From contig CAMWFQ010000016.1 in the NCBI GenBank assembly GCA_947173495.1, positions 53,463 through 117,462 on the forward strand: 64,000 nucleotides of DNA, read 5' to 3'. Source of the stretch: an uncultured Lachnospiraceae bacterium. GTDB taxonomy: Bacteria > Bacillota > Clostridia > Lachnospirales > Lachnospiraceae. The notes below the pieces were generated by a model. That model saw only the letters and a program-made list of their open reading frames with translations, was not told the origin of the DNA and searched no databases. The translations under genes were made by a program, and so were the position numbers. Positions 1 to 64,000 of this stretch are shown piece after piece (position 1 is the stretch's first letter; each line of letters opens with the position of its first letter).

Positions 1-614
1 CAGTGTATGAGGTGGCCATTCTGTACGGCTATATGTTTTTTGGAGAAGGAATACTGACCCTCTTTTTTCAGGGGACGAACGGACTCTGGCACCAGGTGAG
101 GCTGGGAGATATAGACAGGTACATGACAAGACCCATCTCTCTGGAACTGCAGATCTGCGGACGGCAGACCAATCTTGCAGGGGCAGGCACAGCGCTTACA
201 GGACTGGCGGTGATGCTCTACTCCTTCGGGAAGCTGCAGATTTCCTGGAATCTGTGGAAGGCGATACTGTTTGTCGTAAGTCTTATACTGGGCGCAGGTA
301 TACGTGTCGATATTAATTTTGCTTCCAGCGCGCTGGCCATGCTTCTGGAAGGGGCCGGAGGGATCAAGGGAGCTATTGAGCGGGTGCAGGAGATGGGAAA
401 ATATCCGCTGGATATTTATCCGAAGGTATTCCGGATCATTCTGCTGACCCTGATTCCCTATGCGGCGATCAGCTATGTGCCGGCGGTGGTGCTTCTGGGA
501 AGGGCGCCGTATCCGTACTTTCTGCTTCTGCCTGCGGCGACGCTGCTGATCATTGGGCTTAGAAAGTGGATTTTTGCGAAGGCCATGGAAAGATATGAGG
601 GGGCGGGGAATTAG
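1..614 (+). CDS. ABC-2 type (DUF990-like) transporter permease, 5' truncated
   Basis: The C-terminal 203 or so residues of an integral membrane protein are present; the frame is open to the window edge, so the true start lies upstream (family members are roughly 260-270 residues). The stretch GDIDRYMTRPIS resembles the G-[DE]-[LI]-D-x-[YL]-[LM]-x-[RK]-P loop of uncharacterised ABC permeases of the ABC2_membrane_6 type. Several hydrophobic segments follow, for example around 230-290 and 470-560, ending in a short basic tail. Such proteins usually occur as two permeases plus one ATPase, so the partners should lie just outside the window. The exported substrate is unknown. The family call rests on recognition of the loop motif and hydrophobic pattern only. 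Confidence 0.72.
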   Translation, partial: VYEVAILYGYMFFGEGILTLFFQGTNGLWHQVRLGDIDRYMTRPISLELQICGRQTNLAGAGTALTGLAVMLYSFGKLQISWNLWKAILFVVSLILGAGIRVDINFASSALAMLLEGAGGIKGAIERVQEMGKYPLDIYPKVFRIILLTLIPYAAISYVPAVVLLGRAPYPYFLLLPAATLLIIGLRKWIFAKAMERYEGAGN

Positions 615-633
615 AAGGGACACAGGTTTTTGC

Positions 634-662
634 TTGAAAATCCGGGAAGAGAATGATATACT
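634..662 (+). promoter_or_regulatory. Predicted sigma-A promoter of the M60 peptidase gene
   Basis: TTGAAA at 634-639 and TATACT at 657-662 are separated by 17 bases, close to the sigma-A consensus. The predicted start of transcription near 669 leaves a leader of about 65 bases before the ATG at 735. Confidence 0.6.
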
Positions 663-734
663 ATCGTCGATTAGTTTGTGCATTTTTTGTAATAAATTGA
701 ATTTTTTAAGGAACCAAGGATAAGGAGAAGCTCT

Positions 735-3700
735 ATGAAACGAATGATGGCCGGCCTGTTGGCTCTTGGATTGATCATGACATGTATTTTCCCGGTGCAG
801 GCGGCGGAAACGCTGCCCGGTGCGGACAGGCAGAACGCTCGGAACGAAATGCAGACAGATCCGGACTCGGAAGATCAGCGAAAGCAGGAGACGCAGACTG
901 GGAATGGAAAGGAAAGAACAGTTACGGACAGTGATGCTGCAACCCCTTCACCGGTCGGGACTTTTTCTCCGGTCCCCGAAAAATCGGCTTCTCCCTCTCC
1001 GGTTCCAACCGCGATCTCTCCCTCTCCTGCAGCTTCTGCGGGGGTAAATAAGACGCCTGCTTCCGGGGCGTCTGCAGAGACGGATAAGACGCCCGGCTCC
1101 GGAGCGGCTGAGGGTTCTCCTCAGATAGAAGGGACGCCGGTGCCATCAGGCATGCCCGGGGCGGCAGGGGCAGAAGGGGAGAATCTTCCACAGTCATCCC
1201 CCACAGCATCTGTTGCGCCGGAAAATGCTTCTTCGGTGAATACAGAGGATGACATTCAGTATGCCTCATCGGATCCGGCAGGAAGGATTGAAGTCCTGTT
1301 AAGGAATGCGATTCCGGTGGAGAAGGTAACGGCTACTGTGAGGGTGGAAATGGCCGGAGAGGGCAAGAGCGGTTCCGGGACTGTGATTCTGGAGAAGAAC
1401 GCCCAGATCCACCCGGTTCATTTTGATCAGCTTTTGCCCGGGTCCTATCATTTGACAGTAGAAGCACCCGGTTTCCTGCCTTATAAACAGGATATCGAGG
1501 TGGACGGGAATGTTGTGACCGCAGAAATTCACACCGGCTTCGTGGATATGGAGGGCTTTTCCTGCGATCAGGACAAGGCCCGTCCGGGGGTTTTGCTGAT
1601 CGGAGATGTAAACGGAGATGGGATTATTGATGGGAAGGATAAGGACGCCATAACAGAAGCGATAAGCCGCGGCGAAAATGGTGTGCTGGCAGGAAATCCG
1701 GATGATGCCACCGATCTGAACCGGGATGGCAGGACGGATCTTGTGGATCTGCAGTACTATGTCAACAGCCGGGCCAGTCAGTATGATCATGTGGATACCA
1801 GCTCCTCTCTGGCAGAGAGCATTGCTCCGGACGCCATCGCAGTGAATATAGATCAGGATATAACAGTGACAGGAGGATCTCTGGAGGATCTTCTTTTATG
1901 GAACCATAATACCGTAAAGCTGGAAAAGAGCCAGCCTATCACAGAGGAGGATCCCGCTGCGGTATCCTTTAATCTTCAGAGCCGGGAACAGGCGGAGAAT
2001 GGGGAATATATTCCGGTTGAGCAGATCGAGATCTCCATGGGTGCGGCGGCTATCGAGAGCGGCTTTCTGGAGATCGAGACAGACGAGAGTTCTCAGCCTC
2101 AGAAGATTGAGATTGTTGATGGAAAGATTACATCGCGGTCAGGCGCGAGGGCGGCAGGCTCCGAGGGCGGGAACAACCAGCTGACAGTTTATCTGGGAGA
2201 TCAGATCGCGGTCAAAAAAGTGACGCTGGTGATCACCAGAGCCAAGGATGGCGGGAGCCTGGCGGAGATCAGCAGGGTGGAATTCCTGAATGATATGGAA
2301 AACCGGATCCCGGAACCTGAGATGAATATTCCGGGAAATCTGGAAGTGACACCTGCTGACAAATCTTTTTATCTGGAGTGGGATCAGCAGTGGAATATTA
2401 CCGGTTATGAGGTGGAGATCAGCCATGGCGGGGAAACAGAGATCGTACGTGCGGCATCTAACAGTCTCCAGGTGAAATCCTTTAGAGGAGACAAGCTCAA
2501 AAACAAGGAAGTTTATGAAGTGCGGGTACGGTCGGTTAACGGAAACTGGACCAGCGGCTTCAGCGGGAAAAAGGAGGCGGTTCCTGAAGTATCCAAAAGG
2601 CCTGATGCCCCGGATAATGTGAGAGCTGTGGGCGGATATCAGAAAGTCCGTATGAGCTGGAAGAAGATGAAGGATACAGATACTTATAATGTCTATTATA
2701 AGGAAGCGGGGGAAAGTGCGTTCCGGCAGGTTACAGGTATCACGCAAAACCAGTACGAGATTACAGGACTGAAGGATCAGACCAGATACGAGGTATATGT
2801 GACGGGTGTAAATGAGATAGGGGAAGGAAATCCTTCTATTCATTCGGAAGCCAGGACGATTACCTTAAAGCCTGCACAGATGCCGGAGTATAAGCTGATC
2901 AATGAATCCAACGGTAAGGGAAAGGTAAGCGCGCATATTACAGGGGCCTGGCATTTTAGAGGGGAAATGACGGCCAGTCCGCTGGATACGGAACCCAAAA
3001 GCGCTCTGGGAACGGTAGACAAGGATTTTGCTTCCAGCTACCAGATCCTGGACTGGGACGACGGCGCCGTCTATGTGTCGCCGGATAAGGGTCTGTTATT
3101 TGAACTGGATGATTACTATAAGATGAGTTATATCGCCTTTGCGGAGACGGAGGATATTGCTTCATACGGCGCTGTGTCTGTTTACTATTATGACCAGGAG
3201 CATCCGGAGGGAACTTATGCAGAGAATCCGACAGTAGTGCAGAGAAGCGATGCAAACGGAAGAAAATATTACCTGATCAAGCTTTCCAAAGCCATTACAG
3301 CCAATAAAATCCGGCTTGGTTTTTCACGCGGCTATAATTTGCGAAATATGGTGATTGCGGAAGTAAACTTTTATCATTATGACAGCCTGGAGGACGATAT
3401 TCTGGGGCTGTATGCAGACGACCTGCATACGTCCCTGAAAGAAGGTGTGACGGAAGAGACCATCAATGAACTTCAGCAGAGGCTGGATACCCGGGATACC
3501 AAAAGCGGGGAGTACCATCCGGAGAAGGATGTGCTGCAGAGAGAGCTGGATAATGCAAAAGGGCTGCTGGCGTCAGGCTTCCAGGATATTATACAGATCA
3601 ATCCGAAGATCCGCGCGGGAAAAGATTCTCATCTGGGATTCGGAGGCCTGAATTCGTGGCAGCCGCTGGGGATTACGGCTTACGAAGGGGAGCAGATTGT

Positions 3701-6320
3701 CGTATATGTTGGTCATAATCAATTGAAGACCGGCTCCAACTCTGCCCTGAAGCTGATTGCGACTCAGTATCATGCGGAGTCCGGCGCCTTTGCGTCAGAG
3801 GTGGCGTCCCTGAAGGTGGGACGTAATGAGATCACGATTCCGGCGATTCAGAGCCTGGCCTTTGAGGGGGGAGGCGCCCTTTATGTTCAGTATACCGGAA
3901 ACAATGACAACGACAGATATGCAGTGAGGGTAAACGGAGGAGTCAGAGAACCGGTGCTGAATCTGTATGGAGTTTCCGATGCGCAGGAAAGGACGCAGCT
4001 TGTCACTTCTTATGTAAAAGAGCTGGAAGAGCATGTGGCGTCTCAGAAGAGCGTTCATGAGCAGGTGCATGAAGCGGCCGGAGAGAACAGCAGTGTAAAC
4101 CGCGCCTATGATAAGCAGAATTGTATTCTGGGTGCAACAGACATTGTACTGGATCAGATGATGCTCTCTGTATCAGGGGAGCAAATCCTCGCAGGGCTGG
4201 GAAGCGGATCTTCTGAGGAGCGTGCAGAAAGACTGGATCAGTCGCTGTATGCCATGGACGAAATGCTGGCGCTGTTTTATCAGCACAAAGGTCTGACTCG
4301 AGAGGAGTCGGCGCCGGCCACAGACCGTATGCCGGTTCAGCATTTGAATATCCGTTATATGCGGATGTTTGCGGGAGCCTTTATGTATGCTGCCGGAAAT
4401 CATATCGGAATCGAGTGGGGCTCTGTTCCGGGGCTGGCGTCTTCTTCCCCAGTGATCTCGGATGAAAGGGGCAGATATCAGAGCGGAAGATATTTCGGCT
4501 GGGGAATTGCCCATGAGATCGGACATAATATCAACCAGGGAGCTTATGCCATTGCGGAGGTGACCAATAATTATTTTGCCCTTCTTGCGGGCGTAAAAGA
4601 CAGCAATGATTCTGTCCGTTTCAAATATGAGAACGTGTATAAGAAGGTGACGTCGGGGACCGTAGGCAGTGCGTCCAACGTCTTTACACAGCTGGCCATG
4701 TACTGGCAGCTTCACCTTGCTTATGACAGGGACTATAATTATAAAACCTATGACAGTCACAGTGAACAGCTTGCAAATCTGTTCTATGCGAGGGTGGACT
4801 CTTACAGCAGAAATACGGCGCTTGCACCGGGAGGACTCCGGCTGGGAGGCGGAAGCGATCAGAATATCATGAGACTGGCCTGCGCCGCTGCCGAAAAGGA
4901 TCTGACAGAGTTTTTCATGCGCTGGGGCATGGTCCCGGATGCAGATACCATACGATATGCAGGGCAGTTCCCGAAGGAGGAAAGAGCGCTGTATTATCTG
5001 ACAGACGATGCCAGAGTATATGAAATGGAGTATGGCGTATCCGGTTCTGTGCGGGAGAGCGATGTGATCAGTGCTGCCAGCAGTGTGGCGTTAAGTGAAA
5101 AGGTCTCTAATGAAGTGGTGCTTTCTATTCAGAATACACTGAGCAACCAGGAAGTAATTCTTGGTTATGAGATCGCCCGGTATCATTACGAAGATGGGAA
5201 ACCTGTGCGTCAGGTAATTGGATTTACACCGGAAAGCTCATATGTAGACCATATTTATACAGTGAATAACCGGGTGATCTCTTATGAAGTTACGGCGGTG
5301 GATCAATTTGGATACAGATCCAATCCGGTCCGCATCGGAGATGTAAGGATCAGTCATGACGGCAGTTATGATAAATCCCTCTGGACTGTGAAAACAAATA
5401 TGACTTCAGAAGCAGACAGTGCCGGTACAGGCCAGGAAGAGGATCCCTGTGACCCTGGAACGGAATCTGCCATTTACAGCATTGTGGATCATGACTATGG
5501 AAATACTTATGAGGGGCAGAATGCAAACGGCGAGGCGGCAATTCTGATTCATCTGAACCAGGTACTGGGTGTGTGCGGGCTGAAATATACGCTGAAATCG
5601 GGAACACCTGTGGGAGATTATGAGATACAGGTGAGTGTGGATGGCAAAGAATGGACCAGTGTCAGGACAGGAAGATTTGACGATAAAAAAGGAAGCCAGA
5701 CTGTTTATTTTGAAAATGCTGCAGGGGATCCCTGGATCTGTACGTATGACGCTGCGTATGTAAAATTAAAAGCGGTTGGTCAAAGCAGCATGCGCATATC
5801 AGAGATCGACCTGCTGGGACCTTCGGGCGACAGCATATCCTTCGGGGTGAAAGAGAACAGCACGGAAGGCGCTGTGGGAATCCTGAAAGAGGATTATGTA
5901 TATGAGCATAAAGAAGGAGGAGAGCGGAAGGTAATCCCGGCAGGTTCTCTGATCTTTACTGGCAGCTATAAGGGAAATCCTGCTTACAATGTGGTAGTAC
6001 TCTACGATGAGGAAGGCGCTGTTGTGGGAGGTGTGGACGAAGAAGGCATACTTAAGGCGGAGCAGATTATTCTGGCAAAAACACCGGAAAACGGGTTGCT
6101 GGGAGAAGTGAGCGATGGAATCTGGATCTACTGGATCACGCCTGCAGAGGGGCAGAAGCCGGACATCGGCAAAAAGGTGAGAGCGCAGCTCTACCGTGTG
6201 GATAATGCATTGACCAATGAAGGACAAAGGCTTGTAAGCGACGCGCTGCCTCTTCCGATACCGGATGAGCTTCAGGAAATCACGCTTAAAAGCGGTGTGG
6301 AAACACAGGACGGCCAGTAG
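735..6320 (+). CDS. Secreted M60-family (enhancin/mucinase-type) peptidase with dockerin, FN3 and discoidin-like modules
   Basis: This is a 1861-residue secreted zinc metallopeptidase of the M60 type; characterised relatives cleave mucin-like O-glycoproteins. A signal peptide ends around residue 23 (VQA-AE). A Ser/Thr/Pro-rich linker fills roughly 30-165. A type I-like dockerin spans about 285-345, with two calcium loops of the DxNxDGxxxxxD form (D291/N293/D295/D302 and D327/N329/D331/D338). Two fibronectin III-like domains lie at about 526-620 and 622-711, a carbohydrate-binding-like beta-sandwich at about 720-890, and the M60 domain at about 955-1420. The zinc motif is HEIGH (H1260, E1261, H1264) with E1275 as the likely third ligand. 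A second discoidin-like module lies near 1544-1695. There is no C-terminal sortase or membrane anchor, so the dockerin may hold it at the cell through the next gene. The start follows AAGGAG with good spacing. Exact domain borders are estimates. Confidence 0.9.
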   Translation: MKRMMAGLLALGLIMTCIFPVQAAETLPGADRQNARNEMQTDPDSEDQRKQETQTGNGKERTVTDSDAATPSPVGTFSPVPEKSASPSPVPTAISPSPAASAGVNKTPASGASAETDKTPGSGAAEGSPQIEGTPVPSGMPGAAGAEGENLPQSSPTASVAPENASSVNTEDDIQYASSDPAGRIEVLLRNAIPVEKVTATVRVEMAGEGKSGSGTVILEKNAQIHPVHFDQLLPGSYHLTVEAPGFLPYKQDIEVDGNVVTAEIHTGFVDMEGFSCDQDKARPGVLLIGDVNGDGIIDGKDKDAITEAISRGENGVLAGNPDDATDLNRDGRTDLVDLQYYVNSRASQYDHVDTSSSLAESIAPDAIAVNIDQDITVTGGSLEDLLLWNHNTVKLEKSQPITEEDPAAVSFNLQSREQAENGEYIPVEQIEISMGAAAIESGFLEIETDESSQPQKIEIVDGKITSRSGARAAGSEGGNNQLTVYLGDQIAVKKVTLVITRAKDGGSLAEISRVEFLNDMENRIPEPEMNIPGNLEVTPADKSFYLEWDQQWNITGYEVEISHGGETEIVRAASNSLQVKSFRGDKLKNKEVYEVRVRSVNGNWTSGFSGKKEAVPEVSKRPDAPDNVRAVGGYQKVRMSWKKMKDTDTYNVYYKEAGESAFRQVTGITQNQYEITGLKDQTRYEVYVTGVNEIGEGNPSIHSEARTITLKPAQMPEYKLINESNGKGKVSAHITGAWHFRGEMTASPLDTEPKSALGTVDKDFASSYQILDWDDGAVYVSPDKGLLFELDDYYKMSYIAFAETEDIASYGAVSVYYYDQEHPEGTYAENPTVVQRSDANGRKYYLIKLSKAITANKIRLGFSRGYNLRNMVIAEVNFYHYDSLEDDILGLYADDLHTSLKEGVTEETINELQQRLDTRDTKSGEYHPEKDVLQRELDNAKGLLASGFQDIIQINPKIRAGKDSHLGFGGLNSWQPLGITAYEGEQIVVYVGHNQLKTGSNSALKLIATQYHAESGAFASEVASLKVGRNEITIPAIQSLAFEGGGALYVQYTGNNDNDRYAVRVNGGVREPVLNLYGVSDAQERTQLVTSYVKELEEHVASQKSVHEQVHEAAGENSSVNRAYDKQNCILGATDIVLDQMMLSVSGEQILAGLGSGSSEERAERLDQSLYAMDEMLALFYQHKGLTREESAPATDRMPVQHLNIRYMRMFAGAFMYAAGNHIGIEWGSVPGLASSSPVISDERGRYQSGRYFGWGIAHEIGHNINQGAYAIAEVTNNYFALLAGVKDSNDSVRFKYENVYKKVTSGTVGSASNVFTQLAMYWQLHLAYDRDYNYKTYDSHSEQLANLFYARVDSYSRNTALAPGGLRLGGGSDQNIMRLACAAAEKDLTEFFMRWGMVPDADTIRYAGQFPKEERALYYLTDDARVYEMEYGVSGSVRESDVISAASSVALSEKVSNEVVLSIQNTLSNQEVILGYEIARYHYEDGKPVRQVIGFTPESSYVDHIYTVNNRVISYEVTAVDQFGYRSNPVRIGDVRISHDGSYDKSLWTVKTNMTSEADSAGTGQEEDPCDPGTESAIYSIVDHDYGNTYEGQNANGEAAILIHLNQVLGVCGLKYTLKSGTPVGDYEIQVSVDGKEWTSVRTGRFDDKKGSQTVYFENAAGDPWICTYDAAYVKLKAVGQSSMRISEIDLLGPSGDSISFGVKENSTEGAVGILKEDYVYEHKEGGERKVIPAGSLIFTGSYKGNPAYNVVVLYDEEGAVVGGVDEEGILKAEQIILAKTPENGLLGEVSDGIWIYWITPAEGQKPDIGKKVRAQLYRVDNALTNEGQRLVSDALPLPIPDELQEITLKSGVETQDGQ

Positions 6321-6372
6321 AAAAGGGAAGAACTTGACTTAAGCGCGCCAGGCAAGGAGTAAAGAGTGAAAT

Positions 6373-7761
6373 ATGCAGGAAAGAGGTAAAAAGGTGAAAG
6401 GGATTTGGACGAAATTAGTTTTGGTATTGGCTGCAGGGTGGATGTTCTTTCCGCTGCATGCCGCAGCGCAGGAGCAGGATGCGGTAACCTTGAGGCAGGA
6501 GGAATCCAGAGTATCAGTATTGCTTGAGGTGAGTAATGCGGAAAACGAGAGGATCACATCGGTGTCTCTTTCCCTGAAACTGGATTCGGCGAGCAAAGAC
6601 AAAGTGACCGTAGACTTTGACTTTGCGCCGGGCCTTGCCGATGCGGCTCAGGGTTTTCATTATAACAGCGGGACAGGCAGGATGGACATATATGCGGCAA
6701 GTGCGGAAAATCTGTTTTCCGGCAACGGCGAAAACCTGCATCTGGGATATGTGCGGGTGATGCCGAAGGACGCGTCGCAGGTTCTGGATATTGAAATCAG
6801 CTATTGTGAAAATTCCTTCCAGACGGCGAATGCATCCTATGGAGATAAGACACCGATGGTGGAGCAGGAAGTGGATTCTGTCTGCATGAAAATAGGAGCG
6901 GGGGTGGTTTACACTGCATCTACGCAGACATTGGAAGACTATTTGGCACAGGCATTAAACAGCAGCCGGGAATCTTACTCGGAGGAAGCCTGGGCAGATC
7001 TGCAGAGCGCGATTCAGGAAGCGCAGGAGCTTCTGCAGAAGGGAGGACTTTCCCAGAGTGAGATCGACGATATGGCGGAGAGACTGTACCTGATGATGGC
7101 CAACCGGGAGGTGACGCCTCCGGCAGGAGAGAATAACGCTGCCCCGTCGGGCGGCAATTCCGGAACAGGAAATACTTCCTCCGGAAACGGAGCAGGTAAC
7201 TCCCAAAAGGGCGATGGAAATCAGAAGGAAGGGTTGTATGATGAAAGCACGCGCTTCGTAAATGATCCCGCAAATGCACAGAATATTTCCTCCTCTGTAA
7301 TCGGAAACAAAGATCTTCATTCGGATCTGGTGGATATGAGCCAGGGAGCGGCAGCAGTAATCGGCGGCAGGCCAAAGACCGGCGGCAGCACTGACGGAGA
7401 AACGAAAACCGCCGGAGAGATCAAGGCAGCTGGCCGGGTATCCGTGGTGGATCCGGCGGATGGACCGGCCGGTATTCTGGTGGCGGGCAGAGAAGGCTGG
7501 AAAATGTCCGGCGGAGAGGGAATTGCGGCGCTGACCCCTGAGGAGGGGAACGGTTCCGAAGAGATTCTTTTGGATCAGAAAAACGGCGGCGCAGTGGATG
7601 AAAATAAAAAGGACGAAAGAAACCTTCCCCTGATCATCGGCGTCGCAGCGGCAGTGGTCATCGCCGTGGCGGCAATGGTCGCTGTTGCGCTGGCAGCAAA
7701 AAGGAAAAGGGCCGGCACGGGTAAAAAGAAAAAGAGGCGTCCGAAAAAGAAGAAAAAGTAG
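6373..7761 (+). CDS. Membrane-anchored surface protein with possible cohesin-like domain
   Basis: This 462-residue protein has an N-terminal signal sequence, then a beta-rich domain of about 130 residues (about 45-175) whose alternating hydrophobic strands resemble a cohesin or similar adhesion fold. A helical FIVAR-like segment follows (about 180-245), then a Gly/Ser/Asn-rich linker, one transmembrane helix (about 418-440) and a strongly basic Lys/Arg tail, the usual layout of a protein held in the Gram-positive membrane with its N-terminus outside. It begins 52 bases after the dockerin-bearing M60 peptidase, so the pair is probably co-transcribed. The cohesin assignment is inference from context and strand pattern, not from a clear motif. 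The start is uncertain: ATG 6373 has AAGGAG 13 bases upstream, whereas GTG 6394 in the same frame has AGAGG at 7 bases and leaves a shorter signal peptide. Confidence 0.75.
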   Translation: MQERGKKVKGIWTKLVLVLAAGWMFFPLHAAAQEQDAVTLRQEESRVSVLLEVSNAENERITSVSLSLKLDSASKDKVTVDFDFAPGLADAAQGFHYNSGTGRMDIYAASAENLFSGNGENLHLGYVRVMPKDASQVLDIEISYCENSFQTANASYGDKTPMVEQEVDSVCMKIGAGVVYTASTQTLEDYLAQALNSSRESYSEEAWADLQSAIQEAQELLQKGGLSQSEIDDMAERLYLMMANREVTPPAGENNAAPSGGNSGTGNTSSGNGAGNSQKGDGNQKEGLYDESTRFVNDPANAQNISSSVIGNKDLHSDLVDMSQGAAAVIGGRPKTGGSTDGETKTAGEIKAAGRVSVVDPADGPAGILVAGREGWKMSGGEGIAALTPEEGNGSEEILLDQKNGGAVDENKKDERNLPLIIGVAAAVVIAVAAMVAVALAAKRKRAGTGKKKKRRPKKKKK

Positions 7762-7788
7762 CATGCAGAAAGGAAAGCAGTAACAATC

Positions 7789-8433
7789 ATGAAGGCAAAT
7801 ATTGAAGTGTTGATCCACAGCAGCATCCGCATTGGCGGTGAGAAGGTTATCTATGCTGATCCCTTCAGGGTAAAGGATAAGCTTCACGATGCGGATCTGA
7901 TCCTGATCACCCATGACCATTATGATCATTTTTCCAGAGAGGATATCGACGGGGCGGCGAAAGAGAAAACCATACTTGTTGTTCCGGAAAATATGAAGAA
8001 GCAGGCAATAAAAGCGGGATTTGCAGAAGAAAAGCTGGCCACGGTAAAACCGGGCAGCAGACTGGAAATCGATGGCGTCGGTATCGAGGCGGTGGCGGCT
8101 TATAACAAATACAAGCCCTTTCATCCGAAAAGCAAAGGCTGGACGGGGTATCTTGTAAGTATGGCGGGAGAGACAATCTATATCGCAGGGGATACCGACC
8201 TGACAGAGGAGAGTCGGAAGGTGAAATGTGATATTGCCATGGTCCCCATCGGCGGTACTTATACGATGGATGCCAGGAAGGCGGCAGAGCTTGTAAACCA
8301 TATCAGACCCAAAACGGCGGTCCCCACCCATTATGGAAGCGTGGTGGGCAAGAGAGAGGATGAGGATGTTTTTCGGAAATATGTGGATCCGGAGATCAGG
8401 GTAGAAATCAGAATGCGGCAGCAGGAGGGGTAA
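7789..8433 (+). CDS. UlaG-like MBL-fold metal-dependent hydrolase
   Basis: The protein has 214 residues, the usual length for small UlaG/YtkL-type metallo-beta-lactamase-fold hydrolases. The metal-binding motif THDHYDHF (HxHxDH) occurs near residue 42, the bridging aspartate is in AGDTD, and the final histidine is in PTHYGS. Relatives act on phosphodiester or lactone substrates, including L-ascorbate 6-phosphate lactone, but the substrate cannot be told here. It lies 27 bases after the surface protein and 3 bases before the GH42 gene, so it probably belongs to the galactosidase transcript. It is cytoplasmic, with no signal peptide. Confidence 0.88.
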   Translation: MKANIEVLIHSSIRIGGEKVIYADPFRVKDKLHDADLILITHDHYDHFSREDIDGAAKEKTILVVPENMKKQAIKAGFAEEKLATVKPGSRLEIDGVGIEAVAAYNKYKPFHPKSKGWTGYLVSMAGETIYIAGDTDLTEESRKVKCDIAMVPIGGTYTMDARKAAELVNHIRPKTAVPTHYGSVVGKREDEDVFRKYVDPEIRVEIRMRQQEG

Positions 8434-8436
8434 GGC

Positions 8437-10464
8437 GTGGAAATGAAGACAGATTATTTGATGCATGGCGGCGACTATAATCCGGAGCAATGGCTTTCAA
8501 TGCCGGAGGTCCTGGAGACAGACATTGAGCGCTTTGTGGAAGCAAAGATCAATACGGTGACGCTGGGAGTGTTCTCCTGGTCAAAGCTGGAGCCCCGGGA
8601 GGGAGAATTTGATTTCGAATGGCTGGAAAAGATCATTGACAGGCTCTATGAGAATGGAATCACGGTGATTCTGGCAACTCCGTCAGGAGCCCGGCCCCAC
8701 TGGATGGCTGACAAATACCCGGAGGTGCTGAGGGTAAATGAGACGCGGCAGCGGATGTTGTTCGGCGGCAGGCACAATCACTGCCTGACCTCCCCTGTCT
8801 ACAGAGAAAAGGTAAAAAGGATTGATACAGAGCTGGCAAAGCGTTTTGCCCCGCATCCGGCGGTCAGAATGTGGCATATTTCCAATGAATTCAGCGGACA
8901 ATGCCACTGCAGCCTTTGCCAGGAAGCCTTCCGGGACTGGCTGAAAAAGAGATATAAGACGATCGAAGAGCTGAATGACCGGTGGTGCACCACATTCTGG
9001 AGCCATATTTATGACAGCTTTGAGCAGGTGGAAAGTCCTTCTTTGCTGGGAGAAACTTCTATCATGGGGCTGAATCTTGACTGGAGACGATTTGTATCCG
9101 ATCAGACCATTGACTTTATGGAGCAGGAGATCCTTGCACTGAGAGAAGCAGGGATCAGCCAGCCGGTGACCACCAATCTGATGTACCGCTTTGATGGAAT
9201 TGATTACTTCCGTCTGGCGGAGAAGGTGGATCTGGTTTCCTGGGACAACTATCCGTTGTGGGGACAGAAAGAGGACTGGGAGAAGGCCCGGGAGACGGCG
9301 TTCTGGCATGATGTGATACGCAGCTTAAAGAAACAGCCGTTTTTGATGATGGAATCTTCGCCGGGTTCTACCAACTGGCAGAAGGTGAGCAAGCTGAAAA
9401 AGCCGGGAATGCTGGAAGCAACTTCCTTTCAGAGCATTGCCCACGGAGCGGATGGCGCCATGTATTTTCAGATGCGTAAGGGACGCGGAGGGGAAGAGAA
9501 GCTGCACGGCGCCGTGCTGGATCATTATGACGGAAATGATACCAGAACGTTCCGGGATGTGTGCAGGACAGGTGAAATGCTTGCGGCCCTTGGAGAGGCG
9601 GCAGGAAGCCGGACACAGGCGGAGGCGGCAGTGCTCTATGACTGGGAGAACTGCTGGGCGCTGGAGGAATCAAGGGGACCGCGGAATCAGGATCTGCATG
9701 CGAGAGAAAGCATTGAAAAGTCCTACCGGGCATTGCGCAGGCTTGGCCATAATGTGGATGTGATCGATCAGAGCTGCGATCTTTCCCCCTATCGGTTTGT
9801 AGCGGGGCCCATGCAGTACCTGTTCCATGAGGGGTTTGCCGAAAAGATCAGAGCGTATGTGGAAAGAGGCGGCATTTTTGTGATGACTTACTGGTCCGGA
9901 GTGGCGGATGAAAATGACCGCTGCTTTTTGGGAGGAACACCCCATGGACTGATGGATGTGTTCGGTCTGCGCAGCGAGGAAATAGACGGACTCTATGACT
10001 GGGAGGAAAACAGGATCTGTCAGGGCGGAGAAAGGCTTGCCGGGATGAGAGAGAGTTATGTCTGTAAATATCTGTGCCAGCTGGTAAAACCCATGGGCGC
10101 ACAGACGCTCATGGTGTATGGCAGCGATTTCTATGCGGGAGAGCCCGCCCTTCTGAAAAACCATTTTGGAGAAGGGGACGCATACTATGTCTGCGCAGAT
10201 GCAGAGCAGGCATTCTATGATGATCTGTACCGGAAGATTCTCGCAGAAGCGGGGATCCGGAGCGCGTTCACAGGAGAAATACCGGATGGCGTGGAAGTGA
10301 CCGTCAGGAAAGGAGAAGAGGCGGAGTATCTTTTCCTGCAGAATTTCGGACGGGAAACAGCCATGATCAGCCTTCCCGAGGGCGAAGTCCTTTTCGGAGA
10401 CAGAGAAGGAAAACTGGAACCCCTGGGAAATATTGTGGTGAAAATAAAGAAGAAACAGGGATGA
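8437..10464 (+). CDS. GH42 beta-galactosidase
   Basis: The 675-residue protein has the GH42 architecture: an N-terminal TIM barrel opening with the HGGDYNPEQW signature, a trimerisation domain and a short C-terminal beta domain. The acid/base is E151 in WHISNEFSG and the nucleophile is E306 in FLMMESSPG. The metal-site cysteines typical of many GH42 enzymes are present in a CHCSLC cluster just after the acid/base. The enzyme is cytoplasmic and would hydrolyse terminal beta-galactosides taken up as oligosaccharides. The GTG start at 8437 is chosen because AGGAGG at 8423-8428 has 8-base spacing; the ATG at 8443 is too far. The gene runs tail to tail with the AraC regulator. Confidence 0.95.
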   Translation: MEMKTDYLMHGGDYNPEQWLSMPEVLETDIERFVEAKINTVTLGVFSWSKLEPREGEFDFEWLEKIIDRLYENGITVILATPSGARPHWMADKYPEVLRVNETRQRMLFGGRHNHCLTSPVYREKVKRIDTELAKRFAPHPAVRMWHISNEFSGQCHCSLCQEAFRDWLKKRYKTIEELNDRWCTTFWSHIYDSFEQVESPSLLGETSIMGLNLDWRRFVSDQTIDFMEQEILALREAGISQPVTTNLMYRFDGIDYFRLAEKVDLVSWDNYPLWGQKEDWEKARETAFWHDVIRSLKKQPFLMMESSPGSTNWQKVSKLKKPGMLEATSFQSIAHGADGAMYFQMRKGRGGEEKLHGAVLDHYDGNDTRTFRDVCRTGEMLAALGEAAGSRTQAEAAVLYDWENCWALEESRGPRNQDLHARESIEKSYRALRRLGHNVDVIDQSCDLSPYRFVAGPMQYLFHEGFAEKIRAYVERGGIFVMTYWSGVADENDRCFLGGTPHGLMDVFGLRSEEIDGLYDWEENRICQGGERLAGMRESYVCKYLCQLVKPMGAQTLMVYGSDFYAGEPALLKNHFGEGDAYYVCADAEQAFYDDLYRKILAEAGIRSAFTGEIPDGVEVTVRKGEEAEYLFLQNFGRETAMISLPEGEVLFGDREGKLEPLGNIVVKIKKKQG

Positions 10465-10536
10465 AAAACAAGCGGTGCTACGTGTCACGAGCGGCTTATT
10501 CCTGCGGGCAGCGAGCTTTAACGGTAAGAAGAGGGA

Positions 10537-11376
10537 TCACTCCTTCCGGTATCCGGAGGGAGAATGCCCTGTCTGCTTCCGGAAGATCCGGCTGAAATAC
10601 AGAGGATTTTCATATCCCACAAGACCGCTGATCTCCTGAATGGTGTAGTTGGTATTTTTGAGAAGCTCTTTCGCCTTATTAATCCGGATGGAAGTGAGAT
10701 ATTGCATAGGCGTTATGCCCATATAGCGTTTAAAACAGCGGATAAACCAGCACACACTCATGTGCTGGTTTTTTGCGTATTCTTCAATACTGATCTCCTG
10801 TGAAAAGGATTCATTAAAATAATGGACGATAGCCTGCATCTGCTTCTGATTGAAATATCTGTCAGCGGAAGCTTCCAGCAGGTTACGCTTGATTTCAACA
10901 AAAAGCTGATTGAGATACAGACATAAATATTCTTCAAAGCAGGGACGTTTCAGCTGCAGCTCTAAAATGATCTGGCGGAAAAGTTCCGGATAAGCGGGAG
11001 AAACGCCGCAATCAAGGATATGCTCCTGTGAAAATCCGATTTTGTCCAGAAGAAGAGATGACTCGGATCCGGAAAAATGTACCCAGCAGACCTCCGGATT
11101 GTCCTTTGCATAATAATGGTAATACTGATCCTCCCCCGGGCGGTACAGAACCATACAGCCTGCTTTTACTTCCTGCTTTTGTCCGTCAATGTGAAAGAAG
11201 GCTCTTCCTTTGGAAATGTACAAAAGCTGATAATCCCGGCGGCCGCCGGGTCTGGTGGTGGACATAGAGGGACGGTGCAGAAGACGGTAAATGCCGCAGC
11301 CACTGACGGCAAGGGGATGTTCCGAATCTACAATTTCATTGTCAGCCTCGATCAGATAACCGGTATAGGAATACAT
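10537..11376 (-). CDS. AraC-family transcriptional regulator (cupin sensor domain)
   Basis: An N-terminal AraC-type cupin sensor (HIDGQ...VLYRPGEDQYYHYY) is followed by a C-terminal double helix-turn-helix domain of about 100 residues ending GYENPLYFSRIFRKQTGHSPSGYR, the classic AraC signature. It is transcribed away from the GH2 beta-galactosidase gene and likely activates it, possibly with the GH42 gene it converges on. The longest frame starts at 11430, but that ATG lies between a good -35 and -10 (TTGGAC, 18 bases, TACAAT), so transcripts from that promoter could not contain it. The ATG at 11376 (280-residue product) is preferred, with a loosely spaced AAAGGA upstream. Confidence 0.9.
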   Translation of the reverse strand: MYSYTGYLIEADNEIVDSEHPLAVSGCGIYRLLHRPSMSTTRPGGRRDYQLLYISKGRAFFHIDGQKQEVKAGCMVLYRPGEDQYYHYYAKDNPEVCWVHFSGSESSLLLDKIGFSQEHILDCGVSPAYPELFRQIILELQLKRPCFEEYLCLYLNQLFVEIKRNLLEASADRYFNQKQMQAIVHYFNESFSQEISIEEYAKNQHMSVCWFIRCFKRYMGITPMQYLTSIRINKAKELLKNTNYTIQEISGLVGYENPLYFSRIFRKQTGHSPSGYRKE

Positions 11377-11411
11377 GGCAGCGTTTTTTATCCTTTCTGT
11401 TTGTTTTGTTG

Positions 11412-11441
11412 ATTGTATCATTTTGTGCATGTTTTGTCCAA
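11412..11441 (-). promoter_or_regulatory. Predicted promoter of the AraC regulator
   Basis: On the minus strand TTGGAC (11441-11436) and TACAAT (11417-11412) are 18 bases apart. The predicted transcript starts near 11405, which places the usable start codon at 11376. Confidence 0.5.
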
Positions 11442-11450
11442 TACAGGATA

Positions 11451-11479
11451 TGGTATTTATCCGATTATCTTTTTATAAT
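11451..11479 (+). promoter_or_regulatory. Weak predicted promoter of the GH2 beta-galactosidase gene
   Basis: A perfect TATAAT lies at 11474-11479 but the -35 position (TGGTAT, 11451-11456) is poor. That combination fits a promoter dependent on an activator such as the divergently encoded AraC protein; the activator link is inference. Confidence 0.4.
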
Positions 11480-11521
11480 AGGAATCATATTCATTCGAAA
11501 CCGCAACAGAAAACAGACTGA

Positions 11522-14593
<3,072 letters not shown>

Positions 14594-14623
14594 CGGGATT
14601 TTTAGCAGGATTCTTATTAACAT

Positions 14624-14657
14624 ACGGGCAGTCCGCAAAGCGTGCTGCCCGTTGTTT
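14624..14657 (+). terminator. Intrinsic terminator after the GH2 gene
   Basis: ACGGGCAG (14624-14631) pairs with CTGCCCGT (14645-14652), followed by the T-rich TGTTT. It is directly continued by structured element copy A. Confidence 0.75.
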
Positions 14658-14745
14658 ATGCGCAGCCCCATGCAGAGGAAGTATGCCGCTAAAGCGGCGC
14701 ATGGGGCGCGCGGCGAGTAGGGAGAAAATTACGTATATCTCTGGG
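14655..14745 (+). repeat. Terminator-adjacent hairpin element, copy A
   Basis: GCCCCATGC (14665-14673) pairs with GCATGGGGC (14699-14707). The 5' side then carries an unpaired AGAGGAAGTAT, followed by an inner hairpin GCCGC-TAAA-GCGGC (14685-14698). An outer GCGC clamp flanks a single unpaired A. The first 60 or so bases are nearly identical to copy B at 31101 and share fold but not stem sequence with copies C and D. The following second hairpin is degenerate here. The 430-base gap 14594-15023 contains only this element, the terminator and the leader described next. Confidence 0.8.
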
Positions 14746-14887
14746 ATTGACATCTGTGCCAGCTGTACGATACGCACTTAACAGAATAAAAAGATTGTTC
14801 ATTGATATAAATTAAATCACTCTGTTTGCCCGGCGTTGTCAAGTGTTTTTATGTGAGGGATTTTGACGGGGAACTTTGAAAAGAAAA

Positions 14888-14916
14888 TTGACGCAGATAA
14901 TTTTAGATGTTAGAAT
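14888..14916 (+). promoter_or_regulatory. Predicted sigma-A promoter of the transglutaminase operon
   Basis: TTGACG (14888-14893) and TAGAAT (14911-14916) are exactly 17 bases apart. Transcription would start near 14923, just before the structured leader. Confidence 0.65.
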
Positions 14917-14931
14917 AAATAATATATGGAC

Positions 14932-14997
14932 AAAACATTTCACTTGCAAGGGGCAAGAGGTAGCATGCATCCTGGCATGTGAAATGTTTTTTATTTT
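14932..14997 (+). promoter_or_regulatory. Three-way-junction leader ending in a terminator (candidate attenuator or riboswitch)
   Basis: An outer 12-base stem (14932-14943 with 14979-14990) encloses two hairpins: CTTGC-AAGGG-GCAAG (14943-14957) and CATGC-ATCCTG-GCATG (14964-14979), joined by AGGTAG. The two loops can pair over three bases (AGG with CCT). The outer stem runs straight into TTTTTTATTTT, so closing it should terminate transcription. It lies after the promoter at 14888 and about 27 bases before the start codon, which suits attenuation. It matches no riboswitch class that I recognise; a plain terminator or a short RNA gene are the alternatives. Confidence 0.55.
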
Positions 14998-15023
14998 AAG
15001 GGAAAGAAACGAGGTAGAAGAAG

Positions 15024-17672
15024 GTGGAAGGAATCGTATCGATTCATGCACAGCAGTATGCAGAAGACAAGTACGAAAAAATGTTGCCGCTGCTGGGGAT
15101 GAGAAGAGCAGAAATCACTGCATGTATGGAAGGCCTCACCGGGGATGAGAGGATTCTTATGGAATTCCTGTACGGAACCATGCCCATATGTGACGCCGCA
15201 GACTATGAGCCTCAGCTCCTGTATGCGTATGTGAGGCATGCGCTTTTTCTGAGAAGGCAGAAGAAATGGACCCGGGAGCTTCCGGAGGAAGTTTTTTTGA
15301 ACTATGTACTTTATTACAGGGTCAATAATGAAAACATTACGGACTGCAGGGGGTGGTTCTATGAGATGCTCTGGCCTCTGGTGGAAAATCTTTCAGAGGA
15401 AGAGGCGGTGAAAGAAGTCAACTATTGGTGTGCACGGCAGGCATCCTATACGTCGGCTGACCCCCGCACGCTCAGCCCGGCAGGAGTATTCAAAAGTGGA
15501 AGCGGACGATGTGGGGAGGAATCCACATTCCTGGTAACGGCCCTGCGCAGTATTGGTATTGCGGCCCGCCAGGTTTATACGCCCATTTGGGCTCATTGTG
15601 ATGACAATCACGCCTGGGTGGAAGCCTGGGTGGATGGCGGATGGCGTTTCCTGGGAGCCTGCGAGCCGGAGGAAGTGTTGAATAAGGGCTGGTTCACCAA
15701 TGCGTCCTCCCGCGCGATGATGATACATACCCGTGTATTCTCCGATTACCAGAGCGGCAAAGCAGAGCAAAGAGAAGAACTCACAGAGCGGGATGGAGCA
15801 GCTTATTTTTATAATGACACGCCATCCTATGCACTGACAAGCCCGTTAAAAGTCAGAGTCAGGGATGAAGCGGGCAGCCCGGCGGTTCATGCCAGGGTAT
15901 CCTTTGAACTGTTAAATGCCGCCGCCTATTATCCGGTATCTGTGCTCTATACGGATCAAAAGGGTGAAGTAAGCCTGAACATGGGACTGGGAAGTGTGTG
16001 TCTTGTGGTTTCCTGGAAAAACTGTTTCTGTGAGAGACTGGTGGAGAACCGGGAGAATACCACTGTGGAAGTGGTGATGCGTGAAGGAGAATGGGAAGAG
16101 TCGCTGAAGAGGCAGGAGCAGGAGTGGCAGTATCTGGAGCATATAGCGCCCAGGGATTATCCTATGCACCCGGTGAAGCTGACCGCACAGCAGAAAGAGA
16201 CAGGACGAAAGAAAAAATACGAGGCGGAGCAGCGGCGCAGAGAGAAGCTGGATGGTTTCGCCCGGGCGGAGCAGTGTAAGAGATATCCTGAAGCAGAGGA
16301 GATACTCGAGCTTTCTTATGGAAATTATCCTGAAATCTGCCGCTTTCTGGAGGAGCATCCGGGCAGAGAGGCACGGGAGTTTTTATCGGTGCTTTCAAAA
16401 AAGGATTACCGGGATATTCATGCGGATCTTTTGGGAGAGCATTTTGATTATGGACGGGAGGTAAAAGAATATTCTTATGGAGCGTATCTTCAGGATGAGG
16501 AGGATCCCTGGAAGCTGTTTCTCAACTATGTATGGAATCCGAGAATTCAGCATGAAATGATTACACCCTACCGTTCCTTTCTTACAGATGCTTTGAGCGC
16601 CGGGGAAAAGGAGGACTTCTGCCGGGAACCCGCGCATATATGGAAGTGGATCCGGGAAAGGGTTACCTGTCTGGATGAGAAAAATTATCATCCGGTGATC
16701 ACATCCCCCGCAGGCGTTCTGCGCGTTCTGCAGGGGTCTGAGAAGGCGCAGAAAATTTTGTTTGTGGCGATTTGTCGTACCCTTGGAATTCCGGCACGGC
16801 TGAACCCGGTGAGCTATGAAGCGGAGTATTACCGGGATCATAGATTTCATGATGTTTCTTCTGCAAAACAGGAAGAAAAGATGGTACTCCTCAAACTGAA
16901 AAGCCAGGAGCAGCCGGAGTATCATGCTTCATGGACGATTGGAAGGCTGATCAGAGACACAGAGAGGAAAGAAGAGGATGCCCGGTGCAGATTTGAGACG
17001 CTTGATCTCAGAGGAAGGGAATTCTGTGACGGCCAGCTTATGCTTACGCTTCCGGAAGGAATCTATCGCCTGATCACCACGGTAAGGCTTCCGAATGGAA
17101 ACCAGCTGGAGGCAAGACGGGTGGTGGACACCACGGCATTTACACCAGGAGAGTCCGGCATGCCGGAACAGACCATGGAACTGGTGATCCGCAAACCAAG
17201 GCTGGATCAGATGCTGGAGAAGCTGGCGCTGGATCATTTCACATTGCGCAGGGAGGATGGAAGCGAGGCGGAAGCCGCGGACATTCTGGAAGGACGCATT
17301 ACCATGCTGGCCTTCTTGGAAGAGGGAATGGAGCCTACCGAGCATTTCCTGAATGAACTTATGGAGCGCAGGGAAGAGATCGGACAGAGCGGCCTCAAGC
17401 TGGTCTTTGTGGTAACAGGCAGGCAGGCGTATGACAATCCGACCTTTGCCGCGGCATTAAGAGAGGTGCCGGCTGAAGTATATTATGACGATTTTACAGA
17501 GCTTCCGGAGATTTTGGCCAGAAGAATGTATACCGATCCGGAGAGGCTTCCTCTGGTTGCCCTGATCAGTCCGGATATGACGGGAAGATACGCCAGCAGC
17601 GGATACAATGTGGGCAGCGTGGGACTGATGCTCCGGATTGCAAAGATGCTGACAGAGGAGGAGGAAAACTGA
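15024..17672 (+). CDS. Transglutaminase-like protein with a degenerate second core and a thioredoxin-like C-terminus
   Basis: This 882-residue cytoplasmic protein has an N-terminal transglutaminase-like core with C163 in GRCGEES and H196 in DNHAWVEAW. A second stretch near residues 565-600 (GSEKAQKILFVAICRTLGIPAR) parallels the first core (GRCGEESTFLVTALRSIGIAAR) but has lost the cysteine. The last 170 or so residues resemble a thioredoxin-like domain (HFTLRREDGSE opening and a LVALISPDMTG strand) without a CxxC pair. A carboxypeptidase-regulatory-like beta domain lies between, near 270-340. Proteins of this type may be proteases or peptide-modifying enzymes; the reaction is unknown. The GTG start has GAGG 9 bases upstream. 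It overlaps the M17 peptidase gene by one base (TGATG), so the two are translationally coupled and probably act on the same peptides. Confidence 0.8.
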   Translation: MEGIVSIHAQQYAEDKYEKMLPLLGMRRAEITACMEGLTGDERILMEFLYGTMPICDAADYEPQLLYAYVRHALFLRRQKKWTRELPEEVFLNYVLYYRVNNENITDCRGWFYEMLWPLVENLSEEEAVKEVNYWCARQASYTSADPRTLSPAGVFKSGSGRCGEESTFLVTALRSIGIAARQVYTPIWAHCDDNHAWVEAWVDGGWRFLGACEPEEVLNKGWFTNASSRAMMIHTRVFSDYQSGKAEQREELTERDGAAYFYNDTPSYALTSPLKVRVRDEAGSPAVHARVSFELLNAAAYYPVSVLYTDQKGEVSLNMGLGSVCLVVSWKNCFCERLVENRENTTVEVVMREGEWEESLKRQEQEWQYLEHIAPRDYPMHPVKLTAQQKETGRKKKYEAEQRRREKLDGFARAEQCKRYPEAEEILELSYGNYPEICRFLEEHPGREAREFLSVLSKKDYRDIHADLLGEHFDYGREVKEYSYGAYLQDEEDPWKLFLNYVWNPRIQHEMITPYRSFLTDALSAGEKEDFCREPAHIWKWIRERVTCLDEKNYHPVITSPAGVLRVLQGSEKAQKILFVAICRTLGIPARLNPVSYEAEYYRDHRFHDVSSAKQEEKMVLLKLKSQEQPEYHASWTIGRLIRDTERKEEDARCRFETLDLRGREFCDGQLMLTLPEGIYRLITTVRLPNGNQLEARRVVDTTAFTPGESGMPEQTMELVIRKPRLDQMLEKLALDHFTLRREDGSEAEAADILEGRITMLAFLEEGMEPTEHFLNELMERREEIGQSGLKLVFVVTGRQAYDNPTFAAALREVPAEVYYDDFTELPEILARRMYTDPERLPLVALISPDMTGRYASSGYNVGSVGLMLRIAKMLTEEEEN

Positions 17673-19120
17673 TGCTTGGGGTTGAAGATTTATTGATAAC
17701 AGAGGAAGACGCGCAGGAGGGAATGCAGGTCATATTTGTAAAGGAAGGAGAGCAGAAGGCGCTGCTGGAGGAAGAGAATGCCGTGCTTTTTTCAGGTTCC
17801 TGGCTGGAGCGCGCGTTCCTGCCGGTGGATGGACACCCGACGCTGCTGATCGGTCTGGGAAAGAAGCCGCTTGATATCTTTAAGGTAAAAGAGGCATGTG
17901 CCAGCGCTGCAAAAGCATGGACAGAAAAAGGGATCAGAAGTGTCCGTCTGGATGCCTCTGTGTTTATACAGGAACAGGGAATAGAGACGCTTCGGGATAT
18001 GGCGGAGGGAGCGCTTCTGGGGACCTATCAACTGCCCTGCTTTGGAGAAAAGGAAAAAGAGCAGAAAGCAAAAGAAAGATGCAGGATTGGCGTTTCGGGA
18101 ATTTCAGAAGAATATCGGCAGCAGGCCGAAACACTTCTGAAAGAAGGCTCTGTTCTGGCGGCCGGTGTGGATTTTGCGAGAGACATGGTGAATATGCCTG
18201 GAAATTTTCTGCGGCCTGCGGATTTTGCAGAGAAGATCTGTGGGTTTTTAAAGGATCTGCCGGTGGAAAGCGTCTGCTATTCCAGAGATCAGCTGAAGGA
18301 GATGGGAATGGAGGCTCTGCTGGCAGTGGGAGATGGAAGCCAGTTCCCGCCCTGTTTGCTGGTGCTGCGCTATCAGGGCGCGCCGGAAAGTCTTCAGACC
18401 ATCGGCCTGATCGGAAAAGGCGTTACCTGTGATACCGGCGGATATTGTCTGAAAGCATCGGCCTCCATGGAAGGGATCAAAGGCGATATGGCGGGGGCCG
18501 GAGCGGTAGCAGGCGCGCTTTATGCACTTGCCAGAAGAGAGACAAAGGCTAATGTGACCGCAGTGATCCCCATGTGTGAAAACAGAATTTCATCAGGGAG
18601 CCTGCTTCCGGGAGATGTGATCTCCTCCTATGCGGGCAAATCCATTGAGGTTCTGAATACAGATGCAGAGGGACGTCTGATTCTGGCGGACGCTATGTCC
18701 TATGCGGTGCGAAAAGAGCATGTGACACAGGTCCTGGATATCGCCACACTTACCGGGGCGGTTGCAACGATGTTCGGCTTCACGGTAGGAGGCGTGCTCT
18801 GCGATGATGAGAACTGGTACCGGGAGTTTGAAAGGGCCGGCAGAACTTCCGGAGAAAGATACGCCAGAATTCCTTTTTATGAGGAACATGAAGAAATGAT
18901 CAAAAGCAGACTGGCGGATGTAAGAAATACCAGCAAAGGGGGCTGCGGAACCATCACAGCGGGACTCTTTATAAGAGAATTTGCGGAAAACAAGCCCTGG
19001 CTGCACCTGGACATTGCCGGGACCGCCTGGGTGAGCGACCCTGCGTTCGCCTTCCAGAGCCCGGGAGCCACCGGAGCAGGCGTAACCACCCTCTACCATC
19101 TCTGTACAAAAACAACATAA
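17672..19120 (+). CDS. pepA: M17-family leucyl aminopeptidase
   Basis: The 482-residue protein has the M17 fold: a poorly conserved N-terminal domain and a C-terminal catalytic domain with two metal ions. Expected ligands are seen: K249 and D254 in GKGVTCDTGG, D272 in KGDMAGAG, and D331 and E333 in NTDAEGRLILADA, with R335 as the catalytic arginine. The signature before the second lysine (YCLK) differs slightly from the usual ISLKP. It removes N-terminal residues from cytoplasmic peptides. Start ATG overlaps the stop of the transglutaminase-like gene by one base. Confidence 0.93.
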   Translation: MLGVEDLLITEEDAQEGMQVIFVKEGEQKALLEEENAVLFSGSWLERAFLPVDGHPTLLIGLGKKPLDIFKVKEACASAAKAWTEKGIRSVRLDASVFIQEQGIETLRDMAEGALLGTYQLPCFGEKEKEQKAKERCRIGVSGISEEYRQQAETLLKEGSVLAAGVDFARDMVNMPGNFLRPADFAEKICGFLKDLPVESVCYSRDQLKEMGMEALLAVGDGSQFPPCLLVLRYQGAPESLQTIGLIGKGVTCDTGGYCLKASASMEGIKGDMAGAGAVAGALYALARRETKANVTAVIPMCENRISSGSLLPGDVISSYAGKSIEVLNTDAEGRLILADAMSYAVRKEHVTQVLDIATLTGAVATMFGFTVGGVLCDDENWYREFERAGRTSGERYARIPFYEEHEEMIKSRLADVRNTSKGGCGTITAGLFIREFAENKPWLHLDIAGTAWVSDPAFAFQSPGATGAGVTTLYHLCTKTT

Positions 19121-19149
19121 ACCCAAATCAGCATGCACCCGAAGATACC

Positions 19150-19188
19150 GGAACGATTTTAAGACGCGGAGCGTCTGAAAACCGTTCC
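19150..19188 (+). other. Intergenic two-part hairpin between pepA and cutC
   Basis: GGAACG (19150-19155) pairs with CGTTCC (19183-19188) around an inner stem AGACGC-GGA-GCGTCT (19162-19176), with A/T-rich internal loops. No T-tract follows, so it looks more like an mRNA-processing or stabilising structure than a terminator. Confidence 0.5.
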
Positions 19189-19239
19189 AGCTGCAGGGCA
19201 TGGAGGATATATGCGGAACTGGAATAGGAGCATTATACG

Positions 19240-19986
19240 ATGAAGAATTTTATTTTGGAAGCATGTGTGGATTCGGTGGAATCTGCACTGGCAGCCGCCA
19301 GAGGCGGCGCGACCAGGCTGGAACTGTGCGGAAATCTGATTATTGGAGGAACCACGCCCAGCCCCTGCCTGTTTCAGCAGATACGCAGGCACACGGATAT
19401 TCCCATTCATGTATTGATCAGACCGCGTTTTGGAGACTTCTGCTATACCGATGAGGAGTTTGCCATTATTAAGGGAGAAGTGGAAACCTTCCGCAAGCTG
19501 GGAGCGCAGGGAGCGGTGATCGGTATTCTTACGCCGGAGGGAGAACTGGATGTGGAAAGGCTGGGAATTCTGTGCAGGCAGGCGGAAGGAATGTCTCTCA
19601 CACTGCACCGAGCCTTTGATGTGTGCAGGGATCCCTACCGGGCGTTGGAGCAGGCTGTTGAGCTGGGATTCCGAACCATACTCACCTCAGGACAGCAAAA
19701 CAGTGCGCGGAAAGGGGCGGAGCTTCTCAAAGAGCTGGTGGCTTTGGGAGGAGAGAGGATTACGATTCAGGCGGGAAGCGGCATAAACGCAGAAGCCATT
19801 AAAGAACTGTATCCTCTGACGGGAGCCAGAGCTTATCATATGTCGGGAAAGATGGTTCTGGAGAGTCCTATGCGCTATCGGAAAGAAGGCGTGAGTATGG
19901 GGATCGGCAGTGTCAGTGAATATGAAATATGGCGTACAGAGGAAGAAGCGATCCGTAAAGCGTGTGTGGTTCTGGAAGGACTTTAG
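19240..19986 (+). CDS. cutC: CutC family protein (copper homeostasis)
   Basis: The 248-residue protein is a full-length CutC TIM-barrel: the opening LEACVDSVESALAAARGGA, RLELCGNL, the HVLIRPRFGDFCY strand and the LHRAFDV and LTSGQ motifs are all present. CutC has been linked to copper tolerance, but its biochemical role is not settled. The start follows a GGAGC-type ribosome binding site. The next gene begins 3 bases after the stop, so the two are likely co-transcribed, which fits a thiol or metal-stress theme for the pair. Confidence 0.93.
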   Translation: MKNFILEACVDSVESALAAARGGATRLELCGNLIIGGTTPSPCLFQQIRRHTDIPIHVLIRPRFGDFCYTDEEFAIIKGEVETFRKLGAQGAVIGILTPEGELDVERLGILCRQAEGMSLTLHRAFDVCRDPYRALEQAVELGFRTILTSGQQNSARKGAELLKELVALGGERITIQAGSGINAEAIKELYPLTGARAYHMSGKMVLESPMRYRKEGVSMGIGSVSEYEIWRTEEEAIRKACVVLEGL

Positions 19987-19988
19987 AA

Positions 19989-21608
19989 ATGATAAGAGGG
20001 AAAAGAGGCTTTTTGCGCGCACAGCTTTTGCTGATCTGTTTTTGGATATTTTCAGGGCTCTGCCTGAATGCGCAGGAGGCGGAAGAAGAAAAAATAGAGT
20101 TTTTTTATGAAAATGTGTGCGCTTCCTGTGAAGGAGATGCAGATTTTTTCAGGCTCTACGAAGAGTGCCTGACCCGGGAGGAAAGAACAGCCCTTCAGGG
20201 AAAAGTTTTTACTTATAATGTATTTCTGGATTCCTGCAGGGAGCATTATGAGGAGCGCAGAGAAAGCCTGGGAATTCCCTCAGGGACACAGCTTCCTGTA
20301 CTGGCGGCGGGAGAGAGATGGGTAAGCGGTCTGGAACAGATGGAAGAACTGCTCCATGAGGCGGCTGCCGCGGCGGAGAGTGGAGAGGATCTGACAGGGG
20401 ATCCTTATGAGGAATCCGCGTCAGACTTATGGATTCCTGATGCTTCCGGATCCGCCAGAACTGAGACCAGTGAAGAGGAGGCAGCTGATCAGGAAGAGGA
20501 ATTGTCACAGACATTATCCTTTGTCAGCCGTGTGGAAGAAGATCTGCAAAAGGAAGAGGAGCCAGCGGTGATTTTGTTCACCACACAGTCCTGCGAGGAC
20601 TGCGAAAGGGCAGAGGATCAGCTTTTCCGGCAACAGAAGGATTCCGGGGGAAGAGTACTCGTTTATAATATCATCCGGGATCCGGCTGTGGACTTTTTAA
20701 AGGCGATGTTCCGGACATATGGTGTGGAGGAACAGAAGCAGAAAGTACCGGCGCTTTTCTATGGCGATCAGACGGCGACCGGGGCGGAAGCGATTGAGAA
20801 GCTGACAGAGTATGAGCTGTGGGGGGCGGAAGGAAACAGGCAGCTTCTTTCCTGCGTCAGACAGGCAGGGGAAGCCTTACAGGAAAAAGAAAGCGATGGC
20901 GGCAGGCAGGGGCTGCTTACGCTTGCGGGGGCAGGGCTGCTGGCAGGCATGAATCCCTGTTCTATCTCCATGCTTTTGATGTTGCTTTCCATGATTGTGG
21001 CGGAGAAGGCTTCCGTATGGAGGAACGGGCTTTTGTATCTGTGCGGAAAGTATGCAGCCTATTTTTCCATTGGTCTGATTATTTATGTGTCAGCTTCCGG
21101 ACTGGATGAAGCTTTTCTGCAGAATACGGGACAGATCCTGAACAGAATTCTGGTTCTGCTCTTTGTACTGGCGGGAATTCTGTATCTGGCGGATGCAGTC
21201 CGGGTATTTAAGCAGGATTACGGGAGAATCCGTACGCAGCTTCCGGGAAGAATGCGCAGATGGAACCATGGGCTGATCCGGAAGGCAGGCAGCTACAGAG
21301 GCATTTTACAGCCCTTGCTGATTATAGGACTTGGAATGGCAATTTCTGTGGGGGAATTTTTCTGCACAGGACAGATTTATATGGCATCTATCACGTATCT
21401 GCTCAAAGAGCAGGTGGGGGGAGTCTGGCTGTACTTCCTGGTATACGTGACAGCTATGTCATTTCCTGCGTTGGTAATGCTGATGATCATCCAGAGAACA
21501 AGAAATACAGAACATATTTCGGAATTTATGCTCCGTCATTTGGGGGCTGTAAAGATATTTAACGGGCTGCTGTTTCTGGCTTTTGCTGTCTATTTTCTGT
21601 TACATTAA
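19989..21608 (+). CDS. Thioredoxin-thioredoxin-CcdA/DsbD-like membrane fusion protein
   Basis: The 539-residue protein starts with a signal anchor or signal peptide (about 8-27) and continues with two extracytoplasmic thioredoxin-like domains. The first has C44-A-S-C47 and an LPV cis-proline; the second has C202-E-D-C205 and a VPA cis-proline. An acidic linker separates them. From about residue 305 a CcdA/DsbD-type six-helix domain follows, with its two hallmark cysteines in GMNPCS (C324) and GEFFCTGQ (C459). Such proteins pass electrons from cytoplasmic thioredoxin to the outside for disulfide reduction. The ATG at 19989 is preferred over 19962 because GGAAGGA has ideal spacing. It ends 9 bases inside the convergent gene 21600-21902. 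Confidence 0.82.
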   Translation: MIRGKRGFLRAQLLLICFWIFSGLCLNAQEAEEEKIEFFYENVCASCEGDADFFRLYEECLTREERTALQGKVFTYNVFLDSCREHYEERRESLGIPSGTQLPVLAAGERWVSGLEQMEELLHEAAAAAESGEDLTGDPYEESASDLWIPDASGSARTETSEEEAADQEEELSQTLSFVSRVEEDLQKEEEPAVILFTTQSCEDCERAEDQLFRQQKDSGGRVLVYNIIRDPAVDFLKAMFRTYGVEEQKQKVPALFYGDQTATGAEAIEKLTEYELWGAEGNRQLLSCVRQAGEALQEKESDGGRQGLLTLAGAGLLAGMNPCSISMLLMLLSMIVAEKASVWRNGLLYLCGKYAAYFSIGLIIYVSASGLDEAFLQNTGQILNRILVLLFVLAGILYLADAVRVFKQDYGRIRTQLPGRMRRWNHGLIRKAGSYRGILQPLLIIGLGMAISVGEFFCTGQIYMASITYLLKEQVGGVWLYFLVYVTAMSFPALVMLMIIQRTRNTEHISEFMLRHLGAVKIFNGLLFLAFAVYFLLH

Positions 21609-21902
21609 CTGAAAACGGTCAATGGCAGGAAAATCTGCCCACGCAAGCAGAAGAGGACCGGGCTCTGTATCTGTAAGAGTCTGAAGCTCCTTTTCGAGCT
21701 CAGCGACGAGGCGTACCCGCACGGCGCTGCGGTGGATGTGACAGGGATCGGGGTCATCAAAAAATTCCACGCTTTTTTGAAGAATGATTTCTTCTTTCAG
21801 AGGGAGATCCTTTAACAGACCATCATAGATTAAACGGGATTCGACATAGAGCCGGAGGAGGGGTAACGCTCTAAGCGAGGATTTTTTGGCTTTGAAAAAC
21901 AT
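21600..21902 (-). CDS. Small conserved-looking protein of unknown function
   Basis: A 100-residue soluble protein that I do not recognise. It is mixed alpha with a basic N-terminus (FFKAKKSSLRALPLLRLY) and an acidic centre. The ATG at 21902 is supported by AAGGAG at 6-base spacing; longer versions of the frame lack a ribosome binding site. An inverted repeat CTTATC-TTTT-GATAAG (21912-21927) overlaps the ribosome binding site in its 5' leader and could be an operator or a translation-controlling hairpin. Its 3' end overlaps the convergent thioredoxin/CcdA gene by 9 bases, and it diverges from the AraC regulator at 21983. Confidence 0.7.
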   Translation of the reverse strand: MFFKAKKSSLRALPLLRLYVESRLIYDGLLKDLPLKEEIILQKSVEFFDDPDPCHIHRSAVRVRLVAELEKELQTLTDTEPGPLLLAWADFPAIDRFQLM

Positions 21903-21982
21903 AAAAAACTCCTTATCTTTTGATAAGTTTACTTTACTATATTTATACAGGGATTTCAAGTGAAGGAAAAAGAGGTTCACAG

Positions 21983-24286
21983 ATGAAAAGATCAGAGGGG
22001 ATAAAGAAGAAAAAACAAACGTCCATACGGCTGCTTTGCTCATATCTTGCAATCATACTTGCGCCTGCGGCTGCGATTCTGGTTGTGTATATGACAATGC
22101 AGAGAGCGCTTCTAGAAATTCAGAAGGAAAAGGCTCAGAATCTGACCAACGAGGCGGCAGTTACTTTTAACAAAGAAGTAGAGCAGCTTTCTAATGTGGC
22201 CAGGTATATTACATATGATGCAGAGCTGAAGAAGTATATGGACGAGAGGATTCCGGGAATTTCTCCTGAAGCCTATTATCAGGCATATGAGCTGGCGAAG
22301 GAGTATCCTGAGTATGCCCTTCTGAACCGTTTTGTCAAAAATATTTATATCCTTCCCCTCCAGACCTCCTATCTGATGGAGATTCCCCGGGTCGTACCTA
22401 ACAATCAGCGTGGAGTTTCCATGCTGGATATGGTGACGGAGGAAGTGGAATATGAGGAGATGGTGAAAAGCCTCTATGATCTGGGGTGGGCAGGCACTTT
22501 CTATGGAAAAGGAAAAGGCGTGTCGGAAAGCTTCCTGGTGGTTCAGCGTTTTGATTATAGCGAGAACGGAGAAAAGGCCGGAGTAGTGGTTATAGAGCTG
22601 GATCAGAAAGAGCTGAAAAGGATCCTGTCTCAGATATTGGGATCGGATACGGGGATGGTGTTTCTGGTGGATGACGATGAAAATATTCTGTATCTTTATG
22701 ATGATTATAATCATGTTTCTTCCACGCTGGAAGGTTCTACATTGGAAGGTTCCACGCCGGAAGAAAGAATGGGATGGGAGGATTATCTGGAAGCATATGG
22801 ATGGAGCGGCAGGACGGTCACGGTAAACCGTGTTTCCACCGGTGTGAACAAGTGGTCTGTGATAACGGCAATGCCAAGGGAAGCATTGCTCTCTAAAATA
22901 GGAGCGGGAAAAACAGCGGTACTTTTCCTGTGCATTATATCGCTTCTGATCGGTGTGGCGATCTGCCTTCTGTACTGGAACAGCAACCAGCCGGTGGTAG
23001 AACATTATGTGAAATATGCGGAAAAACATCCGGATGCAATTCTTCCTGAGAGGGAATCAGCCAACATATGGAAAAATTTCGGCGGTGTTCTGGACCATGC
23101 GGAAACAATGCAGGCGGCATTGGATAAGCACAGACAGTGGGTGAAGGAGCAGATCATCCGCAAGATCCTGTTCGGATCCTATGATTCTGAGCAGGAACTG
23201 GAAAATGAACTGAAAGAGGCCGGAGTGGAGTTTCCTGTCGAGCTTCCCTGCGTGCTGGCAGGACTGGAGATTGAAAATCCCATGAAGCAGAATGTGGAGG
23301 TGGACATCGATGCCCTGGAATCAGCCCTGAAACAGGAGCTGGATGAAAAGCTTCCCGGCCCTTATCTCATGGTGAATATGGCGCCCTTAAGCTATATTCT
23401 TCTGATCTATACACGGGGAGTGCCTCTTGGAGAAAGAAATCTGAAAGAGCTGTTTGAAAATATCAACTATGCTCTTTACAGCCGGATCCCTGTGAATATT
23501 TTTACCGGGATCAGCAACGAGGCTGATACGGCGCTGACGATTGCCGAAGAATATGAGCATGTGTGCAGATGCTGTGAATACGCGCGGTATTATAAACTAC
23601 GGGTGCCGTGTCTGTCAGAGGAACTTCCTCTCCAGCAGCCGGTGGTGTTTACGGTTGAACTGGAGATCCAGCTGGAAAAGACCATCAGGAACGGTACCAG
23701 AGAACAGCTAAAGAGTGTGATGGCACAGGTGGAGGATAACTATTTCCGCTCGATGGGGGGGGTGTTTACAGCCAATTACAATCTGGAGCTGCTGCGGGGG
23801 ATTCTTCTGAGGACTTTGAGCGATCAGGAGAAGGAAGCGCGCGAAGAGCTGTTGGAGAAGGTGCATGCCGTCAGAGCTCCCTGGGAGATGGAAGAATGTA
23901 TCGAGCAAGTATGGCAGTATTTTGAAGAACGCAGGCTTCTGTGCCAGGATCAGGATCTGGAAGAATTAAAGGAAGAGATTGAAAAGAATATGGAGAGAGG
24001 GTATCCCAGTGCGGAATTCAATCTGGCAGTGATGGCGGAATGGATGGATATCCCGGAGAAAAGATTGTACCGTGACTTCAGAAAAATGTATGGTGTCAGT
24101 TTTACCTCTTATCTTGAGATGAAGCGTACCCAGTATGCGCAGGAAATGCTCAAGGAAAACCGGCCCATAGGAGAAGTGGCTCAGGCAGTGGGCTACAGCA
24201 GCGATTATTCCTTCAGAAGAGCCTTCAAACGGGTGGTGGGAGTGACCCCCAGCGACTACCAGAGGATGCAGGAAAACAACAGGTGA
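21983..24286 (+). CDS. Membrane-spanning AraC-family regulator
   Basis: The 767-residue protein has a transmembrane helix at about 15-37, a large extracytoplasmic sensor domain, a second helix at about 312-333, a cytoplasmic linker and a C-terminal AraC-type DNA-binding domain at about 673-763 (VGYSSDYSFRRAFKRVVGVTPSDY). This one-protein sensor/regulator type commonly sits directly upstream of LplABC-like importers in Firmicutes and is thought to sense the transported sugar outside the cell. The ATG at 21983 (AGAGG, 7 bases) is chosen over the first ATG of the frame at 21920. It likely controls the importer and hydrolase genes that follow. Confidence 0.9.
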   Translation: MKRSEGIKKKKQTSIRLLCSYLAIILAPAAAILVVYMTMQRALLEIQKEKAQNLTNEAAVTFNKEVEQLSNVARYITYDAELKKYMDERIPGISPEAYYQAYELAKEYPEYALLNRFVKNIYILPLQTSYLMEIPRVVPNNQRGVSMLDMVTEEVEYEEMVKSLYDLGWAGTFYGKGKGVSESFLVVQRFDYSENGEKAGVVVIELDQKELKRILSQILGSDTGMVFLVDDDENILYLYDDYNHVSSTLEGSTLEGSTPEERMGWEDYLEAYGWSGRTVTVNRVSTGVNKWSVITAMPREALLSKIGAGKTAVLFLCIISLLIGVAICLLYWNSNQPVVEHYVKYAEKHPDAILPERESANIWKNFGGVLDHAETMQAALDKHRQWVKEQIIRKILFGSYDSEQELENELKEAGVEFPVELPCVLAGLEIENPMKQNVEVDIDALESALKQELDEKLPGPYLMVNMAPLSYILLIYTRGVPLGERNLKELFENINYALYSRIPVNIFTGISNEADTALTIAEEYEHVCRCCEYARYYKLRVPCLSEELPLQQPVVFTVELEIQLEKTIRNGTREQLKSVMAQVEDNYFRSMGGVFTANYNLELLRGILLRTLSDQEKEAREELLEKVHAVRAPWEMEECIEQVWQYFEERRLLCQDQDLEELKEEIEKNMERGYPSAEFNLAVMAEWMDIPEKRLYRDFRKMYGVSFTSYLEMKRTQYAQEMLKENRPIGEVAQAVGYSSDYSFRRAFKRVVGVTPSDYQRMQENNR

Positions 24287-24318
24287 GAAAAATTGTATGG
24301 TAAAAAAAAGATTGTTCC

Positions 24319-24347
24319 TTGCCTAATTCGAAGAAAATGCATAAAAT
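24319..24347 (+). promoter_or_regulatory. Predicted promoter of the importer/fucosidase locus
   Basis: TTGCCT (24319-24324) and TAAAAT (24342-24347) are 17 bases apart, leaving a 5' leader of about 105 bases before the lipoprotein gene. The match is moderate, as expected for a regulated promoter. Confidence 0.4.
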
Positions 24348-24459
24348 TGTTGGTAAGAAATAAAGGTAAGTGTACGAAATGCACAAACATGAAAGAGGCG
24401 CCGGAATGTTTGATTGTCATTTCAGGCATGAATCTGATTTTCAAAAAAGGAGGATAAAT

Positions 24460-26226
24460 ATGAAGAAAAGTAGCTGGAAAAAATTAGTTGCCCTTGGCCT
24501 TGCAGGTGTGATGGCTATGGGACTTCTTGCAGGCTGCGGCGGTTCAGGCGACAGTTCCCAGAGCGGAAATGACAGTTCTTCCACCGCAGAGGAGAGCAGC
24601 GATGCTGCGGACAGCAGCAGTGAAAGCACCGGTACGGAAAGTACAGGCGGTTCAGGAGCAACGGGAGAAGCGGGAACATACCCCATCGTTGAACCGGGAT
24701 CACTGGAACTGTCCATGTTTACCATGAGCATGCCTAACGTGGAGGATTTTGCGACTAACGATTTTACCAAATATATGGAAGAGCTGACAGGCATTAAGAT
24801 GAGCTTCTATACAGGCGGGCGTGATGACTGGGAGGAGAAGCTGAACATGATCCTTCAGTCCGACGATTATCCGGACATCATCTTCGGCGTATCACCTAAC
24901 ATCGCAAAATACGGCGTTAAGGAAGGAATCTTTATTCCTTTGGATGATTATCTCACAGAGGAGAATGTTCCCAATTACCTGAAGCTGATGAATGACAACG
25001 GTTATGATCTGGGTGTGACCAGAGAGACAGACGGAAAGATTTATTCCATGGCGAGTGTGAATGACTGTTATCACTGTAACTTCGCAAGAAAGATGTGGGT
25101 AAATACCTATTATCTTGATCAGATGGGCTGTGAAATCCCCACCACCACAGAAGAGTTCAAGGAAGTATGCCAGAAGTTCCTGGAATTCAAGCCGGACGGC
25201 GTTGCCGTAGCGGGCGCTCAGGTGGGATGGTTCCCCCGTATGGATGACTGGCTGATGGGCGCATTCACCTTTATTCCCAGCAAATCCCAGACCTTTATCG
25301 TAAGAGATTATGTGGCATTAAATACGGATACAAATAAGGTTGAGTGCGTGGCCACCAGTGACGCCTACAAAGAAGGACTGAAGTTCCTTAACGAGCTGTA
25401 TGAGATGGGCGCAATCTATGACGGCGACTTTACACAGACCGGTGAGCAGATGAAGACTCTTGTAAACCAGGCGGATGAGCCGGTACTGTTCTTCCCGGAT
25501 GGAACCATTTCCGATGCGATTGATTCCGAATCCAACAATGAGCTGTATCGTCATTATGAATGTATGGCACCTATTGCAGGTCCTGACGGAACCAGGATTG
25601 CATGGACCTATCCCGGCCAGTCGGTGGGATCCGGTGCGGTTTGTATCACAGATAAGTGCGAGAACGTGGAAGCAGCGCTTCGCTGGGTTGATTTCTTCTA
25701 CAGCGAGACCGGCGACTTATGTTCACAGTACGGCGCAGAAGAGGGAGTGGACTGGGTTCTGAATCCGGAAGGTAAGAAGGGCTTAAGCGGAGAACCCGCA
25801 TTATATGAAGTACTGAACGTTTACTCTGCAGAACCTCAGAACCATGACTGGCAGGATGTTGGTATCCGTGTAGCTCCTTCATCCTATCGTCTGGGTCAGG
25901 CTGTTGAGGATGGCGTAGATCCTTACGCACCCAACGGACTTGAAAAATTGCTCTATGATGCAAGTGCCGAGCTCTACGAGCCTTATTCAGACTATTATCT
26001 GGTAAATCTGGATGAGCTTAAGGTGACGGATGAGGAAAGCACCGATGTATCAACCATGGCAGTGGAAATCGAGAAGCTGATCGAGGAGACCTCCGTTGCC
26101 TTCATAACAGGCGCAAGAGATATCGACGCGGAGTGGGACAGCTACCTTACATCCCTTGAGAATGCAGGGCTGTCCGGCTACCTGGAAGTTTATCAGACAG
26201 CTTATGACAGATCACAGGGAAAATAA
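24460..26226 (+). CDS. Extracellular sugar-binding lipoprotein (LplA-like)
   Basis: The 588-residue lipoprotein precursor has a basic N-terminus, a hydrophobic core and the lipobox LLAGC, followed by a Ser/Asp/Glu-rich tether. The mature part is a long family 1-type solute-binding protein of the LplA/YtcQ kind, with features such as DDWEEKLNMILQSDDYPDIIFG and a C-terminal EWDSYL segment. It captures an oligosaccharide at the cell surface. AGGAGG at 6 bases fixes the start at 24460. Two permease genes follow after a hairpin, and no ATPase is encoded. The fucosidase downstream suggests fucosylated host glycans as cargo; this is inference. Confidence 0.93.
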   Translation: MKKSSWKKLVALGLAGVMAMGLLAGCGGSGDSSQSGNDSSSTAEESSDAADSSSESTGTESTGGSGATGEAGTYPIVEPGSLELSMFTMSMPNVEDFATNDFTKYMEELTGIKMSFYTGGRDDWEEKLNMILQSDDYPDIIFGVSPNIAKYGVKEGIFIPLDDYLTEENVPNYLKLMNDNGYDLGVTRETDGKIYSMASVNDCYHCNFARKMWVNTYYLDQMGCEIPTTTEEFKEVCQKFLEFKPDGVAVAGAQVGWFPRMDDWLMGAFTFIPSKSQTFIVRDYVALNTDTNKVECVATSDAYKEGLKFLNELYEMGAIYDGDFTQTGEQMKTLVNQADEPVLFFPDGTISDAIDSESNNELYRHYECMAPIAGPDGTRIAWTYPGQSVGSGAVCITDKCENVEAALRWVDFFYSETGDLCSQYGAEEGVDWVLNPEGKKGLSGEPALYEVLNVYSAEPQNHDWQDVGIRVAPSSYRLGQAVEDGVDPYAPNGLEKLLYDASAELYEPYSDYYLVNLDELKVTDEESTDVSTMAVEIEKLIEETSVAFITGARDIDAEWDSYLTSLENAGLSGYLEVYQTAYDRSQGK

Positions 26227-26257
26227 TATCGGACATCTGTCGAGAGAGGAAGCTTAA

Positions 26258-26288
26258 GGGCTGCCCGCCTTTTGCGGGCGGCCCTGTT
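26258..26288 (+). terminator. Hairpin between binding protein and permease genes
   Basis: An 11-base stem (26258-26268 with 26274-26284, one G-T pair) has a CTTTT-type loop and only a weak TGTTT tail. It would allow partial readthrough, giving more binding protein than permease, or would protect the upstream mRNA. Confidence 0.65.
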
Positions 26289-26305
26289 TAAAAAGGAGGG
26301 GTTCT

Positions 26306-27238
26306 ATGGCAAACAATAAAAAGAATTTGCCCGCTGGAAAGAAAAATAAGGTAAAAAACTATAACTGGCAGTTTTGGCTGATCATTGCCGTACCGGTAAT
26401 TTATGCGTTTATATTTGCTTACATCCCCATGGGCGGAATTATCATAGCATTTAAGGATTACAGTATCAGAAAAGGTATTCTGGGCAGCGACTGGGTGGGA
26501 CTTAAATATTTTATCCAGTTCCTCACATCCACCAACAGTGTGCTGGTTATCAAGAATACACTGATCCTTGGCGTCTACACCCTGATCGTTAACTTCCCCA
26601 TTCCCATTCTCCTGGCCATCGCCATCAACGAGGTGGGAAACAGGTTCTTCAAGAAGACCGTTCAGATGGTAACCTATGCTCCTTACTTTATTTCAGTAGT
26701 GGTACTGGTAGGTATGATGATGCAGATGATGGATTTAAGAAGCGGTATCATCAATGTACTGTTAACCAAAATCGGTCTGAATCCGGTGAATTTCTTCGGA
26801 GATCCCGGTCTGTTCCGTTCCCTGTATGTATGGAGCGGCGTGTGGCAGACCGCCGGCTATTCTTCCATCATCTATGTGGCGGCGCTTTCAGGCGTAAGCC
26901 CGGAGCTGCAGGAGGCGGCCATTGTGGATGGCGCCAGCCGGGTTAAGCGGATTCTCCATGTGGATATCCCGGCGATTCTTCCGACGATCATTATCATGCT
27001 GATCTTCCGATGCGCTGATATCGTGAGTATCGGTATGGATAAGATCTATCTGATGCAGAATTCCATGAATGCTTCTGTGTCGGAGGTTATTTCTACCTTC
27101 GTGTATAAGGTAGGTGTGGTAAATGCCAACTTCGGATTTTCCACAGCGGCAGGCCTGTTCCAGTCTGTAGTATCCTTTGCACTTCTGGTACTGGTAAATC
27201 AGATCTGTAAGAAGATTACAGAAACAAGCTTGTGGTAA
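26306..27238 (+). CDS. ABC importer permease (LplB-like)
   Basis: The 310-residue protein has six predicted transmembrane helices and the EAA loop of importer permeases (ELQEAAIVDGASRVKRILHVDIPAI). It pairs with the next gene to form the membrane channel for the cargo of the lipoprotein at 24460. It belongs to the LplB/YteP group, which typically works with a shared MsmX-like ATPase encoded elsewhere. A strong AAGGAGG site precedes the ATG. Confidence 0.95.
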   Translation: MANNKKNLPAGKKNKVKNYNWQFWLIIAVPVIYAFIFAYIPMGGIIIAFKDYSIRKGILGSDWVGLKYFIQFLTSTNSVLVIKNTLILGVYTLIVNFPIPILLAIAINEVGNRFFKKTVQMVTYAPYFISVVVLVGMMMQMMDLRSGIINVLLTKIGLNPVNFFGDPGLFRSLYVWSGVWQTAGYSSIIYVAALSGVSPELQEAAIVDGASRVKRILHVDIPAILPTIIIMLIFRCADIVSIGMDKIYLMQNSMNASVSEVISTFVYKVGVVNANFGFSTAAGLFQSVVSFALLVLVNQICKKITETSLW

Positions 27239-27251
27239 AGGAGGGGGAAGT

Positions 27252-28151
27252 ATGAGGACATCAAAATTTCGTCACATGAGTCTGGGAGATCAGCTTTTTA
27301 CCTTTTTGATCTACCTGTTCCTGTGCATTATTCTTGTTATAATTGCGTATCCGTTGCTCTATGTTATATCGGCCTCTTTCTCGGATCCACAGGCGGTTAT
27401 CAGCGGCGAGGTGCTGCTGTTTCCGGTCCGCCCTACATTGAGAGGGTACGAAGCGGTATTCAAAAACCGTAAGATCTTATCCGGATTCGGAAACTCTATT
27501 TTCTATCTGGTAGTGGGTACTGTGATCAATCTGGTGATGACCATGCTGTGCGCTTACCCTCTTTCCAGAAAGGAATTTACGGCGAGAGGAAAGATTTCCC
27601 TGTTTTTTGTATTCACTATGTATTTCAGCGGTGGTATGGTTCCATCCTACATTCTGATTAATAAGCTGGGAATGCTCAATACCAGATGGGCAATGCTGAT
27701 CCCCATGGCTATGTCCACCTACAATATGATCATCTGCAGAACTTACATGGTAAATTCCATTCCCGACGAGCTCTACGAGGCGTCCCAGATGGATGGATGT
27801 ACGCCCTTTAAATATCTGCTGCATGTGGTTACCCCTCTATGTAAGCCGATTCTGGCGGTACTGACACTGTATTACGGCGTATCCAGATGGAACGATTATT
27901 TTACGGCAATGCTGTATCTGTATGACGAACAGCTTCAGCCGCTGACCATTGTTATGAGAGAGATCCTGATCATGGGCAAGGTGGATATGACCCAGGTGAC
28001 GGATGCATCTGCGGTATCCAAGCTTCAGGGTATGTCGGAGCTGCTGAAATATTCTACCATTGTGGTGGCCTGTGTGCCGGTTATGGCGCTTTACCCCATG
28101 ATCCAGAAGCACCTGGTGAAGGGGGTTATGATCGGAGCTGTAAAGGGCTGA
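27252..28151 (+). CDS. ABC importer permease (LplC/YtcP-like)
   Basis: The 299-residue protein has six transmembrane helices with the EAA-type loop DELYEASQMDGCTPFKYLLHV and the C-terminal end KHLVKGVMIGAVKG typical of carbohydrate permease subunit 2. It begins 13 bases after the first permease, with AAGGAGGGGG upstream, and ends 94 bases before the fucosidase gene. The two permeases form one heterodimeric channel. Confidence 0.95.
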   Translation: MRTSKFRHMSLGDQLFTFLIYLFLCIILVIIAYPLLYVISASFSDPQAVISGEVLLFPVRPTLRGYEAVFKNRKILSGFGNSIFYLVVGTVINLVMTMLCAYPLSRKEFTARGKISLFFVFTMYFSGGMVPSYILINKLGMLNTRWAMLIPMAMSTYNMIICRTYMVNSIPDELYEASQMDGCTPFKYLLHVVTPLCKPILAVLTLYYGVSRWNDYFTAMLYLYDEQLQPLTIVMREILIMGKVDMTQVTDASAVSKLQGMSELLKYSTIVVACVPVMALYPMIQKHLVKGVMIGAVKG

Positions 28152-28245
28152 GTGTGTTATCGGTCCGGAGTATCAAATACAAAATTTTGCATCTTGGAGA
28201 TGTTGATGGCAGGATAGCTGTGGTCTGCCGGAAAGAGGTATGATT

Positions 28246-29562
28246 GTGAATAAGGTAGTGGAAGAAAGAACGAGAAGAACAGAATGGTATCGTGATGCCC
28301 GCTTTGGCATGTTCATTCACTGGGGGCTCTATGCCATTCCCGCCAAACAGGAATGGCTCCGCAGTGTAGAGGAACTGACGAAGGAGCAATATGAACCGTA
28401 TATCAATGAGTTTACGGTGGAGAATTATGACCCGAAAAAATGGGCAAAACTGGCCAAAGAAGCAGGAATGAAATACGCAGTGCTGACAGCAAAACATCAT
28501 GATGGATTTTGTCTGTTTGATTCACAGCTTACAGATTTTAAATCCACCAATGCACCCTGTAAGAGAGATCTGGTGAGAGAGTTCCTGGAGGCTTTTCGTG
28601 CTGAGGGAATCAAGGTTGGACTGTATTTTTCCATAATAGACTGGCATCATCCGGACTATCCTCACTATGGAGATATGAATCATCCCATGAGAAATCATCC
28701 GGAGTGTTCCAATGAAAACAGGGACTTTGACCGTTATCTGGAATATATGTTCGGCCAGGCCAGAGAGCTTCTGACCAATTACGGTAAGCTGGATCTGATG
28801 TGGTTTGATTTCTCTTATGGAGAAATGAAAGGCGCGAAATGGAAGGCGGAGGAGCTGGTTCAGATGATCCGTTCTCTGCAGCCTGATATTATCATTGACA
28901 ACCGACTGGAGGGAAGCGGAGAGGATGCAGGTTCTATCCGCACATTGAATCCCACCACATATTCCGGGGATTTTGCATCGCCGGAGCAGATGATTCCGCC
29001 GAACGGGATCCGCGATGAAGCGGGAAATATGATTCCCTGGGAGGCATGTATTACATTGAATAATCACTGGGGATATGCAGCAAGAGATACCCATTACAAA
29101 ACTGCAAAGATGGCGCTTCGTATGTTGGTAGAATGTGTCAGCAAGGGCGGAAACCTGCTTCTGAATGTGGGACCTGACGCCAAAGGAGAGATTCCGGAGG
29201 AATCTGTGAAGATTCTGAAGGAGATCGGACGCTGGATGAAGCAAAACGCCAGAAGTATCTATGGCTGCGGCTATGCTGATCTTCCCAAGCCGGAGTGGGG
29301 ACGCTATACCCGCAAGGGGAATATCCTTTATGCGCATGTGCTGGAGGAACAGGCAGGTGCGATTTGCCTGGAGAATATGGCGGGAAAAATTGAAAAGATG
29401 CGTCTTGTGAAGGATAATTCGGTAGTAGAAGAAACCTTTTACTGGAATCTGAAAGAATTTGCAGAAAATGCATTTTTCTTTCTCAATCCCGAGACTGCCG
29501 ATTCTTACCCGCTGCCGGATGAACTGGATACGGTAGTGGAAATTTTCCTGAAAGAAGAATAA
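28246..29562 (+). CDS. GH29 alpha-L-fucosidase
   Basis: The 438-residue protein is a GH29 TIM-barrel fucosidase with a short C-terminal domain. The fold signature FGMFIHWGLY and TAKHHDGFCLF are present, and the nucleophile is D188 in DLMWFDFSYG. It has no signal peptide, so it removes alpha-L-fucose from oligosaccharides already imported. The GTG at 28246 is preferred over the ATG at 28240, because AGAGG at 28234-28238 leaves 7 bases to the GTG but only 1 to the ATG. It lies in the same direction as the importer and 15 bases before aspartate ammonia-lyase. Confidence 0.94.
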   Translation: MNKVVEERTRRTEWYRDARFGMFIHWGLYAIPAKQEWLRSVEELTKEQYEPYINEFTVENYDPKKWAKLAKEAGMKYAVLTAKHHDGFCLFDSQLTDFKSTNAPCKRDLVREFLEAFRAEGIKVGLYFSIIDWHHPDYPHYGDMNHPMRNHPECSNENRDFDRYLEYMFGQARELLTNYGKLDLMWFDFSYGEMKGAKWKAEELVQMIRSLQPDIIIDNRLEGSGEDAGSIRTLNPTTYSGDFASPEQMIPPNGIRDEAGNMIPWEACITLNNHWGYAARDTHYKTAKMALRMLVECVSKGGNLLLNVGPDAKGEIPEESVKILKEIGRWMKQNARSIYGCGYADLPKPEWGRYTRKGNILYAHVLEEQAGAICLENMAGKIEKMRLVKDNSVVEETFYWNLKEFAENAFFFLNPETADSYPLPDELDTVVEIFLKEE

Positions 29563-29577
29563 GCAGGGGAGGAAACC

Positions 29578-31044
29578 ATGGAGGAGTGGAGAGAAGAAAT
29601 GCAGGGGAGCGGAGAAAATAAAAAGGTGCGTCTGGAGCATGATTCCATTGGGACATTGGAGGTTCCGGAGGAGGTCTATTACGGAGTTCAGACTCTCCGT
29701 GCCGCCAGGAATTTTCATATCACGGGGTTGAGAATGCAGCCGGAGCTGATCAACAGTGTGGCGCAGATCAAAAAGGCGGCGGCCATTACCAACTATGAGG
29801 TGGGGAGGCTGGATAAACGCCGGGCGGATGCCATAGTGAAAGCCTGCGATGAGATCACATCGGGAAAGCTTCATGATCAGTTTATTGTAGATCCGATTCA
29901 GGGAGGAGCGGGAACTTCTCTGAACATGAATGCCAACGAGGTAATTGCGAACCGGGCCATCGAGATTCTGGGAGGAAAGAAGGGGGATTACAGTATTGTA
30001 AATCCCAATGACCATGTGAACTACGGGCAGTCGACCAATGATGTTTTCCCCTCCTGCGGGAGAATTACAACGCTTAAGCTTCTGCATAAAGCCCAGAGAC
30101 AGCTGAAACGTCTCTACGACGCCCTCTCGCAAAAAGCGGAAGAATTTGATTCTGTGATCAAAATGGGCCGTACCCAGATGCAGGATGCTGTGCCGATCCG
30201 GCTGGGACAGGAATTCAGGGCATACAGCGCCGCGATCCGGAGGGATATTACCCGGTTCGAGCATGCGAAGGATGAGATGAGTTATCTGAATCTGGGAGGA
30301 ACGGCGATTGGAACGGGGCTCAACGCAGATGTGCTTTACCTGCAGAAGGTGGTCCGCAATATCGCGCTGGTGTCCGGACTGGATCTGGTGCAGGCTTACG
30401 ATCTGATTGACGCGACACAGAATCTGGACGGTTATGTGTCGGTATCCAGCGCAGTGAAGACCTGTGCGGTGAACCTGTCCAAAATGTCCAACGACCTGCG
30501 GCTGATGTCATCGGGACCGAGAGCAGGCCTGGGAGAGATTAATCTTCCGCCCAAGCAGAACGGCTCTTCCATTATGCCCGGCAAGGTGAATCCGGTGATT
30601 CCGGAGGTGGTGAATCAGGTGGCGTTCAACGTGATCGGAAATGATGTGACCATTGCCATGGCCACAGAGGCAGGGCAGCTGGAGCTGAATGCATTTGAAC
30701 CTATTATTTTCTATAAGCTGTTTCAGTCGATTGAGACTCTGTGTTTTGCAGTACAGACCCTGGTGGACAACTGCATCACAGGCATTACGGCCAATGTAGA
30801 ACATTGTAAAAAGATGGTGGACAACAGCGTGGGGATTATCACTGCTATCTGTCCCCATGTAGGGTATGAAAAGGCAGCCGATCTGGCTAAGGAGGCCATT
30901 GCGACAGGGGCGTCTGTGAAGGATGTGATCCTGGAGCACAAGCTTCTCACGAAGGAAGAACTGGAGATGATCCTGGATCCTTATTCTATGACGGAGCCGG
31001 GAATTTCGGCGGAAGAACTTCTGGATAAAAAATCGCTGATCTGA
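29578..31044 (+). CDS. aspA: Aspartate ammonia-lyase
   Basis: The 488-residue protein is a class II fumarase/aspartase family member. It has the GSSIMPGKVNP signature with the mobile catalytic serine loop, TSLNMNANEV, and the HDS motif near the N-terminus (RLEHDSIGTLEVP). It deaminates L-aspartate to fumarate and ammonia. An N-terminal extension of about 18 residues before RLEHDS is longer than in E. coli AspA, although GGAGG precedes the ATG at 29578. Its place between a fucosidase and a GH63-like gene is unusual; perhaps it handles aspartate or asparagine freed from N-glycans, which is speculative. A terminator follows. Confidence 0.93.
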   Translation: MEEWREEMQGSGENKKVRLEHDSIGTLEVPEEVYYGVQTLRAARNFHITGLRMQPELINSVAQIKKAAAITNYEVGRLDKRRADAIVKACDEITSGKLHDQFIVDPIQGGAGTSLNMNANEVIANRAIEILGGKKGDYSIVNPNDHVNYGQSTNDVFPSCGRITTLKLLHKAQRQLKRLYDALSQKAEEFDSVIKMGRTQMQDAVPIRLGQEFRAYSAAIRRDITRFEHAKDEMSYLNLGGTAIGTGLNADVLYLQKVVRNIALVSGLDLVQAYDLIDATQNLDGYVSVSSAVKTCAVNLSKMSNDLRLMSSGPRAGLGEINLPPKQNGSSIMPGKVNPVIPEVVNQVAFNVIGNDVTIAMATEAGQLELNAFEPIIFYKLFQSIETLCFAVQTLVDNCITGITANVEHCKKMVDNSVGIITAICPHVGYEKAADLAKEAIATGASVKDVILEHKLLTKEELEMILDPYSMTEPGISAEELLDKKSLI

Positions 31045-31062
31045 CAAAAAGCGAATGACGGG

Positions 31063-31102
31063 CGGGATATCTGTGAGAAATCATGGGTATCCCGTTTTCT
31101 TT
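31063..31102 (+). terminator. Intrinsic terminator after aspA
   Basis: CGGGATA (31063-31069) pairs with TATCCCG (31088-31094), followed by TTTTCTTT. Element copy B starts directly in its T-tract. Confidence 0.7.
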
Positions 31103-31190
31103 ATGCGCAGCCCCATGCAGAGGAAGTATGCCGCTAAAGCGGCGCATGGGGCGCGCGGTGAGCAGGGGAGAAGTACATTCCCCCGCTCGA
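31101..31190 (+). repeat. Terminator-adjacent hairpin element, copy B
   Basis: GCCCCATGC (31110-31118) pairs with GCATGGGGC (31144-31152) with unpaired AGAGGAAGTAT on the 5' side and inner hairpin GCCGC-TAAA-GCGGC (31130-31143). A second hairpin follows, GAGC-A-GGGGA with TCCCC-C-GCTC (31160-31188). The first hairpin is identical to copy A. Confidence 0.85.
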
Positions 31191-31259
31191 TTTCATGAAA
31201 AATGACCTTGCCTTCAAGGGAGGAAATGCAATAAACTTATCCTGAGAGATAACAGTTGC

Positions 31260-31335
31260 GCACCGTGCTGTGCACCGCCTGACTGCGTACCGTACGGTTG
31301 GGTACCGCCTGGTTGGGCACCGCCCGGATGGGCGG
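31260..31335 (+). repeat. Degenerate 15-base tandem repeat before the GH63-like gene
   Basis: Four imperfect units of a GYACCGCCTGGTTGG-like 15-mer occur at 31272-31286, 31287-31301, 31302-31316 and 31317-31331, with a partial unit before them. The period equals five codons; one frame would read APPGW-like units, but it has no start codon. Together with the terminator and copy B this accounts for most of the 324-base gap 31045-31368. Confidence 0.7.
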
Positions 31336-31368
31336 GGATATTCAGGAAGGGAAGGAGAATGGATCGAC

Positions 31369-34164
31369 GTGAAGGAATTTTATGAACCGAAGGAATTATT
31401 GCCCGACTGGGGGCCGTATTCCAAAAAGTATATGGGTATTTCAAGGATACTATCAGAGGCGCTGGTTTCCGGGGCGAGATTTGACTGTGTGGTGCATCCC
31501 ATGCTGGCAAACGCCAACCAGCCGGCGCCCAATGTGACATTTCCGTCCTCTTATCATGTATGGGAGGCGGCTCCGGATCTGTCATACTTTTCTTACCGGG
31601 TGGAAATGGAATGGAAGGATCAGGTATATGCGGATGTATCCTTTTCGAGAATCGATGAGAAGACAAGGCTGATCCGGACGGAATATGTAAACAATACGGA
31701 GCTGGATCAGAACTGTGTGCTGAACTATTATCTGGCTATGGAGTATCCCTGGAAGCAGATAGCAGAGATCTCCTGTGCTGGAGCTTTTGCGTGGAAAAAG
31801 ATGACGGATTACGATGCCATGGAGCATCATACGCCACGTCCGTGGGAGCATCTGATGCCGGACGGCCTCCACAGAGGAGAGTTTTTTGATCCGCAGTTCG
31901 TGGAGGGACGCGGTTTTGGAGACAGAGCCCAGGGCTCCGAGAAGGCCCTTACAAAAGGAAAAGCTTTCGGGGAGGAAAAAGGAGATCTGGTGAGAATGTC
32001 TCTTTCTGCAAAGGAGACGTTTGATACGCTGTGCATTCGTTACCGTACCCTGTCGGAGGAAGGAGCGGAGTTTCTGCTTACGGTGCAGGGAGAAGGAGGG
32101 AAGGAATGCCTTTCCCGGAGAATCGCCTTTCCGGCGTCGGACGAGCTGTCTGTGATAGAAATTCCTGTGGAACTTGCAGAAGAAGAAAGGCATTGTCCGG
32201 AAGAGGAGGGTACGGAGAATGGAAGGGAGAAAACCGTAAACGGTGATAGCGGACAGACAAAAAAGCTGTCTCTGACGCTGGTGTCGGAAGGAAAAGGGGG
32301 AGTTGAGTTTGATTTTGCCGCTCTTCATCATAGGGAAACACCTGTCCGGGTGGAAATGACCAGACCGGAATTTATGCCGGATTGTAAGAAAGCGGGGAAG
32401 GGATGGCTGCTTACTTACGAAGGCGTAAAGGAAACCTTTGGATTTCAGCCTTTGTCGGAGGACTTGCGTATTCGCGATATTCCTACGGGAACGCTGGAGG
32501 ATGCGCTGGTATCCAGATTATCCCAGGCTGACCCGACCTTTGACCATGTGACAGAGACATTTACCTCCGCTTTCACGGAGAAGCACAGCGACGATGGTTT
32601 TTATAAGAATTATATTGTCCATTCTATCTTTATACCCGCTGGAGAGCGTCATGTGGAATATGCGCTTGTGGGAGATGGAGAGCAGAAGACGATGACTGCG
32701 GCGGAGGCGGAAAAACATTATCACCGCAGCCGGGAAGGAATCAGAGACCTGAACTATAACAGAGACGGAGAGGATTATATCTTCAGTAACCGGATGCTGC
32801 AGGCAACTCTGTTGACCAATGTAGTCTATCCAATTTACCGTCATGGGGAATGGATCAAGCATCATACTCCGGGCAAGCGCTGGGACAGTCTGTACACTTG
32901 GGACTCCGGCTTTATCGGTATGGGACTTCTTGAATGTGAGTCGTCCTTAGCGGAATACATTCTGGATTTGTATCTGAGTAATGAAGAAAATCAGGACTTT
33001 GCGTTTCTGATGCACGGCTCGCCGGTGCCGGTCCAGGCGTATCTGTATCTGGAGCTTTTGCAGAGAAGCGGGAACAAAGAAAAGCTGTTTTCCTGGTATC
33101 CCAGATTGAAACGATACTATTCCTTTCTGGCAGGAAAAAGCGAGGGTTCCACAACAGATCCTTTTGCAAGCCGTATGACTACCACCTTTGATTATTTTTA
33201 TAATTGCAGCGGTATGGACGATCTGCCTCCTCAGATGGCCATGTATGAGCAGAAGAAACAGGAGGACTGCGCGCCGGCACTGACCACCTCTCAGCTGATC
33301 CGCATGGCGAAGATCCTGCGGATGGCGGCGATGGAACAGGGACTGACCGGGGATGCGGAAGAATATGAAAAGGATATTGCGCTTCGCCAGAATGCCCTGC
33401 AGACTTTTGCATGGGATGAGAAGAGCGGTTATTTCGGCTATGTGGTGCATGATAAAGAGAAGAAGCCGCTGGGGATTTTCAAAACCGATTCAGGAGAAAA
33501 TCTATCCAAGGGTATGGACGGCATTTATCCGCTGATCGCCGGCATCTGCACGGAGGAGCAGGAGGAGCGGATTCTGAGGCATATTTTTTCGGAAAAAGAA
33601 ATGTTCTCAAGAGTAGGCATCAGCGCAGTGGATATGTCTGCAGGCTACTATCAGCCTAACGGCTATTGGAATGGAAATGTGTGGTTTTCTCACCAGTGGT
33701 TTATCTGGAAGACCATGTTTGATCTGGGCAGGTCCGAAGAAGCTTACAGAATTGCAAAGACGGCTCTGGATTCCTGGAAACGGGAGGTGGATCACTCCTA
33801 CTATACGTTTGAAATGCTGAATATCGCCACAGCAAGAGGCGGGTGGTTTCATCAGTTTGGAGGATTGTCCGCACCGGTCAATATCTGGGCAAATGCTTAT
33901 TACCGGCCGGGAACCGTTACCTGCGGGTTTGATCTGTGGATCAGAGAACAGCATTATGACGCAGAGGAAGACACTTTCCGGATCGTACTGACCAATTACG
34001 GAAAACGGCCGGGGCTTTTACTGGCTGTCTTAAAGGACGGAGCGGAAGGAAAGGTGAAAGCATATCTGAACGGGGAAGAAATCCCGGTGTGCTGCCGTAC
34101 AGAGGGTGCGGCGGAAGTGATGATCCCGGAAGGAGTGAAGGAGGGGGAGATAATTGTTAAGTGA
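31369..34164 (+). CDS. GH63/MGH1-like (alpha/alpha)6-barrel glycoside hydrolase
   Basis: The 931-residue cytoplasmic protein has an N-terminal beta-sandwich region and a C-terminal (alpha/alpha)6 barrel with RWDSLYTWDSGFIGMG (D506, D512), a motif of the GH37/GH63 clan in which an aspartate at this place is the general acid. A later NGNVWFSHQWFIWKTMFDLG segment lines the expected base region. Relatives act on alpha-linked glucose or mannose-containing glycans; the substrate cannot be assigned. GTG 31369 is the preferred start, with AAGGAG 11 bases upstream, since the upstream part of the frame runs through the 15-base repeats and has no ribosome binding site. A terminator follows at 34218. Confidence 0.78.
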   Translation: MKEFYEPKELLPDWGPYSKKYMGISRILSEALVSGARFDCVVHPMLANANQPAPNVTFPSSYHVWEAAPDLSYFSYRVEMEWKDQVYADVSFSRIDEKTRLIRTEYVNNTELDQNCVLNYYLAMEYPWKQIAEISCAGAFAWKKMTDYDAMEHHTPRPWEHLMPDGLHRGEFFDPQFVEGRGFGDRAQGSEKALTKGKAFGEEKGDLVRMSLSAKETFDTLCIRYRTLSEEGAEFLLTVQGEGGKECLSRRIAFPASDELSVIEIPVELAEEERHCPEEEGTENGREKTVNGDSGQTKKLSLTLVSEGKGGVEFDFAALHHRETPVRVEMTRPEFMPDCKKAGKGWLLTYEGVKETFGFQPLSEDLRIRDIPTGTLEDALVSRLSQADPTFDHVTETFTSAFTEKHSDDGFYKNYIVHSIFIPAGERHVEYALVGDGEQKTMTAAEAEKHYHRSREGIRDLNYNRDGEDYIFSNRMLQATLLTNVVYPIYRHGEWIKHHTPGKRWDSLYTWDSGFIGMGLLECESSLAEYILDLYLSNEENQDFAFLMHGSPVPVQAYLYLELLQRSGNKEKLFSWYPRLKRYYSFLAGKSEGSTTDPFASRMTTTFDYFYNCSGMDDLPPQMAMYEQKKQEDCAPALTTSQLIRMAKILRMAAMEQGLTGDAEEYEKDIALRQNALQTFAWDEKSGYFGYVVHDKEKKPLGIFKTDSGENLSKGMDGIYPLIAGICTEEQEERILRHIFSEKEMFSRVGISAVDMSAGYYQPNGYWNGNVWFSHQWFIWKTMFDLGRSEEAYRIAKTALDSWKREVDHSYYTFEMLNIATARGGWFHQFGGLSAPVNIWANAYYRPGTVTCGFDLWIREQHYDAEEDTFRIVLTNYGKRPGLLLAVLKDGAEGKVKAYLNGEEIPVCCRTEGAAEVMIPEGVKEGEIIVK

Positions 34165-34217
34165 ATAAATTGATTTATTGCTAATTATTTACCAAATATT
34201 ATTAAATACTCTGAGAG

Positions 34218-34250
34218 AACGGCGTAGACTACAAACTATGCCGTTTTTTG
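34218..34250 (+). terminator. Intrinsic terminator after the GH63-like gene
   Basis: AACGGCGTAG (34218-34227) pairs with CTATGCCGTT (34236-34245), one G-T pair, followed by a run of six T. It closes the glycan locus at the border with the A+T-rich frl region. Confidence 0.85.
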
Positions 34251-34337
34251 TATAAAGGTGCATAAGAAAATCCTCGGCGTAAAATTAAAATATATCAATG
34301 CCCTAAAATTCAACATTCGAATCCCTTGAAACTGAAA

Positions 34338-35075
34338 TTAATTATGAAAACTGGAATGCACAGTCAATTGATAGGGCCAGCGTTCGCTGCATAGAACCTG
34401 CTTACAATAATGAATGATCTTCTGTCCGCTGTCAAATACCTGTTCGTTGATCAGCAGCATGGCTGAATAAGGAGGGACGGACAGAAGTAATGCCTCTTCT
34501 CTGGTGGTGTAACAGATTCCGATACTTTTCGTTGCTGAATCAGGATAAATGTGATGTTTACCCAATATTTCATATAAAGATCCGGTAAGATCATGCTCTT
34601 TTAAAAACCCATATTGACCGGAAAAATAGTTGGTTTCAATCATTACAGCCAAATCATCTGCGTACCGTACACGCATAATCTTCCAAATAAGTTCTCCGGG
34701 TTCTATACCCAGTTTTTCTGCCAGCTGTTCAGAGGCTGGCAATTGTTCAACACAGATTACCTTTGCCGAAGATTTCCTGCCAATCTGATGACACTGATTT
34801 GTAAAATTTAAGGATTCATTGAGAGGACGGATATATTTCTGTTCTGACACAAAGGTACCCTTCCCCTGTACTTTGAATAGCAGTTCTTCTTCCACCAATT
34901 CAGTGATAGCGTTCCGGACAGTAATACGACTCACTTTATAGAATTCACAAAGCTCTATTTCAGAAGGGATTTTTTCTCCGGCCGTATATATGCCATTTCG
35001 GATATCTTCTCTCAAGATGGATACTAGCTGTTTATATAATGGAGTTTTGCTGTTCGGGGTTACAACTGAATTCAT
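34338..35075 (-). CDS. frlR: GntR/HutC-family regulator (FrlR-like)
   Basis: The 245-residue protein has an N-terminal GntR winged helix (LYKQLVSILREDIRNGIY, PSEIELCEFYKVSRITVRNAI) and a C-terminal UTRA effector domain. Length and position, divergent from frlB, match Bacillus FrlR, a repressor of fructosamine utilisation. The second ATG (35075) is chosen because GAAGG sits 8 bases before it but only 2 before the ATG at 35081. It probably binds the palindromes at 35189-35204 and is released by a phosphorylated fructosamine; this is inferred from family and context. Confidence 0.85.
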   Translation of the reverse strand: MNSVVTPNSKTPLYKQLVSILREDIRNGIYTAGEKIPSEIELCEFYKVSRITVRNAITELVEEELLFKVQGKGTFVSEQKYIRPLNESLNFTNQCHQIGRKSSAKVICVEQLPASEQLAEKLGIEPGELIWKIMRVRYADDLAVMIETNYFSGQYGFLKEHDLTGSLYEILGKHHIYPDSATKSIGICYTTREEALLLSVPPYSAMLLINEQVFDSGQKIIHYCKQVLCSERWPYQLTVHSSFHN

Positions 35076-35111
35076 TGACATTACCTTCTTTAATTATAAA
35101 TTCATATTATC

Positions 35112-35141
35112 AATATATCATATGAAAGTGCCACATAGCAA
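35112..35141 (-). promoter_or_regulatory. Predicted promoter of the GntR regulator
   Basis: On the minus strand TTGCTA (35141-35136) and TATATT (35117-35112) are 18 bases apart. Confidence 0.4.
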
Positions 35142-35156
35142 ATATTTATTTTTCTC

Positions 35157-35204
35157 TTGACAGTTTTAATATAATGTTATAATATGTCTATAACGTTATA
35201 TAAC
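35157..35204 (+). promoter_or_regulatory. Promoter and putative GntR operator of the frl-type operon
   Basis: TTGACA (35157-35162) and TAATAT (35180-35185) are 17 bases apart; TATAAT at 35178-35183 gives a 15-base alternative. Directly downstream lies the perfect palindrome TATAACGTTATA (35189-35200), overlapping a second one, GTTATATAAC (35195-35204). A repressor bound here would cover the transcription start. Confidence 0.65.
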
Positions 35205-35229
35205 GATATACTAGAAGGAGGAATAGAAA

Positions 35230-36207
35230 ATGAAAGTTGAGGAAGTAGTAAAAAAGGCCCTGGAAAAAATGGAAGAGGGTTCTCTAAGGCAGATTTATTT
35301 GATTGCCTGTGGAGGTTCTTTGAATGCGCTATATCCGGCAAAACTGTTTTTGGAGACGGAGTCCCAAAAAGGTATGAAGGTGGGGTATTATACCAGCAAT
35401 GAATTTGTCCATAATACGCCCAAATCTTTAAATCCAAACAATACACTGGCTATTATAAGCTCTCATTTGGGAGAAACACCGGAAAGTGTGGAGGCGGCAA
35501 AGCTATGCCGGGAAGCTGGTGTACCGACTATTGGTTTTACAGATGTAAAGGACTCTGCACTGGCGAAATACAGTGATTACATTATTGACTATACATCAGG
35601 AGATGTGCGGGATGTAAGGTACGACAAAATTACCCTTGGATTGAAACTGGCAGCAGAGTTGTTGCATGAAAATGAAGGATATGCATATTATGATGAATTT
35701 GTGGAAAGCTGGGAAAAGATAGATGGAATTGTAAAGCAGGCCCAGAAGCAGGTACAGAAGCGTGCAGAGATTTATGCGGAAAAACATAAGGATGCGCCGA
35801 TCATATATACTCTGGGGAGCGGGACTGGATATTCTGCTGCATATGCCCAGTCTCTCTGCATATTTATGGAAATGCAGTGGATGAATTCTGCTGCCTATCA
35901 TACAGGGGAATTTTTCCACGGTCCCTTTGAAATCACAGATAAGAATACGCCGTTTATGCTTTTTATATCGGAAGGGACGACACGGGAACTGGACGAAAGA
36001 GCAGAATGCTTCTTGGATAAATATGCAGAGGATGTAGAGATTCTGGATGCCAAGGAGCTGGGATTGTCTATTCTCGGAGAGCATGTGGTCACGTACTTTA
36101 ACTTTTCTCTGTTCAACAATGTGCTGATTATATATAACAACGCGATCGCAACAGTAAGGAATCATCCCCTGTCGGTCAGAAGATATATGTGGAAGGTAGA
36201 GTATTAG
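35230..36207 (+). CDS. frlB: Fructosamine 6-phosphate deglycase (FrlB-type SIS protein)
   Basis: The 325-residue protein has two sugar isomerase (SIS) domains, with the phosphosugar-binding ACGGSLNA and ISSHLGETPES loops, and SGTGYSAA plus the HTGEFFHGP segment in the second half. The C-terminus HPLSVRRYMWKVEY is characteristic of FrlB proteins. FrlB hydrolyses 6-phosphofructosyl-amino acids to glucose 6-phosphate and the free amino acid. The neighbouring kinase and importer support the role. Which amino acid is released cannot be read from the sequence. It has an AGAAGGAGG ribosome binding site. Confidence 0.88.
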   Translation: MKVEEVVKKALEKMEEGSLRQIYLIACGGSLNALYPAKLFLETESQKGMKVGYYTSNEFVHNTPKSLNPNNTLAIISSHLGETPESVEAAKLCREAGVPTIGFTDVKDSALAKYSDYIIDYTSGDVRDVRYDKITLGLKLAAELLHENEGYAYYDEFVESWEKIDGIVKQAQKQVQKRAEIYAEKHKDAPIIYTLGSGTGYSAAYAQSLCIFMEMQWMNSAAYHTGEFFHGPFEITDKNTPFMLFISEGTTRELDERAECFLDKYAEDVEILDAKELGLSILGEHVVTYFNFSLFNNVLIIYNNAIATVRNHPLSVRRYMWKVEY

Positions 36208-36208
36208 A

Positions 36209-37090
36209 ATGGCTAACCGTATAAAAATCATTGGCATTGGAGACAATGTGGTGGATGTATATGAGAATAAAGGGGTGATGTATCCGGGTGGAAATGCGCT
36301 CAATTTTGCGGTATATGCATCAAAAAAAGGTGCAGACGCAGCATTCCTGGGAGCTTTTGGAACAGACTACCCGGGTGTTTATAATCGGGCTGTCTTAAAT
36401 TCCTTAGGGATAGATTGCAGCCATTCGAGAATCATTCAGGGAGAAAATGGAAGATGCTGTATAAATCTGGAAAAAGGAGATCGTATTTTTCTGAAGTCTA
36501 ATCAGTGCGGTGTATTGAGAGAAAATCCATTGCGGTTGTCAGAGGAAGATAAACGATACTTAAGGCAATTTGACTGGATTCATACCACAATCAGCAGTTA
36601 TATGGATGAGGAAATATTGAAACTACATAAATTGGGCGTGCCAATTTCTTATGACTTTTCTGACTGCTTTCAGGAGAAGTATTTGGATCGTATATGTCCG
36701 TATATAACTCTGGCATGCCTCTCGTGCAGTTCTCTGGAGGAGGATGAAACCATTGCTGTTATGAAAAAAATTCATCAGAAGGGATGCATTTTGATTTTGG
36801 CTACCAGAGGAGCAGAAGGCGTTATGTTGTATGACGGATCGGAGATATACTGCCAGGAAGCGTTTCCGTGTTATGCAATTGATACATTGGGAGCGGGGGA
36901 TTCGATGGCATCAGTGTTTGTTTACGAATATTTACAGGGATGCCGGGGAAAAGGACTTCCAGCAGAAGAATGCTCTTCTCAGAAAAAGGGAGATATAATC
37001 AGTCGGGCATTGCAGGAAGGAGCAAGGTTTGCCGCTAAGACATGTGAAGCACATGGAGCTTTTGGCATGGAGACAAGCTATATGATATAG
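36209..37090 (+). CDS. frlD: PfkB-family fructosamine kinase (FrlD-like)
   Basis: The 293-residue protein is a ribokinase/PfkB kinase: an N-terminal GGNALNFAVYASKKG sugar-binding motif and the C-terminal IDTLGAGDSMAS signature with the catalytic aspartate. FrlD phosphorylates fructosyl-amino acids at O6, preparing the substrate of FrlB. The gene starts one base after the frlB stop, indicating tight coupling. A number of cysteines in the central region are unremarkable. Confidence 0.88.
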   Translation: MANRIKIIGIGDNVVDVYENKGVMYPGGNALNFAVYASKKGADAAFLGAFGTDYPGVYNRAVLNSLGIDCSHSRIIQGENGRCCINLEKGDRIFLKSNQCGVLRENPLRLSEEDKRYLRQFDWIHTTISSYMDEEILKLHKLGVPISYDFSDCFQEKYLDRICPYITLACLSCSSLEEDETIAVMKKIHQKGCILILATRGAEGVMLYDGSEIYCQEAFPCYAIDTLGAGDSMASVFVYEYLQGCRGKGLPAEECSSQKKGDIISRALQEGARFAAKTCEAHGAFGMETSYMI

Positions 37091-37111
37091 AAGAAGGGAT
37101 ATAGGTGTAAT

Positions 37112-38446
37112 ATGAAAAAATGTAAAATTATTTTGATTTTATTAGCAATACTGGCTTTTACCGGGTGTTCAGGTTCTCCGGATACGGGAGAGGAAAATAA
37201 GGAAAAACAGGAAGAAAGTAAGGTCACAGAGCAGCAACCGGAGACTGACGGAGAAAAGGTGGAAATCACATTCCTGCATAAGTGGCCGGAAGAGAGCAGA
37301 GCCGAATTCTGGAAAAGTGTAGAGGAAGGATTTGAGGATTCTTATCCCAACATTGACGTGAAAATTGAGGGTGTGGCGGATGACCCTATTAAGGAGAAGT
37401 TAAATGTTATGCTTGGAGGTGGAGATTGTCCGGATATTTTCTTTTCATGGGGAGGGGAATATAAAAACAAGTTTATCCGTGAAGGAATAGCATTGGATCT
37501 GACCACTTACTATGAAGCAGATGAGGGATGGAGAAATAGCTATATTGAGGCTCTTTTAAAATCAGGCCAATTTGAGGGAAAACAGTATGGAACTCCGTTT
37601 TTGGTAACGGCAAAAGTATTTGTATATAACAAGGAGATATTTGAAAAATGTAACGTGAATGTACCGGCTACTTATGAAGAATTTCTCAGTATCTGCCAGG
37701 AGATAAAAGATCAGGGCGAAACGCCGATTATATTCGGTAATCAGGCTCCATGGGCAGCAGCACACTATATTACAACTTTTAATCAGAAATGCGTGCCTGC
37801 TGATGTACTGCAGAAAGACTATGACCCTTCCAGTGGAGAGTTTATGGATGCTGGATATGTGGAAGCTCTGGAAATGCTGCAGGCCCTAAATGAGAATGGA
37901 TATTTTAATGAAGGAGTAAATTCAACGTCATCCAGTGCCGCCAGAGAAATGTTCTGGGCAGGGCAGGGAGCAATTATCTATGATGAAATTGCTAATTTCC
38001 AGGGAATGTATGAAGAGAAGATGCCTGGAAACTGGGGTTGGTTTGCATGTCCGGCTGTAGAAGGTGCAAAAGGAAATCAGAGTACGATAACCGGCGGTGC
38101 AGATATGTTCCTTGTATCTGCAGATACGGAGCATCCGGAGGAAGCAGTACAGTTCCTGAAGTATCTGACAAGTATGGAGGTACAGGAAAAAATGTGTAAG
38201 GAGCTCGGCTTTCAATCATGTATTAAAGGGGCAGTAAATGAAGAAACCTCCATACCGGAATGTGTGGATGCTATGGAGTTTATTGAAACACAGGATGGAA
38301 TTGCAGATTGGCTTGATACCGCTATGTCTGCCAATGTTGTGGATATTTATCTGGCTAATTTACAGGAGCTTTTAAACGGCAAGGCAGCGGCAGAAGTAAT
38401 GACAGATGTACAGGCAGAGGCTGCCAGAGTAGCAAAGGATTATTGA
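37112..38446 (+). CDS. Solute-binding lipoprotein of the frl-type importer (FrlO-like)
   Basis: The 444-residue precursor has a lipobox FTGC after a short hydrophobic segment, a charged tether and a family 1 solute-binding fold (EITFLHKWPEESRAEFWKSV, DCPDIFFSWGG). It would deliver fructosyl-amino acids to the two permeases that follow, as FrlO does in Bacillus. Base composition is as A+T-rich as the rest of the operon. It is followed by an inverted repeat before the permease gene. Confidence 0.9.
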   Translation: MKKCKIILILLAILAFTGCSGSPDTGEENKEKQEESKVTEQQPETDGEKVEITFLHKWPEESRAEFWKSVEEGFEDSYPNIDVKIEGVADDPIKEKLNVMLGGGDCPDIFFSWGGEYKNKFIREGIALDLTTYYEADEGWRNSYIEALLKSGQFEGKQYGTPFLVTAKVFVYNKEIFEKCNVNVPATYEEFLSICQEIKDQGETPIIFGNQAPWAAAHYITTFNQKCVPADVLQKDYDPSSGEFMDAGYVEALEMLQALNENGYFNEGVNSTSSSAAREMFWAGQGAIIYDEIANFQGMYEEKMPGNWGWFACPAVEGAKGNQSTITGGADMFLVSADTEHPEEAVQFLKYLTSMEVQEKMCKELGFQSCIKGAVNEETSIPECVDAMEFIETQDGIADWLDTAMSANVVDIYLANLQELLNGKAAAEVMTDVQAEAARVAKDY

Positions 38447-38492
38447 GGCGCTATCATAAAAGTGGCAGACAGTTTTTCTTTTAGTGGAAGTG

Positions 38493-38523
38493 CAGGGTTC
38501 CGGTTCCATTATCAGGAACCCTG
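38493..38523 (+). other. Hairpin between binding protein and permease genes of the frl operon
   Basis: CAGGGTTCC (38493-38501) and GGAACCCTG (38515-38523) form a perfect 9-base stem with a 13-base loop and no T-tract. It is placed like the hairpin at 26258 and probably sets the ratio of binding protein to permease. Confidence 0.6.
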
Positions 38524-38546
38524 TATTCGTAGAAATGGCAGGTATT

Positions 38547-39431
38547 ATGTATAGAGAAAATAAGCATGCAATTAAATATATCGTTCCTGGGGTCCTGATT
38601 ATCATTTTGTTCATATATATTCCCGTCATTATGAATTTCAGATATAGCTTTTTCTCATGGGCTTCATATTCAAAAGAGAAAAGATTTATTGGATTTGAGA
38701 ATTATATCCGATTATTTCATGATGATGTTTTTTATACTGCATTGTTTAATAATACGGCTTATGCAATAATTTCAGTTGTTTTTCAGATTGGTCTATCCCT
38801 GATTATTGCATGGATCCTGGAACAAAAATTTTTAGGTAACGCTTCAAAATTTTTTAGAATTGTATTTTATATACCGTCGGTGATATCTATGACGGTAGTG
38901 GGCTTGCTATGGCAGATGATCTACAACCCCAATATAGGACTGTTAAATCCGCTGTTGGAGGTAATCGGGCTGAGGAATCTTACCAGGGACTGGCTGGGAG
39001 ATAAAAATACCGCAATTTATGCAGTGATAAGTGTTTCACAGTGGCAGTATATTGGGAGTACCATGATGCTTTTTATTGTAGCAATGCAAAAAATCCCTCA
39101 GGAGCTTTTTGAAAGCGCCGCTATAGATGGAGCGGGCGGAATGAAACAGTTCATATATGTGGCGGTGCCTCAATGTAAAGAAGCAATCTTAATGAATCTG
39201 ATTGTCACGATTGTAAATGCTTTTAAGGTATTTGATGAAGTCTATATTATGACAGGCGGAGGGCCGGGGCGTTCTACAGAGGTTCTGGGAACTTATTTAT
39301 ACCGGGCGGCTTTCCGGAATAATGAAATGGGATATGCCACGGCAATCTCTACTGTATTGTTTCTGATTACATTTTTTATTTCAGTTTTTCAGCTGCAGTT
39401 TTATCGCAGGCAGATAGGGGACAGCAAATGA
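38547..39431 (+). CDS. ABC importer permease (FrlN-like)
   Basis: The protein has about 295 residues and six transmembrane helices, with the EAA loop ELFESAAIDGAGGMKQFIYVAVP. It is subunit 1 of the frl-type importer. The frame is open further upstream, but that part overlaps the hairpin; ATG 38547 has AGG 4 bases upstream and ATG 38535 is an alternative without a clear ribosome binding site. It overlaps the next permease by 4 bases (ATGA). Confidence 0.9.
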   Translation: MYRENKHAIKYIVPGVLIIILFIYIPVIMNFRYSFFSWASYSKEKRFIGFENYIRLFHDDVFYTALFNNTAYAIISVVFQIGLSLIIAWILEQKFLGNASKFFRIVFYIPSVISMTVVGLLWQMIYNPNIGLLNPLLEVIGLRNLTRDWLGDKNTAIYAVISVSQWQYIGSTMMLFIVAMQKIPQELFESAAIDGAGGMKQFIYVAVPQCKEAILMNLIVTIVNAFKVFDEVYIMTGGGPGRSTEVLGTYLYRAAFRNNEMGYATAISTVLFLITFFISVFQLQFYRRQIGDSK

Positions 39432-40270
39432 GAAAATTGATAAAAGGAAAACCGGAAAATATTATAAAAGCAGGCATCCTTATTTTGCTGGGACTTTATG
39501 CACTTATTATAATTGTACCATTTTTATGGATGATTATGAGCGGACTGAAGACAAATAAAGAGTTGTTCCTTTCGCCATGGGAATTGCCGGAGAAATGGAA
39601 TTTTGACAACTATCTGAAAGCATGGAGTGCGGGTATAGGAAAGTATTTTTTTAACAGTATTCTGGTGACAGTTCTGGCTACTTTGCTTGATTTGGCCTGT
39701 AGCTGCAGCCTTGCCTTCGCTTTATCCAGGTATAGGTTTAAAGGAGCAAGAGGGCTGTTGATGTTTATTATCAGCGGATTGATGCTGGCTCCCCAGGTGG
39801 GCCTGATTTCAAATTACAAACTGCTTCAGATGTTTCGAATATATGATACGTATTTTGCTGTAATCATTCCAACAGCGGCTTTCAGGATACCATTTACTAC
39901 ATTTTTGATATGGTCATATCTTGTAACAATGAATAAGGATTTGGAAGAGGCGGCCGGAATAGAAGGATGTAAGGACTGGCAGGCATTGCTATATATTTTA
40001 TTGCCATTGTTGAAGCCTATTCTGGCAACAGGAGTTTTGCTTACTGCCAAGTATGCATGGAATGATTTCCTGTTCCCGCTTGTATTTACAGAAAATATAG
40101 CTCTAAAGACAATACCTTATGGGTTAAGCAGTATGCAGAGTACACAGGATACTAACTGGACAGTGCTTCTGGCAGCGTTGACCATTTCAGCTTTTCCCAT
40201 GATATTGATGTTTATCTTACTACAAAATCAGTTTATCAGAGGATTATCAGCAGGGAGCGTAAAAGGATGA
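39428..40270 (+). CDS. ABC importer permease (FrlM-like)
   Basis: The 280-residue protein has six transmembrane helices, the EAA-type loop DLEEAAGIEGCKDWQALLYILLP and the usual C-terminus NQFIRGLSAGSVKG. It forms the channel with the preceding permease. It overlaps its neighbours on both sides by 4 bases (ATGA), which ties the importer to the transaminase gene that follows. Confidence 0.92.
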   Translation: MRKLIKGKPENIIKAGILILLGLYALIIIVPFLWMIMSGLKTNKELFLSPWELPEKWNFDNYLKAWSAGIGKYFFNSILVTVLATLLDLACSCSLAFALSRYRFKGARGLLMFIISGLMLAPQVGLISNYKLLQMFRIYDTYFAVIIPTAAFRIPFTTFLIWSYLVTMNKDLEEAAGIEGCKDWQALLYILLPLLKPILATGVLLTAKYAWNDFLFPLVFTENIALKTIPYGLSSMQSTQDTNWTVLLAALTISAFPMILMFILLQNQFIRGLSAGSVKG

Positions 40271-41121
40271 GAATGGAAACATTAGGATACTATAACGGAA
40301 AGTATGACATCCTGGAAAAAATGCAGGTGGCAATGAATGACAGAGGATTTTATTTCGGGGATGGAGTTTATGACGCAAGTTATATGCAGAATAACCTGAT
40401 TTTTGATATGGGGAGACATATTGATCGTTTTTTCAATAGTGCATCACTTATAGGAATACGCCTTGACTTTACTAAAGAATGGCTGTGGGATCTAATGGTC
40501 AAACTGGCTCAAAAGCTGGAGACAGGAGGGTATCTGGCCTATTGGCAGGTGACACGGGGAACGGGTATCCGGAGACATTCGTTTGATGTTAATATGGTGC
40601 CTAATTTAGCCATTATGTTTATACCATCCGAATTGAGAGATGAAGGAAACGGAATGAAGGTGCGTAGCTTTGAGGATAAAAGATATGGATACTGCAATAT
40701 AAAAAGCCTGAACCTGATTCCAAATGTTCTGGGGGCTCAATATGCGGAGTCAGATGAATGCGATGAAATACTTTTTCTAAGAAGAAATATTGTTACGGAA
40801 TGCGCGCATAGCAATGTACATATATTAAAGGATGGGAAGGTTTTAACGCATCCGGAAGGTTCTGATATCCTTTCAGGAATTGCGAGATACCATATGCTTC
40901 AGGCCTGTTCTGAGCTGAAAATTCCATGGGAAGAGAAAAAATTCACATTGGAGGAGTTAATGGATGCAGATGAGGTGTTTATAACCAGCTCAGCCACGCC
41001 GTGCAACCGTGTAGTTGCGGTGGATGATACGACAATAAAGCAAAAGGACTATGCGACATTTAGTAAAATACAGGATCGGGTTTATGGAGAAATGCGAAAG
41101 GAATTGAAAATAGCAGAATAA
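40267..41121 (+). CDS. Class IV aminotransferase, D-amino-acid transaminase-like
   Basis: The 284-residue protein is a fold-type IV PLP enzyme. The PLP lysine is K146 in CNIKSLNLIPNV, and the YFGDGVYD, TRGTG and TECAHSNVHI segments match D-alanine transaminases more than branched-chain ones. It would convert a D-amino acid and 2-oxoglutarate to a 2-oxo acid and D-glutamate. Translational coupling to the permease (ATGA overlap) argues that it works on the imported or released amino acid. Aminodeoxychorismate lyase is the main alternative within the family, but the context does not support it. Confidence 0.85.
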   Translation: MRMETLGYYNGKYDILEKMQVAMNDRGFYFGDGVYDASYMQNNLIFDMGRHIDRFFNSASLIGIRLDFTKEWLWDLMVKLAQKLETGGYLAYWQVTRGTGIRRHSFDVNMVPNLAIMFIPSELRDEGNGMKVRSFEDKRYGYCNIKSLNLIPNVLGAQYAESDECDEILFLRRNIVTECAHSNVHILKDGKVLTHPEGSDILSGIARYHMLQACSELKIPWEEKKFTLEELMDADEVFITSSATPCNRVVAVDDTTIKQKDYATFSKIQDRVYGEMRKELKIAE

Positions 41122-41132
41122 GGAGAAAAGAT

Positions 41133-41600
41133 ATGGTAGATATAGAAGAAAGATTAAAGAATTTAGGAATTATCCTTCCACCGCTGCCACCCCGAGGAGG
41201 AGTTTATAAGCCGGTAAAAAGAGTAGGCAACCTGTTGTTTCTGTCAGGGCAAGGAGCGACAAAGGAAGGAAAACCGGTTATCTGTGGAAAAGTAGGGAAG
41301 GACTGTACAGTAGAACAGGGAAGAGAGGCAGCCAAAATCTGTACATTGAATGCGTTGAGCGTGCTGCAGGATTATCTTGGAGATTTAAGCAGGATAAAAA
41401 GTGTGGTCAAAATATTGGCATTTGTTGCGAGTGCACCAGGATTTAATGAACAGCCGAAGGTAATTGATGCGGCCTCACGGTTATTGGAGAATGTTTTTGG
41501 AGAGGAATCTGGCGTTGGTGCTAGGACAGCTATCTCCGCGCCGGAGCTGCCGGGAGATATTGCTGTGGAAATAGAGTTCATTTTTGAAATTGATGAGTAG
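41133..41600 (+). CDS. RidA/YjgF-family imine deaminase
   Basis: The 155-residue protein resembles the longer Rid proteins that pair with amino-acid metabolism operons. The catalytic arginine lies in VGARTAISAPELPGDIAVEIE. Rid proteins hydrolyse reactive enamine/imine intermediates such as 2-aminoacrylate, which PLP dehydratases release from serine or threonine. It lies between the D-amino-acid transaminase and a D-serine dehydratase/D-threonine aldolase-like gene, exactly where such an intermediate would arise. AAGGAG precedes the ATG. Confidence 0.88.
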   Translation: MVDIEERLKNLGIILPPLPPRGGVYKPVKRVGNLLFLSGQGATKEGKPVICGKVGKDCTVEQGREAAKICTLNALSVLQDYLGDLSRIKSVVKILAFVASAPGFNEQPKVIDAASRLLENVFGEESGVGARTAISAPELPGDIAVEIEFIFEIDE

Positions 41601-41630
41601 CGGAGCTGCTGGAATGACATGGAGGGTATT

Positions 41631-42749
41631 GTGAAAGAAGAAAGATATAGGGTACCGGAAGAAGAAGAGTTACTTACCCCTTCACTAATTTATTATGGAG
41701 AAATGATAGAAAATAATATTTCGCAGATGATAAAGACGGCGGGTAAGGCAGATCGGTTATGGCCGCATGTGAAAACCTATAAGACTGAAGAAATTGTCAA
41801 GATGCAGATACAATGGGGAATAAAGAAATTTAAGGCGGCAACGATAGCCGAAGCGGAGATGGCAGCACGGGCGGGAGCCGAAGTTGTCCTTTTGGCGTAT
41901 CCTCTTGTGGGACCCAATATAGAAAGATTCTACAGGCTCCAGCAGGAATATTACCGTACTGATTTCTGGGCAGTGGGAGATGATCTGGAACAGCTGAGAA
42001 AGTTAGGAAACATATATGAAAAGAATAGTAAGACGGTATCTGTTCTGGTGGATATTAATATAGGAGGAAACCGGACAGGAGTAGAGCTGGAGAATCTTGA
42101 ATTATTTTACCATAAAGCTGCGGAAATCTGTGGATTAAGCATAAAAGGGGTACACTGCTATGATGGTGTTTTTGGAATGAAGAATTATCGAGAGAGGGAG
42201 ACTGCAGTTCAGAAAGAGAACTGCGATGTTCTGAAGACTGCGGGCAAGCTAAGGGAGGAAGGTTATGATTGCGGAGTTTTGGTTATGGGAGGAACACCTA
42301 CATTCCTATGCCATGTGAAAACAGAGGGCATATATGTATCGCCTGGGACCAGTGTGGTTTACGACTGGGGATATGCAGTACATTATCCGGAGGAACCATT
42401 CATGCCAGCGGCAGCCATTGCAACCAGGGTGATTAGCCATGGAGCAGAGGGATATTTTACACTGGATCTGGGATACAAAGGGATTGCGGCTGATCCGCCA
42501 GGAGAAAAAGGAATACTATTAGGGATACCATATGCGAAGGCGGTTTATCAGAACGAAGAACATTGGGTCTGGAAGATGAAAGAAGGATACGAAAAGAAGA
42601 GACCTGAAATTGGAAAGGTATTATATATTATTCCTGCGCATATATGCCCAACTACAGCCCTGTATGATAAGATATTGCTATTATGGAGAGAAACCTGCAA
42701 AAAAGAGTGGATAGAAGTCACCGCAAGAAACCGGAAATTATCTATTTAA
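41631..42749 (+). CDS. D-threonine aldolase / D-serine dehydratase-like fold-type III PLP enzyme
   Basis: The 372-residue protein has an alanine-racemase-like N-terminal barrel with the PLP lysine in WPHVKTYK (K48) and a C-terminal DSD-like domain with the metal motif AHICPT (H337, C339). Family members cleave D-threonine to glycine and acetaldehyde or dehydrate D-serine; which one applies cannot be told. GTG 41631 is preferred because GGAGGG (41621-41626) sits just before it, whereas ATG 41619 has no ribosome binding site. It is the last gene of the operon; a degraded gene fragment follows at once. Confidence 0.85.
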   Translation: MKEERYRVPEEEELLTPSLIYYGEMIENNISQMIKTAGKADRLWPHVKTYKTEEIVKMQIQWGIKKFKAATIAEAEMAARAGAEVVLLAYPLVGPNIERFYRLQQEYYRTDFWAVGDDLEQLRKLGNIYEKNSKTVSVLVDINIGGNRTGVELENLELFYHKAAEICGLSIKGVHCYDGVFGMKNYRERETAVQKENCDVLKTAGKLREEGYDCGVLVMGGTPTFLCHVKTEGIYVSPGTSVVYDWGYAVHYPEEPFMPAAAIATRVISHGAEGYFTLDLGYKGIAADPPGEKGILLGIPYAKAVYQNEEHWVWKMKEGYEKKRPEIGKVLYIIPAHICPTTALYDKILLLWRETCKKEWIEVTARNRKLSI

Positions 42750-42752
42750 TGA

Positions 42753-42932
42753 AGTGACCAATTCCCCAGCTATGCCGGAGAGAATAGAGTAAGTGGAGAA
42801 ATCTGGTTTGCAGCAAAGAGAAATGAGCAGAACTCTAAACGTTATTCTTTAGTAGAATTTAAGGATATCAAGGGCGAAGCTGTTCGCATGGATGCAAAAT
42901 ATGACAAGCAATATTTAGAGGGCAAGTTATAG
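42753..42932 (+). pseudogene. Fragment of an unrecognised gene, no start codon
   Basis: The frame from 42753 is open for 59 codons to TAG 42930-42932 and reads like real protein (GEIWFAAKRNEQ, YSLVEFKDIKGEAVRMDAKY), but it has no start codon or ribosome binding site and follows a stop directly. It may be the 3' remnant of a gene from a mobile element disrupted when the frl region was inserted or rearranged. The family is not recognised. The rest of the gap 42750-42984 shows nothing. Confidence 0.5.
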
Positions 42933-42984
42933 CGCAGATTCATATCTGAAAAAGATTATAGATTGGAGTGAGCGTGGAAGCGTA

Positions 42985-43671
42985 TCACAAGCCAAAGACA
43001 AACCTTACAAAGTCCTCGATCACGTCCGGATGATTTTCCAGAGTGCAGATCCCCAGTATGGAATCTTCGTCCAGCCCGTATCGTGAAATCAGAGCGCTGT
43101 CTTTCAGGCTGATTCCCACCGGATACGGCTGACCGGATGAGTCAGGAAAGTGACAGAGTACGTCTTCTGACGCAAGATATTCGAAAAGCTCCGGAGACAG
43201 AGCCTGCTCCAGATTCAAAAATATATTTTCCCTGCTGTATTGCTCCAGTATGGCCTCTTTCGTGATGACAATATCGAGGGTCTCTGTTCCCAGCAGGGAC
43301 TGAAAAAGAATGGAGGAAGCATCGTTGTATAATTTGTCATCAGGACTGCCGGTAAGGCTTAAGGAGGTATCGAAGGTCAGGATCTGCCGTTTCTGAAAGC
43401 CCTGATGGTCATAGCCCTGACGGGCATAAAAGTCTTCTTTCAGCTCTTCGATCTGTGCCTTTCCTGTATAGCTCTGATTGATAAAAGCACAGTAGAGCAT
43501 GCAGTCCTGCCGGCTGCGGAGAAATGCGCCTGCGGCCTGATACAGCAGAAAGATCACCGCAAGGCCGATCAGGATGGGAACCTTGTAGTAGGCTCCCAGG
43601 TACCAGAGACGGTCCCTGGCATTCATCTGTCTCATCTTATGCAGTTCTTTTTGAAATTCTTCACGATTCAT
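42985..43671 (-). CDS. Membrane protein of unknown function in the two-component operon
   Basis: The 228-residue protein has a charged cytoplasmic N-terminus of about 28 residues, one transmembrane helix (about 31-50) and an extracytoplasmic domain of about 175 residues. The domain contains a LDIVITKEAILEQYS stretch similar in style to a truncated solute-binding or sensor domain. It is the third gene of the yesN-yesM-like transcript, 113 bases after the kinase. It could be an accessory sensor or a modulator of the kinase; no family is recognised. Confidence 0.75.
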   Translation of the reverse strand: MNREEFQKELHKMRQMNARDRLWYLGAYYKVPILIGLAVIFLLYQAAGAFLRSRQDCMLYCAFINQSYTGKAQIEELKEDFYARQGYDHQGFQKRQILTFDTSLSLTGSPDDKLYNDASSILFQSLLGTETLDIVITKEAILEQYSRENIFLNLEQALSPELFEYLASEDVLCHFPDSSGQPYPVGISLKDSALISRYGLDEDSILGICTLENHPDVIEDFVRFVFGL

Positions 43672-43783
43672 GGCAATCTCCTTTTTGCATCAGACAATTG
43701 ATCTGAGGCGTGGAATTTCCGCACCTTTTTCAGGTATTTTGCCTGCGGCAGTTTTTCTGCAGTCTTTTTTCCCGCACCGGCTT

Positions 43784-45616
43784 TCAGACATTCCTTTCAG
43801 TCGTCTCATCCTCCGTATCTGTAAAATACTCTGCCGGAAGCAGAATCGAAACCTTGTTTTCAAAAAAGGGAATAGAGGAAAAGGTGATATCCACTTCTCC
43901 GTAATAGGATAGCAGGCGGCTGTAAACATTATTGAGGCCCACATGTTTTCCGGCTTCACCCTCCGCATACTTCCGCTTGGTTACCTGCTGGGCGCGCTCC
44001 ACATCAATGCCGATTCCATTATCGATAACCGAGATTTCCAGATGCTGCTCCTTAAATTCCGCTGTGATCGTGATAAAAGGGGCAAAAGGATAATTGGCGG
44101 CTGTATTGACCTCAAAGCCGTGCTTTAAAGAGTTTTCCACCAGGGGCTGGAGGATACATTTTACAATCGGCCGTATCAGCAGGGGATCAGGGATCTGCAC
44201 CGTCACCTGTATCATATGAGAAAAACGGTAATTCATAATATTGATGTAGGACAGGGCATGCTCCACCTCCTGGGAAAGGGTAAGCAGATTTTCGCCGTAT
44301 GCAAGTCCGGTGCGAAGGTAATTTCCCAGGTTGGCGATCATGTTGGAGGCATTGTCATGATGGCCGCAGAAAATTTCCATGTTTATAAATTCCAGTGTGT
44401 TATAGAGAAAATGAGGATTCATCTGCTCGGAGAGAAGCTGCATCTGAGTCTCATATTTTTCAGTCTCTTCTACCTGGATCTGACGAATCTGCTGCTGTAT
44501 GGTACAGTACATGGAGTGAATGGCATCATTGAGCTGTTCGATTTCGTCGTTGGAGCTGATATTAATCTTTCCTCTGTAATTTCCGGTTTCGATGCTGTGG
44601 AGGGAGTGCATCAGCTTTTTCAGCGGTTTGGTGATAAAAAAACTGAGCATGATACTCAATACGGCAACGAACACGGTGGAGGTAATGCCGATGATCAGAG
44701 AAACGGAGCGCAGGTAGGAGAAACGCTGGGTAAACAGACTTTCAGGTACCGCGTTAATAAGATAGAGACCATCCGGTGTGATGCGGGAGCAGAAGAGATA
44801 CAGATCGCCTGCAGGGACACAGGTTTTGCCTTCTCGGATCATGTGGGAAACACTTTCGCTTACATCTTCCCGGCTCATTTCCTGGTAGTCCCCGGAAGAC
44901 GCGGGGAGAGAAAGAATCCGCCCGGTGCTGTCTGTCAGGTACAGGGTTCCCTCACATTCGTCATTACAGTATAATTGCAGGAAATTAGAGATAGAGGCAG
45001 TATCAAAGAACAGGTAAAAAAGCAGATCCTTCTCTTCGCCCTGATCGGGCAGAATGATCAGGTTATCCCGTTCCACATATTTCAGGGGAACAGCCATGGG
45101 TATGGATTCGCCCAGTCCGCTGTAAGGATTCTCACAGGAGGGAAGAAAGGTAATACCTGAAATGGCCGGAATCCGGTAGCTTTCCGTAGCACTGCGTTTG
45201 AAGCGCAGGGTATAGGGATAGTACATGCCGCTTTCTTTGCCGTCTTTCTCACGTATCAGAATGGCGGAAGAGATCAGCTCATGAATATGAATGTAGTGCG
45301 AGAAGTTTTCCTGCAGCAGGTTGTTGCACTCGGTAAAGGAGGAGGGGGACTGCTGAAGGATGAATTTTACATCATCCCGGAAATCATCGGAGACGGTCAG
45401 GCTGATGAACCGGCTGATAATATAGGTATAGGTCTCATAAAAACGGGAGGCCACCCGCTCTGTCTCGGCCGTAGTGTTCCGGATCGCGGAATCGCGGGAA
45501 AACCTTCCGAAAAACAAAGAGAGGGCCGCATTAAAGGCAAAAAGTACCAGGAGCGTTGGGAGCAGCATGTACAGCCAGATTTTTGTGATCAGCTTTTTGG
45601 GATGTCTGTATGTCAT
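43784..45616 (-). CDS. YesM-type sensor histidine kinase
   Basis: The 610-residue kinase has transmembrane helices at about 12-33 and 302-328 flanking an extracellular sensor domain. Then come a HAMP domain, a His_kinase region with H402 in SEQMNPHFLYNTLEF, and an ATPase domain with VENSLKHGF and the DNGIGID box. It belongs to the LytS/YesM family, which pairs with AraC-type response regulators to control sugar importers. The partner gene lies 35 bases upstream on the same strand. GAGG precedes the ATG. Confidence 0.95.
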   Translation of the reverse strand: MTYRHPKKLITKIWLYMLLPTLLVLFAFNAALSLFFGRFSRDSAIRNTTAETERVASRFYETYTYIISRFISLTVSDDFRDDVKFILQQSPSSFTECNNLLQENFSHYIHIHELISSAILIREKDGKESGMYYPYTLRFKRSATESYRIPAISGITFLPSCENPYSGLGESIPMAVPLKYVERDNLIILPDQGEEKDLLFYLFFDTASISNFLQLYCNDECEGTLYLTDSTGRILSLPASSGDYQEMSREDVSESVSHMIREGKTCVPAGDLYLFCSRITPDGLYLINAVPESLFTQRFSYLRSVSLIIGITSTVFVAVLSIMLSFFITKPLKKLMHSLHSIETGNYRGKINISSNDEIEQLNDAIHSMYCTIQQQIRQIQVEETEKYETQMQLLSEQMNPHFLYNTLEFINMEIFCGHHDNASNMIANLGNYLRTGLAYGENLLTLSQEVEHALSYINIMNYRFSHMIQVTVQIPDPLLIRPIVKCILQPLVENSLKHGFEVNTAANYPFAPFITITAEFKEQHLEISVIDNGIGIDVERAQQVTKRKYAEGEAGKHVGLNNVYSRLLSYYGEVDITFSSIPFFENKVSILLPAEYFTDTEDETTERNV

Positions 45617-45651
45617 GGTATGCCTCGCTTTCGTAATGTCAGAGCGGAATT

Positions 45652-47214
45652 TTACAGGGAGTTCATATACTCGGAGGGGGACATGCCGGTTTCGTTTTTA
45701 AAGGCTCTGGAGAAGGAACGGTAGTCCTGATAGCCGACCCGGTATGCGATTTCTCCGATATTGGTATCTTTGGAAGCAAGAAGCCTGCGGGCAAGCTGCA
45801 TCCGTGCGTTCAGAAGATAGTCGCGAAAATTGGTGCCGGTTTTGTTTTTGAAATATATGGTAAAGTAAGATTCACTCAAATGAACCTGTTTTGCCACATC
45901 CTTTGCTTTGATATTTTTGTTCAGATTGTTCTGAATATATTCCTTGGCAGTATGAATAATATTATCTTTATCCACGGCAGTGACGGCGAGAAGGCGGCTG
46001 AAGTCGATCAGAATATCGGTGATCCACTGCTGAAGCTGTTTGATGGATTCAAACTGATAAAGCTTGTCATAACTGAACTCGAAATCCCGGCTTACATGGG
46101 GATAAAGGGTTTCCAGCTGCTTCTGCAAATTTACCAGAAGATAGATACACATGCCCAGCACATAGTTTGGAGGAGGCATTTTGGCAGCGAAAATGGAGGC
46201 GAAAAAAGCGTCCACATAGTCGGCGATCTTCTCTGAGGATCTTTGGGCGACAGCATGGACCAGGGGACCATAGTCAATATTTTCAGCAGAAAAAGAAGGT
46301 CTCTCCCGGTTGATACTGTTGCTGTCAAAAAGGCAGCAGTCCGTATCATAGATCCGGTACGATAATGCCTCTAAGGCACTGGAGTAGGAAAGCTGTGCGG
46401 TACTTAAATTTTCCATAATACTGCCGATTCCGGCCTTCATACGGTATCCTTCCCGGGAAAGCTTTCGAATCGCTTCCAATATGGCATCCCGAAACAGAGG
46501 ATCAGAGGTATTCTCAACATTGATAAGAGATACAATCTGATTTTCCGCATAGATCCAGGATTCGGCAGAATATCGTTCAAAAATACCGGATAAAAACAGG
46601 GGATCCAGATCGGAAAGAGAATCCTCTCTGTCCGGTCCGGGGACAAACAGGAAAACCACAACACAGCTGCGGATGTTTTTCAGAGAAAGATGAAGGACAT
46701 CCAGTTCATCAGCAATATCACCTGTTTTCGGAAAGCGGTTCTGAATGAGCTGAGTGAGCAGCAGTGTACGGGAGGAGTCAAGCAGACCGGGGATCCGGTT
46801 CCGTGGAACCATAGCATCCTTGCCGCGCGCTTCCAGTATTTTCCGGCACTGAGAGGTGAGGACATCCCGGAATTCCGCCAGGTTTAAGGGCTTGAGAAAG
46901 TAGGACTTTACGCCATAGCGGATGGCTCTCTGGGCGTATTCAAAATTTTCATATCCGCTTAATATAAGAAAGGATACGGAAAGCTTTTCCTCGATGCAGG
47001 TTTTAATCACATCCAGTCCGCTCATTTCCGGCATACTGATGTCTATCACGGCAATATCCGGATGAAATTCGCGGATCAGCTCAAGGGCGGCCCTGCCGTT
47101 TTCGGCACATCCCACTACGGATACATTCATATCGAGATTTTTGATGATCTGGTTTAAGCCGTTGCGAATAGCAGATTCGTCATCGGCAATTACTATGGTG
47201 ACCGGAGAAGTCAT
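45652..47214 (-). CDS. YesN-type response regulator (REC-AraC)
   Basis: The 520-residue protein has an N-terminal receiver domain with D11 and D12 in IADDE, the phosphorylation site D58 in AVIDISMPEMSG and the FLKPLN lysine. A linker of about 270 residues follows, then a C-terminal AraC-type DNA-binding domain (VGYQDYRSFSRAFKNETGMSPSEYM). It diverges from the importer genes starting at 47420 and very likely controls them. The 205-base divergent region 47215-47419 contains an inverted repeat GTGTT-ACA-AACAC near 47315-47330 that could be its binding site. Confidence 0.95.
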   Translation of the reverse strand: MTSPVTIVIADDESAIRNGLNQIIKNLDMNVSVVGCAENGRAALELIREFHPDIAVIDISMPEMSGLDVIKTCIEEKLSVSFLILSGYENFEYAQRAIRYGVKSYFLKPLNLAEFRDVLTSQCRKILEARGKDAMVPRNRIPGLLDSSRTLLLTQLIQNRFPKTGDIADELDVLHLSLKNIRSCVVVFLFVPGPDREDSLSDLDPLFLSGIFERYSAESWIYAENQIVSLINVENTSDPLFRDAILEAIRKLSREGYRMKAGIGSIMENLSTAQLSYSSALEALSYRIYDTDCCLFDSNSINRERPSFSAENIDYGPLVHAVAQRSSEKIADYVDAFFASIFAAKMPPPNYVLGMCIYLLVNLQKQLETLYPHVSRDFEFSYDKLYQFESIKQLQQWITDILIDFSRLLAVTAVDKDNIIHTAKEYIQNNLNKNIKAKDVAKQVHLSESYFTIYFKNKTGTNFRDYLLNARMQLARRLLASKDTNIGEIAYRVGYQDYRSFSRAFKNETGMSPSEYMNSL

Positions 47215-47419
47215 TCATTTATACCATCCTTATTTACAAAATGCTTTACTTTTTTAGTGAAATTATACTATAAAGAAAAATATTATGTATCGTTTTGGAG
47301 GAAGGTTATTGAAAAGTGTTACAAACACAATGGAAAATACCATATCAAAATAACGTATTTCGAGTGAAAATAGGTACAGACCCAAAACATGAGGTAAATT
47401 TTTGAAAGGAGAAAAAGTT

Positions 47420-48886
47420 ATGAAAAAGAAAAAAGTTTTAAGCCTGATCATGGCGACAGCTATGGTATTGTCCCTGGCAGGATGCGGCGGGAGCGATAAC
47501 AGTTCCTCCTCAGGATCTGATTCCTCCGCGGCAAGCGAAAGCGGGGATGCGGCAGCAGATACCGCAGATGATTCTGCAGCAGATTCGGGTGAGAGCGCTG
47601 CAAGCGGCGACGCAGTTACCGTTGAGGTATGGTCAAACAACCGTCATGACGAAACATACATGACTCAGAAGGTTGAGGAGTTCAACTCTACACATAGTGA
47701 TATCCAGATCAACTACACCATTATGGCTGACGACTGGTCCAATTCCATCCAGCTGGCCTATCAGGCAAATACGGCCCCGGATGTTATGGCAGTTTCCGCT
47801 TCCGACGGCCTGAAGCTGAGTGAGTGGGTAGGCGCAGGCATGTTTGAAAGTTTGACAAGCTATATCGAAGGAAGTGAAGATTTCAAGACAGTAACAGAAG
47901 CTCTTGACCATAAGTATGACTATTTAAACAGCATCGGCGATGACATTTACTGGGTACCTACCGGCGTTCGTTCTGGTACCAGAATCGAGTACAATATCGG
48001 TCTGCTGAAGGATGCAGGATATGATGCAGTACCCTCCACACTGGCGGAGATGGTGGAAGCGGCAGGCAAGATCACAGCCAATGGCGCGGGAAGCTACTAT
48101 GGCGTAGGATTTACACAGAACGGTTTCGGCAGATGGCTGGAAGGTATCGGTGAGATGAGCGGTCTCAATCACATGGGATATGACTATGAAAATGGTGTGT
48201 TTGATTTTACTGAGTGGGCGGAACTCCTTAAGCTGGGCAATCAGTTTTATGCGAACGGAGATGTTCTTCCCGGTTCCGAGACACAGGGCGTTGATAACAA
48301 CAGAGCGCTGTTTGCACAGGGAAGCTTCTGCTTCTGGGGCAACGCTTCTCAGGAAGCCGGCGTATTTACAGATCAGTTCCCCTGCAGTTTTGACTGGGGC
48401 GTAGCAGAGCTTCCTACTATGGAAGGCACTGTTAAGGGCGCACTGAGCTGCACACCGAACTTTGGATGGGCTATGCTTTCTTCTGCAAAGGACAAAGAAG
48501 CAGCATGGAAGGTGATCGAGTACTTCGGCAGCGAAGAGTTCCTGAAGGGATATTTTGAAGGCGGTTACAGCGCACCTCTCGGTTCCTATATGGCCGGAAA
48601 GATCGACGCTTCCAAGACCGGAAGACTGGGCGACTTCGCTCTGCAGGATTATGAAGATGTGTATCCTTCTGTACCTACTGTAATCGTAGACGGCGATGAT
48701 TATGCAATCACCATGTGGAATGTAATCCTGGGCAACCTGGATGCAGACGAAGCAGTGGCAGATTTAAATACCCGCTACAATGACGCTCTTGAGAGAGGAA
48801 TTGAGAACGGCAGCTGCCAGAGAGTGACCATTGCAGGATTTGACAAGCTTCATCCGTCAAAAGGAACAGCTGTATACGGCGAATAA
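47420..48886 (+). CDS. Extracellular sugar-binding lipoprotein
   Basis: The 488-residue precursor has the lipobox LAGC, a Ser/Asp/Ala-rich tether (about 25-75) and a family 1 solute-binding fold (VEVWSNNRHDETYMTQKVEEF; aromatic-rich pocket segments near the middle). It captures an oligosaccharide for the permeases at 49141 and 50108. AAAGGAG with 8-base spacing supports ATG 47420; a TTG at 47402 is in frame but unlikely. A terminator and a hairpin element separate it from the permeases. The mannosidase downstream suggests mannose-containing glycans. Confidence 0.93.
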   Translation: MKKKKVLSLIMATAMVLSLAGCGGSDNSSSSGSDSSAASESGDAAADTADDSAADSGESAASGDAVTVEVWSNNRHDETYMTQKVEEFNSTHSDIQINYTIMADDWSNSIQLAYQANTAPDVMAVSASDGLKLSEWVGAGMFESLTSYIEGSEDFKTVTEALDHKYDYLNSIGDDIYWVPTGVRSGTRIEYNIGLLKDAGYDAVPSTLAEMVEAAGKITANGAGSYYGVGFTQNGFGRWLEGIGEMSGLNHMGYDYENGVFDFTEWAELLKLGNQFYANGDVLPGSETQGVDNNRALFAQGSFCFWGNASQEAGVFTDQFPCSFDWGVAELPTMEGTVKGALSCTPNFGWAMLSSAKDKEAAWKVIEYFGSEEFLKGYFEGGYSAPLGSYMAGKIDASKTGRLGDFALQDYEDVYPSVPTVIVDGDDYAITMWNVILGNLDADEAVADLNTRYNDALERGIENGSCQRVTIAGFDKLHPSKGTAVYGE

Positions 48887-48905
48887 AACTCAGAAATCTA
48901 AATCA

Positions 48906-48933
48906 GGGGGCTTTCAGGAGGAGGCCCCCTTTT
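48906..48933 (+). terminator. Terminator between binding protein and permease genes
   Basis: GGGGGC (48906-48911) pairs with GCCCCC (48924-48929), followed by four T that merge into element copy C. Readthrough would be needed for the permeases if they lack their own promoter. Confidence 0.7.
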
Positions 48934-49016
48934 ATGCACACGGGCACCCAGAGGAAAATGTCAGCAGAAGCTGACGGGTGCCCGGCGCGCGAGCAGGGGA
49001 AAGCATCCCCTGCTCG
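48931..49016 (+). repeat. Terminator-adjacent hairpin element, copy C
   Basis: CGGGCACCC (48941-48949) pairs with GGGTGCCCG (48976-48984). Unpaired AGAGGAAAAT lies on the 5' side and the inner hairpin is GTCAGC-AGAA-GCTGAC (48960-48975). The second hairpin is perfect here: GAGCAGGGGA with TCCCCTGCTC (48991-49015). The stems differ in sequence from copies A and B but keep the same pairing. Confidence 0.85.
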
Positions 49017-49018
49017 AT

Positions 49019-49056
49019 TAACCAGAAGTCATAAACTTTTTTATGACTTCTGGTTA
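49019..49056. other. Perfect 17-base inverted repeat
   Basis: TAACCAGAAGTCATAAA (49019-49035) is perfectly complementary to 49040-49056 around a CTTT loop. No T-tract follows on the plus strand and none in the right place on the minus strand. It could be an operator, an mRNA-stabilising hairpin or the end of a small mobile element. It lies 85 bases before the permease gene. Confidence 0.75.
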
Positions 49057-49140
49057 TAAAAAAACGGCTACAGGTCAGGCATAATAGAATTTGTCAGGTT
49101 ACATAAATAAAACAATGTTTGATATGCAGGAGGGTTAGAT

Positions 49141-50094
49141 ATGAGTAATAAGGAGAAGGCTTCTTTACCGGCAAAACCCAAAAGGACGTTCGCACAGAAA
49201 CTGCAGCGTGCAAACTCCCGCGGGGATATAGCCACATTCTTTATGCTGGCTCCGTCAGTACTGTTGCTTTTGGTTACATCGGTTTATCCCTTTTTATGGA
49301 TTTTCCGGTATGTATGTTATGACTACAATGGTATGAACGCCTACTATACAGGGACACGTAATTTCACCAGGATGCTGAGCGACGCTTCCTTCTGGGGCAG
49401 TGTGGGCCATACGTTTGAATATGCACTTTTAAAGATTGTCTTTATTATCCCGCTGGCGCTGATTATGGCTGTTCTTATGAACCGTAAGATCAAAGGCTCA
49501 GGGCTGTTCCGTGGAATTTATTTCATGCCGACCATCATTTCCACAGCTGTGTCCGCAATGGTATTTACTTTTATCTTTGCCGCATACAACGGTATTCTCA
49601 ATGCAATCTTAAGAAGCACAGGAATCATCAGTCAGAATATCAACTGGCTGGGAGATCCCAAAACGGCCATGTGGTCGGTTATCATCGTAGCCATCTGGGG
49701 CGGCTTTGGTAATTATATGATCTATTTCATCTCCGGTATGGCAGGAATTTCCGAGGATGTATATGAATCCGCACAGATTGACGGTGCAAACGGTCTTCAG
49801 ACTTTCTGGAAGATCACGCTCCCCATGTTGAGCCCTATGTTAAAAATCATTCTGATGCTGGCTATTACCGGTGCATTCAAGGACTATGATTCCATCCTGG
49901 TATTGACCCAGGGCGGGCCCAATGACAGAACGAAGGTTATGTTCCTTTATATCTATCAGCTGATTTTCGGCAGCAACACGGCAGATCCACAGATCGGTTA
50001 CGGTACGGTCTTAAGTTTGACAGCTGCAGTGATCGTTGGTCTTGTAACCGCTGTTTACCAGTTCTTTGCACGGAAACTGGATGATGTAATGTAA
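49141..50094 (+). CDS. ABC importer permease, subunit 1
   Basis: The 317-residue protein has a charged N-terminus, six transmembrane helices and the EAA loop DVYESAQIDGANGLQTFWKITLP. It belongs to the UgpA/LacF-like carbohydrate permease group and pairs with the next gene. AGGAGG lies 7 bases before the ATG. Confidence 0.95.
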   Translation: MSNKEKASLPAKPKRTFAQKLQRANSRGDIATFFMLAPSVLLLLVTSVYPFLWIFRYVCYDYNGMNAYYTGTRNFTRMLSDASFWGSVGHTFEYALLKIVFIIPLALIMAVLMNRKIKGSGLFRGIYFMPTIISTAVSAMVFTFIFAAYNGILNAILRSTGIISQNINWLGDPKTAMWSVIIVAIWGGFGNYMIYFISGMAGISEDVYESAQIDGANGLQTFWKITLPMLSPMLKIILMLAITGAFKDYDSILVLTQGGPNDRTKVMFLYIYQLIFGSNTADPQIGYGTVLSLTAAVIVGLVTAVYQFFARKLDDVM

Positions 50095-50107
50095 AGGAGG
50101 GAGAAAA

Positions 50108-50974
50108 ATGAGTGGTGGTAAAGGAGTTTATTCTACACAGACAAAAATAGTCCGCGGACTTTTGTTCCTGTTTATGCTGATCATCGCACTGCTTACACTG
50201 TACCCGATCATCTATGTGGTGCTTGGTTCTTTCAAGGAAAACCAGGAGCTCTTAGTGGGCGGAACCAGTATTTTTCCCAAGCATTTTGTGATTGACAACT
50301 ATATTCAGGCATGGGAACAGGCGGACTTTGCGACCTATACAGGCAACAGCGTTTATCTGGCGTTTGGCGTTATGATTTTGTCCCTGCTGCTCTCCAGTAT
50401 GGCGGGATATGTTTTCTCAAGAAGGGATTTCAGAGGAAAAGAACTGATCTACGGACTGTTCGTGGCGTTTATGTTTATTAACGTGGGTTCCGTTTCCCTG
50501 CGTCCTCTGTTCGAGCTGGCAATCAAGCTGAAAATGAACACATCCCTGTTCAGCGTTATTCTGATTTCCGCCGGCGGCGGGCAGGCAACCTACATATTCC
50601 TGGTAAGGGGCTTTATGAATTCCATTCCCAAGGAACTGGATGAGGCGGCCAAGATCGACGGATGTACGTTTTTCCAGACATTCTACAGAGTGATGCTTCC
50701 GGTATTAAAGCCCATTCTGGCAACAGTAGCGCTCTTATCCTTCAGAGGAGGCTGGAATGAATACATTCTTCCGTTGGTATTTACCATGACCAATCAGGCG
50801 AAGAGGCCTTTGACCGTTGGAGTTAACATGCTGAAGAATGCCGGCGACGGTGCGGCAGCCTGGAATATCATGTTTGCAGGTGCGACCATTGCTATTATTC
50901 CGATCCTGTTTATTTATATCTGTGCAAGTAAATATTTTATCGAAGGACTTACAGCGGGTGCTGTTAAGGGTTAA
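50108..50974 (+). CDS. ABC importer permease, subunit 2
   Basis: The 288-residue protein has six transmembrane helices, the EAA loop ELDEAAKIDGCTFFQTFYRVMLP and the C-terminus KYFIEGLTAGAVKG, typical of UgpE/LacG-like permeases. It starts 13 bases after subunit 1 with AAAGGAGGG upstream. The next gene begins one base after its stop, so import and the unknown 829-residue protein are tightly linked. Confidence 0.95.
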   Translation: MSGGKGVYSTQTKIVRGLLFLFMLIIALLTLYPIIYVVLGSFKENQELLVGGTSIFPKHFVIDNYIQAWEQADFATYTGNSVYLAFGVMILSLLLSSMAGYVFSRRDFRGKELIYGLFVAFMFINVGSVSLRPLFELAIKLKMNTSLFSVILISAGGGQATYIFLVRGFMNSIPKELDEAAKIDGCTFFQTFYRVMLPVLKPILATVALLSFRGGWNEYILPLVFTMTNQAKRPLTVGVNMLKNAGDGAAAWNIMFAGATIAIIPILFIYICASKYFIEGLTAGAVKG

Positions 50975-50975
50975 T

Positions 50976-53465
50976 ATGGGAAGAATTATGAAATTTGAAT
51001 TAGACAGAGACGGCTATATTATGAAATATCTGGTATCCGGAAGGCGTGACCTGGAATTTCATGATGAGAGCCGTGATAACAATCAGCTCCGGTATGAAAA
51101 GTATTTAAGGAGCCTTGTAGCAACGTATGATACAGCTGCCGCAGCGGGGAATCCCGTTGCGGCAGATATTATAAGTGAGGAAGCCGGAAGCGAAGCGTTT
51201 TCCCGGATAAAGGTGGGCGCAGAAAGCCCTCTGGGAATGCCCTGGCGCTATTATGTATCCGGCGGAAATATTTTTGTAGACGATTCCGACTTTTATCTGG
51301 AGCCGCGTATTGTGGAAATGCTGGCTGCCACAAAGCTGCTTGCCGATGAAGATATGGAAGTATCTGTCAGGCTCTGGAGTTACGCGGCAGTGGAGGTATG
51401 GCTGAACGGGGAAAAGGCAGCCTGTATCGAAAAGCCGGTCTATAAGCCCATCAGCTGTGTAAAGGCTCTCTTCCGGCTGAAAAAGGGAGAGAATCTGGTC
51501 TATGTAAAGCTCAGGACCCTTGGCGTGAGGGATACCAGTATATCCTTTGCCATTCAGATCATGGAGAGAAGGAATCAGATTTTTTCTGCAATTCCCGACG
51601 AGGAGGGAGCCATGCCCTATATCAGGGCCGAGGAGCTTTTGGACAGCGGGATGTTGTCAGAAGGGCGTCTTTTCTTCCGGGAAGAGCTCCCTGCCGGGAG
51701 CCACATCAGGTATTTTACAGGAAACAGGGACTTTCGTGCCAGGGACAGGGGCGTCATTACGGAGAATGTAGAGGGACGGAAGGAAATTTTACTGAAAGAG
51801 TATGCCTTTTTCAGTGTTGCGGTTCCTGTGAAGAGAGAGGTGCTTGAGAGAAAATTTGAGAGAATCGAAATGCGGACGCCCTGCTTTTTACATACGCCTG
51901 AAGGAAAAAATCAGGAAGCCGTGCTGGAGAAGATCGGGGAAGTGGCTTCTCTGATCCGGGGAGAAGAGGATGGATTTGCCCTTTATCCCATGCTGGCACG
52001 GTATGCTCTGGGACAGCGGAAAGAGGAGGATATTGAAGAAATACGGGTTACCTTGAAGCAGATCAGCCGGAGAATGGATTGTGCGGATTTTATGACCTGC
52101 GGGCTGATCCGGTTGATGAGACTGTATGATCTGGGAGAGGAACTGAAAGAAGAAATCAGGAAGACCATGCTGGATTTCCGCTACTGGATGGATGAGGATG
52201 GATTTGATGGTATGTGCTTCTGGAGCGAGAACCATACCCTGATGTTTTATCAGACAGCCTATTTCTTCGGGGAGGAATATCCGGACGAGATTTTCAGACG
52301 CTCTGGCAAAACAGGAAGACAGCTCAGAGACGACGCCCGGAAGCGTATTCTGGAATGGCTCCGGGATGTGCTGACAGACGGCTTTGAGGAATTTAACAGC
52401 GGCGTTTATACAGCCATTACCTTTTCGGTGCTTTTGAACCTGGTGGATTTCGCGGAAGAAGAGATTGCAGAGAAGGCATCGGAGGCGGCGGATCTGATTC
52501 TGCGCACAATAGCCCGGCACTGCTTTAAAAACGTGATTATCTCTCCTCAGGGGCGGATTTACCGGAACGTGCTTTATCCCCATCTGCAGGGACTGCAGGC
52601 TCTTTTGCAATACATCGTTCCCGAAGCGCCTTATGTATACAATGAGTGGCTCTCAGCCTTTGCCGGAACCAGATATGAGATACCGGGGGATCTGCAGGAG
52701 ATCATGAGGCGGAAAGGGTGGCAGTCCTATCAGAGCTCCAATGCGGTGGTCGATCTGTACCGGACGGAAGATTATATGCTCACCAGTGTGGAATCTCCCA
52801 GGCGGGATGGAATCCGGCGAGTGTGGGAGCATCGCATGGAGGAGGCGGAGCGGGAGAGCTTTCATTATGTGAAATCCCTGAACGAGTGCTTCCATGGAAC
52901 CATGCAGTTTGAACCGGGTGTGTTTGGTTATCAGCAGCATATGTGGTATGCGGCGCTTGATCAGGACCTGGCGGTGTTTTCCAATCATCCGGGGCAGACC
53001 TGCGAGGCGAGGGGAGAATCCCGGCCCGGTTACTGGTACGGAAACGGAATCATGCCGGCGCTCAGGCAGAAGGACAATATGCTGGGGATCATTTATCAGA
53101 TACCGGATACCCACCCCATTCACTTTATCCATCTGTTCTGGAATAAGGCGGGCTTTGATGAAGAAATGCAGGAGGGCTCCTGGCTTTTCGGAAGAAAGGG
53201 AAAGGGCTGTATCGGGATCTGGTGCAGCAGTGTGCTGACGGATCATGACGATATGCTTTTTAACTGCGAAAAAAGAGCTTATGGAGACAGGATCGCCCTT
53301 GTATGCGTCTGCAGCGGGGAAGAGGAGGGAGAGAGTTTTTCTTCTTTCAAAAAGAGATGCGGGGAGATGCCGGTTTCCTTTGATGAAAAGGAAAGTACAC
53401 TGACCGTTCCGGAATTTTCACTTCATTTTGAGGCGGCTTTTAATCCCACTCAGTTTGTGGAATAA
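50976..53465 (+). CDS. Unrecognised 829-residue protein, candidate carbohydrate-active enzyme
   Basis: No family is recognised. The protein is cytoplasmic (no signal peptide). Its N-terminal third looks like beta-sandwich domains: VEVWLNGEKAA and KKGENLVYVKLRT resemble the sugar-binding jelly-roll of GH2-type proteins. The middle, about 350-600, is helix-rich like an (alpha/alpha) toroid with a striking FWSENHTLMFYQTAYFFGEEYP segment. The last 230 residues return to beta-strands. That order resembles polysaccharide lyases or glycoside hydrolases of toroid type. It begins one base after the permease gene, with AAGGG 5 bases before ATG 50976; ATG 50988 with GGAAG is possible. Its neighbours (sugar importer, GH38 mannosidase) argue for glycan breakdown. 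Confidence 0.65.
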   Translation: MGRIMKFELDRDGYIMKYLVSGRRDLEFHDESRDNNQLRYEKYLRSLVATYDTAAAAGNPVAADIISEEAGSEAFSRIKVGAESPLGMPWRYYVSGGNIFVDDSDFYLEPRIVEMLAATKLLADEDMEVSVRLWSYAAVEVWLNGEKAACIEKPVYKPISCVKALFRLKKGENLVYVKLRTLGVRDTSISFAIQIMERRNQIFSAIPDEEGAMPYIRAEELLDSGMLSEGRLFFREELPAGSHIRYFTGNRDFRARDRGVITENVEGRKEILLKEYAFFSVAVPVKREVLERKFERIEMRTPCFLHTPEGKNQEAVLEKIGEVASLIRGEEDGFALYPMLARYALGQRKEEDIEEIRVTLKQISRRMDCADFMTCGLIRLMRLYDLGEELKEEIRKTMLDFRYWMDEDGFDGMCFWSENHTLMFYQTAYFFGEEYPDEIFRRSGKTGRQLRDDARKRILEWLRDVLTDGFEEFNSGVYTAITFSVLLNLVDFAEEEIAEKASEAADLILRTIARHCFKNVIISPQGRIYRNVLYPHLQGLQALLQYIVPEAPYVYNEWLSAFAGTRYEIPGDLQEIMRRKGWQSYQSSNAVVDLYRTEDYMLTSVESPRRDGIRRVWEHRMEEAERESFHYVKSLNECFHGTMQFEPGVFGYQQHMWYAALDQDLAVFSNHPGQTCEARGESRPGYWYGNGIMPALRQKDNMLGIIYQIPDTHPIHFIHLFWNKAGFDEEMQEGSWLFGRKGKGCIGIWCSSVLTDHDDMLFNCEKRAYGDRIALVCVCSGEEEGESFSSFKKRCGEMPVSFDEKESTLTVPEFSLHFEAAFNPTQFVE

Positions 53466-53481
53466 GCCTGAATCATATTCT

Positions 53482-53516
53482 CACAGAATGCGCAAACGCC
53501 GCATTCCTGAGCTGTG
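53482..53516 (+). other. Intergenic hairpin before the cupin gene
   Basis: GAATGCG (53486-53492) pairs with CGCATTC (53500-53506), extended by CACAG with CTGTG (53512-53516) across a small bulge. No T-tract follows, so it is probably an mRNA 3' structure of the preceding gene. Confidence 0.5.
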
Positions 53517-53581
53517 AATCATAACGAATAATTCTTCCGGCACAGACAATGTGCGGAGATTGTATGGAGAAAGGAGTCAAA

Positions 53582-53902
53582 ATGTTTGTATTGAATAAAG
53601 AATGCGGCGTCACCAACTGCGAGCCGGGCGTTACCAGAAAGGTAATGGGATATACGGACGGGGTAATGATGTGCGAGATCAGCTTCGAGACAGGCGCAAA
53701 AGGAAACGTACACACCCATCCCCACACCCAGGTCACCTATGTGGCGGAGGGAAAATTTGAATTTACCGTAGATGGAGAGACAAAAGTGGTCTCAAAGGGG
53801 GACTGCGTCCTCATGCCGCCGGAGGCCGTCCACGGAACAGTATGCCTGGAGGCCGGGAAGCTGGTGGACGTGTTTACGCCGAAGAGAGATGATTTTATAT
53901 AG
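53582..53902 (+). CDS. Small single-domain cupin protein
   Basis: The 106-residue protein is a conserved-barrel cupin. Motif 1 is GNVHTHPHTQVTYVAEGKFEF, with histidines as metal ligands, and motif 2 is GDCVLMPPEAVHG. Such proteins serve as sugar isomerase-like enzymes, mutarotase-like proteins or effector-binding proteins; none can be chosen. AAAGGAG with 5-base spacing supports ATG 53582. It lies between the unknown 829-residue protein and the tandem structured repeats. Confidence 0.88.
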   Translation: MFVLNKECGVTNCEPGVTRKVMGYTDGVMMCEISFETGAKGNVHTHPHTQVTYVAEGKFEFTVDGETKVVSKGDCVLMPPEAVHGTVCLEAGKLVDVFTPKRDDFI

Positions 53903-53903
53903 A

Positions 53904-54230
53904 AGCAGCGGTACTGGAATCAGCAGCGAAGCAGAAGTGCCCGGCTCAATTTACGGATGCGGAAGCAGCCGGAAATATGAGCCAGAGAAAGGGGCACTGA
54001 TGCGAAGCAGCGGTACTGGAATCAGCAGCGAATCAGAGGGACGCGGCACAATTTCCAGTCACGAAAGTGAATGGGAATTCGTGCCAGACAAAGGCGTCCC
54101 GAAGAGCAGCTGCGGTACTGGAATCAGCAGCGAATCAGAGGGACGCGGCACAATTTCCAGTCACGAAAGTGAATGGGAATTTGTGCCAGACAAAGGCGTC
54201 CCGAAGAGCAGCTGCGGTACTGGAATAGGA
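53904..54230 (+). repeat. 102-base tandem array of GNRA-capped hairpins
   Basis: GGTACTGGAAT recurs at 53910, 54012, 54114 and 54216, exactly 102 bases apart: three units and the start of a fourth. Units 2 and 3 are almost identical; unit 1 is diverged. Each unit folds the same way (53936-53998, 54038-54100, 54140-54202). Unit 1 has AGTGCCC/GGGCACT and GGCTC/GAGCC; units 2-3 have GGGACGC/GCGTCCC and GGCAC/GTGCC, so both strands of each helix changed together. All have an unpaired 3' AGASAAAG and a GNRA loop (GGAA or GAAA). A 116-codon frame (ATG 53889 to TAG 54239) also crosses the array, but it has no good ribosome binding site. Confidence 0.85.
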
Positions 54231-54238
54231 GGTTTATA

Positions 54239-54472
54239 GTGGAAAATTATATTAATAATACGATAGCGCCCAGAATCCGTGGAGACGGCGGCTGGGTAGA
54301 ATTTGTCTCCTGTGAAAACGGGGAGCTTACCCTGATCTTTCGGGGAGAGTGTTCAAAATGTATCATTCTGGACAGGTGTCTTGACTGGATCCGTCAGGAG
54401 ATAAAGCGGGATTTAAACGAGGATGTCACCATAATACCGAAGCGTGTCAAGCCTTTTTTCTGGGATAATTAA
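54239..54472 (+). CDS. NifU C-terminal-like iron-sulfur protein
   Basis: The 77-residue protein is a stand-alone NifU C-terminal-like domain: a beta-strand region (GGWVEFVSCENGELTLIF), then the cluster-binding CxxC in GECSKC (C38, C41) and an amphipathic helix. Such domains carry or transfer Fe-S clusters. The GTG start at 54239 follows AGGAGG, and that ribosome binding site lies in the last partial unit of the tandem array, so the array reaches right up to the gene. Its presence among glycan genes is unexpected. It is close to its normal minimal length. Confidence 0.8.
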   Translation: MENYINNTIAPRIRGDGGWVEFVSCENGELTLIFRGECSKCIILDRCLDWIRQEIKRDLNEDVTIIPKRVKPFFWDN

Positions 54473-54534
54473 CAGGTGGGATTAATTTGTGCCGACGCCC
54501 CAATTTGCAGGTGTTGGCAGCATGGAGGATTATT

Positions 54535-57500
54535 ATGGCTTTTGTTGAAGTTGTCAGAAGAAGTATGCGTCCCGAGGAGTGGACCGATCTGCGCTATGCA
54601 TGGATTAAGCGCAGCCTGATCAGTGAGAAATATGAGATTACAGGGCTTGAGATCAGAGATGCCCTGCAGACCGGGGAAAATGAATATACGTTCCTGTCGG
54701 ATTATCGACCCCTTAAGAAGGAGGACCTATATTTTACGCCCGACGGAACTGTTTTTATCAGAGGCAAAGGAACGGTACCGGAGGAATTTGCCGGAAAAGA
54801 GGTATGGTTTACTCTGCACACGGCGGCGGAGATGATCGTGAAGATCAATGGAAAATTTGCCGGGGGCATTGACCCAAACAGGGACAGGCTCCTCTTAAAT
54901 CCCTGGCTGGACGGAAAAAGAGATTTTACCATAGAGATCGAAGGATATAACCGCTCCAAGCCGGACGACGAGCGGAATCCGGATGCTATGGACTCCAGAG
55001 GCTGCCGGCAGATCTTTGATGGCGCCTACGTGGCGGTGCTGAATCAGGAACTTGTGGCATTATATTATGATCTGACATTGTTTCTGGATATTGCAAAATC
55101 TCATCACTTTGATGAAGATTACAGAGAATTCTTAAACCGGGAGTTGAACCAGGCTCTGAATCATATTGATTTTGATACCATGGAAGGGGTGGGCGAGGCC
55201 CTTGCCTATATAGAAGAGCACATTTATCGGAATCAGGATTTCCGTACCAGTGGAAATGTGGCTCTGGTAGGCCACTCTCATCTGGATATTGCATATTACT
55301 GGAGGCGGATGCATGTGGTGCAGAAGAACGCCCGCACCATCCTGATTCAGATGCGGCTTATGGACAAATATCCTGAATTCAAATATGCTCACACCCAGCC
55401 TTATACCTATGAGCTTTTATCACAGTACTATCCGGAACTGTTCGAGGAACTGAAGGAGAAGATCAAAGAAGGACGCTTTGAGCCCGTGGGGGCCATGTAT
55501 GTGGAGCCGGACTGTAATGTACCTGCGGCGGAAAGCCTGATCCGTCAGTGCCTGTACGGGCAGCATTATTACCGGAAGACCTTTGGAATCACGGTGGACA
55601 ATGCCTGGCTGCCGGACGTGTTTGGCAACAGCTGGATTCTTCCTCAGATTCTGAAAAAATCGGGTGTGGATTATTTTGTATCCAACAAGATGTCTACCTG
55701 GAACGACACCAACCGCTTCCCGCACAATAATTTCCTCTGGAAGGGAATTGATGGAAGCGAGGTTTATGCCTGTGTGCCGCCCACCCACTTTATCACCTGG
55801 AACATGCCCAGTCAGATTCAGGAAAACTGGGACGCTTATCAGGACAAGGAGACAGGGGGACAGACACTCTCCATGTTTGGTTACGGAGATGGGGGCAGCG
55901 GCGTGACGGAGGAGATGCTGGAGCTGATGGAACGGTTTGACAAGCTCAGTATCATGCCAAAAACAGAGCATATGAGAGCAGACGAGTTTCTGCACCGGAA
56001 TCTGAAGGATAATGATCAGCTGGAGGTCTGGGATGGAGAGCTTTATCTGGAAATGCACAGAGGAACCTTTACCACCAAATCCAACCTGAAGTCCTTTAAC
56101 AGAAGGCTGGAATACAAACTGCGCGCGGCGGAAATGCTGTCTCTTCTGCGAATGAGGGCGGGAGCGCCTTATCCCAAAGAAGAGCTGGAGGCATGCTACA
56201 AAAAGCTTCTGCTGAATCAGTTCCATGATATCCTTCCGGGAAGCCATATCAATCCGGTGTATCAGGATGCCATAAAGGATTATGAGGAGCTGGAGAAGCG
56301 TCTGGATGCGCTGATTGGAGAGGAAGGGGAGCGGTATTTCAACACGCTGAACAGAAAGCGCAGCGAGATTACCTTTCTTCCATGTGAAAAGGGGCCTGTG
56401 GAGAGAAAAGGTGTGAAAGGATACTTTGTTCTTCCGGATATGGAAGCATTTTCCGGCAAAAATCTGTCCGAGCTGACGAAAGCGTATCCCTCGACGGAAG
56501 CAGCAGACCAGAATACAGACACCTCCTGGCTGTCGGCAGAGGGACTTACTGCAGAGACGCTCTATTATCAGATCCGCTTCGGTGCGGATGGCTCTATAGA
56601 GAGTCTGCTGGATAAAGAAAACCGGCGTGAATGGACAGATGGCGGCTTTAATAAGCTTCATCTGTATCAGGATACACCGGGAATGTATGATGCCTGGGAT
56701 ATTTTGCCCAACTATAAGGATGTGGAGTATGACTTTACCATAGAGGAGGGGCTCCATCTTACCTATGTGGACAGAGTGGCAGCAGAATTTACTGCCGTAT
56801 TGAAGACGCCCGGGGATAAGAGTACATGGAAGATGATCATTCGTCTGTTTAAGGATTCTCCGCAGATCGAAGTGGAAAATATTGTGGACTGGGATGAGAA
56901 GCATAAGATGGTGAAGGCAGAATTCTCCTGCAACGTACTCTCCCGTGAACTCTGGTGCGACACCAGCGCAGGCTACATCAAAAGAGAGACCCACAGGAAC
57001 ACCAGCTGGCAGAAAGCCCGGTTTGAGGTCTGCTACCATAAGTGGTGTGATTTTTCAGAAAAGAGCGGCGGCATTGCGATCATTAACGAAGGGAAATACG
57101 GACTGGGAGTGGAGGAAAAGGGCATGTCCTTAAGCCTGATCCGTTCCAACATCCGTCCCGATATCATGTCTGATATCGGCCATCACGATTTCTGCTATGT
57201 GATCCTTCCTCACAGGAAGGATGCTGTGGAGGCAGAGATCAACCGCAAGGCTCTGGAATACAATGTGCCTCTGGTGAGGACAGAACTTTCGGGAATGCCG
57301 TTTGACTTTGGCCTTCTTTACCTGCAGGCAGCCAAGCTTTCCGAGGATGGACGGCATGTGGTATTCCGCTTAAGCGAGCAGGACGGCATGAGGGGAGAAG
57401 TAAAGCTTCCGTTCAAAGGATATCTGATGAACATGCTGGAGGATATGGAGGGAGAGACAGATACCATTTCCTATAAGCCGTTTGAGATATTGACAGTGGG

Positions 57501-57537
57501 AATGCCGGTTGAGGAATTCCTGAAAGAGAAAATCTGA
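54535..57537 (+). CDS. GH38 alpha-mannosidase
   Basis: The 1000-residue protein has the GH38 layout: an N-terminal beta domain, the catalytic (beta/alpha)7 barrel from about residue 240, a three-helix bundle and large C-terminal beta-sandwich domains. The zinc ligands H247 and D251-region lie in GHSHLDIAYYW, the nucleophile is D361 in LPDVFGNSW, and the loop histidine lies in NQFHDILPGSH. It has no signal peptide and hydrolyses alpha-mannosides in the cytoplasm. GGAGG 6 bases upstream supports ATG 54535. It ends the YesMN-controlled locus before a terminator. Confidence 0.95.
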   Translation: MAFVEVVRRSMRPEEWTDLRYAWIKRSLISEKYEITGLEIRDALQTGENEYTFLSDYRPLKKEDLYFTPDGTVFIRGKGTVPEEFAGKEVWFTLHTAAEMIVKINGKFAGGIDPNRDRLLLNPWLDGKRDFTIEIEGYNRSKPDDERNPDAMDSRGCRQIFDGAYVAVLNQELVALYYDLTLFLDIAKSHHFDEDYREFLNRELNQALNHIDFDTMEGVGEALAYIEEHIYRNQDFRTSGNVALVGHSHLDIAYYWRRMHVVQKNARTILIQMRLMDKYPEFKYAHTQPYTYELLSQYYPELFEELKEKIKEGRFEPVGAMYVEPDCNVPAAESLIRQCLYGQHYYRKTFGITVDNAWLPDVFGNSWILPQILKKSGVDYFVSNKMSTWNDTNRFPHNNFLWKGIDGSEVYACVPPTHFITWNMPSQIQENWDAYQDKETGGQTLSMFGYGDGGSGVTEEMLELMERFDKLSIMPKTEHMRADEFLHRNLKDNDQLEVWDGELYLEMHRGTFTTKSNLKSFNRRLEYKLRAAEMLSLLRMRAGAPYPKEELEACYKKLLLNQFHDILPGSHINPVYQDAIKDYEELEKRLDALIGEEGERYFNTLNRKRSEITFLPCEKGPVERKGVKGYFVLPDMEAFSGKNLSELTKAYPSTEAADQNTDTSWLSAEGLTAETLYYQIRFGADGSIESLLDKENRREWTDGGFNKLHLYQDTPGMYDAWDILPNYKDVEYDFTIEEGLHLTYVDRVAAEFTAVLKTPGDKSTWKMIIRLFKDSPQIEVENIVDWDEKHKMVKAEFSCNVLSRELWCDTSAGYIKRETHRNTSWQKARFEVCYHKWCDFSEKSGGIAIINEGKYGLGVEEKGMSLSLIRSNIRPDIMSDIGHHDFCYVILPHRKDAVEAEINRKALEYNVPLVRTELSGMPFDFGLLYLQAAKLSEDGRHVVFRLSEQDGMRGEVKLPFKGYLMNMLEDMEGETDTISYKPFEILTVGMPVEEFLKEKI

Positions 57538-57609
57538 GAAAAGATCCGGACATAGATCCGGATCAGGAAAGAATTGGTTTCGCTGATATCACTTATATGT
57601 TTTGGGGGC

Positions 57610-57654
57610 TGCCGCCGTGTTCTGCCGGGAAGGAAGGATGCGGCGGCATTTTTA
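57610..57654 (+). terminator. Intrinsic terminator after the GH38 gene
   Basis: TGCCGCCG (57610-57617) pairs with CGGCGGCA (57641-57648) with a 23-base loop, followed by TTTTT. Element copy D begins in its T-tract. Confidence 0.75.
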
Positions 57655-57711
57655 GGCACACGGGCACCCAGAGGAAAAATGTCAGCAGAAGCTGACGGGT
57701 GCCCGGCGTGC
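57651..57711 (+). repeat. Terminator-adjacent hairpin element, copy D
   Basis: CGGGCACCC (57661-57669) pairs with GGGTGCCCG (57697-57705), with 5' unpaired AGAGGAAAAAT and inner hairpin GTCAGC-AGAA-GCTGAC (57681-57696). The outer clamp GCAC pairs with GTGC. It is nearly identical to copy C but lacks the second hairpin. Confidence 0.85.
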
Positions 57712-57790
57712 AGCTGTTTACATACTCCGGATACAATGTTAAAATAAACGCAGATTTTACTGGCAGACAGTGAGGAAGGAGAGCGTTGTA

Positions 57791-58318
57791 ATGGAGTTGG
57801 ATAAATTGGATTTGTTATATCAGGCTATGATAGCGTATGATGCCGGCGATCCGGCCAGGATCCAGCATTTTGTCAAAGTAAACAGCTTTTCCCGGCTGAT
57901 TGGCCGTATGGAGAATCTGGACAGGGAAACGCTTCTGATTCTGGAGGCAGCCGCATATGTCCACGATATCGGTATCAGGCCGGCTATGGAGAAATATGGA
58001 AACTGCAACGGAAAGCATCAGGAGGAGCTGGGGCCGGAACCGGCCCGGAAGCTGCTTGGACAGTGTGGATTTTCAGAAAAAGAAACAGAGCGGGCGGCAT
58101 ATCTGGTGGGCCACCATCATACCTATGATCTGATAGATGGAATGGATTATCAGATCCTGGTGGAGGCGGATTTTCTGGTGAACCTGTACGAGGATCAAAG
58201 CCCGGACCCGGCTGTGAAAAACGCATATGACAGGATTTTCCGTACCCGGTCAGGGAAAGAAATATGCCGTAAGATGTTTGGCCTGGAAGAGGAAAAGATG
58301 GGAAGAGGGACGGAATGA
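57791..58318 (+). CDS. HD-domain phosphohydrolase-like protein
   Basis: The 175-residue protein is a small HD-superfamily hydrolase. The metal-binding histidines lie in RIQHFVKV, the HD pair in AAAYVHDIGI and further ligands in VGHHHTYD and VEADFLVNLYED. Relatives hydrolyse nucleotides or other phosphoesters; the substrate is unknown. ATG 57791 follows AAGGAG at 9 to 10 bases and is preferred over GTG 57770. It is a single gene between the GH38 locus and the large surface protein. Confidence 0.88.
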   Translation: MELDKLDLLYQAMIAYDAGDPARIQHFVKVNSFSRLIGRMENLDRETLLILEAAAYVHDIGIRPAMEKYGNCNGKHQEELGPEPARKLLGQCGFSEKETERAAYLVGHHHTYDLIDGMDYQILVEADFLVNLYEDQSPDPAVKNAYDRIFRTRSGKEICRKMFGLEEEKMGRGTE

Positions 58319-58392
58319 CCTGCGCACGAAATCCTGGCCTGAACATATATAAATTAGCGCGTAAAAATATGGAAGAATCTGCTTTGAGGGAA

Positions 58393-58422
58393 TTGTAATT
58401 GAAAACAAATTTATGCTATAAT
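58393..58422 (+). promoter_or_regulatory. Predicted promoter of the large surface protein gene
   Basis: TTGTAA (58393-58398) and a perfect TATAAT (58417-58422) are 18 bases apart, giving a leader of about 110 bases before ATG 58542. Confidence 0.55.
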
Positions 58423-58541
58423 AAAAAAGTATGAAGTCTGTTTAGAAATATGGGAAACGAAAAAAATATATGCCGTTTCCTATAAAAGAGATGCTTAAAA
58501 TTATTTTACTGAAATCATGAAAATGCAGGGAGGAGTCGGAA

Positions 58542-61500
58542 ATGAAATGGATTCGTAAGAAGACGTTTGGGCGCTGCCTGTCGGTGGCCCTGGTGGTGGC
58601 ATTGCTCATGCCGGTACGGTTTACCAGTGTCTTCGCAACCAATGAGATCAGAGAAGGACAGGAAGATTCGGAAAGCGGGAGTGAAAAGGGACATATTCAT
58701 ACGTTTGCCTGTCATGATGATTATGAGCTGGTCTGCAGTAACGAAGAGGAAGACCACATTCATACTGAGGAGTGTTATACATACCCTGAGGATGCGCCGC
58801 TGGTCTGCGGTCTGAAAGAGGGAGAGATTCACATACACGATGAGGCGGGCTTTACGTGTACGCCTACGGAGGTCATGATTCTGACCTGTGAAAAGGAAGA
58901 GCACAAGCACAGCAGGAAATGCTTTGAAGAAGGAGCCGGGACGGCGTCGCCCACGAAGTCTGCGACTCCGTCGGCATCAGGTTCGCCGACAGCATCAGCC
59001 ACATCCAGTGCCTCGGCATCGCCTGACTCTTCGGCAACTCCCGGCTCCACGGCAACGCCTGGTGCTTCTGGCGTTCCCACAGCATCCGGAATACCGTCGG
59101 CTGCGCCTGAGAATACGCCGGCAGGATCCGATGCTTCGTCATCGCCTTCGAACGGATCATCTGTGGAAAACAGTCCTTCCGTGCCTGCCCAGTCAGAGGC
59201 GCCCTCTGAGACGACTGCACCGGATGAGGGAGACCCTGATGCACCGGATGAAGGTTCTGACAAGGATTCATCGGCGGCCGCAACGCCGGAGGATCATCCT
59301 TCATCAGGGGATGACGAGGACGGAGACGAATCGGACAATGAAAACAATTCTGCTCCGGAGGAAAAGCCGGGTGACGGAAATGATACATCCGACGGAGAAA
59401 AGAACGAATCAGAGGACGATGCGGACAATCAGAAGATAGATGAGGAGACCCCGCCGCTTGCCGAGCAGCCGAGGTCTATTGGTGCTTCAGCGGATAAAGA
59501 AAATACAACGGGAACCGGGGAGAGCGCAGGAACAGAGGCGGATAAAAAGCCCGCAGGAACAAATAACGCTTCAGGGTCAGATGCTGATACGGACACAGAC
59601 AAAGATGCAGATAAGGATACAGAAGAACCAGCCTGTGGCATGGAAGAACATGAACATACAGAGGAATGCTATACGGTGATCTATGCCTGCCGCAAGGCGG
59701 AGACGGAGAGCGTATATGCCTGGAACTGGTATTGGGGCGAAGAGGAAGCGCCGGAAGAACTGCAGGGTATATCCACAATCGATGCCGACTCCCAGACACA
59801 GGAATATGACTCCAGTAAAGAATGGACCATGACGCTGGAATCCAGTAAAAAGAGGATGACAGTTTCTTCTCTTGAAAAGGAGTATCTGCCCAGGCAGATC
59901 GAGGCTGTGAAAGTGGAAATCACGGAGAATGAAGAAGGAGAAGAACAGCGTCAGGAAACCAGTGAGATTATGGATATCAGCTGGGAAGTGGAAAGCGGAG
60001 AACTGAGCACCGCAGAGCAGGAGACGAATAAGGTCGTGCTCCGCGCAGTTCCGGAGGCCGGAAATGAGAGTGACGAGAGCAGCGATACAGAGAAAATAAC
60101 CGCCTTTTCAATGGATGAGGAGGAGACAGAGGAAAAGATTGAAGCGGAGAACCTGCCGGAGATGAGGATGACGCTTTGGAGCGTGGCCAGAGATGGGCTG
60201 GTTCATAATAACGATGAACTGAAAGAAGCTTTTGAAGCGGCAGTGCCGGGCGAGGAAACGATCATCAGGCTGGGGGATAGTTTTGATGTGACGGACGGGA
60301 TTGATATTGGAAACAAAGATAATTCTGATACATATAATATTATTCTTGATTTAAACGGATGTACACTTACCTATACAGCATCCGATGGAGGAAGTGGGGT
60401 AAATAGACTATTCTTTTTGAGAAATGCCAGTATATTTACCATCAAAGATAGTAATTCAGGAGGAGGTATTAACTGCAATTTAGGGAAGGAAGCGCCAATT
60501 GTTGTCGCCGGGGGAGGCGAGCTAAATATTGAAGGAGGAACTATTAGCTGTCCTGAAAGCAATTCTGCAGTGTCTACTGGCAGTGCGTGGACCGGTGGGG
60601 CTGATACGACAGTGACTGGAGCCGTAATCAATTTAAAAGGCGGTAAAATTATTAACAGCGGAACGGATAGTGGAAATGGTGGAGGTATTTTCTTTAACAG
60701 CAATGGAACCCTGAATATCAGCGGCGGGGAGATTACGGGTAATAAAGGAGCCTTTGGAGGAGGAGTTTATGTTAAAGACGGAACCCTGAATATCAGCGGC
60801 GGGGAAATTGTCGGTAATACTTCAATGACAAGAGGCGGCGGTGTTTATCTTGAAAACTCGAAACTTATAATGAATGGCGGTACAGTGGAAGGAAACACAG
60901 GCGGTAATGGCGGAGGAATCTGTGGTTATAATGGTTCTAACGCCGGCATCAGCGGCGGCAGCATTACCGGAAATACCGCAAACTATAATGGCGGCGGTGT
61001 TTATTTAGCTACTGGCCAGCTTACAATTACCGATAACGGGGAAATAACCGGAAATACGTCAACGGAATGTGGAGGAGGTATCTATGCTAAAAATGTAGCC
61101 ATCAATATGTCAGGTGGTATTGTCGGAAACAATACGGCAACAGAGGATGGCGGTGGCATCTATTTTGCGGAAGGAAAAATGACATTGAGCGGCGGAGAGA
61201 TTAAGTCAAATGTCTCAGACTGGCCGCATAATCATAGTAATGTCAATGGCGGCGAGCCTAATCGGGGCGGCGGTGGTATTTTTGCCGGCGGCGAGCTGAA
61301 TATGTCAGGCGGAACGATTGCGGATAATAAGACAGGAGCCTCCGGCGGCGGGATTGAAGTAAGCCAGGCGAATACGAACCCGGGTTTTGCTTATACAGGT
61401 ACGCTTACAATGACAGGAGGAGATATCTCCGGAAATATAGCGGAGCATCACGAAGGCGGCGGAATACGGATTGACAGTAACCGGGATAATGTAATTTCGG

Positions 61501-63647
61501 GAGGAACCATCAGCGGAAATAAAACCAATACTATGCAGGACTGGGGCGGCGGCGGTATATTTGTGGGCAGCGGGAGCCAGCTAAAGGTCCTGAATGCGGT
61601 GGTCTCGGACAATGAAGCGGCCGGTTATGGCGGTGGTGTATGTGGATGCCCTACAGGGCAGATTGGAATTTTGACAATCAGCGGAACTGCTATTTATAAT
61701 AACAGCGCCAAGCGGGAGAACAATCCGCAGAATCAGCTGAAGCCAAATACGGAGGGAGGAAACGTAGGCGAATACGGGAAAGACTTCTTCAGTGCGGCAA
61801 AACAGGAAACGCCGGAAAGCGTTGTATTTGGCACTATGCTTGGCGGCGGTGATGCGGACTGGATTGGCAAGGTGGATGGAAAAGATGTGGTGATCAGGAG
61901 AGGCAGTCAGAAAACGGGAAGAGTATTTGGTCTGGACGCTTTCCCCACAAGTGCAGATATTGAGAAAGCGGTCGGCGCCTCAGCGGTTACGATTTCGGGC
62001 AATCATTCCAATACCAATGGTGCCGGCATCATGAGCAACGGTCTTCTGATCATGGGAGAGAGCGCCAGCAGCAACAGTTGGTCATTGCCGGCTGAAAAGC
62101 TGTATAAAAATGTGAGCGGCAGTACGGTTCAGCAAAATGGCGGCGAGTTTGAATTTTATCTGCTCAGTAAAAAACCTGTCATCAGCACGAAAGGCGAGAT
62201 CAGTTTCGAGGACAACAGCACATTGACGGATAATCTGATCTCGAAAGCCCAGAATGATAACAAGGGCAGAATTTTGTTTGAGATAGAGAATGGAACAGCA
62301 GGTAAGCATACTTATTATGTAGCGGAGAAAAAAGGTACTGACACAGATGTCACGTATGATAGACGGATATTTAAGGTTGAAGTAACGCTGGAAAAGAAAA
62401 CTGTTATATCAGGGAGTGGAGCTTCAGGAGAGATTCTTGCGGTCAGGGAAACGATAACAAGTGTTGTTTCTGAAGATGGAAGCGATACGAAAATTACAGA
62501 AATCACGTTCAGTAACACAACCAAAGCCACACCCAGACCGACACCAACGCCAACAGATGATCCGCCGGGAGAAGTTCAGCCTCCTTCAGAAACACCCGAT
62601 GTTCCTGTGGTGACACCGACACCGGGAGCGGCGGCAACTCCTTCTGCAGGGAATACAATCACACCCGGGGCAACCGTGACACCCAGAGTAACACCAGCAG
62701 TCACGGTAACACCCAGAGTTACGCCGGGGACAGCGACGACGCCCAGAGTGACGGCAACACCCAGAATTACACCTGGAGTAACCGCGACGCCCAGAGTAAC
62801 ACCAACGGTCACGGCGACACCCAGAGTTACGCCAGGGGCGACAGTGACTCCCGCATCAACAAGTACTCCTGCGGCGACCCCTGTTTCGACAGCAACCCCT
62901 ACAGCGATACCCACAGAGCCGCCACGGAGAGTAAGGCCGACAGCAAGTCCTACAGCGTCTCCCACAGGCACCCCGATAGCAACAGCTACAGCGGCGCCCA
63001 CAGCGACCCCAGTGGAAACGCCGGCGGCAACAGCTACAGCGACTCCGGCGGCTACAGCGACTCCTGCAGCGACAGCAACCCCTGCAGCAACTGCAACAGC
63101 GGTACCCACGGCAACCCCGGCAGCTACCCCGACGGCAACAGCTACGCCTGTGCCTACAGCAACCCCAGCGGCAACCCCTACTGCAGTACCCACGGCAACT
63201 CCTGTAGCGACGCCCACAGCCAGCCCTTCGGCGTCTCCCACAGCAACGCCGGCACCGGATCCCAACGATCCGGACAGTCCGGATTTGCTTACAATTGAGG
63301 AGGATGGGGTACCTCAAACCTATGTGCGGGTATGGGATCCGGAAGGGGAAGACTGGATTTACGTTCCGGATGAGGATGTACCCCGTGCGCTGCCTGATCC
63401 GAATGAAGAGGGAAGCCCTGACAGAATTACGATCCTTGATGATGAAGGCGTGCCGTTGACATATGTAAAAGTTGCGGATCCTGATGGAGAAGGGTTTATG
63501 TATATTCCTGATGATGAAGTTCCACTGGCATCCCCGGATACAGGCGATACTTCGCTGCTGTTTTTGTGGGCAGGTATGTGCTTTGCGTCTGTGGAAGGGC
63601 TGATCGCGCTTCGTCCACATAAGAGGCGAAGAGAAGAAGAGCAGTAA
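58542..63647 (+). CDS. Wall-anchored surface protein with HxHTxxC modules, beta-helix repeats and pilin-like domain
   Basis: The 1701-residue protein has a signal peptide (cut near VFAT, about residue 28). HxH/Cys modules follow ([24 protein letters not shown]; one more near 367, [10 protein letters not shown]) that look metal-binding. A Ser/Thr/Pro-rich, very acidic linker covers about 130-360. Right-handed beta-helix repeats (about 645-1055) recur as GGGIY and [12 protein letters not shown] turns with NNTA/GNTS. A FctA/Spy0128-like pilin domain (about 1187-1328) is followed by Thr-Pro repeats (about 1329-1571), then two DGVPxTYVxVxDP units and the sorting signal SPDTGD (about 1664), a hydrophobic helix and KRRREEEQ. 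It is probably attached to peptidoglycan by a sortase and acts as an adhesin; the ligand is unknown. GGAGG precedes the ATG. Confidence 0.88.
62650..63255 (+). repeat. Thr-Pro coding repeat in the surface protein
   Basis: Codons for TPRVTP and then TPxATATP-like units recur for about 200 residues, first with CCCAGAGT repeats at roughly 33-36 base spacing, then as ACN-GCN-CCN triplets. It encodes an extended wall-spanning stalk and is expected to vary in length between strains. Confidence 0.8.
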
Positions 63648-63722
63648 GGAAAATGGCATAAAGATTAAAATCTGAGAGTCTGACACTGAATATTCTGGCA
63701 GACGGATGAAGATGAGGAAGAA

Positions 63723-63752
63723 AGCAGACTGCTGTCCGGGAGAGAGACGGCA
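63723..63752 (+). terminator. Intrinsic terminator after the surface protein gene
   Basis: AGCAG and CTGC (from 63723) pair with GCAG and CTGCT (to 63749), with a few mismatches, followed by TTTT. The remaining gap 63648-63938 contains only this and the tRNA promoter. Confidence 0.65.
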
Positions 63753-63830
63753 GCCTGCTTTTGACATATCCGGTTATCTGGCGGCCTGATACAAAAACGA
63801 AAAATTTTGGTTCTGCTCTGTAAATTATTG

Positions 63831-63859
63831 TTGACAATCCTATTTTGTTATGATAACAT
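63831..63859 (+). promoter_or_regulatory. Predicted promoter of the tRNA gene
   Basis: Perfect TTGACA (63831-63836) and TAACAT (63854-63859) are 17 bases apart. The transcript would begin near 63866 and run into the tRNA at 63939. Confidence 0.6.
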
Positions 63860-63938
63860 AAGTCACGTGTTGAGCCACAAAGTCAGCAGTTAAGGTGTGC
63901 ATAGAGAGAAAGCTGATTTTATGTAAGAGTGAACATAT

Positions 63939-64000
<62 letters not shown>

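Follow-up and report, generated by a model that had tools for sequence, protein, structure and literature searches.

Overall, we found that the tandem array at 53921-54225 of the window (the whole 64,000-nucleotide stretch of DNA that was analyzed) is a member of a dispersed family of repeats of about 100 bases, often arranged in tandem. The units are present in tens of copies in the genome that carries the window, lie in sense directly before Shine-Dalgarno sites, covary in their helices and show a strand bias in their base pairs. Given the sense Shine-Dalgarno placement and the G-U bias, a role in mRNA is the most likely one, and with moderate confidence we propose that the repeats, as predicted RNA hairpins, act there in setting downstream expression. 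Two covariance models, R1 built from 14 units and R2 from 150, were used for the searches; P1 and P2 denote helices of the predicted unit, and z compares the fold with dinucleotide shuffles. The features of the window are as follows.

53549..53902, + strand: upstream gene, cupin protein (Pfam PF07883, E 1.1e-14)
53903..53920, + strand: partial unit, the 3′ arm of P1 plus the tail (AAGCAGCGGTACTGGAAT), from the sequence; matches the tail of full units
53921..54021, + strand: unit 1 (R1 109.4 bits, E 1.3e-25; R2 91.3 bits; fold z -5.3)
54023..54123, + strand: unit 2 (R1 110.4 bits, E 7.5e-26)
54125..54225, + strand: unit 3 (R1 111.5 bits, E 3.8e-26; fold z -7.0)
54140-54146 and 54196-54202, + strand: predicted P2 arms of unit 3
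54227..54232, + strand: Shine-Dalgarno site AGGAGG of the NifU-like gene (sequence; placement test on 75 arrays)
54239..54472, + strand: downstream gene, NifU-like domain protein with a GTG start (Pfam PF01106, E 1.2e-13)
19129..19224, + strand: second array of the family in the window, one unit (R1 42.9 bits, E 3.1e-8; R2 65.4 bits, E 3.1e-12)

The original prediction described three units at a 102-base period between the cupin and NifU-like genes, and this was confirmed by the sequence, the Pfam matches and Tandem Repeats Finder (53901-54226, period 102, 3.2 copies, 85% matches, no indels). We set the unit borders by the phase of related copies, which leaves a partial unit directly 3′ of the cupin stop codon (53900-53902). 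Identity is 99% between units 2 and 3 and about 70% between either of them and unit 1. Both of the helix differences that had been described between unit 1 and the other two are present; among the 31 pairs of the model, 19 are unchanged between units 1 and 2, 9 differ on both sides and still pair, and 3 are broken in one unit. The unpaired 3′ AGASAAAG bulge and the common linker were likewise found in the window units, in which the tail motif CGGAAC reads CGGTAC. However, the repeat does not supply the ribosome-binding site of the NifU-like gene, as had been suggested. Its AGGAGG begins one base past unit 3 and lies outside the repeat: internal units run straight into the next unit, and spacers of other species that have no repeat carry a Shine-Dalgarno site. 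The single unit at 19129-19224 is followed by AGGAG and then by the ATG, at 19240, of a CutC-like gene (CutC model E 2e-65, under the model's cut-off).

A blastn search with one unit returned 15 matches in the own genome, including those of the window, and R1 returned 53. With R2, 56 matches were obtained, of which 54 had E values of at most 2.1e-8 and the next 0.005. These 54 strong units form 26 arrays of 1 to 5 units each; two of the arrays reach a contig end (of contigs 18 and 3) and may be a single array split by the assembly. Units measure 93 to 107 bases, except for one of 162, and a unit on contig 28 shares 94-95% identity with units 2 and 3 of the window. The unit orders ABABA and ABAB, in one array each (L103 and L115), point to duplication of two-unit blocks; arrays would lengthen through exchange or slippage, either of whole units or of such blocks.

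Placement was examined on 125 units in 75 arrays from the own genome and relatives (130 matches in 71 loci, less 5 weak or partial ones), all found by model or DNA score and not by a Shine-Dalgarno pattern. An array passed when a Shine-Dalgarno core lay within 40 bases after its last unit and led on to a start codon with an open frame of 50 codons or more. In sense, 65 of the 75 arrays passed (23 of 26 in the own genome and 42 of 49 in relatives), compared with 8.8% of 20,000 positions drawn at random from these loci, or 2.4% with a 12-base limit. In 55 of the 65 passing arrays, the core starts 1-4 bases past the unit. Three of the failures (L020, L095, L253) reach contig ends or a further partial unit, two (L105, L106) have AGGAGG in place with a short or displaced frame, and in five (L089, L098, L245, L261, L099) the site is weaker or unusual. 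Of the 26 own-genome arrays, 25 are followed by a sense frame (48 to 909 codons) that starts 9-44 bases after the last unit, the remaining one being cut by a contig end, and 18 of the 24 own arrays with upstream sequence in view start within 80 bases of a same-strand stop codon. The common rule is a position directly 5′ of a ribosome-binding site rather than one between genes. The little bias of orientation or position expected of BOX-like or MITE repeats was not what we observed, with 65 of 75 arrays at sense Shine-Dalgarno sites.

The predicted unit would form one closed hairpin, in which P1, of up to 10 pairs, leads through a 3x3 GNA/GNA internal loop with G-A appositions to P2, a 3′ bulge of about 8 bases and an apical arm; the conserved tail CGGAACU and about 4 further bases would follow P1 and abut the Shine-Dalgarno site. 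For units 1 and 3 of the window, none of 200 shuffles folded as well in either case. When 7 of the first 14 aligned units were folded singly, z ranged from -2.7 to -7.0, and the shuffles that folded as well numbered 0 of 200 for five units and 1 and 5 of 200 for the other two. A covariance-model search, which had been proposed with the original prediction, found further homologues with covarying helices. A set of 98 chosen loci gave 155 matches, the best 150 of which make up alignment A4. Under the 31-pair structure, 90.8% of its cells are paired versus 63.5% after shuffling, two-sided changes affect 1180 cells versus 331, and the observed covariation score of 0.681, which none of 500 shuffles reached, compares with 0.183 after shuffling and at most 0.066 for slid partners. 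Two-sided change occurs in 30 of the 31 pairs, a number reached by 6 of 500 shuffles.

Because A4 was fitted to R1 and is biased towards the structure, P1 was also tested alignment-free, counting from both ends. Dropping rows short of full length (123 of 142 retained) left 104 distinct arm pairs; column 6 of P1 pairs in 95% of them versus 44% when permuted (57% at most in 1000 permutations), and column 7 in 88% versus 42%. The helices thus covary more than phylogeny or an alignment artefact would explain, in the manner of structured RNAs in general, and the earlier proposal of selection on a folded RNA or single-stranded DNA is supported by both the 150 aligned units and the alignment-free test. 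Individual units of the 150 form a median of 90% of the pairs and 77% at worst. In a set of 87 distinct units, in which no two reach 80% identity and the mean pairwise identity is 0.57, the G-A apposition of the 3x3 loop that separates P1 from P2 occurs in 61 and the A-G apposition in 71. GNRA loops, described as retained, do occur in the window units as GGAA and GAAA, but the apical loop is variable and GNRA, found in 14 of the 87, is not a family trait. In unit pairs of A4 at 75-95% identity, broken pairs (731) and compensated pairs (726) are equally common, which counts against a simple picture.

Across the 87 distinct units, G-U appears 104 times on the sense strand and A-C 30 times, for which independent columns would give 278 and 245. 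This excess of G-U over A-C fits selection on an RNA copy of the sense strand and, together with the sense placement before Shine-Dalgarno sites, favours RNA over DNA. The tail CGGAACU is 83-100% conserved at each position, both in the 75 terminal units and in the 50 internal ones (47 of them distinct), figures obtained with models that include the tail, so that tail-less copies could be missed. Since internal units keep the tail even though another unit follows, it belongs to the unit. The arrays are presumably co-transcribed with the neighboring genes, and a transcribed array would form a folded spacer that separates the upstream stop codon, or the promoter, from the next start codon. We favor the possibility that this spacer protects the downstream message at its 5′ end or delimits that end, perhaps by way of a putative factor that recognizes the tail. 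The element, itself non-autonomous, may have spread by copying into spacers immediately ahead of Shine-Dalgarno sites. Direct masking or freeing of the Shine-Dalgarno site was unsupported, as its predicted access was the same with real and shuffled units (0.59 versus 0.58, p 0.27; 61 of 75 arrays scored).

Further observations count against the reading as an mRNA element. First, the downstream genes have no common function: in the own genome they encode a glutamate synthase small subunit, an acetate/butyrate-kinase-like protein, ANTAR-domain and penicillinase-repressor-like regulators, a SpoVA-type protein, solute-binding proteins, glycosidases, a protein kinase, a PP2C phosphatase, a deaminase, NifU-like and CutC-like proteins and others. 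Second, the same gene pairs occur in sister species without the array, so that no copy looks essential. Units were found in 9 of 37 same-genus genomes and 7 of 299 genomes sampled across the family, the own genome included in both, and in 1 of 295 in an order-wide sample, namely the own genome; the family and order counts are lower bounds, as 13 candidates per genome were scored under stricter filters. The own genome has the most units found. An exact 20-mer of tail plus site occurs in at least 117 stretches of named genomes, and the titles among the 80 matches listed are Lachnospiraceae, Acetatifactor, Lachnoclostridium, [Clostridium] symbiosum, Clostridia or bacteria. R1 found 75 units in these 80 loci, which had been preselected by that exact pattern.

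Two spacers, which we take to be crt-hbd and pgk-tpiA, allowed a comparison of orthologous positions. At crt-hbd (30 loci compared), the own genome has a 292-base spacer with an array, and four array-bearing relatives without an array there have spacers of 15 (G223), 31 (G204), 36 (G232) and 54 bases (G241); a fifth (G242) holds an apparently decayed copy, as judged by eye. At pgk-tpiA, G223 carries one unit and G232 two, and the spacer measures 16-50 bases in 15 of 30 loci. With the G223 unit as reference, 4 pairs are compensated, 3 one-sided and 2 broken in one G232 unit; in the other, nearer the start codon, 4 are compensated, 1 is one-sided and 8 are broken, which counts against the mRNA reading. 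At both positions, spacers of other species that have no repeat carry a Shine-Dalgarno site. Looking by eye for a target-site duplication at two loci, we found the spacers too diverged to fix the junctions. In many same-genus genomes without the array (L302-L312), the crt-hbd spacer contains a different hairpin 5′ of the Shine-Dalgarno site (AACACTGCC...GGCGGTG, by eye).

A second reading, that of a selfish element, is tentative in our view and comes close behind the role in mRNA. The repeat would then be a non-autonomous mobile element that prefers Shine-Dalgarno targets, with a hairpin that serves mobilization or makes the insert harmless and with no benefit to host genes. Patchy presence among genomes, empty orthologous spacers, the nearly identical units at unrelated loci in the window and on contig 28, the seemingly decayed copy in G242 and the unrelated downstream genes are all in its favor. 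However, compensatory changes at orthologous positions and a G-U bias for the transcribed strand are not what it predicts, and the own genome, the richest in units, lacks a Y1 transposase; moreover, casual rather than systematic inspection noticed no mobile gene beside the arrays. PF01797 (Y1, RAYT transposase) had no match in the own genome, whose assembly is 97% complete, and was present in 21 of 37 same-genus genomes (7 of 9 with arrays and 14 of 28 others). Mobilization by RAYT, or membership in the REP-REPIN class, was therefore rejected, there being no PF01797 in the own genome and no clear link across the genus. A phage or plasmid origin was also unsupported: blastn of 53890-54240 against phage and plasmid collections and a search of viral contigs with three exact patterns gave no match.

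A bolder and more doubtful idea is that of a self-spreading RNA module that homes to ribosome-binding sites. The hairpin and the CGGAACU tail of this non-autonomous repeat would be recognized by a putative factor and copied before Shine-Dalgarno sites. Tens of copies per genome, amplified in tandem, could serve unrelated operons, including those of central and butyrate metabolism, as plug-in expression modules.

It is improbable that the hairpin acts at the DNA level, as a recombinase or replication-protein site in single-stranded DNA. Tandem arrays and dispersal are typical of such sites, and covariation alone cannot tell RNA from DNA, but the sense-strand excess of G-U over A-C and the sense-only placement before Shine-Dalgarno sites speak against it. 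A tandem riboswitch or T-box-like sensor before its regulon, which the structured tandem units 5′ of genes might suggest, is very unlikely; no Rfam match falls on the arrays of the window or of L016-L020, the downstream genes share no regulon theme, a scan of 53400-54600 for intrinsic terminators (a GC-rich hairpin plus a T tract) found none, and Shine-Dalgarno access is that of shuffled units. A protein-coding repeat of 34 codons can practically be dismissed: the window array is indeed open in one frame (53889-54239), but unit lengths vary from 93 to 107 bases with one of 162, and 56, 40 and 52 of 119 distinct units are open in the three frames, with no single frame preferred or kept.

The original prediction recognized no known RNA or repeat family, and likewise no Rfam match fell on the arrays searched. 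At gathering scores, the sole Rfam 15 match in the whole window was a tRNA; the search gave nothing at 53800-54300 up to an E value of 5, and in L016-L020 up to an E value of 1 there were three matches, none on an array unit. A MIR6297 match beside the array of L018 fell under the gathering score and was taken as chance. In the literature searched, mostly outside subscription journals, we recognized no description of these repeats. Several known systems are nevertheless similar in part. The MIRU of mycobacteria are tandem units of 50-100 bases between co-oriented genes, with small frames that overlap the flanking genes; the present units are also tandem but keep no frame. REPIN/REP sequences with their RAYT transposase are dispersed non-autonomous hairpin repeats outside genes, and resemble the present family in dispersal and hairpins, whereas the own genome is without a Y1 transposase.

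The BOX elements of Streptococcus pneumoniae are small, interspersed repeats of modular build in which the number of middle modules varies; they are predicted to fold when transcribed and can alter the expression of neighboring genes (PMC3049150). They are over-represented between convergent genes, with about 61% on the leading strand (PMC3049150); the present arrays are alike in being modular but unlike in being fused in sense to Shine-Dalgarno sites. ERIC and Correia elements lie inside operon transcripts and are able to change mRNA cleavage or stability (PMC3049150); they occur in other hosts, the passage on them in that paper mentions no fusion to ribosome-binding sites, and they are set apart here by description. 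The TAACTGA direct repeats of marine Beggiatoaceae form short forward arrays directly 5′ of start codons, before genes with no common function (PMC4679880). The placement at start codons is similar, but in that account the units are of seven bases with no predicted RNA structure and a Shine-Dalgarno site is present in only about 10% of the repeat-bearing spacers (PMC4679880), unlike the present 100-base covarying hairpins that end at a Shine-Dalgarno site.

An array of CsrA targets, with invariant GGA motifs and one of them in the loop, was rejected as an explanation because the apical loop is variable and CGGAAC reads CGGTAC in the window units. Longer extra CsrA paralogs were found in 7 of 9 array-bearing versus 6 of 28 other genomes (Fisher p 0.004, uncorrected, with grouping by hand). 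CsrA, though it may still play a part, was set aside as a partner and this association given little weight, since 8 of the 9 regions fetched around the longer paralogs hold what we take to be a flagellin-like ORF. In L332, L333, L334, L335, L337, L338 and L339 the paralog adjoins this presumed flagellin-like ORF, and several of these loci have on the other side an ORF starting MSTTQPI that is presumably integrase-like.

Known dispersed repeats such as BOX pay little regard to gene direction and often lie at gene ends. A family that is locked in sense 5′ of Shine-Dalgarno sites, with strong compensatory evolution and a variable unit number, would be a new way to place one RNA module before many genes, and prompts one to ask by what process ribosome-binding sites could be targeted. 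In Lachnospiraceae, units lie inside core-metabolism operons, presumably crt-hbd, ptb-buk, gltB-gltD and pgk-tpiA, and unit number could therefore be a simple dial for expression differences between species.

Several other elements were noted along the way. A long inverted repeat (GGCGCGAGTTATAGTGAACGAC...), MITE-like by eye, adjoins the array in the PP2C-kinase spacer (L018, about 6020-6240, minus strand), and L016 contains an FMN riboswitch match at 1301-1451 (83.6 bits). In the window, Tandem Repeats Finder reported coding-type tandem repeats of 18-84 bases, several of them overlapping, at 62694-63211, and the tRNA match, the sole Rfam match at gathering scores, lies at 63939-64000 and is cut by the window end. 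A different and shorter hairpin (TTTGTGCYGACGCCC...) occurs at 54483-54530 of the window and near 4173 of L105 (minus strand), among the window and 27 own-genome loci covered. In both places it ends just 5′ of a Shine-Dalgarno site, ATGGAGG, and it may represent a second family docked at ribosome-binding sites.
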